NCBI GenBank assembly: GCA_963971285.1
Contig: OZ020251.1
Coordinates: 3,224,001 to 3,288,000 of the forward strand
Length of the DNA: 64,000 nt
Reading direction: 5' to 3'
DNA from: Astropecten irregularis
Taxonomy: Eukaryota; Echinodermata; Asteroidea; Paxillosida; Astropectinidae
A program made the translations under genes and the position numbers. Numbering within the stretch: position 1 is the stretch's first letter; the number at the start of each line of letters is the position of its first letter. Positions 1 through 64,000 of this stretch are shown here, in pieces. The notes under the pieces are model-generated. The model was given only the letters and a program-made list of their open reading frames with translations. It did no database searches and was not told the DNA's origin.

Positions 1-17
1 TACTTTAGTAGGCCTGG

Positions 18-152
18 GGTCGATTTCACCAAACTCATCGCAATTCGTTGGAATTATGATGCATTGCAGCTGCACGAGAATTCGTATACATATGATGGTT
101 ATCCTTCGTAACTCGAGTTATGATCGATCGTAGGGCATCCTGAAATCAACCT
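18..152. repeat. short inverted-repeat element (family R3)
   Basis: Starts with GGTCGATTTCACCAAACTC and ends with an inverted relative (CATCCTGAAATCAACC), with GTAACTCGAGTTATGATCGATC inside split between the arms. The same design recurs at about 23292-23420, 27362-27495, 42228-42340, 47303-47404 and 49492-49636, so this is a dispersed non-coding family, probably a MITE. Confidence 0.6.
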
Positions 153-172
153 CTGTAACTATGCCGATATTA

Positions 173-218
173 AAACAGGGCCCAGATGCACCGCTATGCT
201 TAGATCTGGGCCCTGTTT
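173..218. repeat. perfect 15-bp stem hairpin
   Basis: AAACAGGGCCCAGAT at 173-187 is the exact reverse complement of 204-218, with a 16-base loop. No gene context; probably the tip of a foldback repeat. Confidence 0.6.
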
Positions 219-349
219 ATGTAGGCCTAAGATGCAAATTATGGGTCTGTAAAAAAAACATAGTACTTGGCGGTTTTCCTACTACAAAAATACTAGATTT
301 TGTTCAGGACCAAATTCAGAAAGGTCGCCTAATTTTTCACCTACATTGA

Positions 350-1215
350 ATTACATGGGGTTGCATATCTGAAAAGTGCATAAATACAGAGTGTTTTATT
401 ATTTCACACCTTCAGAACCTCCAAATATTTCAGTACCCTAACCATTGCCTATTTTGGTATTTTTCTTGCAGAAAAACTTCACACTCCATACGAATGTAAC
501 TTGCAGTTAGCAAGGCTAATTGTTTCTGCACAGAGGAAGTGTTAACGGGCAGATATCTTTCAAGACATTGAATACACAACTACCGGTACATGTACATGTA
601 CGAATCTGAAGCAAAGGTAATTTTTCATGCGGTGCTCTGTTGTTTTTAGTTTGAGTTTGCCTAATATTAACTGTATGAGCCATCATGCCCATGCGATAAG
701 AAAGTTAAATCATTTGTATGTAGTCAGGTTTGAGTCAGGTTTTTCTCACATCTCGGATGTCCGATTGTTTGCCATGAATTTAACCCTAGTTCATTCCATA
801 TACTCAAAGGTCACTGAGTCCACACACAAGATGGACACATGGGAACATATGGGATGAAGCAGGTCCCTCCAGATGTCACAGCCACATGTAAAGGAGGTTC
901 CAGGGATGTACTAGTTGGGAGGAGAAAAATGCGGACAACGTGATCTGCTGCATGGATGGCAATGATGAGACAGGTTTCCATCAAATGTGGTAGGTTCTCA
1001 TTAAAACACTTTTTTCTTTGAGCATAAACTTTTTTTAGCTGCAATATGCCTATATTTGGACAATGCAGTTCTGCTTATAATTGACTTTTGCTTTCTTTCA
1101 CAACTACAAAGGCTACATATACTTGAAGTTTGTGTTTCACTTGATTTACAAAGCTTAAATTGTATTTATTTATTTTTTTTTAGGTATATGAGTTGTTTTT
1201 AACAGATATTTGAAA
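350..1215. other. non-coding stretch, no gene seen
   Basis: AT-rich sequence with only short unsupported reading frames. A polypyrimidine-AG followed by a short open frame near 470-543 could be an exon, but nothing joins to it convincingly. Confidence 0.4.
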
Positions 1216-1562
1216 GCAATTGGTACTGTAACATACCCAAACAGAAATATTCACAGATTTTTATATATTTTCAGGGTATGAAGATGGTGCTGGTAGAAAC
1301 ATACCATTAAAATAATTTCGCTTGAGTTGGTGTATTTATCTAAAAATGAGTAAAACAGACCAAAAACGGTTTTAGATCTTTGGGTATTAAAGATCAAAAC
1401 CATTCTTTATGTTTTATAAGAAAAATTAAGTCAGGTTTTTCTCGCTACTCGGATGTCCGATTGAGCTGAAATTTTCACAGGGTTAACATTTCATGTACAT
1501 GCTGTAGCAGACAAAGTTTATGTGTTGTTCTGTGACCTTTACCAATCATGTATTATACCTTT
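1216..1562 (+). repeat. dispersed ~350-bp TTAA-type MITE (family R1)
   Basis: Contains the R1 body: CATACCCAAACAGAAAT, then GGTATGAAGATGGTGCTGG, then GGATGTCCGATTGAGCT, then ACCAATCATGTATTATACC. Other copies lie near 5990-6302 (-), 19398-19771 (-), 24414-24784 (-), 32262-32513 (+), 43677-43992 (-), 49880-50240 (+) and 52604-52858 (+). The best copies start and end with inverted TTAAAGGTA...ATTGGTAA arms. Confidence 0.75.
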
Positions 1563-1600
1563 CAATTGAATCACTCTGTGTTTGACCTGATCTCTTGCAG

Positions 1601-2164
1601 ACTTCATCCTCATCATCATCATCATCATGTCAGGACTGCCATGGCAATGTTTATTGCAGTCATCCTGATCCAGCATACAGTGTCAGGAGTGCAGCTCCTC
1701 AGCGCTGGTGAGGCCAGTATCTCTCTTGAGTCCACGAAGATGTCAGACTCAGTGTCCAGTGAACTTCAGATGTCACTGCAGTCACTTGCTGATCTTCTCT
1801 GATACTCATGATATGCCGAAGACTAAACCACGAGACATCTATTTTCTGTACCCAGCATATGGGGGTAGTGCATATAGCAACCATACAGCGACTTACAGTA
1901 GTATCGACTCCACCGTTGACACGAATAGTGACCTGTTGAGCCAGTTGCTCATTGCAGGACATCCACACACAGACCACGCTTGTCCTTGTCCAAGGTACTT
2001 GGAATGGGGCAGAGCTTCACAAGTTCCCCCAGTATAACAATAAGTCAGTTGGACTCTTGAATTTCAATGACAGATATGACAAGATTTCACTTGTACACAT
2101 TTATGTGAAGCAGATACCTCGTTCAGTAGCTGCTGAGCCTGCCCTATGTGGACTCTTCATTTGA
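1601..2164 (+). CDS. possible 3' exons of an unknown gene
   Basis: Two stretches look coding. From 1601, after a TCTCTTGCAG acceptor, an open frame has a serine run (TCA microsatellite), then SCQDCHGNVYC, and meets a GTGAGG donor at about 1704. From 1958, after CTCATTGCAG, a 69-codon frame runs to a TGA at 2162-2164 and contains LVLVQGTWNGAELHKF. I do not recognise the family. The frames between them are broken, so this could be a degenerate gene end or chance. No upstream exons could be linked. Confidence 0.25.
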
Positions 2165-5100
2165 ATCAACCAAACCAGACAGGCAAATCGAGTTACATGA
2201 ATGTGATTGACAATTTCTTTCTTATGAGAACTGTTACTTATTATACACAATATCAAGGTGATGGGGAAATGTTATCAAATGTTGTTATACTATAAGAGTA
2301 GAATGCTCTCAATATGAACATTATATATCAATTTGAAGGCCATTGGTTTGGAGGATATTTTAGAAAAAGGAAGGTATTTTGTGCATGACCCTGGAATGTC
2401 CCCCTAATGGTCGATCTAGGGCAGTTATATTTATAATGTACCTATTTATTTTGACTTTCAAAACATATATGAAAGTAAGACCCAGGTGGCAACCCATCCC
2501 CCCCCCCAGGTCTGAGAATCGAATCTGTCTATGAAACTGGTTACCAAACACCTAATTAGCAGTTTTCTTTTGACTGCCAAATAACTCTGTGAAGGAAGTT
2601 AACATTTTCCTTCTTATTCTGATTTTGATGTCAACCACAATATGAAGATTATAGAACAAATATTGAAGTTAATGTTCATGTGTACTACATGTCTACTTAT
2701 TTTTGTGAAACAATAGATCTGTGAATGACAACAGCTAAATTGTATTAATGGGCAGTAGCTGCACTATACATTATATCTTTCATCATTGTTTTCACTTCAT
2801 CATGTCTTGATACAACCCTGCTGAGTATGTTTTGGCCTGAATTTGACAGAAATTCATCCATATGCAAGATGTAAGAGTATGGACTGTTCCAGCTTTGCTC
2901 GTAAGCCCCGCCCACATGTGTGTTTTACATACCACTGGTGACTTTAGTTTGACTGAGGCTTTTGTGGTCACCTGATTAAAATGTGTCTTCCAATTGGTCA
3001 GTGTGCACAGTTTGATTGACAGGCCGGAAGGGTCCATTAATTGATAACATTAATATTGCTGTTCAAAAATTAACTTACAATCTAAATGATTGAAAATGCG
3101 TCTAGGCCTTTTTGGATTTTAGTGTAGAACAACAATAATTTTGTCTTTAACTAAGGCTTGTGGTCATGAATCAAGATTTAATCATTAATGTCGTGGCCAT
3201 CATGCAACATCATGCAGCCTTAAAGTTGAATTTAAAAGTATTTATTATTATGGTATTACGGAAATATACTGGTACATGTATTGAATAAGGAACAATAAAG
3301 TTATCTCAGATTTAAACCAGAACATGTGTATGGTATAATGTTTGTGGGTTTATTTTGCACTCTTTTGGACGGTGCCCCATTTTGAATTTGAAAATTTGAA
3401 ATGGGATTGGAATTTACATATTTCATGTCCTACCACACCGACACTCCTGTCAGATTTGTTATATTAATCTCTTCGCCACGCACAACTTTCCAATGTAAGC
3501 AACTCCAAACCGGGTGAGGTTAAAACGAATAAACTCACTCCCGCAGCCTTCAATTCCCGCCTTGTCTACTTTTGTGGTAATTACATGTATTATAACCATT
3601 GTTTTATTTCACAAAATATCAACAATTTATAAGTATCACTGAAAATCTCCAGAGGTATGGGTATGACTAGTTTTTCGTATCGTAGACCTGCAAAACCCCA
3701 ACCCCACCACGGTGAGCTGACTGCGGTGGCTATGAGAAACTGCTGTACTCATACGAAAGAAAAAGAAGACTGATTTTTTCGTGTTATGCAGCATTTCCGG
3801 TTGTTAATTTGACACCCTTTAATTAAAGTAACCAAATTTGTTTATTGTTGATATTACAGTTGAATAATTATCATCTCACAATCGTAACAATGAAGCGCAT
3901 AAAATAGGCCTATAATCTCGAGCAGTCGAAAAGCAACATTCCTTGCTGCGGAAAAATGAGAACTACACCTTACATAAACGCGCTGCGGTTATTCACTGAA
4001 AAATTGAAAGGAACCTAAAAATAAAAACATATTTTTTTCATCCTTTCCACCCTGAAATAGTCACTTTGATCATCTGACAGTATGAATTGCACGTTTTGAG
4101 CACTTTTAAACGTGCGAAAATATTTTAATTTCATTTAAATCGATTAAAAAAAATCACGGGAGCAATTATATGTAAATTAGGTCATGCGAGAGGGCGCTAG
4201 CATATAGCAACTTTTGGGAATTTTTTCAAGACCTTGTGATTTGAGGGAAATTTATGTACGCGGCTGTACATGTACGTTGCACGTACTGTACATGCGCAGC
4301 AATGTACAGTGTACATGATGTATTCCACTGGAGGCCGCAGAGTTATTGCCGTTGCCTTGAAAATTTTACTCAAGAGTTGTGCGTCTTGATAATTCTTAGG
4401 AATTCAAGGGGCTGGTATGGGAAATAGGTGAAAAACACTAGCCTTTTACAGGTTGGCTTGCAACCATCGTTCTGGCTTTCACCAGCGCATCAATCACAAA
4501 GCCTTTTTTTCTTAACAAAGACTAACTTGCATGATTATATTTGCAAATACGGCAGAAACTATGATACAGTACACCGTTTTTTTTAGCAGGCTCAAGAAAA
4601 TCCGTTGCTTTGTTTATTAGAGTTTTAGTTACTATTTACAGAAATTTCATTGTAAAAAAATATAAATGCAGACATTTCCCCCGACATGATTTCAGTTGAC
4701 AACCACCCCAGCTGATTTTGTTTGGAGCATAAATTAATGTAGTAGGGCAATTTAACTTGACTTGCACAAAGTCCCATGGTATAAGAACACAAATCCCTAC
4801 AATTATTCATAATTATCTCGAGAATGTCACTGGTTTAACGCAGATGGAACCATTTATTTAGGAATATTATGCATTCTAAAACTAAATGACAGCTAGATGC
4901 TCGAAATAATTTTACAAATTGTGCAGTGCAGTGTCCTAACATCTCGAGTACAATCTGAGTGAGAGTCCTTTTAGGAATTTCAACAAGTGTTACAGGTGGC
5001 GAATCCGAGTCCTCAAGCACTGATAACGTGTAATTTACTATAATATTAATGTATTAATTAATAAAAGAATGTAATCCGTGTACACATAAATTGAATGAAT

Positions 5101-5339
5101 TTTTCAAACTCTTTATTTCTTCATGACAACCTGCAGTGTAACAGAGCTCATTTTAACCCATATAGTGGCACATGGGGAAATCCACATGTAAAAAGTAATT
5201 TAAAAAAATTAAAATAAGCCAAAAAATAATAATTTTAAGGCAAAACGTGTAGTCAAACTGTACATCCCAGATAATATTTTTTCTTCCACTTCATGATAAA
5301 TTGATGGAAAAATGTAAATGGCATCAGAGATAACTTATG
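2165..5339. other. non-coding stretch, no gene seen
   Basis: AT-rich sequence with no convincing exon on either strand. A C-rich patch at 2490-2520 (CCCCCCCCCAGGTCTGAG) belongs to a repeat that recurs at 60130-60165. GTACATGTAC-type palindromes cluster at 4255-4325. Confidence 0.5.
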
Positions 5340-5723
5340 TTAAAGGGATTGCATACGTTTGGCAATTTGAGCCTATTGTTTGTTTCAAACCAATATAATT
5401 GTATATATAGATCATAAAACTAACCTGTGAAAGTTTCAATTCAAAAGGTGGTAGCGTTTGTGTGATTTTGGCGACAAACTAGAGCGGTTATTTCACGCCA
5501 GATAACAGTTAGTCAATAGCTGAGAAGCGTTACGGCCATAACGCTTCTCAGATTCATAATTTTTGGAGATAAAAAGTGACATATTTTTCCATAACCGCGG
5601 TACTTCGAATTGAACGTTTCTCAATATGCATTATACTATCCAAAGCAGCTGTACTTCTCACCAAGTAAGTTTTTATTGCCATAAATTTTCAGAGTCATTA
5701 CCAAACGTATGCAATGCCTTTAA
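5340..5723. mobile_element. 384-bp MITE with TTAA ends and central palindrome
   Basis: The ends are inverted copies of TTAAAGG-ATTGCATACGTTTGG, starting and ending in TTAA, which is the target-site signature of piggyBac-like non-autonomous elements. A central hairpin at 5520-5551 has 13-bp arms (CTGAGAAGCGTTA). There is no coding capacity. Confidence 0.75.
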
Positions 5724-5989
5724 ATATGCTTCCTAAAGTAATATGTCTCAATTGTATTGTGCAAAACTCTGCCTGCAGAGGATATATTTTTGAGGAAAAT
5801 AATTTTTATAAAAATGTATAAAATTACACTAACATAAATATTTTTTCTTTTCCATTGTTTATATAAACTGTCTATCAGCTGCATGAACTTACATGTTCGT
5901 CAATATGTTGAAATACTCAACCATACAATAATGATTTACCTCAATGAATTATGTTCACAGTGCTGACTACAAATGAATATTATCCAACA

Positions 5990-6302
5990 TTGTTTCTGGT
6001 TAAATGTGTAATACATGATTAGTAAAGGTCACAGAACATCACTCACACTTTGTCTGATCCAGTAAGTACATGAAATAATAAAAAAAAATGTGTCAAAATT
6101 TGAGCTCAATCGGACATCGAGTCACGAGAAAATAGCGAAAACCCGACTCATTTTTTTTATGAAACACAAAGAATGGTTTGATCTTACCAAGAGATCGAAA
6201 CTGCTTTTGGCATTTGTTTGATTGATTTCTGGATAAATACACCATTTCGAGCGGAACATCCTGTTTGGATACGTTACCAGTCCTGTACTGTACCTTTAAC
6301 GG
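5990..6302 (-). repeat. R1 MITE copy
   Basis: Reverse orientation of the R1 body seen at 1216-1562: ATGATTAGTAAAGGTCACAG at one end and the GTTACCAGTCCTGTACTG arm at the other. Confidence 0.7.
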
Positions 6303-7160
6303 TTAAGCACAAATGAATGTCAAAAAAAGTGAGTGTCATTCACAATTATCAGGGCTAATTTTATTTATACAGTATCAAAGAAAGGAATGTTAATTTCATG
6401 GGAGAATTCACACACTGTCACTAACAACAGAAAGGTCACGGTCACAGGTATCCTCATCTTCAGTAACCAGCCATCTTCTTGCTTAAAGCACTGTACCTGT
6501 ATGTGGAAATAAGCAATATGGAGAAAAATTAGGGTATGACATTAACAAACAGCGATTCTTAACTGTCATCACAGCTTTAAAGGACAAGCTGGCGAGCCTA
6601 GTGTACATGGTCGCATGTACATGGTTTCACGGAACTGAGGCAGCACAAAAAAAGTGATGATATTTACTGCCTTTCTCATAAATAAAACATGACCATGGAA
6701 CTAGTGGGTTGGGGAATCATGACAGTGTCAACTGTTTTTCCAACAAGTTTATGAATTACACAATAATTTAAGTTATAAATTCTGTTATCTTGTGTTCACT
6801 CATGGAATATGGGTGAACACAGCACCGTAGTACCGTACCATGTATGTATGCGGAATTGCAGGTTGTGCATTTTTTCAAAGCCATATTGGATGGAAAGCAT
6901 GATCATAATCAGAGCAATACACAGCTAGCTGCTGAACAATGAAAATAAAATATTCTTACTTGTATTCACCATTTTTTGAAGACCATTTTCCAAGACTTTG
7001 ATTTCACAGTTAACAGGAATTACTATCTCAAGTTCTCAACCACTGCACCTATGAAATGATGAAAACAAGACAAGCATGAAAACATGTTAAAGAATGTAAT
7101 ACATTAATTCAAATAAGTCGTCTGGGTCAATTACAAAACAAATGATCAATTTCAGTTAGT

Positions 7161-7262
7161 TAACATAATAAATGTATGTGTACGGTGTACATGGTTGGGA
7201 GATCTAAGCCCTAACATACTAAATGTATGTGTACGATGTACATGGTTGGGAGATCTAAGCCC
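7161..7262. repeat. 51-bp tandem duplication
   Basis: The unit TAACATA-TAAATGTATGTG...GAGATCTAAGCCC is present twice in a row, starting at 7161 and 7212, with about two differences. Confidence 0.85.
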
Positions 7263-8512
7263 TAATTCTGGTGGGAACACTTAAAAATCACCTATATGTT
7301 TTCCCCAAAGAGTTCTAAAACTCTTCATGTTCTCAGCATTTCTAACGAGTATATGTAATTGGAATTTTGTACTTAATCTGCTGTAACCGAGAAAAGCATG
7401 TCAGCCATTCAGTGCAAGTTCACCATTATGTACCTATGCACTAAAGAAATTTCCGGCATGCAGTCTTTGTTTCATATAATATCTGACTCCCCCCCCCCCC
7501 GCCAAAAATGTCCCTCAACAGCCAAGCATAAAACAGTCTCTGTATACATGTACCTTTCCAAACATTTAGGATGTAATTCTCTGAGATCTTTCTAAGGAAC
7601 AAGGTTCTATTGTGAAAACTTAAAAGTACAATTGGATATTGGAAACATTTGTTTAATACTAAAAACTATTCCAAATAGTCCCGTACTACACGGTATTACT
7701 GTAAGTGATACCATGGAGGAAGGATGAGACCATGCAGAAAGCATAGTACATGTACATGTACTATGACTGTGAACCCTTTGTCAAACATGGGAAAATGGAC
7801 CTAAGGGTTAATACGAGGTGGTCTAATTAATCATTTAGTGCCAGGGAATACTACTTCATGTACTGGTCACCAGCACAGAAAGAAATGACACTGAACATAT
7901 TGAAGGTATCGGGATTTCCCCGTTTGAACAATTAGGGTTACTAATTAGGACCGTCCAATTGGAACTATAGTCTGCATGATTACTCACTGCTGAATGTGGA
8001 GGAAGTGAGAAGGGGTCTAGCACTGTAGTAGACAGGGTGTAGTATTGTAAGACGTTGCCGGATGAAGCACATGGAAGGGATCAGTCTGTGGTTGAAGTTA
8101 AGCTGCAGCATCTCCATGAAAAATTACTCACTGATGAATCTGTAGGAAGTGAGAAGGGATCTTGCACTGTAAGGTTCAACCATTAACAATGTAGTACATC
8201 AAGTATCTGGAGCCAATTATATTTGCATTTTTATTACTCCTTATTAACAATTCTGATGATCTGGATATTCTCTTGGTCGCACATCCCACCTTGTGTGTAA
8301 TGTGAGGTCACTGAGCTGTTTGACAAAATGGCTGGAGCGAAAACAGTCACGCCTAACACAATGCGTTGGAATATTGTGCCTACACTGAAATTCTCTACAG
8401 GGCCTACTTACAGTGACAATAGGAGTAGGAAGGCCTAACGTAGTAAGGCTAGTACTTAAAACTGTAGGCCTAACTGTTAGTACTCAGTACTGCCTAGGCC
8501 TAGCATGCTTAG

Positions 8513-8538
8513 TAACGTTAGTAGGCCTACTAACGTTA
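8513..8538. repeat. perfect 26-bp palindrome
   Basis: TAACGTTA, then GTAGGCCTAC, then TAACGTTA, is its own reverse complement. It sits in a patch made of GTTAGTA and AGGCCTA words. Confidence 0.85.
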
Positions 8539-10524
8539 GTACTAACAGTCACTAGTACACTACAGCCAGTACAGGGACCGGCGCTGAGGCGCTAGTGTAG
8601 TGAGCTACAGTTGTTTTGAAAGGGATAACAGGGTTTTCAGCATTAAAAATGGAAATGCACAACCTATATTTTTAGCATATGGATTACAGAGACGAAGCTG
8701 GAGCCTAAGCCAGAGGCGAGGTTTAGAAAAGGGCCCTAGCATGCATTCCCAGGCTAGTTTAGTCAGCAACGGAAATATATTTTCACGAAATAGATGAAAC
8801 ACATGACAGGCCTATTTTATCATTACAAACCCCAATCCCGGCCTCCAAACAACTGAACAACAAATCAAAATAACCCAAATATTTCACTTTTACACGCCAA
8901 CACAATTATATTTTGGAAATAACTTACCATTGAATCGATCAATCATGATCAAGAGTCGTAGAAAGCCTTACAAAATCTCTGTATTCAACATAAAAATGGA
9001 CACGACCGGAATACATTTTTACGTACAAATTACATTGGCGCATTGCATACAGCTACAGGCAGGCAGCAGCCAGGATCCACGAAGGATAATTAACTGCGCA
9101 TGCTCGCTCTCTGTCCAAAGCAACCCACAGACTGCATAGGACTGAATGGAGATTACCCTCAGTGTCAGTTGTTACTGACACTGATCTTAACCCAGATTAT
9201 ACAGATTGTAATCTATGTCGGTAAGACTGATGCGAAATTTGTCCCTTTTGACAGTAGTTACTGACACAGTTTGTGAGTATCGGGTGGTCTTATTTTGGTT
9301 TCAAACCAGCATTTGGTTTTCCTTTGAATGGCTTTTTAAAACAGGGGATTTTCATGCATACTCATGTAGGGAACCAACAGCAAAAATATATTAAAAAAAA
9401 AACATAAAAAATGAAACTTGACCTACAGAAATGGTTTGGTAAAAAAAAATTACCACCAGTTGAGTGAAAGGAACATATTTGGCAAAATAAAGCCCATTGA
9501 GGAGGGAAAAGGTGTCAGAAAACATATAAAACAATCCCCATTTTTTGTGCACAAATCAATTGGGTTACTGCTCTCAGTTCCCCAGATGACATCACAATTT
9601 GCTCATGAATATGGAAATGCTAATTAGCATACAAACCAAAAAGCCTGTTTTTAACCCTGAATCAGTGTTGGGAAGTGGGTAAAATCACAGTCCCTGTGTA
9701 CAGTTTTTTATTGGCACATGTTTAAGCCATAATATTCCCATTGCAGAGACCCTTTAAGCATCAGTCTTATTGCTTGGCTGATAAGAGTATACAGACAAGC
9801 ACCCCTATAGAAATGTATTGCTGGATTACTTGAAAATTCGTACGTTAACATTTATTGTTCGAGTAAAAGTCGCTCAAGATAAGATTATGTACTACTTATT
9901 GTATAAATATCTTATTGTATAAATATTGTATAAAAAAATTTGAATTTTTACTAGTTGCTTTAAAAGTGGTTATCGAATAAACCTCGTCATAAACTTCAAG
10001 AAATTGTTTGCATTCATTTATGTTCATTTCTGGACTTCCATTCTTCTCAGCAAGGCTCAGACGTGATATTGGAAGTTGGTAATGTAATATTCTATTCCCG
10101 AATGATAATACCATTCAAAAATACAAGGCATAAAAACTCGTATTATTTGGTCTTCTATGCCACTACTGCTCGTTGAACATGAGAAACAAACGGCTCGGTT
10201 TTACTTATTTCGTGTACGTTGCTCAAATATAAACAATAACAATGAATTTAATACTTGGCCAGCACCGTTGTTGTCATGTGTATCTGAACAGATTGTACAC
10301 AAGACTGGCGAATTTTAATTTTACGAATGACTAGAGCGAAAAAACATTTTGCACGCAGTCTGTTCCATACTGATCAACAACAATGTTTCTTATCATCGCA
10401 ATGTTCCATCCATTTACAAAAAAAACGCGCTCTAGATTACTGTAAATCATAGCATTTCTGCACTTATCAGTGACATGATCCTTGGGATATGGCGGTGTGT
10501 GCGTGGTTTCATGGCAACTGACCG

Positions 10525-10665
10525 CCAAACGAACAAAAGTAATTGACTATTGGAATCACCATCAACAAAGGGGTGGATGGTGCAGTTGGTAGAGCGCCTT
10601 TTTTGGTACTCAGGAGGTCGCCGGTTCGAATCCCGCTCCCTTCAATTTTTCTTTGTTCATTCTTC
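10525..10665 (+). mobile_element. tRNA-derived SINE (family S1)
   Basis: Begins GCCAAACGAACAAAAGTAATTG, has an A-box-like GCAGTTGGTAGAGCGCC and a B-box GGTTCGAATCCCG, then TTTTTCTTTGTTCA. The related copies at 14440-14545, 44486-44615 and 57597-57725 (-) share these flanks, so this is a SINE and not a working tRNA gene. Confidence 0.75.
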
Positions 10666-11504
10666 AATGAGTTTGAACAAAGAAAGAATGAAAAATGTAA
10701 TGCTCACATATGAGCAACTGGAAAATGTAACTTGTTTAGCTCAAGCTCAATTTTAGAAATCCACGGCTCAATTTTAGAAACCCCGATACTTTTGCTTTTT
10801 GCACATGATGTCATATCCATGCTTGTCAAAGACATAATAAAAAACAGTTCACGTATAAAACAATTATTTTCTAGTTGAATGAGACACGAATGCGTGTGTC
10901 TCATAGTGAACTCACTGTACTTTACTAATGTCAAATTTAACTGAGATGACTTAAACCCCAAATGGTTGAATTAATCACTACTATTCAAATATCTTGGGAA
11001 AAATGTCCTTGTCATAAATCGTTATTGTGAACAAAGAGTTTAAACAATGAGACGCATAATCCGTCTCCAGCGTCAATTAAATACGGCGTAAAACATTTGC
11101 CAGTCATGATGTGCTAATATAATGAAATCAATAAAGTTGGTAATTGCTTTCAAACATTCCAACTGGCAAAAACAAAATTCATAATAAATTTCTTCCGACC
11201 TCTATCGGTCTTTCCGTTGTAATTGCTTGCTCGCATCCTATTACGTATTGTACTTAAATGTTCAATGTCTCAATTAAGAGACAATTAAGAGACTTCTACC
11301 GAAGTGAAGGCTAGGTATAAACGGTTATTACATCGGTTCAAGGTTTGTTGCCTTGTGAAATTAGACATCCCGTTCACCTTCAGTTGCTGCAATAAGAGAA
11401 CAAAGCACCAACATTCACGATCGAGCCACACGCGTATCTTACAAATTATCTAATATAAAGAAGTGGATTTCCATAAGATTTTAATTACTTCAGTTTGAGA
11501 TAAA
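10666..11504. other. non-coding; upstream region of the lectin exon
   Basis: No exon seen. It includes the presumed promoter and 5' leader of the exon that starts at 11505, but I recognise no clear core promoter element. Confidence 0.35.
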
Positions 11505-11844
11505 ATGGCGATACTACGGTCTAAGCTCACATCAGTCACATTTATCGCTGTAACAATTTCCTCTCTTGTGGCTATTTGCCATGCCAAATGTTCCCCGTGT
11601 CCATTCCAATGGAGACAACACCAGCACCACTGCTACCGATATTTTCACCAGTCACTCCAATACGATCAAGCTAAGGCGTTCTGTCGTCGCTTCGCCTCAG
11701 GGGGATCCACCGGGGAGTTGGCAGCGGTCGGCTCCACGGAAGAGTTGATTTTCTTGATGGACTACATCGGAGCTGTCCTTAATGGAACATCAAATGCCAG
11801 TATACCTGAATATGTCTGGCTGGACAAGACCGGGGAAACATATG
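11505..11844 (+). CDS. exon: signal peptide plus first half of a C-type lectin domain
   Basis: The ATG at 11505 opens a hydrophobic leader (VTFIAVTISSLVAICHA) followed by CSPCPFQWRQHQHHCYRYF, then QAKAFCRRF, GELAAV, EELIFLMDYI and VWLDKTGE. This matches the N-terminal half of the C-type lectin fold: paired cysteines, the WxxHCYxxF region, the helix with a cysteine, and the LAxVxxxEE helix. The exon ends in phase 1 at a strong GTAAGT donor. The second half (WND...C, WIG...C) was not found in the 4 kb downstream. The next phase-1 acceptor is the Ig exon at 15904. It is either an alternative first exon of that receptor or a separate truncated lectin gene. Confidence 0.75.
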
Positions 11845-14062
11845 GTAAGTAAAGGAACTCCGTATACTTGAGTTTTCAGGAATGACGCACACACCGTAAA
11901 GTGGACTTGATTTAAATCACGGTATGTTTCACTTCAGTGCTTCACATCTTTCCTCAAAACTAAGAGCGCTCAGATGTACCCAAACCTACAAAGAACACAA
12001 GCAAAGTCGGTGTTACTTGGACTTACGATCTCTTGTTCATAATATAATGAAGAAGGATATGTCACTTAATGGGAAAATTTGGATTACCGGTCTTCAAGTG
12101 CGAGCAAGTAAAAATTATTGTCTTTTTACATTCCAAGCATGCTATTTTTTCATTTTTTTCTCGGTGCTTTAGATATTTTGACAGTATTAAATGACATTCA
12201 ACTTCGAAATACTGGGGATATATCCCTGGGATCGACACCCATGACAGAAGTATTGAATACAAGACGCACGAATGTAATAGAGATTAACACATTAGTCACA
12301 TGTGTCACTAGTTGGGAGCAAAGTTATTAAAATTGAGAACAAAATCTAAAGTGGAAAGATAATAAGTTACAGATGTAAGGTTCTGCAGAAAAGGACTTAT
12401 GTAAATCGGCAATGTAGGTCGGACCTTTGTTTTTAAATGCTTTATGGACGAGCATAGGGCTAGCGTAAGCACTGAAGGCTCTAAATGTTGAGGTGGAAAC
12501 CATGGTCACATTATCCGTTCAATTATAAAGTATAAGAATGCTCTAAATAAATTAAGGTAAAGTAACAAATATATTAAATCAATATTCACATGCTTTGTGG
12601 TGTTCTGTAAAAGGAAATACAACATACTTACACTTTTATAAAGAATTTATTGTAGTACTGTGACCATTTCTTGATTGTTATTGTCGAATGTGGGAATAAA
12701 TAAATTCGTGTTTGTTTTGTTATCATAAATAGATGGATCATTCGAAAATCTTATTGTCTCCTCATATAGAAAATATAGGGATGAATAAATTCCCTTTGAG
12801 CGTGTTTAACATTAGTTACATCCAAAAAAAAAAGGAAATCCATTATGCCTTACGCTAATTATGGCAATAGGCCCGTGGTGTCATGTCCATCATGTTTACA
12901 CATCTGAATACAGACAAGTTACCATTTAGGACAAATTTGATTTTTGTATAGCTTACTCCAAAGTTATGTGTTTTAAGTATAGTGGACTTAGTCTATACTG
13001 TTGTGTAATATTTTCAAAGCATGAAGTTATAATGGAACCCAAATGGTTTATTAATATGTAGTGATATAAATCGACCGAGTAGATTGATGAATTTATTTTG
13101 AAAAAGAAACTGCCCTCGCCATAATGTTTATAGTACATTAAGACTCTAAAAAAAAATGATAATATAAACCGCGTTGGTGCGCATTATTTTATGATGTTAA
13201 TAATATAATGTAATAATATAAGACATTTACATTGCACAGCTATTATAATTATGAATATACTCTACTGCGCATACAAATTAATTTTTATAAATAGTTTGTT
13301 TTAGACCGTTTCAGATGTTCTCATTATGATGAGGTTGATCGTGGTTGTAATTACTTGATAAGAAATTCTCAAATAAAAATGGAAGGGAGAAAGCATCGAT
13401 GTTTCATAAATCACTTGTAAATACATTATTTCGAAAATGCCAATTAATTGCTCATTCCTGGTTAGAGTTAATTAGGATGGGGTTTGCCTTAATCTTCTAA
13501 AGAAATGAGTTAAAGGGTTTGACCATGGTTCCTTTTTTGTTATATTAACTCCAGTTAATTGTTATTTAATTGTTCCGTTTACCTTGATGGCCATCAGGGG
13601 AGTCCGTAGACCATGACAGGAAAGGTCAAAGTCTAAAAATAGAATGTGTTTACATGTAATTCACATATTCTGGAATTTCCCGCCAAAAAAACAATTTGTC
13701 ATTTGATGCACTTGAATTGACCAGGAATACGGTATGTATTGAGAGTCTTACTAATCTTTAGAAAAGGAATCACACTAGATAGGGCCTATTATGTAAGCCT
13801 ACTGACTTCTACACTAGCTAGTCCTACATGTAATAAGTCACTGAGAATGACGTACATTATGCATATTGACGTTTACGTGCGCGAACTGATTCCGTAATGC
13901 TGTACAGTTTGCCATACACTACTTGTCGTGTTGTTGTCGGTTTAGTGTGGCCTTTTCGTACAGTGACTTCCGGGTTGATCTATACAACACAATCGTCGTC
14001 CATTGAAGCATTGACACTCGTGTAAAACTGCTAGGATTTAAACACGAGAATGTCAGGCGGTG

Positions 14063-14150
14063 GACGGTCGGTCTAGCGTCCCAGAGAATCCCATATAGTG
14101 TACAAAATGTTGAATGCTATGGGATTCTCTGGGGCACTAGACTGACCGTC
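14063..14150. repeat. foldback element, ~33-bp arms
   Basis: GACGGTCGGTCTAGCGTCCC... at 14063-14095 pairs with ...GGGGCACTAGACTGACCGTC at 14118-14150 with few mismatches. This is a small non-coding inverted repeat. Confidence 0.75.
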
Positions 14151-14439
14151 GACCCTTCAAATAAAAGAATGAGCCAGTTACATACGTCTAATCCAGCCCT
14201 ATGTTGGTGGTGTCCCAATATGGACTCCTCCGGCATGTCAATCAAACTGTGCACATTGATCAATAATATTGGAGGATGTCTTTTAATTAGATGACCACGG
14301 AACTCTGTTACGTGCTGTAAGTAAAACACACGTGGGCAGGGCTAAAGAGCAACGCCAGAACAGTCCATTATCTTTGGGACAATCTGAAACCATGAAAGCA
14401 CTCATATATACTGCTATATCCCAGGATCAATTGACAATT

Positions 14440-14545
14440 ATTATAGGAACCCAACAAAATAGAGCTGGATATAGTGCGCTGGTATGGTGTTCCGGGGGTC
14501 GGTGGTTCGAATCCTTCTCCAGCCAGTTTGTCTTTGCTCGCCTTT
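14440..14545 (+). mobile_element. tRNA-derived SINE (family S1), degenerate
   Basis: GAGCTGGATATAGTGCGCTGG and GGTGGTTCGAATCCTTCTCC correspond to the A and B boxes of family S1, followed by TTTGTCTTTGCTC. The A box is eroded compared with the copy at 10525. Confidence 0.55.
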
Positions 14546-14685
14546 CTATGATTTAACAATTAATCTAGTCAGTATATTTCGGTTATTTTATAATTATAAG
14601 AAAAAATAAGATCAAAGGAAATGAAATGGCCCTGTTAACCATGGATTATATCTTGTTCCGTACAGAACCGGAAGAATATCCAAAA

Positions 14686-14830
14686 ATGGAAAGAGTACTC
14701 CAGGGGTTGCTGAATGTTGTCATAATATGCACATTGTGCCGTGCGTGTATTTCATCTGATGATATTAAGCAGAAGTTACACGGAGAGGCAGTATCCAGCA
14801 ATATGTCCCATCGTCGAATGAAAAGACAAG
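14686..14830 (+). CDS. exon 1: signal peptide
   Basis: MERVLQGLLNVVIICTLCRA is a typical leader. It is followed by a basic RRMKRQ stretch that resembles a furin-type site. An in-frame ATG lies 60 bases upstream (14626), but the downstream ATG places the hydrophobic core correctly. The exon ends in phase 1 at GTATATGG and joins the 15904 exon in frame, creating a Glu codon across the junction. Confidence 0.65.
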
Positions 14831-17800
14831 GTATATGGAAAAAAAAACAAGGATATAATTTATGTGTTAGTTTCATAAAGGGAACATATAGGATTTGCGT
14901 TTTGAATGAATTAGGTACTTAAAGTGAAGGTCTTAAACTTCCTTACAGACGTTGTTTAATGTAGGCTACCTTTATACGCTTTGTTCATGTGGATAGCAGA
15001 AATACGGCAGAAATAATCTTGCCAACCCCCCCCCCCCCCCCCCTCCGAATCCTTCAGGGTTACACCACGCTTTCAAAATGCTAAAAAGATCGTTGATTTC
15101 CTTGAAAAACCCAGCATCCGATGAACCAAGAATTACCATGGTGACTGTTTGCACTGTTCACAAACTGTTGAGTCAATTTTCTGTCTTAAACTCAATATTT
15201 TCTTGTTGGAGGCCTTGCAATAATGAAAGGGACAGGGGCCTATGTTTATCCTGATGTAACCAGGCCCTTGTCAACTGAATACACTTCTCTGACTTGCTGT
15301 GGAAACCTGACATGTTAATGTCATTTACGGGGTAAGTGCAATGCGCATTAAGCATGCAATTTGAAGGACACTAATTGCAAGGTCAAAGGGCAAAATCTGG
15401 CTTGCAATCTTTTGGGCGCGACACCTCTAGCTCTTGGAGTAAAGTGAAGCTGGCAAGTACTTAAGTTTCTAAGAACCGTGTTACAAGATATTACTTACAC
15501 TCCCAAAATCTTTCCAGGAACTCATTGGCCTATGTCTTCACGTTGTCCTTTATCAGAATGTGTAGTTAGTCCTCATTTTGCTGGAGAAATTACTTATTCC
15601 TTGTGTTCTTATTAGAGCAATTAAAGACAAAGTCCATCAAACTTTATGTCTATTCATAAACAGGGTTTTCATTCAGCAATTGCTAACTTTGCTAAGTCTA
15701 CCACAAAAAAAATTACATGCATAACAATGTCTAAATGTGAGGTTTTGCCATGATTCCATTCGATCCATTAACAAGTTATCGTGTCATTTGAAAAAAGGGT
15801 AATCACAAGCCAGCAGTAGGCCTACATGATCGTAAATGCTTTACAATTATAGGAAGTGGAATATTTTCAAATCATTTCCCGAGTATTCCTTGCAATATTG
15901 CAGAGGCAGCTGCACAAGAGCCAATGTACGTCAGCGAAAGAGAGGTGTACCTCCAAAACAACCATACATACCACCTCCCCTGCACGGCGTTGACACCCGG
16001 TGAAGAGGTCAAGATCGTTTATTGGCTGCTTGGGAAGAGTCTCGATCCATCCCGACGAGAACTCCTTCTCGAACTATCAGACGGCGGTACCACACAGACG
16101 TCGAGCTCCCGTTACCAACTGACATCTTCATACGGCATCAAAATACATGATGCTCGGCCCAGTGACACCAACAGGTACTGGTGCAAGACGTTGCGAGAGT
16201 CAACGGGGAAATTTGTTGAAGACTACTTCGATGTGATTGTTCTAGGTAGGCATTCAGTATAGGTGATTGTAGAACAACATTGCCACGTGAAACAAACAGA
16301 AGAAAGAAACAAAGTCTGCACGGTTTATTCCTTTTAAATATCCTGATAATTTAGACATTCTGTTCAGTTCAGTTGAACCAGAGTAAATGCAATTATCAAG
16401 GAGGTCAAGATTATGGTTCACACTTAGCTAATCAGGCCTAACCTTTGCTTGCAGACGTTACTTTTCCGGATGACAGCGACCCCAACGCCACTAATAACGT
16501 CTCTGTCACACAAAAATTCATGGAAAACAATAACATCGAGTGTCCAGTATTGGCTAAAGCACCGGCCCGGACCGACGTCACGATTTACTGGACACTCTTG
16601 GATGATGACGGCCCAAGGCTGGACATCATACTGGCCATTTTCTCCAATGGAGAGGTTTTGCATTATCCCAATTCAACTGTGCAGTACAACCTGGTAGGTA
16701 GCAATGGTCTGGAGATTGGACAATTTAGACAGAGAGAGGAACAATACTGCTGCCATGTATTTGAGCAAGACTCCTACATGAGGACTGGCTGTGTATACGT
16801 GACTTGGCTAGGTAGGTATCAGTCTATTTGTGTGATTATTCAGACCTATAGAGTTGCATTAACCTTGGTTGACGAGAATTAAAAGCTTCCTAATATGATG
16901 TGTGCCCTGTGTATAAGTTACATAGTGTGAAGGTATATTGTCAACCAATTCCTGAATTGCAAAGACAACTTGCAATCGAGCTCCATAATTAATCTAGTGA
17001 CACTAATTTCTCCACAAAGCCCCATAGACACAAGCAATATTCTCAACCGTTTTTTGTTAACAGCCAAACTTTCAAAACAATATCCCTCAATCTCTGGCTG
17101 TGACATCAGAGAGGAAAACCAATGTGCGCTCACTCTAGCTCCAAACCAAGATTGTCTTCAGCTGGGCTGCATGGTAGAAAGGACCTACCCAAAGCCCGCC
17201 CTCAACTGGTCCATCAGTCACTGTGACTGCAGTACCATGCCCAAAATCTTCACGTCTGTACTAGCTGAGGCAACACGTGATGCTACTTCCCTGACCTATG
17301 ACGTCACAGCCACGGCGTACATCTTCGACCTAGTGATGCAACGTGAGAATTGTACATGTACACTGATATGCACTGCAAAGGGTGATGCAGTTCCTGGTGG
17401 CATTGGTATTTCTCAAGCTGTCATAACAGGTAAATATTTTCAGCATTTACACCAAGTCCCATCAACAAATAAAATTAAAATTTTCTTCTATGGGAACATT
17501 CTATTGTCACTCAATGTACATTTTCATTTATCTATAATGGTCTCTTCCAGGTAACCAAGTCGAATCTACGCCGCTGACTTCCCAAGTCACACCTATAGGC
17601 CCCATGGTCACACCAAACTACTCGGAGTCCTGCAGGTCAACACTTATCATATTCATGACCATGCTCATGATGCTCCTGTTTGTCATCTTACTCATCTGGG
17701 TCATTTTGATTTTCCCGCGAAATCGCCGATGCGTTCAGAAACACGTGGACGACTTGGCAACATTTCCCTGTTTGAAAGGAGAAATGAGTGAACAACAAAA

Positions 17801-20800
17801 GGTCGACCGAATCCAATTAAGAGGTGAGCCCAGGACCAAATTGAATGAACGTTTGTATCAAATACAATGTAATTTCATGTTTGATAATGACTGTTTCAAA
17901 AGATACTGATATGCTGCATTTATAAATATTTAGAGCCTACAGATTATATCATGTCGCCCCTTCCCCCTTGTTTGCATCTAGTGACCGCGGATAACTTTGC
18001 GAACGACAAGGTCGAAGAGAGATCCCATGAACAGAATGAAGAAAGCGGTATGTCGAATTTCCGGTGCCAAGTCTAAATAGAGATTCTGTTTATCAAACTC
18101 GGTATCTGTTGCCTTGCCTCGAAGAGTCCGCTACTATAGAGCAAATTACAAGCACTAGGACATTGCAGCACCAGGGGCCAATTTCATAAAACTTTTAAGC
18201 ACAAAAATTTGCTTAGCACAAGAATGTCTCGCCCAATAAAACAAACCACCATTGAAAATTCCGTTTGATATTCATGGTCAGCGAACAACAGCCAAAGAAC
18301 AATCACAAGTGATACACAACATGTGGAAATTTGGTTGTTTTTATTATGACAGAAATGTCATGCTTAGCCAATTTTTGTGCTCAACAGTTTTATGAAATTG
18401 GCCCTAGTTCACTCTGCTTTTTGCTACAGCACACTCGTTGTCTCGAGTTTTAAGTCGCCCAAAGGTCCTATTTTCCACGTGATGTTGGAATACCTATACT
18501 TCGAGCTTACTTGAGCAATGTTTTATCCAAATAGCATTATGGCTCAGCACTCAAGTGATTTTCCAATTATTTGGTGGTGGAGATCTGAGAACTTCTATCC
18601 GTGCTACCCATAGAACGAAGAATGAAACAACCATCTCGAGCGTTGTATCCAATAACTACGATGTTAAAATTGAGTGTTGTACTAACTATCATTCAATAAT
18701 GCTGGGGCTTGGAGGGGGTTTATCTGAGAGAATTTCGATCCGATATAGCATGTATTTGTTTTTCAGCTTTTCATTGCCATTTAGCCTCTAAGAAAGATCC
18801 TGCCAGGATCCAAACGTCAGGCCAATGCCTACTCTGAGCATGTTGTATATTTCACGACGTTATTATGGTTGATGAGCAGTTTGCAGCAGTTTATGAGTTA
18901 TGATTTAGTCAATTGAAATATATAGTAATTGAAGACTTCAAAATTACTGTGTATTGAGCATGTTTCAAATTTAAGATCCTTGTACGGTAGGTATGTGAAC
19001 ACGAACCAGAAGAGGCTGGTGTAGTAAAGCTATATGTTCTTCCCTGCTATACAGGTAATGTGCAGGAGACAACACCGATGATGACTGGAGAAAATGATGA
19101 AACACAAGCATCGGAAAGTACGGACAAATGTGATTCTAATTCTATGGGGCTTCCTTTTATCCATTATATTTGTTTTTGTGGCCAGGGGTTGATTTTAACT
19201 GCATGGGACACACGAAGGTAGACACCCCTTAGAAACCGTGTATAAATCACATGAGAGGAGGCCCACAATTTATTAATAAACAGACTTGTTTGGTTTTATA
19301 TAGGCCTATAACAATGTAACATGATATGCATTTTCCTCAACTATTGATTGAACATTGTTAAATGCTAATTTACGGTATATTACTCAATTTTTGGTTTAAA
19401 GGTACACTACATGATTGGTAAAGGTCACAGAACAGCTCCCACACTTTGTCTAATTCAACATGTACATGAAATAATAAACCTGAAAATCTGAGCTCACCAA
19501 CATATCTGAGTCACGAGAAAAAAAGAAGAAGCGAAAACCGACTCACGATTTTTTTCTTATAAAATATAAAGAACGGTTTTGACCTTACCCCAGGGATGAA
19601 AACTGTTTTCGGTCTTTGTTTGACTTATTTCATGATAAATACATAATTTCAGGCGAAAATATTGTAACCGTATGTTTCTACCAGCACCATCTTTAAACCC
19701 TGAAAGTTATACTTAAATATGTTAATATTTCTGTTTGTGTATGTTGCCGATCTTGTACAATAGCTTTAAAAGAAGTCTTATTGAGTATAATATCATGAAT
19801 CTAAACTGTCCTTATTATATTTCGAATACATTTATTATCTGTGGCTGTTTTCATCGATCGAATTAAGGCTTAGTTATACAAATTGATATTCATCATTTAT
19901 CGAACTCTTTTTTTTTTTATAGATCGCCCTTGCCTGATCATTAGAAAGCGACCCGATCTACTTGTTACAGGTAATATTTTTAAAACCCTGTGCATCGATT
20001 TGATTATGACATTAATTTTGACAAAATATTTTTATCTTGTCCGTGCTTGGATTCATAATTGTTGGAACGGGAAATATTGTACCAGTCATATAAATTACTT
20101 AAGTTTTCGCACTTGCGTTAGAAACATTAATAAATTGCTTATTATTTCAGACAATAAAAACACATGGAGGTATGTGGGGGAGCTTGTCACCAAAACAAGC
20201 TTGGATGATGAAGATGCGACTGGATATAAGGCTATCAAGAAGGTGATCTGCAGTCGGGATGGCGATATGGTTGTCATTGATGCAACAGGATTGCATTACT
20301 TTACGTCTACCTATCACTACCACTTCACTGATATTAATCCGCTGCTTGGCGGTGAAGTTGATTGCAGCGTCTCCTACTTCCAACCCAACAAACTCCTCGT
20401 CGGGTTCCGCAGAGGTAAAATAGTGACTTTGGATCTTCAGAGTGGTGCCTTTACAAATTTTAGCTCGGTCACTCCAGTGGGGCATACACCAGTGCATCTT
20501 GCAGATGTAGATGTCGACAGCTGTGTGTTTGCTGCTGATGATAATGGACAGGCTGTGTCCATGTTTGATAACGAGGGTACGTGCTCAACACGCATGGAAA
20601 TCAGCATCAGACCACGATGGGTACACACGTTGGCACAAGATCACACACAGAGCCTTTTCATTACCTCGGACACCGTCGTTAAGAAGTATAACATTCTCAG
20701 AAGTGGTACGAACGGCAAGATTGAAGCTCAGGTTCGCTATACCATTGACAAAGTGTCCTTGCAAATGAATAATTTTCAGCCTGGTTTCCTCACTGTACAA

Positions 20801-21004
20801 GAGGGGACACTGTTTGTTGTTAATCATCTTGAAACAAGTAAGCACTTACAGATTTTGGAATTGGATGCCACGAAAGGTGTCAAGACACACAGCATCATCG
20901 TTGACCATCCTGAACTTCGTGGTGTTGGGTTTTTAGAGAGGAATAAAATGGTCGCCTTCACAGATGTCGCTGTGTATCTTTTCGAAAGATCGAGTTCTTC
21001 CTAA
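14686..21004 (+). CDS. Ig-domain transmembrane receptor with C-terminal beta-propeller-like domain
   Basis: Nine exons: 14686-14830, 15904-16245, 16455-16811, 17064-17429, 17551-17823, 17982-18047, 19055-19117, 19923-19970 and 20151-21004. Every intron is GT-AG and phase 1, giving about 837 residues. Order: signal peptide, three Ig-like domains (one per exon), a short stalk, one membrane span near residues 434-458 followed by PRNRR, about 95 residues of polar tail with no tyrosine before the propeller, then about 284 residues of repeated beta-strand pattern like NHL or WD-type propellers. This implies a type I receptor with the propeller inside the cell. The ligand and function are unknown. 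The exon chain is inferred; the weakest junction is the 19117 donor (AAA|GTACGG). The combination is unusual, and a fusion of two neighbouring genes cannot be excluded without transcripts. The gene runs tail-to-tail with the kinase gene at 23.8-34.75 kb. Confidence 0.7.
15904..16245 (+). CDS. exon 2: first Ig-like (V-type) domain
   Basis: Shows the Ig core: YHLPC, IVYWLLG, and SDTNRYWC near the end (the DxxxYxC pattern). 114 codons, phase 1 at both ends, acceptor ATATTGCAG. Symmetrical phase-1 exons are the normal unit of Ig-domain shuffling. Confidence 0.85.
16455..16811 (+). CDS. exon 3: second Ig-like domain
   Basis: Has NNIECPVLAKAP, IYWTLLDDDG and REEQYCCHVFEQDS, giving the two core cysteines and tryptophan of an Ig fold plus extra cysteines. 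119 codons, phase 1-1, with GCTTGCAG acceptor and GTAGGT donor. Several NxT/S glycosylation sequons are present. Confidence 0.8.
17064..17429 (+). CDS. exon 4: third Ig-like domain
   Basis: Cysteine-rich Ig-like exon with CLQLGCMVERTYPKPALNW, HCDC and CTCTLICTAKGDAVPGG. The KPxxxW pattern and the LxCxAxG end are C2/I-type Ig features. 122 codons, phase 1-1. Confidence 0.75.
17551..17823 (+). CDS. exon 5: stalk, membrane span and start of tail
   Basis: A Thr/Pro-rich stalk precedes a hydrophobic run, STLIIFMTMLMMLLFVILLI, continuing to WVILIF. This is followed by PRNRRCVQKH, a positive-inside stop-transfer signal. 91 codons, phase 1-1. It fixes the topology: Ig domains outside, the rest inside. 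Confidence 0.85.
17982..18047 (+). CDS. exon 6: short acidic cytoplasmic exon
   Basis: 22 codons, VTADNFANDKVEERSHEQNE and onward, phase 1-1, with GCATCTAG acceptor and GTATGT donor. No known motif. Confidence 0.55.
18174..18404. repeat. MITE with GGGGCCAATTTCATAAAAC ends (family R2)
   Basis: The left end GGGGCCAATTTCATAAAAC is the inverse of the right end GTTTTATGAAATTGGCCC. It lies in the intron after exon 6. Two more copies lie at 21912-22155 and 40888-41131. Confidence 0.85.
19055..19117 (+). CDS. exon 7: short cytoplasmic exon
   Basis: 21 codons (NVQETTPMMTGENDETQASE), phase 1-1. The acceptor GCTATACAG is good; the donor GAAA|GTACGG is weak. Reading on would reach a stop, so splicing here is the only way to reach the later exons. 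Confidence 0.45.
19398..19771 (-). repeat. R1 MITE copy
   Basis: Starts TTAAAGGTACACTACATGAT and carries the R1 body in reverse (CTACCAGCACCATCTT near 19678). It lies in the intron before exon 8. Confidence 0.75.
19923..19970 (+). CDS. exon 8: short linker exon
   Basis: 16 codons, RPCLIIRKRPDLLVT, phase 1-1, with a poly-T-TATAG acceptor and GTAATA donor. The hydrophobic/basic pattern suggests the edge of the next folded domain. Confidence 0.45.
20151..21004 (+). CDS. exon 9: beta-propeller-like C-terminal domain
   Basis: 284 codons to a TAA at 21002-21004. Repeated beta-rich modules are visible: KKVICSRDGDMVVIDATG, NKLLVGFRRGKIVTLDLQSG, SCVFAADDNGQAVSMFDNEG, QSLFITSDTVVKKYNI and GTLFVVNHL. 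The spacing of about 40-45 residues suits six to seven blades, as in NHL/WD/YncE-type propellers. The nearest known setting is the C-terminus of TRIM-NHL-like proteins, but no RING or B-box is present here. The exact family is not assigned. Confidence 0.7.
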
Positions 21005-21194
21005 AAACACTCTTTTTCCCCCTTGAACCAAAAATTAATATTAGTTGCATTAGGCCTATGCCAATTAATTACTGATACAGAGGCAGCTGAATAATCGACA
21101 TATCTCAACATTTTCATCATATTTATTAACTTTCATCTATTCGGAATGCATATTGATCCTGCATGTTTGAGTTTTAATGGGCTAAATACACAGT

Positions 21195-21200
21195 AATAAA
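21195..21200 (+). promoter_or_regulatory. candidate polyadenylation signal
   Basis: AATAAA about 190 bases after the stop of the Ig/propeller receptor. This is the first clear plus-strand hexamer downstream. Confidence 0.45.
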
Positions 21201-21911
21201 TTATTGATCTTCAGTAGTTTTTAATTTTTTGTTCGCATAAGAATTTGCGCTTCCTTATATTGTTAGAAAAGGCGCTATGTACATGTAATTATTATTATTA
21301 TTAATATTATTAAGAATGCATATAAAACATTATTTACGCATGCAGATAAAGGTTTCAATAGCATATGGGGCCTAGAAGTCATTATAAAATACTCTTCTCG
21401 ATTTGAGAATCGTACATTTTATTTCAGATTTCCTCTTGCCATTTTCGCTTTCCATACGTTTAAGGCGCGCGATGAATATTGATTGACCTCTGACCCTTGT
21501 GATGTGATTAACAATGTGTCTTTTCAACTATACACCGACATGTAAATGGATACGTATTTGCATAATATCGATATATAAATCAATTGTATTGCGTGTTTGC
21601 ATGACATATGACCTCGTCTTTGCATTGACACGGCAAGCATAATATAACATAACAAAACACCGAATCTGTTTACTCGTTTCCACAATAATAATGCGCACGG
21701 CCCACACAATGACGTGGTCGGTGTGTGGTAGGCATACTGTGTGGGCAATGCATGATTGAGCATTATATGTGAAGGTTTGAAGTTCAAGTTGAAGTCAATG
21801 CAATACACATGTATAGGATAGAGTGTGTGTACATGTAATTGATTCCAGTTTGCACGCACTGTAATGTAATGAACGCTACAATTCAACAGGCCTACCGTCG
21901 CATTACAAACA

Positions 21912-22155
21912 GGGGCCAATTTCATACAACTGTTAAACACAAACATTTGCTTAGTACAACAATGTCTCGCCCAATAAAACAAACCACCATTGAAAATTCC
22001 ATTTGATATTCATGGTCAGCGAACAACAGCAAAAGAACAATCACAAGTGATACACAACACATGGAAATTTGGTGGTTGTTAACCCTGTTTTTATTAAGAC
22101 AGAAATGTCATACTAATTAAATTTTTGTGCCTAACAGTTTTATGAAATTGGCCCC
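21912..22155. repeat. R2 MITE copy
   Basis: Ends GGGGCCAATTTCATACAAC and GTTTTATGAAATTGGCCCC. The same insertion appears in unit B at 40888-41131, so it predates the duplication. Confidence 0.85.
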
Positions 22156-22326
22156 AGATTGTTATCGCAAAACGTCACTTTACATTTACAGCAAACAAAT
22201 GTTACTTCATGACAAGTTCGTCGTCCTATTAATCGATTTACACAGCTTGAGTTTTAACTTGATATAATGGAATATTTAACAAAGTTTGAGGGTGAAATAA
22301 TGTACATCCGTGCATAAATACAAATA

Positions 22327-22555
22327 ACTTAAAGTATTATCATACTTTGGTAAGATAACAAATTAAAAGATCAAAAATAAAAGGGAAAATACTTAAGAAA
22401 TACCGTTGCTGTTTTCACTGTTTTCTCAAAAAGCGAGCACCGTATGGGACTGAAATTTTCACAGATGACTGTTACTGTATCTGTCTTTTTGCCCGTGAAT
22501 ATGTATTTCTTCGATAAAAACCAAAGTATGATATTACTGTTAACTGTTATAACCG
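22327..22555 (+). repeat. R1-related MITE (family R1b)
   Basis: ATCATACTTTGGTAAGA at the left and CCAAAGTATGATATTACTG at the right are inverted arms, with AAGAAATACCGTTGCTG inside. Relatives lie at 29548-29915, 41306-41520 and 57891-58261. Confidence 0.65.
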
Positions 22556-23369
22556 TATTATACTTCTCCTGTTAAGAATTAAGGGCTAATTTGCTTTTGT
22601 AGTTATCATTATACAGCCGCCATAGTAGGCTCTATACCATGAAGAGTTAGCCACCTACAACCAAAATTAAGTTTTAAACGTCTATATATATATATATACA
22701 TTTGCATTATTCTCATTATCACTCATCATATACTTTGGGGATGGAATATTGCCATTTGAGCCTAAACGTAGGCCTGTAAGTGTATCAAAATGAAGCAGTT
22801 GTATCCTTAAATATCAACAAGTGCCTTTTACTCAACGTAATCAACTTAAAATCATACACTGTGTGTATATTTTTGATAAGATTATTATTTATGAGCAAAT
22901 TTGTGAAATGATTCATTATGTCTGGTGATGTTTTTGGAGAATTTTCAAAACTTGTTTTCCTTTCTACAAACATTTTAAACATACAGTCGATATTACCATT
23001 TTAATGTCTTCAATGCAAGTGTCTTATTATAATTATTGCTTTTATGCATTTTTCTATATCTGTTGTGTATTGATAATGCATATAATAGCATCTAATACAA
23101 TTCATCACGGAAAAAAAGCAATTTAGTTTAGATTTATGTAGATAGTCATAGGCATAGTCATAGTCATTACTTTTAATCATAATTATTTGTAAAATCAATG
23201 TTTAAACTTTATGTGTTTTGCAAATCGATTATGCGATACATTTTATAAGATATAAACTAATTTTATGATTTAATCATCCAATTATTAATATGGCTCTGTG
23301 GTCGATTTCACTAAATTCATCGGGATTGCAGCCCTATGTATAGAATATGCATATGGTGGGTTATCCTCC

Positions 23370-23421
23370 GTATATATCTATCCGTATATATCTATCCGTA
23401 TATATCTATCCGTTTATATCC
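23370..23421. repeat. 14-bp tandem repeat
   Basis: CGTATATATCTATC is repeated about three times here. Unit B (42308-42340) has fewer units, so the array length changed after duplication. Confidence 0.7.
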
Positions 23422-23645
23422 GTAAATTTCTCGACATGTTAGGTTCAGTTTGATTCGGGATTTCCCCAATAAACCAATTAGTTTGTAAACGCCAAATTCG
23501 CGAAATGAAGCAAGGGCATAAGCTGGCTCTGAAACTTGGAACTGGGGCCATTGACGAGGCCGGGGCGAAGTGACTAAGCTCAAGCTCGCGAAATGTGAGC
23601 AAGGCTGGGGCTGGGGCTTACTCTAACTGTAAGGAGGTGTGGCTT

Positions 23646-23651
23646 TTTATT
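23646..23651 (-). promoter_or_regulatory. candidate polyadenylation signal, kinase copy A
   Basis: AATAAA on the minus strand (TTTATT on the plus strand), about 160 bases past the proposed stop at 23811. It is conserved at 42903-42908 in copy B, which supports this as the gene's 3' end. Confidence 0.45.
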
Positions 23652-23810
23652 TCCGTGCTATCATGCGGTGCATATTTCAGTGGTGTGATTTATATAATTA
23701 AAAGGATCTTCATGAGTAAGAAAAGAACTAAGTCGGGTGATGGATACATGGTATGATGCCCTCTCCCACTTTCAAAAGTTCGGAGGCCACCGCCGCCTAG
23801 CTGTTGAAGT

Positions 23811-34750
<10,940 letters not shown>

Positions 34751-35083
34751 GTTGGATAAAAGAGAAATGCAATTAGTCATAACTGATATACCGAGGTTCT
34801 GTAGAATTTCACTTTCATATCATGAATTAGCGGTATGGGCCTACATGTACGCAGTAAAGATTGTACGCGCAAACGGAACAGAACAACATACATGCAGAGG
34901 CATGGGCCTTATAATGAGATATGTAAGCAGGGATATCCCTGGCAATGTATAATGTTGGAGACATTTTTCATCTTTTATCCAATGTATAGTACTCGGAATG
35001 ACGTTTACAGGGACCTGAACTTCCAATTGTTATACCCTTATTGCACCTATGATACTTTTTTATAATATACAGGGTGTCCCCGA

Positions 35084-35529
35084 AAAAACGCAACACTTGT
35101 GTCGAGAAATATTATATGAAATTAAACTGTTTATCATTTCAGGATTCAGATATGTGATAAAGCTATGGCTTGGCTATCATCACCATGTAAAATTTGAGCA
35201 AAATTTGACTAAAATTGAGTGAAAGAGCAAAGACTGAATTACTCAAACTCAAAAATCTAATTTTCATCTTTCTTTCATAACATTATGTGTGTATTGACCA
35301 CTATGCGTGTTATCCTTGCAATTTTTTTTTTTAAGAGTAATCTTTCAATTGGGCATAGTTTCGCCAATTTCTGCCAGATTTTGCTAAAATTCCACATGGT
35401 AATAGCCAAGACATGGTGGTATCACCATGGTATCACATATCTGAATCTTGAAGTGATAAACAGTTTAATTTTAACATTATGGGTCCCGACAAAGTGTTGA
35501 GGTGTTTTTTTCTGGGACACCCTGTATAG
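35084..35529. mobile_element. MITE-like element with CAGGGTGTCCC ends
   Basis: Starts ACAGGGTGTCCCCGAAAAAA and ends TGGGACACCCTGT. The subterminal arms TTAAACTGTTTATCA / TGATAAACAGTTTAA are also inverted. The same insertion is at 55288-55732 in unit B. Confidence 0.8.
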
Positions 35530-35865
35530 GCTATTTAACATATAATAACAGTAAACTCTCTGTATGCTAGAGTCGAAACTCATGTGAGGGACAAAGTAGC
35601 TTTGTCACAGCGGGAATAATCTTTACGGTCAAAGTTTCTAAGCACTTCTCGATATTAATCAAATGTTGAAATCATATGACAACCGAAACGAGGACACTCT
35701 CATAATTTAGTAGGCCTACATAATTTATTTCACTAATTCAAGCACGGACATGCAGTACAATATATACATCATGCCTACAGCAGCCGAAATTGCAAGGATA
35801 TATATAAAAGCATTATATGTAGCGGAATGGCAGGCGTAGAGATAAATAGATACAGTACATCATAT

Positions 35866-36792
35866 GGAGCCGATCTCATAAAACTTACGACGCGTCACAG
35901 AGTTAAGACGCATCCTTACTTTATGGATTCCATAGATGTGGGCGCCCCTTTTTATAACTTTGGTTCTCATTTCTTGTTCACCTTAAGGGAGGGTCGGTCG
36001 GTAAAAAAAGAAAGAAAAGTTTGGTGGAAAAAAAGAACTGGCTGAATACACAAAAACCTAAAGAAAATGATGTTCATTGTGTTCACTGTAATGAATATTT
36101 TTGAATATTTTTTGTATTATTTCAGTGATAAAAAGTATAACAGATTGAGGTTTATTGGCAAAAAAAAAAGAATTCCCAGAATTTTTGGAGACAAATTTTG
36201 TCTCCAGAATTTCTGGGAATCCTTTTTTTTATATTTTTCTTTTTATATTATACCATTCTGACTGGGTCGGCGGCAAACAAAGTTTTTTTTTCTTCGGTCA
36301 GAGCCTAAAATATGGGTCGGTCAGAAATGAGAACCACAGAATTAAAAAGGGGCGCCCTTTCGGAAGAATAAAACACTAGATGGGAAACGCGTGCGCGCCT
36401 GCCATTGCTTGTGCAGAAAACTTTCTTGCTGTTCATGGACGCGCTAAAAGGTCACGTGAATGAGGCGACGCGCAATGGTAAAATGGAATAAACAACATCA
36501 AATTAGCAGAGTAAAAGGGCTAATGTCTTTATATTAAATTGCTCAAGGTAAATTTCCATTCGGACTTGAAAAGCCACTGGAACTTTACACACATTTTAAT
36601 TTTGTTTAGCCTCATTCACGTGACTAATGGAAGCCCCCACACTGAATGCGCGTCTGATACGCGTTTCCCATCTAGTGTTTTATTCTTCTGATATCTATGA
36701 TGGATTCATCGCATCTATGCGACGCGTCACAGCTATGACGCGTCGCAAATCGAGTTGCGACGCGTCGCCGAGCATTATGAAATCGGCCCCGG
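35866..36792. mobile_element. nest of three inverted-repeat elements
   Basis: The outer element runs from GCCGATCTCATAAAACTTACG to ATTATGAAATCGGCCCC. Inside it is a palindromic element with arms AATAAAACACTAGATGGGAA and its inverse (about 36358-36692). Inserted at its left edge is a 418-bp element at 35940-36357 with GGGCGCCCCTTTTT ends. Unit B keeps the first two (56070-56500) and lacks the third. Confidence 0.75.
36160..36232. repeat. long hairpin inside the 418-bp element
   Basis: AGAATTCCCAGAA...TTGGAGACAAA pairs with TTTTGTCTCCAGAATTTCTG then GGAAT, bordered by A and T runs. The stem is about 35 bp with few mismatches. Confidence 0.8.
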
Positions 36793-37283
36793 CCTTCTCG
36801 TGTATCGTGACATGCTTGACTCCTATAGGCCTACGTTATGTTTGGTAGTATTAAACGCTCTTGACTATGTTTTAATAAAAACAAAAAGTGTTGGCAAAAG
36901 AAACAGGGATCTATGAGCACAAGTCTTATCGCCAATGTTACACGTTTGTTCAGCTTATGCTGCTGCAGATGCTGCTGCGGTTGTAGTTGTTTGGTAAGGT
37001 GTACAGTGTAGACATAAACTACTGTACAAGTGCACTTTCCAAAGCGTGCATATTAACGAGCTACCGTGATACATCTTGGGGACCACTTAACATAGCTGCT
37101 TGAGAACAAAATTTGCTTAAGCATGAATAGTCTTCATTGAACAAGCATGATCACGAACCAAAATTTCCATGTGATGCTTACAGCTTTTGACTTGTAGTCG
37201 GCCCTTGATAATTGCTGAGTATAACAATCACAATGAGTTTGGCAGTCAAACCTATATTATTCACTAACTGAATAATTCACTAT

Positions 37284-38030
37284 ATGAGATATAGGGATGA
37301 CGTGTTGATAATTTTTAATGGCACCAGGACCAAGGCTGGGGAATTTATTACAATGATTAACAATCTGCACCCAACCTTGAAATTCACCTCAGAAATCTCC
37401 GATCATCAAATCACCTTTCATTAAGAAGGAAAAATGGATACCCGGGTTTCGACCAAGAAAACCGACACTTTTCAATATCTTGCTCGGGATTCTGCTCACC
37501 CTGAATCTGTATTTGGCGGCGTCATCAAGGGTGAAGTGACGAGATACAAACGCATTTGCACACAAGAAAGGGATTTTGTGGAAAAGGTTGATTTCTTCAA
37601 ACAGAAACTTCTTGACCGTGGCTATGCTACAGAGGAAGTAAATCACTTCGCAAATGTCCACTTTGATGACAGAGTTTCCATGTCAGGTGTTTCATTGAAT
37701 ATCACTAAAAACACAGCTCCACCTTTGGTCTTCGTCCTGCCATTCTTTCCACAGACCCGTCATTCCTCTCTCAAAAGTGCACTCTTAAAACACTGGCACT
37801 TAATAAACGATAATGCCCTCCTCCGCATCCTCTTTCCCAAACCACCCCTGTTGGCATACAAACGCCAACAAATATAAAGGACAAAATTGTTCGAGCTAAG
37901 TTGCAAAATTCGGCCCAAGATGTTTCCATCAGACAATTAGACGCAATGAATTTGCAAATTTTGCTTGAACTATTGGAAGAACAAGAGTACACTACACAAA
38001 TCACAGGGGATTGTACGCAAGTTTGAGCCG
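37284..38030 (+). pseudogene. Penelope-like retroelement reverse transcriptase fragment
   Basis: From 37284 the frame shows MRYRDDVLIIF (the YxDD catalytic motif of reverse transcriptase) and NNLHPTLKFTSEISDHQITF, then a stop. The next frame, from 37434, has KTDTFQYLARDSAHPESV, IKGEVTRYKRIC and LLDRGYATEE, and a later frame has IKDKIVRAKL. This series (YxDD, HPTLKFT, KPTDxxQYL, SxHP, KGExxRxxR, RGY, LRDxLVRA) is characteristic of Penelope-like elements. At least two frame breaks and no complete N-terminus make it a dead fragment. It begins within ~20 bases of the right edge of unit A. Confidence 0.8.
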
Positions 38031-38440
38031 TTTGGATTCTGTCATCTCTATTTATAATTTATATAAAAATAACTAAGATGGCAGTTTTTTTCATTTGGCT
38101 CCAATGTAGAAATTCTACACATAATTTGAATAACCCTACCCCGCCTGTTGTGACTGGCCTGAGAACAACAACAAATGCTAAAAGGTGACTGATGAAGTGC
38201 AGCAAAACAACGCATATAAAATATGCTTTGAACCCTCCATATAAAAGGACAAAACAAGGGATCAGCATATTATCACCGGAAAATTGTTCTTTGAAATTTC
38301 CTTCCCCTACCAACCAACCCCCCCCCCCCACTCCGCCACACGAATCAGGACCCATACGGTAATTTTGACTTCAGACTGCTCTACGGTGCAAGACATCTTA
38401 TTGTTGTATAAGTTGTTCTGTCTCGGTTCCTGTGATATAT
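38031..38440. other. spacer sequence, nothing recognised
   Basis: No gene seen. A C run at 38321-38329 is followed by CACTCCGCCACACG. Confidence 0.4.
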
Positions 38441-38459
38441 TGCACTTTGTAGACAGTTG

Positions 38460-39135
38460 GTCTGTCTAATTACCCACCCTTCCCCTCCCCACATCCACTC
38501 AAGTTCCCTTTTCTTTCCTAACCTGGACCTACCACAGTTGATGATAGGTTTATTGTCCATCCACTGGCCCATCTGCCCATCCGCCCACCTTCCACCTTCT
38601 GACCTCGAATTAAACCAACCCCCACCCCACCCCCCTTCTTTAACCCCCTCCATCTTTCCTTTCTATCCCTGTCTTTTCTTTTCTTTCCCTTGTTTTCGTG
38701 TTTCAACCCTTTCTCTTTCCCTTTCTCCTATAACCTAACCCACCCAACCCACCCCACCCTTACTTCTACTTCTCCCTTCTCCCCTCCTTGTCCTTTCACC
38801 CTCTTTCCACACACCACCTTCTCCTTTTTCTTTTTTCCCCCACCCCCACCCTCCACCTACACCCCACATTTACCTTTAAACCTTTCCTTTTCACCCATTA
38901 CTCTCCTCCTCTTTCTCTCCCTTTTTCTTTTCCCTCCCCTCTTCCCTTTTCTTTCCCATCCACCTTTCTTCCTCCTCCCCCTTACATACCCCACCCTACC
39001 CGTAGTATTACCCCCCTTTACCTTCGTCCTATACCTGTCTTCTCCTCCCTCCCCCTTTCCTTCATTCCTCCCCTTGTCCCTTTCTGCTTTTTTCCACCCC
39101 ACCCCACCTTCACTCCCACCGCCTTTAACCATTTT
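38460..39135. repeat. ~680-bp polypyrimidine tract
   Basis: The plus strand is almost only C and T for about 680 bases (for example CCCTTTCTCCTATAACC, CCACCCTTACTTCTACTTC). The open frames within it are compositional artefacts. A purine-rich inverted relative with GGGGTGGGGTGGGG lies at 40620-40745. Confidence 0.85.
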
Positions 39136-39149
39136 CAAATAGAACTTAA

Positions 39150-39415
39150 ATTATGATGCCTCTTAAAGTTTTTTTCTTGAGCTTGTTATACACCACACGG
39201 ATAAAAGCTTCTGAAAAACTTTGGAGCGCATTCCGGTTCTTCTATTTTCTGTGTTACAAATTAATAAATTAAGATGTCTCCCTATATATTTATCAATCTA
39301 TTTGTTTGCCCTGTGGTTTATAGACGAATGGGACCTGTCTCTCCTTATTTGCTTTCCACATGCAACATGTATGATTTTGCGTCCCCTTTACACACATATC
39401 TAGTAAAAAATCTTA
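39150..39415. repeat. left arm of an inverted repeat
   Basis: Its reverse complement recurs, diverged, at 40290-40610. Shared words include GATAAAAGCTTCT, GATGTCTC, GGTTCTTCT and GCTTTCCACA. The pyrimidine tract is part of the same element. Confidence 0.75.
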
Positions 39416-39849
39416 CTTGCCGCCAAAATGTACTTCTCGTGCAACCTTCATGAAATGCTCCCTCTGGCGCCGCATCCTTCTGCCGATTTCTTATGACCTC
39501 CACTTTGACTTTCTTGAATCTGGGTCGTTCCTTCTCTTCTCCATTACTCTTTGGTGTAGTGACTTTGTACTTCTCTTCTGGCCAGCCATGGGCTGCCGAA
39601 AACCTTCAAGCAGTGGAGCATTATTGTCTGCTCTTGATTTATATCCCTGTCATTTTGCTTGTCTTTCAGCATTAGGCGGTGGGTCGTTTTCCGCTGGTCC
39701 AAAGACATCTTCTGCTAGATTATTTGGAAATGAAATGAGATGGATGCATCTTGACTTCAGTGCATTTCTGCGTCGTCTCACGTCTTCTGGTTCTTCTTCG
39801 TTGTTGTTATTTCGAAGAGAATGTCATCCAAACAGTAAAGTTACAAAAG
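39416..39849 (-). other. possible degenerate coding fragment
   Basis: Less AT-rich than its surroundings and open for 165 codons on the plus strand. On the minus strand, short frames rich in Arg/Lys/Glu (RFKKVKVEVIRNRQKD) look like a broken element protein. No family is recognised and no conclusion is drawn. Confidence 0.25.
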
Positions 39850-39903
39850 GTCGCCTTCACAGATGTCGCTGTGTATCTTTTCGAAATATCGAGTTCGTCC
39901 TAA
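39850..39903 (+). pseudogene. duplicated 3' tip of the propeller exon
   Basis: Repeats the final ~55 coding bases of the Ig/propeller receptor (GTCGCCTTCACAGATGTCGC, GTGTATCTTTTCGAAA) including the stop, with three changes. It marks the left edge of unit B. The rest of the gene was not duplicated, so this is a non-functional remnant. Confidence 0.9.
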
Positions 39904-40289
39904 GATCGTGGTGAATTCTTCAGATACTACACTCTTTGTTTTTCCTTAAACCAAAAATGTATATTAGTTGCATTATGCCAAATTACTCATACAGAGGCAA
40001 CTGAATAATCGACATATCTCAACGCTTTCATCATATTTATTAACCATTACTTTCATCTATTCGGAATGCATATTGACCCTGCATGTATGAATTTTAATGG
40101 GCTAAATACACAGTAATAAATTATTGATCTTCAGTAGCTTCTTAATGTTTTTGTTCGCATAAACAATAAGAATTTGCGCTCCGTATATTGTTAGAAAAGG
40201 CGCTATATACATTTTATTATTATCATTATTATTATTAAGAATGCATTTAAAAATGTATTTACGCATGCAGATAGTACGGAGCTACGGAA

Positions 40290-40760
40290 GATTATAAGGG
40301 CCACCTGCAAAAAAATTTTTTCGCGTTGCTATCTCGCCATCTGCATGCATCCGGTATTGCGATTGACACAGCAAATTCGTACATGTATATAGCCGGCCTG
40401 TGGAAAGCAAAATCAGAGAGAGAAGACTCAATCGTCTGACCATAAAACAAACAATTTGATAAATAAAGAAAGAGAGACATCTCAGTTTTTGCTATTTTTG
40501 TAGCACAGAAAATAAGAAGAACCGGGATGCGCTCCACAGGTTTTAAGAAGCTTTTATCAGTGTAGTGTATAGCGAGGTCAAAAAACTTGAAGAGGCATAG
40601 TGTATAGTTCTAACTGAAAGTGGTTTATCAGGTGGTTGGGGTAGGGGTGGGGTGGGGTGGGGGTTTGTTGAGGAGGAAAGGGGCAGATGGATATAGAAAG
40701 AGGGAAAGAAAAAAGGGAGACAGGGATGGGGAAAGAAAAATAGAGGTATTGGTTAGTTTG
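40290..40760. repeat. right arm of the inverted repeat, with purine-rich part
   Basis: Inverse of 39150-39415 plus a GGGGTGGGGT/GAAAGAAAAA purine stretch at 40620-40745 that matches the inverse of the pyrimidine tract. Sequence equivalent to 21360-21780 of unit A is missing here. Confidence 0.75.
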
Positions 40761-40887
40761 AGGTCAAGTCAATCCATTAAACATGTATAGCATAGAGTGT
40801 GTGTACATGTAATAGATTCCAGCTTGCACGCACTGTAATGTAATGAAAACTACAATTCAGCTGGCCTACCGTCGTCGCAATACAAAC

Positions 40888-41131
40888 GGGCCAATTTCAT
40901 ACAACTGTTAAGCACAAAAAATTGCTTAGCACAAAAATGTCTCTCCCAATAAAACAAACCACCATTGAAAACTCCATTTGATATTCATGGTCAGCGAACA
41001 ACAGCCAAAGAACAATCACAAGTGATACACAACACATGGAAATTTGGTGGTTGTTAACCCTGTTTTTATTAAGACAGAAATGTCATGCTAAACAACATTT
41101 TTGTGCTTAACAGTTTTATGAAATTGGCCCC
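40888..41131. repeat. R2 MITE copy
   Basis: Unit B counterpart of 21912-22155, ends GGGCCAATTTCATACAAC and GTTTTATGAAATTGGCCCC. Confidence 0.85.
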
Positions 41132-42469
41132 AGATTGTTATCGCAAAACGTCACTTTACATTTACAGCACACAAATGTTACTTCATGACAAGTTCGTCGT
41201 CTTATTAATCGATTTACATAGCTTGAGTTTTAACTTGATATAATGGAATATTTAACAAAGTTTGAGTGTCAAATAATGTACATCCGTGCATAAATACAAA
41301 TAACTTAAGGTAGTATCATACTTTGGTAAGATCAAACATTTAAAGATCAAAAATAAAAGAGAAAAGACTTAAGAAATACCGTTGCTGTTTTTCACTGTTT
41401 TCTCAAAAAGCAAGCACAGCATGGGACTGAATTTTTCACAGATGACTGTTATTGTATCTGCCTTGATATTTTTGCCCATGAATCTGTATTTTTTTTTTAT
41501 AAACCAAAGTATGATATCACGAATTTGCTTTTGTAGTTATCATTATACAGCCGCCATAGTACGCTCTTCATGAAGAGTTAGCCACCTACAACCATAATTA
41601 AATTTTTAGCGTCTATTTACATTTGCACTGGTTTCATTATCACTAATCATATACTTTGGACATGGAGTATTCTAAATTATTCTAACTTGCCATTTGAGCC
41701 TAAACATAGGCCTGTAAGTGTATCAAAATGAAGCAGTTGTACTCTTAAATATTAACAAGTGCCTTTTACTCAACGTAATCAACTTAAAATCATACACTGT
41801 AACTATGTATATTTTTGATAAGATTATTATTTATGGGCAAATTTGTGAAATAATTCATTATGTCTGGTGATGTTTTTGGAGAAATTTTAAAACTTGGTTT
41901 CCTTTTTACAAACATTTTAAATATACAGTCGATATAACCATTTTAATGTCTTCAATGGAAGTGTCTTATTATAAGTATTGCTTTTATGCATTTTTCTATA
42001 TATGTTGTGTATTGCTAATGCATATAATAGCATCTAATACAATTCAATACGGAAAAAAGGCAATTTAGTTTAGATTTGTATAAATTGTCCCAATTATTTG
42101 TAATCATAATTATTTGTAAAATTAATGTTTAAACTTCGTGTGTTTTGCAAATCGGTTATGCGATACACTTTATAAGATATTAACTAATTTTCTGATTGAA
42201 TCATCTTATTATTAATATGGCTCTGTGGTAGATTTCACTAAATTCATCGGAATGCATTGCAGCCCTACATGTATGTACAGAATATGCATATGGTGGGTTA
42301 TCCTCCGTATATATCTATCCGTATATATCTTCGTCAATTTCTCGAAATGTTAGGCTCAGTTTGATTCGGGATTTTCCCAATAAAACAATTAGTTGGAAAA
42401 CGCCAAATTCGCGAAATGAAGCAAGGGCATAAGCCGACTCTGAAACTTGGAACTGGGACCACTGACGAG

Positions 42470-42814
42470 CAGGCGCGGTTCTGCGGGGGGGGGGGGGGGG
42501 GGGGACTAAGGGGGCTGTTGCCCCAAAAAAGTTTGTCTAGCACCACCACCCCCCCCCCCACCCCCACCCCCCCCCCCCCGAAAAAAAATGCAAGTGAAAA
42601 TAAAATTCTAGAAAATACTGGATTTGTTCAGTTAATAAGCACCAATTATATAAAAAAACGCGTTGTGTGGCCTATAATGTGCATGTTTTTCGACCCCTAA
42701 TAAGACATAGCAGAAGCGAGTGTTAGAAGAACCCAAAATATTGGGTCTTCTAGCCCCCCCCAAAAAAATGCCTCTTCTAGCCCCCCAAAATTTTGGCTCT
42801 AGAACCGCGCCTGG
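42470..42814. mobile_element. hAT-like MITE with target duplication, copy B only
   Basis: Ends CAGGCGCGGTTCT and AGAACCGCGCCTG are perfect inverses. It is flanked by TGACGAG at 42463-42469 and 42815-42821 (8 bp with one mismatch). Unit A has the unfilled site TTGACGAGGCCGGGG at about 23551. The interior holds G and C homopolymer runs. Confidence 0.9.
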
Positions 42815-42902
42815 TGACGAGGCCGGGGCGAAGTGAGTAAGCTCAAGCTTAGTGAGCAAGGCTGGGGCTGGGGCTAACTATAACGGTAAGGAGGTGTGGT
42901 TT

Positions 42903-42908
42903 TTTATT
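42903..42908 (-). promoter_or_regulatory. candidate polyadenylation signal, kinase copy B
   Basis: Minus-strand AATAAA about 150 bases past the proposed stop at 43059, conserved with copy A. Confidence 0.45.
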
Positions 42909-43058
42909 TCCGTGTTATCATGCGGTGCATATTTTAGTGGTGTGATTTATATAATTACTGTATAAGGATCGTCATGAGTAAGAAAAGAACAAAGTCGGGT
43001 GATGGATACATTGTATGATGCCCTCTCCCACTACCAAAAGTTCGGAGGCCACCGCCGC

Positions 43059-54973
<11,915 letters not shown>

Positions 54974-56967
54974 GTTGGATAAAAGAGAAATGCAATTAGT
55001 CATAACTGATATACCGAGGATTCTGTAGAATTTCACTTTCATATCATGAATTAGAGGTATGGGCCTACATGTACGCAGTAAATATTGTAAGCGCAAACGG
55101 AACAGAACAACATACATGTAGATGCAGGGGCCTTATAATAAGATATGTAAGCAGGGATATCCCTGACAATGTATAATGGTGGAGACATTTTTCATCTTCT
55201 ATCCAATGTATAATACTCGGAATGACGTTTACAGGGACCTGAATTTTCAATACACCCTTATGGAATCTATGATACATTTTTATAATATACAGGGTGTCCC
55301 CCCAAAAAACGCAACACTTGTGTCGAGAAATATTATATGAAATTAAACTGTTTATCATTTCAGGATTCAGATTTGTGATACAACCTTGTCTTGGCTGTCG
55401 CAATGTAGAATTTGAGCAAAATTGGACTACAATTAAGTGAAAGAGCAAAGACTGAATTACCCAACCTCAAAATCCAATTTTCACCTTTCTTTCATAACAT
55501 TATGTGTGTATTGACCACTATGCGTGTTATCCTTGCAAATTTCTTTTTAAAGAGTACTCTTTCAATTGGTCATATTTTTGCCAATTTCAGCCCGATCGTG
55601 CTTAAATTCTACATGGTAATAGCCAAGACATGGTTGTATAACATATCTGAATCTTGAAGTGATTAATCGTTTAATTTTAACATTATGGGTCCCGACACAG
55701 TGTTGCGGGTTTTTTTCAGGGACACCCTGTATAGGCTATTTAACATATAATAACAGTAAACTCTCTGTATGCTAGAGTCGAAACTCATGCGAGGGTCAAA
55801 GTAGCTTTGTCACAGCGGGAATATCTTTGTCAAGGTTTTTGAGCACTTCTCGTTATTAATCAAATGTTGAAATCATATGACAACCGAAACGAGGAAACTC
55901 ACATAATTTAGTAGGCCTACATAATTTATTTCACTAATTCAAGCACGAACATGCAGTACAATATATACATCATGCCTACAGAAGCCAAAATTGCAAGGAT
56001 ATATATAAAAGCATTATATGTAGCGGAATGGCAGACGTAGAGATAAATAGATTATACAGTGCATCATAATGGAGCCGATTTCATAAAACTTACGACGCGT
56101 CACAGAGTTAAGACGCATCCTTACTCTATGGATTCCACAGATATCGGAAGAATAAAACACTAGATGGGAAACGTATGCGTTCCTGCCATTGCTTGTCCAG
56201 AAAACTTGTTTGCTGTTCATGGACGCGCTAAAAGGTCACGTGAATGAGGCGACGCCTCCATATTAAGTTGCTCAAGGTAAATTCCCATTCGGACTTGAAA
56301 AGCCACTGGAACTTTACACACATTTTAATTTTGTTTGCCTCATTCACGTGACTAATGGCAGCCCCACACTGAATGCGCGTCTGATACGCAATTCCCATCT
56401 AGTGTTTTATTCTCCTGAAATCTATGATGGATTCATAGCATCTATGACGCGTCGCAAATCGAGTTGCGACGCGTCGCTGACCTTTATGAAATCGGCCCCT
56501 GTTGTACCTTGACATGCTTGACTCCTATAAGTTCAGTTTGGTAGTATTAAACGCTCTTGACTATGTTTTAATAAAAACAAAATGTGTTGGCAAAAGAAAC
56601 AAGGATCTATGAGCACAAGTCTTATCGCCAATGTTACACGTTTGTTCAGCTTATGCTGCTGCAGATGCTGCTGCGGTTGTAGTTGTTTGGTAAGGTGTAC
56701 AGTGTAGACATAAACTACTGTACAAGTGCACTTTCCAAAGCGTGCATATTTACGAGCTACCGTGATACATCTTGGGGACCACTTAATATAGCTGCTTGAG
56801 AACACAATTTGCTTAAGCATGAACAGTCTTCATTGAACAAGCATGATCACGAACCAAAATGTCCATGTGATGCTTACAGCTGTTGACTTGTAGTCGGCCC
56901 TTGATAATTGCTGAGTATAACAATTACAATGAGTTTGGCAGGCATACTTATATTATTCACCAACTGA
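54974..56967. other. upstream region of kinase copy B
   Basis: No exon seen. Contains the CAGGGTGTCCC element at 55288-55732 and the two nested elements at about 56070-56500 without the third insertion found in copy A. Confidence 0.5.
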
Positions 56968-57596
56968 AGGGTTTTTGGTGCTCAAGTCAATTGTGGTGCA
57001 TAAGCAGATATGAAATTCGCAGAGGTAATAAGCAGAAAAAGCCGTCAGAAAATTGAAACACCATCGGTTGGGTCTTTTGAAAGTTAAAATTAAGAATCAT
57101 GCATATTTTACAATAACAAAACGTGTAAACCAATGTACACAAAATATTACTTTTCTTTCAAAAATATACAACATCAAAACATTTCATGCCATATTTGGGC
57201 GACAAAAGACGTTTAGGGTCATGAAGAGACCGAGTTATATTTACAGGTAAACTATTTCAAGTGGTCTCTCTTGTTAAACGGAGAGCAAGAAACTATTATA
57301 TATTATGCAGCATTCAAATAAACTAGTTTTGAAAAATTATGTTTGACAGATTCATAAAGAAGCTGTATATATTCAACATCTCTTTTCAAATTATACATAT
57401 TACAAGTCTTAAACTTCCCGAGGAAAATGGTATACGGGTAATTATAAAGGCATGCGAAAGGCATACCATATAAAGGAGTATATAATGACTTATATAATAT
57501 GTACTTAGTTAATATTATATAATCATCAAATAACCACAAGGGAAACTGACTGAATTTTAAGAGAAAAGTGAATTTAAAGAGAAACGTGAACAAAGA

Positions 57597-57725
57597 AAAA
57601 TTGACGAGCGGGATTCGAACCGCCGACCTCATGAATACCATACAGGTGCTCTACCAACTGAGATATCCAGCCCTACGTTGGTGGTGACCCAAATAGTCAA
57701 TTATCTTTGTTCGTTCGGCAGTCAG
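57597..57725 (-). mobile_element. tRNA-derived SINE (family S1)
   Basis: On the minus strand: CTGGATATCTCAGTTGGTAG and GGCGGTTCGAATCCCGCTCG. It is the best preserved A box of the family, with GCCGAACGAACAAAGATAAT upstream. Confidence 0.75.
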
Positions 57726-57890
57726 AGGCCAAAGTCATAGTTAATATTATAACTAGCTATATAATTAATATAAAATAAACTGTTACAACTATTTACAAAA
57801 AAATCGTTAAAGTTTATGGCAAGACATGGGCAATGAAGTGACAACTCATGACCTAAAACATTATCGACAATTTTGAAAGACAAACCATTT

Positions 57891-58261
57891 AAAGGTAGTA
57901 TCATACTTTGGTAAGAAACCAAAACAGAAATGTTCACAAGATTTACGTATAACTTACAGGGCATGAAAATGGTGGTGGTAGAAACATACTGTTAAAATGT
58001 ATCCGCCTGAAATGGTGTATTTATTAAGAAATTAGTACAACAACGACCAAAAATCCTTTTGATATTTTAAAAGATAAAAAATAACAAAGAAAACACTTAA
58101 GAAATACTGTGGCTGTTTTTCTCCGTTATCTCAAAAAGTGGGCACCGTATGGGACTGAAATTTTTACAGATAACTGTTACTGTATCCGTCTTGATATTTT
58201 TTCCCATGAAATCTGTATTTCTGTAAATCTGTAAAACCAAGTATGATATTACCTTTAACCG
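57891..58261 (+). repeat. R1b MITE copy
   Basis: TTAAAGGTAGTATCATACTT at the left and CAAGTATGATATTACCTTTAA split across the right end. It is the cleanest copy of this family. Confidence 0.75.
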
Positions 58262-60747
58262 TCTAATTTAAAACAGACGTATCGGTATGTACTAAATAAT
58301 AACCCATTAATAACCAAAATTCCCCTACTTAACTCTCATTTCTTGTTTGCAAATAACAATAATTATTATTTGAGTGGTGAACATTGTACATGTACTTCTA
58401 CGATAGATTCGGGTAAGAAATGTGTTAGGTAAATATTTCAGCATGAATATATTCTTCGAAGCAAGAAAGAGAAATATTATTAAGCGAGATTGGAAAGTTA
58501 TATTGTAGTAACTTGGTCAAGTATGGTAAATGTTTTGCAAACTTTATTTATTTTGTGTACATGCTGGATCAAATAAAGTGAGATCGCTGATACGTTATTG
58601 TTTCTAAGTGAGATATTACTATTTCAACTGCGATGTTTATACACATTAAAACTGATGAATATTAAGTAAATCTTCCGAAACATAATGAGCTATGAGTAGA
58701 AACACAGAATAAAAAACAACATTATTTTACATACACAGAATATTCCCAATTGCCACCGCGTCCCGAAAATGTCTTAACATCGAAGCAATGGCGTTTTCTA
58801 TTGTTACCAATGTCTGTTTACTTCACTGCAATAGATTTCTGCTCACGCCATTTCCTTCTAACGTTTTCTGCAAAAAATCAAAATTGATAATCAAATTATT
58901 AAGTATCATCATTCCATATTAAAACAAAACAATTAACAATTTTTTTTAATTTGAGCCCCAACAAATTCAAGCTTCCATGAACACACTATGTTTTGCAGGG
59001 TATTGAAGCAGATCTTCTAGCATTGACAGAAGGTACTTTAACTTGAATTAAACAAGAGGTTATTTCCACAACCTTAAAACTTTGAATACAAAATGGCTGC
59101 TATATATGGATGCCACGCGAGAGTGCAATACTGTGTGCCAGAATGGATCCAATGTCGGCCATTTTGTATCCAACTTCGCAGCTGGTCTCTTTCAAAGCGA
59201 CTCTGAATCGTTCAATTCCCAATATGCTTGTTTGGTTGTTTGATTCACGCACGAGATCCTGCTGATCCGGATCCCATTTTAGCGTATATCCTGCATTGGA
59301 CGTGAAACTGCAGATCCCGGATCTCGTGGCGAATCAAACAGACCCCTATGAGAGTTTTCTTCACACAAGATCTCTATTAAAGGTTTACAGTAATCAAAAC
59401 ACATATTCAGTTAAATACAACTGTATTGTTATAAAACTCAACCTGGCTATCATTGTTTGTACTAACAAATATTGTATATAGAAAAAGGCGGTATTTCAGA
59501 CCCATAATTTAGCACCCCACTTTTCGCGACGAAAAACCTTGCTTACGTCACATGCAAAACGCCACAAAGTATACTGTGGTGCGAGCCTATAATAGTTCTG
59601 TATGTGACGTCACACTCTATTGTTGTGTGGATCGGTTCCCAGGAGGGCTTTTTTAGGGGGCGGGGCATACATGTACTGATTTTGTAACTTTTTAGTCAAA
59701 AGTAAGCACTTACATAAAAAATATAAATTTATATAGTAATAAATTATGCATGAAGCAATAATTTTAAAGCTCTTTTACCTCTATACTAATTTGGATTACA
59801 GTAAACCTTTAAGGATCAAATCAGTGATTCAAACGAGGGATGGCTCCATCCAGCAGACATTATATGGTGTGGGGATCAATGTATGGGCTTAGCGAACAAG
59901 AGCTTTATGAAACATTAAGGCATATCAGCTAGTCCCAAAGTGGAAGCTTTTAAAGCAGATCCCATATGATATTATAGGAGTTTGATATCAAACCACAGGT
60001 CTGTCAATGATATTAAACCATGGGCGTAGATCACGGGGGGGTTAGGGGGGTTGCAACCCCCCCAGGTTTTCACTTTTTATATATATATAAAATTAATTTG
60101 TGCACACACGTATATGGAAGCAAGACCCAGATACAAGATCAACCCCCCCAGGTCTGAGGATGTGTCTACACTACTGTATTAAACGAATGGTTTTCTCCTA
60201 CAATCATTGAACATACGGTATATTGTGATGGTATATGCGGTAACATCGTGTAACATGAACTACATTGTATACTTCTTCAAGTAATGTGGCTCTGCAAAGA
60301 GCCACATAATAACTCGACGTGCCGGCAGTTGTACTCTGGCCGTCTTCATCAGGAGTTATGTATACTTCTGAATTTTCTTTTTATGAGTCACATCAACTCA
60401 AAAAGGCTTTGTTTATTAGTTTGCAAAAGAAGAGAGATGTTTTACCAGTTCTTAGTGGTTTTTCCTTTTTCAATCTTTTCTGGGTCTCTGACTGACGCGG
60501 TTTTCTCTCCTTAATTTGTGGGCGAGTCCCCGCGTCGTCTGATCGGTCTTCATACTCCATGCTCAAACCTATTGATGAAAAAAAAAAAACGAAATAAAAT
60601 TATCCTCTCTGTTATTGCAGTTCTTGTTTCTGCTGTTATTGCTAGTGCTGCTGCCTTTCAATTTTGTAGCACCCACTTTGTGTAGATGAGTATTGGAATC
60701 CTAACACGGTAAAGCTATCATTATTCAATAGATTGCGACTTTGATGG

Positions 60748-60869
60748 GGACAGTCCATTCTAGCTCCACAGGTGTTGGAATTTGACAAACTATACTAGTT
60801 CCCAAAGAGAAGTCAAGGGAACTAGTTTGTCAACTTCAAACACCGAGGGAAGCTAGAATCGACTGTCCA
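60748..60869. repeat. foldback element
   Basis: GGACAGTCCATTCTAGCT pairs with AGCTAGAATCGACTGTCC, and inner arms AAACTATACTAGTTCCC / GGGAACTAGTTTGTC also pair. Confidence 0.8.
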
Positions 60870-61268
60870 CCCGAAATAAACTAGGCCTATGTGATATTTG
60901 TTTCACTATACCTCATAAAGATTCATAATTTCGTCGAGATTGGTATCAGTAAGTGCACTAAAATGTTCGTGTTTGTGAGCCTTCATGTAGGTCGAGACTC
61001 ATGCACGAACGCGCGCTGCTAACTTTTTCTATAGGATGCGCAGAAAGATGTTACATGCACAGTGAGATAATACATGTGTAATAGCTCCTTCGAAGACCCG
61101 GCCTACTCGCTGGTTATCTGCAAATAAATCCACTGGCACGTGATAGTGAATTGACCAATTGGGATTCGGCTATAGGTCATGAATATTTATGAGATATAGT
61201 AATTTGATTTGAACATGGTTTTCTCTTTCAAATGGCAATGCGTCCCTCAACAACCCTCAAAGGTGTGG

Positions 61269-62113
61269 TCATGCAAAACAGTTTGCAAACCTTGAGATCA
61301 TTATTTTTTCTGGACACTGACCTTCCTCGTCATCATTTGAGTCGCCTTCGTCCATTTCAACATCTTGTGGTGTCTGATCGGCTCCAAGACTGCCTACATC
61401 CGATGCCATGTCTTCATCATCACTATTCAAAGCGTTCTGCACAGGTTTCAGTTTGGGGAACAAGGGGTCTGTTGAGTGTGGTGGATCATAGTGGTAGTCG
61501 TCAGTCTGGTACAGGGGAGTTGGATGCTCGAAGCTTGGGGTGCTGTTGTGATGAGGTGCGATGTCGTCTTCAGATATCGAAGGGGGAGCCTCGGGCTCCG
61601 TGTCAGTTTGACTTGGGATGGGTTGAACATAGTTAACAGGGCGATGAAGCGGGCTTAAATCAGAAGGGCTGTTGGAAGGAGTCCCCGAAGGACCCTCGCC
61701 AATGATAGGAGGAACTGATGAACTAGGTTGACTTGTAATAACAAGACCAGGGTCGTTCATCAATTGTTCCCCACTTTGCCACGTCGAATCATCAGGACTA
61801 CTGCTCCTCTGACCCTCGTTCGGACTTCTCGTGCTTGCCTCGTCACCTGGCTCGCTTACATCCTGACGATTATTGATCAGGGCTTCGTGCTCATCTACGC
61901 CGGGCTGTGGAGCATTTGCAGTCCGAGGAGCAACTGCTGGCATCTTGGTTGATGTTGGGTGAGTGTGAGCGAGCTCGTGAGACTGCTCGTCTTCCTCGTG
62001 ATGAGGTGGTGGCACATCCTGTTCATCTCTATTATGATAAGGTTCTTCTTCGGATCTTCCCAAAGAGACCGGCAAAGTAGGGTGGAGCACAGGCTGTGTT
62101 GATTTTTCAGGAT
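61269..62113 (-). CDS. terminal exon, Pro/Ser/acidic-rich
   Basis: Acceptor TTTGTATCTGCAG at 62114-62126 on the minus strand; stop TGA at 61269-61271. The sequence is low in hydrophobics, with histidine/proline runs. Most of it is predicted by eye to be unfolded. Confidence 0.65.
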
Positions 62114-63677
62114 CTGCAGATACAAAAAAAAAGTATTGAAAGAGCTGTGTTTCATTATCCTTTTTGTTATTTTTCCCTTTTTAGGCATTTTATCAAAAGC
62201 TTGCCTTTTCTTACTAAATAAGGCTTTAACTAACAGTATAATACTATCAAGAGCACAGTATACAGCCATTGGCGTCAATCAGATAATGACAGAAAGAAAG
62301 CTATCATCCGATCTGAACAGTCTGTATATAATGCTTGCTGTACCTTGATGTTGTGGCGATGAATCCTTGGAGTCGTCATAATCGCAACTGACTGCATTCT
62401 CAACACCAGTAGAGTTATCACTGAATGATGGCTGATGTGGGTGTATCTTGGTAGGTGAGGGCGCTTGATTGTCTTCGCTGGATGTGCTGATTTGTCTCCC
62501 TCTTTCCCGTTTCTGATCATACTTCTTCTGTCTAGCTTCAGATTGTCTGTTACGCTTTGCTTTTTGTTTCTCTGCAGCCTTCTTCCTGGGTTTCCGTACT
62601 GACTCACTGTCTTCGAGGTCACGCTCTTGTGTACGTTGGATTGTGGGTGCCTGCATAACATCACGATATGGTACCCCGGAAGCTATTGATAAAATGAATG
62701 AAGTTTATCATCACCTCGTACTATTTGGTGCACACATCGGTTGATATTATGTGGGGTGCTAGCTGTTGCCTAGTTGTCTGGCGTGTTGAACTCAAAGTCT
62801 TGTGGTCCATCTAGAGATTGTGGGTTCGAATCCAGCCATGGGTTACTGGCGCTTGCGTCCGTGGGCAAGACGCTTTGTCACATATTGCTCCTCTTCACCC
62901 AGGTAGAGATGGCTTTGTGGTCTGATTAGCCTCTATGCACTGAATACGATAGCCCGGGGCTGCATACTCCCCAGGGAGTTGAGATGGTTTCAGGAATGTA
63001 AATTATGGCCCGATGACCAGGGATAATAATGAATTTGTAATGCGCAGTAGAGTGTACTCATATACCTGTGTAATATAAATGTCCTATATTATCAATATTA
63101 TTGCCAGCAAGTTAACGGCAGACTTAACGAATGGATAAGCAAATAACAATCTTCTTGAGCGGAGACATTATAAGGATACGTTTCTTAGAAAAAATAACCA
63201 ACAAAAGTAACAATTCAAGTCAGGTACCTTAAGCTATTATTTACACTTGTTCATAATTCCAATTGGCTATTAATGAAAAAAGGGCTAGGTTTGCCTTTTA
63301 TTTTGTGTTCGTTTTCTTTTTGCTTTTGTTTTATTTTTGTTTCAATTTAGATATCATTGATCATATCATGATCAGGCATCAAACAAAGGCTTGCTTAGAT
63401 GAGAACTATTATCGATGTTTTCATCTTGTTTAATTATCACATCCGCCTAAGTTCGGGCATGGATCTTACAAAGGACCAAGAGACTACCTTATTCGAAGAT
63501 ATTACATCTACGCATTGTTTGTAAAGGTATAGTTCTGCATAAAGGTATATGTTTGCCTGTATGAGTATATAACATCTGCGTAGCTAGCGTGTTGTTCAAT
63601 ATTACCTTCCACAATTTGCTGTGGTTTTACTTCATTACTGGTGTTTTCCTCTTTTGTGTCTGTCTTTGTCTTGTCAT
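61269..63677 (-). CDS. 3' end of a gene for a disordered basic/acidic protein
   Basis: Three exons on the minus strand: 63606-63677, 62344-62682 and 61269-62113, all joined in phase 1 by GT-AG introns. The 5' part lies beyond the window. The first exon is polar (KTKTDTKEENTSNEVKPQQ). The second has a Lys/Arg-rich block (RKPRKKAAEKQKAKRNRQSE, ARQKKYDQKRERGRQ) that resembles a nuclear localisation or DNA/RNA-contacting basic region. The last has 281 codons rich in Pro, Ser, Asp, Glu and His, ending in an acidic stretch (NSDDEDMASD, EMDEGDSNDDEEG). No folded domain is visible. It could be a nuclear protein or the tail of a receptor; no family is claimed. Confidence 0.6.
62344..62682 (-). CDS. 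internal exon with Lys/Arg-rich block
   Basis: 113 codons, phase 1-1, acceptor TTTATCAATAG and donor GTACAG. The basic block is followed by a Ser/Pro-rich part (STSSEDNQAPSPTKIHPH). Confidence 0.65.
62755..63060 (+). mobile_element. tRNA-derived SINE (family S3)
   Basis: CTAGTTGTCTGGCGTGTTGA and TGTGGGTTCGAATCCAGCC form A and B boxes, followed by GGGCAAGACGCTTTGTCAC, a motif type common in the body of invertebrate tRNA SINEs. It lies in an intron of the minus-strand gene. Confidence 0.7.
63606..63677 (-). CDS. small exon of the same gene
   Basis: 24 codons, phase 1-1. The donor GAAG|GTAATA is good. The acceptor (TAACCAAGCAAGCAG) is weaker, so the 5' edge is uncertain. Confidence 0.45.
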
Positions 63678-63702
63678 CTGCTTGCTTGGTTAGACACACT
63701 TT

Positions 63703-64000
63703 CACCCATATTACTATGGTGTGGCCCTCTAGCAGACAGTAAATGGTAATACAATGGCAACACCATACCATAGTGTGGCTCTCCAGCAGAATACATGGTA
63801 TTACCATGGCTACACCATACCATTGTGTGGCATTCTAGCAGAGAGTAGATGGTAATACCATGGTAACACCAATTCATAGTGTGGCTCTCCAGCAGAATAC
63901 ATGGTATTACCATGGCTACACCATACCATTGTGTGGCATTCTAGTAGAGAGTAGATGGTAATACCATGGCAACACCAAACTATAGTGTGGCTCTCCAGCA
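63703..64000. repeat. satellite, ~106-bp unit made of two ~53-bp halves
   Basis: TAGTGTGGCTCTCCAGCAG recurs at 63771, 63877 and 63983, a spacing of 106. The halves alternate GCTCTCCAGCAGAATACATG with GCATTCTAGCAGAGAGTAGA around ATGGTAATACCATGG palindromes. It continues past the window end. Confidence 0.9.

Follow-up and report, generated by a model that had tools for sequence, protein, structure and literature searches.

The 64,000-nucleotide stretch of Astropecten irregularis DNA analysed here (the window, C15:3224001-3288000 of a 475.7-Mb assembly) contains what we consider, with somewhat more confidence than doubt, to be a single gene encoding a type I membrane receptor of the immunoglobulin superfamily (IgSF), which would carry a tethered six-bladed NHL-type propeller of probable TRIM descent and signal outside-in on a butyrophilin-like plan. 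The exon chain, the order of its parts and their conservation in orthologs and paralogs are established at the level of sequence.

When the gene was rebuilt from the sequence, nine exons were found to splice in a single frame through eight introns, all GT-AG and all phase 1 (8/8), as the sequence-only reading had proposed, and to encode 837 residues up to a TAA stop at 21002-21004 (receptor coordinates are window positions, plus strand throughout). Exon 1 (14686..14830) encodes a signal peptide (about residues 1-22, with a hydrophobic stretch at residues 4-23) and a propeptide ending in RMKR (residues 44-47, 14815..14826), a furin-type site. At this position we found REKR in Patiria miniata, RGTRR in Acanthaster planci and RSKR in a propeller-less relative at C15:3297 kb. 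Exon 2 (15904..16245) encodes Ig domain 1, of the V-set, and exons 3 (16455..16811) and 4 (17064..17429) the likely Ig-like domains 2 and 3, the latter of C type. Exon 5 (17551..17823) provides a stalk, the membrane helix and a juxtamembrane part, FPRNRR...DDLATFPC. The helix (residues ~434-458, 17640..17714, followed by RNRR) is the sole strongly hydrophobic stretch of the 837 residues apart from the signal peptide, judged by hydropathy. Exons 6 (17982..18047) and 7 (19055..19117) form a cytoplasmic linker, the second with a conserved PM motif, and are followed by the 48-bp mini exon 8 (RPCLIIRKRPDLLVT, 19923..19970; CLVIR/CLVVR in the orthologs) and by exon 9 (20151..21004), which, from its fold model and profiles, holds the NHL-type propeller together with the stop codon. 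The predicted type I topology would place this propeller in the cytoplasm.

Three Ig domains had been expected, and one of them is firm on sequence grounds. Exon 2 scores 29.7 bits on Pfam V-set against a cut-off of 26, and the Ig domain of a paralog described below (paralog 2) reaches 39.6 bits; with an Ig domain over a curated cut-off in a secreted or transmembrane context, the window receptor falls within the IgSF. Exons 3 and 4, which reached none of the Pfam cut-offs, are likely Ig domains, each bearing a Cys-Trp-Cys core. In profile searches against the PDB, antibody constant domains topped the matches of exon 4 (E 0.017 and worse), and exon 3 yielded no more than two matches, to Contactin-3 at 0.6 and to a non-Ig chain at 0.81; the counterpart of exon 3 in paralog 3 matches V-set at 6e-4, below the cut-off. 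Of the Pfam matches in the window gene, just one bears the butyrophilin name, a sub-threshold match of exon 4 to C2-set_3 (E 0.12), and the Ig half, searched as a single sequence against the PDB, gave no match at E <= 0.1. Among the best 60 of its 2367 matches, the Ig1 profile resembles animal Ig receptors, namely CEACAM1 (6e-12), sidekick-1 (8.6e-11), Robo1 (6e-10), pIgR and the amphioxus VCBP3 (5.8e-8). To our knowledge, none of CEACAM, sidekick, Robo, pIgR and amphioxus VCBP has a cytoplasmic propeller.

The propeller-like nature of the last exon was borne out by modelling and by profile comparison. The best AlphaFold model of exon 9 has a mean pLDDT of 75.4 and a pTM of 0.74 and is the one confident model out of five (pLDDT 37-46 for the other four); its strand count indicates six blades, and its nearest structures are NHL propellers, with RNA-bound Brat (5ex7, 4zlr) among the best. 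When the propeller profile was compared with the PDB, TRIM-NHL proteins came out best at a whole-sequence E of 4.5e-4 (the best single listed stretch had 1.4, and none was significant alone), and in the own-genome profile comparison the propeller matched exons of the TRIM-type loci L030, L032, L034, L035 and L036 (probability 96.0, E 4.4e-9). As a single sequence against the PDB, exon 9 had designed ankyrin-repeat (DARPin) constructs in the lead (0.0022), with TRIM2 at just 0.85. The Pfam NHL cut-off was reached in none of four receptor propellers, one of which matched at all (E 0.13), and the propeller profile compared with itself revealed no internal repeat. The full-length fold of protein P0001, predicted from two sequences, was unconfident (pLDDT 29.8). 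Taken together, the model and the profiles support a propeller fold of exon 9 with TRIM-NHL affinity, and descent shared with the C-terminal propellers of TRIM proteins appears most likely.

A search with words from residues 540-837 returned two proteins at E <= 0.01 among 1755 candidates, both of them database predictions from Asteroidea of the order Valvatida and both matching the whole searched stretch: P. miniata LOC119739402 (831 aa) and A. planci LOC110987703 isoform X2 (829 aa). Aligned over their entire length, these Ig-TM-propeller proteins are 47% and 44% identical to that of the window, respectively, and exon by exon (P. miniata/A. planci) 54/53% in the propeller, 51/46% in Ig1, 54/47% in Ig2 and 38/40% in Ig3. 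The mini exon 8 and the 8/9 junction are gap-free in both. A search with profile A1 recovered P. miniata and missed A. planci; such searches therefore overlook genuine relatives, and a failure to find the protein elsewhere says little. With profile A2, whose length window leaves out the known orthologs, no protein came up at E <= 1 among 4725 candidates.

In the same genome, the exon-9 protein matched itself and one other place at E <= 0.001. This place, paralog 2 (C15:3342354-3346070, minus strand), encodes 605 residues from a start codon of our choice, arranged as signal peptide plus Ig1, Ig3, TM, mini exon and propeller; no Ig2 exon was seen in it, and four of four junctions are phase 1. 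Its propeller in turn gave 11 matches genome-wide at E <= 10. Apart from its own locus, they were the window gene at 4.8e-9, C15:9.131 Mb at 0.028 and eight that were weaker still, from 0.11 to 7.4. At C15:9.131 Mb lies paralog 3, read from Ig1 onward, in which the exons for Ig1, Ig2, TM and propeller are joined through three in-frame junctions, the propeller exon following the TM exon directly; its Ig1 and Ig2 match those of the window gene by tblastn at 1.6e-9 and 1.2e-6. In paralogs 2 and 3 alike, the TM and propeller exons are linked via phase-1 introns. Ig1 itself was found at five places genome-wide at E <= 0.1, all on C15: the window gene, the two paralogs, C15:3295.7 kb and C15:13.73 Mb (0.025). 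Three of the five bear a propeller, one seems to be without it, and the fifth was read for 5 kb only. The receptor belongs to a small family, with three or more genes that bear a propeller on a single contig and one protein found in each of two other sea stars. The gene at C15:3292-3297 kb (minus strand) has a signal peptide, RSKR, Ig1, Ig2 and a TM exon, with no propeller found near C15:3295.7 kb by tblastn at E <= 1 in the 304 kb read, and may be a propeller-less partner. At C15:13730805-13735531 (L039), we saw a TM-like exon besides four Ig-like ones, and the read ends ~270 bases past the TM-like exon.

Since two sea stars have full-length relatives and two paralogs keep the parts in the same order, the layout is more than chance, and we rejected a chance open frame. 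The overall arrangement put forward in the earlier reading, with Ig domains outside, a single helix and an NHL/TRIM-like propeller in the cytoplasm, finds agreement in the orthologs, both paralogs and the fold and profile comparisons. The same evidence speaks against two of its reservations. That the last exon was recently captured from a neighbouring gene is not supported, because its joint to the receptor is common to other sea stars and to diverged paralogs, which suggests that it is older than both splits. That exons 1-7 form an Ig receptor gene and exons 8-9 a separate gene for a soluble propeller seems to us scarcely credible: exons 7-9 do span 2 kb, with an exon 8 of just 48 bp, and a Met at residue 9 of the propeller part in both orthologs would make an internal start possible there, but the two orthologous proteins and the two paralogs link the same parts, the 8/9 junction shows no gap in the former and phase-1 joins recur in the latter, and the first Met of exon 9 is residue 40 in the window gene, with none before residue 252 in the propeller exon of paralog 2. 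A generic WD40- or SGL-like propeller, acquired independently and without TRIM ancestry, is less far-fetched but still improbable. Other propeller types score not far under NHL in the fold comparison of exon 9, and other Pfam propeller families match the receptor propellers about as weakly as NHL does; against this reading, TRIM-NHL tops the fold, PDB-profile and own-genome profile comparisons alike.

As for how such a receptor may work, no other intracellular domain scored above a Pfam cut-off in the receptor proteins examined, and we infer that the propeller is the sole folded intracellular module. Tyrosine is absent from the linker of the window gene, of both orthologs and of paralog 2; the juxtamembrane part of paralog 3 has two, so this feature is not family-wide. 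With the propeller as the only folded module and a tyrosine-free linker, the receptor would signal through contacts between the propeller and proteins rather than through ITIM/ITAM-type motifs, and the simplest reading makes the propeller its contact point with the cell interior. In the outside-in scheme that we place first, the ectodomain would bind a ligand or a neighbouring cell, clustering of the receptor would gather the propellers, and the gathered propellers would recruit or release a cytoplasmic partner. Inside-out sensing comes second and is an unlikely but not negligible alternative: the propeller would bind a metabolite or a product of a pathogen in the cytoplasm and thereby alter the ectodomain, much as phosphoantigens act on BTN3A1 through its B30.2 domain. 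The topological plan is that of butyrophilins, among which BTN3A1 signals inside-out according to PMC10533412, and the propeller is conserved at least as well as the Ig exons. Speaking against it, butyrophilins use B30.2 rather than a propeller, and sea stars are not known to have gamma-delta T cells. The RNA-bound Brat structures among the best fold matches speak for a further reading, in which the receptor would regulate RNA from the membrane, its propeller binding mRNA as in Brat or TRIM71. However, RNA-binding NHL domains have basic faces, and the propellers of the window gene and its two orthologs are acidic (pI 5.6-5.9; that of paralog 2 is near neutral, 6.9). For this reason we rank RNA binding low and consider it very improbable.

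Compared with TRIM-NHL proteins (Brat, Mei-P26, Thin, TRIM2/3/71), the receptor is alike in predicted propeller fold and profile affinity, but it is membrane-anchored, has an Ig ectodomain, and gave no Pfam match to RING, B-box or TRIM coiled coil at E <= 1 in the 837 residues or in P0001 and P0002. Among the TRIM-type loci of its own genome (L030-L037), L030, L032, L034, L035 and L036 have exons that match the receptor propeller by profile; these loci have B-box/coiled-coil frames, where seen, in place of the Ig exons, and their propeller is apparently split among exons, whereas that of the receptor lies in exon 9. The one own-genome TRIM-type propeller tested, that of L037, exceeds the Pfam NHL cut-off (28.4 vs 20 bits). 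L034-L037, on contigs C8 and C27, are similar TRIM-type genes in which a propeller exon is accompanied by frames for B-box and coiled coil; the close likeness of L034, L035 and L037 suggests a lineage-specific expansion.

Butyrophilins, too, combine an Ig ectodomain, a single TM and a C-terminal cytoplasmic TRIM-type domain, an analogy at the level of plan, with the fold being predicted here. They are described as a gnathostome product of domain shuffling (Ig+SPRY) in PMC11788884. The sea-star receptor differs in having an NHL-type propeller instead of B30.2; we found no Pfam match to SPRY, the cytoplasmic domain of butyrophilins, in the receptor proteins examined. The plan of Ig, helix and TRIM-type end is known from butyrophilins, and what is new is the NHL-type propeller as that end. 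The Ig-TM-propeller layout is undescribed in the literature searched, consisting of titles and abstract openings with few subscription journals. We put forward only tentatively, as possible though rather doubtful, that sea stars arrived by convergence and independently of vertebrates at butyrophilin-like Ig receptors whose TRIM-NHL propeller senses cytoplasmic ligands or recruits effectors. A conserved invertebrate family with the butyrophilin plan and another TRIM-type domain would mean that this plan has more than one origin. Such a family would also offer sea stars, animals that suffer mass disease, a candidate class of recognition receptors that is open to testing, and raise the question of the role of a TRIM propeller once free of RING and B-box.

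From the 3' end of the receptor gene onward, the window holds a tandem segmental duplication (20946-37272 / 39845-56968), whose blocks over 1.7 kb are 85-92% identical, some short ones being lower. Its left edge runs through the final codons of exon 9, and a relic of 17 residues from the end of the propeller remains at 39850-39900; as only these codons are repeated, we rejected the duplication as a second copy of the receptor. Within it, we observed an Ig receptor tyrosine kinase-like gene on the minus strand (24640-34750), with a copy reaching ~54300. It has a signal-peptide frame near 34690-34750 (by eye), three Ig-like exons (33.5-33.9 kb, 32.5-32.9 kb and 31.5-31.9 kb), of which the second and third pass Pfam C2-set_2, and a TM frame; the Ig exons are repeated at 51.8-54.3 kb. 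The frames down to 24.9 kb bear what we take to be kinase-type motifs, DFG included, and the last exon matches a Pfam kinase family below threshold. Upstream of the receptor gene, at 11499-11849 (plus strand), lies a frame that by eye looks secreted and C-type-lectin-like, its only Pfam match being a sub-threshold one to UL45, a C-type-lectin-like family. Finally, the stretch at ~38500-39150 is strongly C/T-rich and of low complexity, with a GC skew of -0.22 across 36-40 kb.
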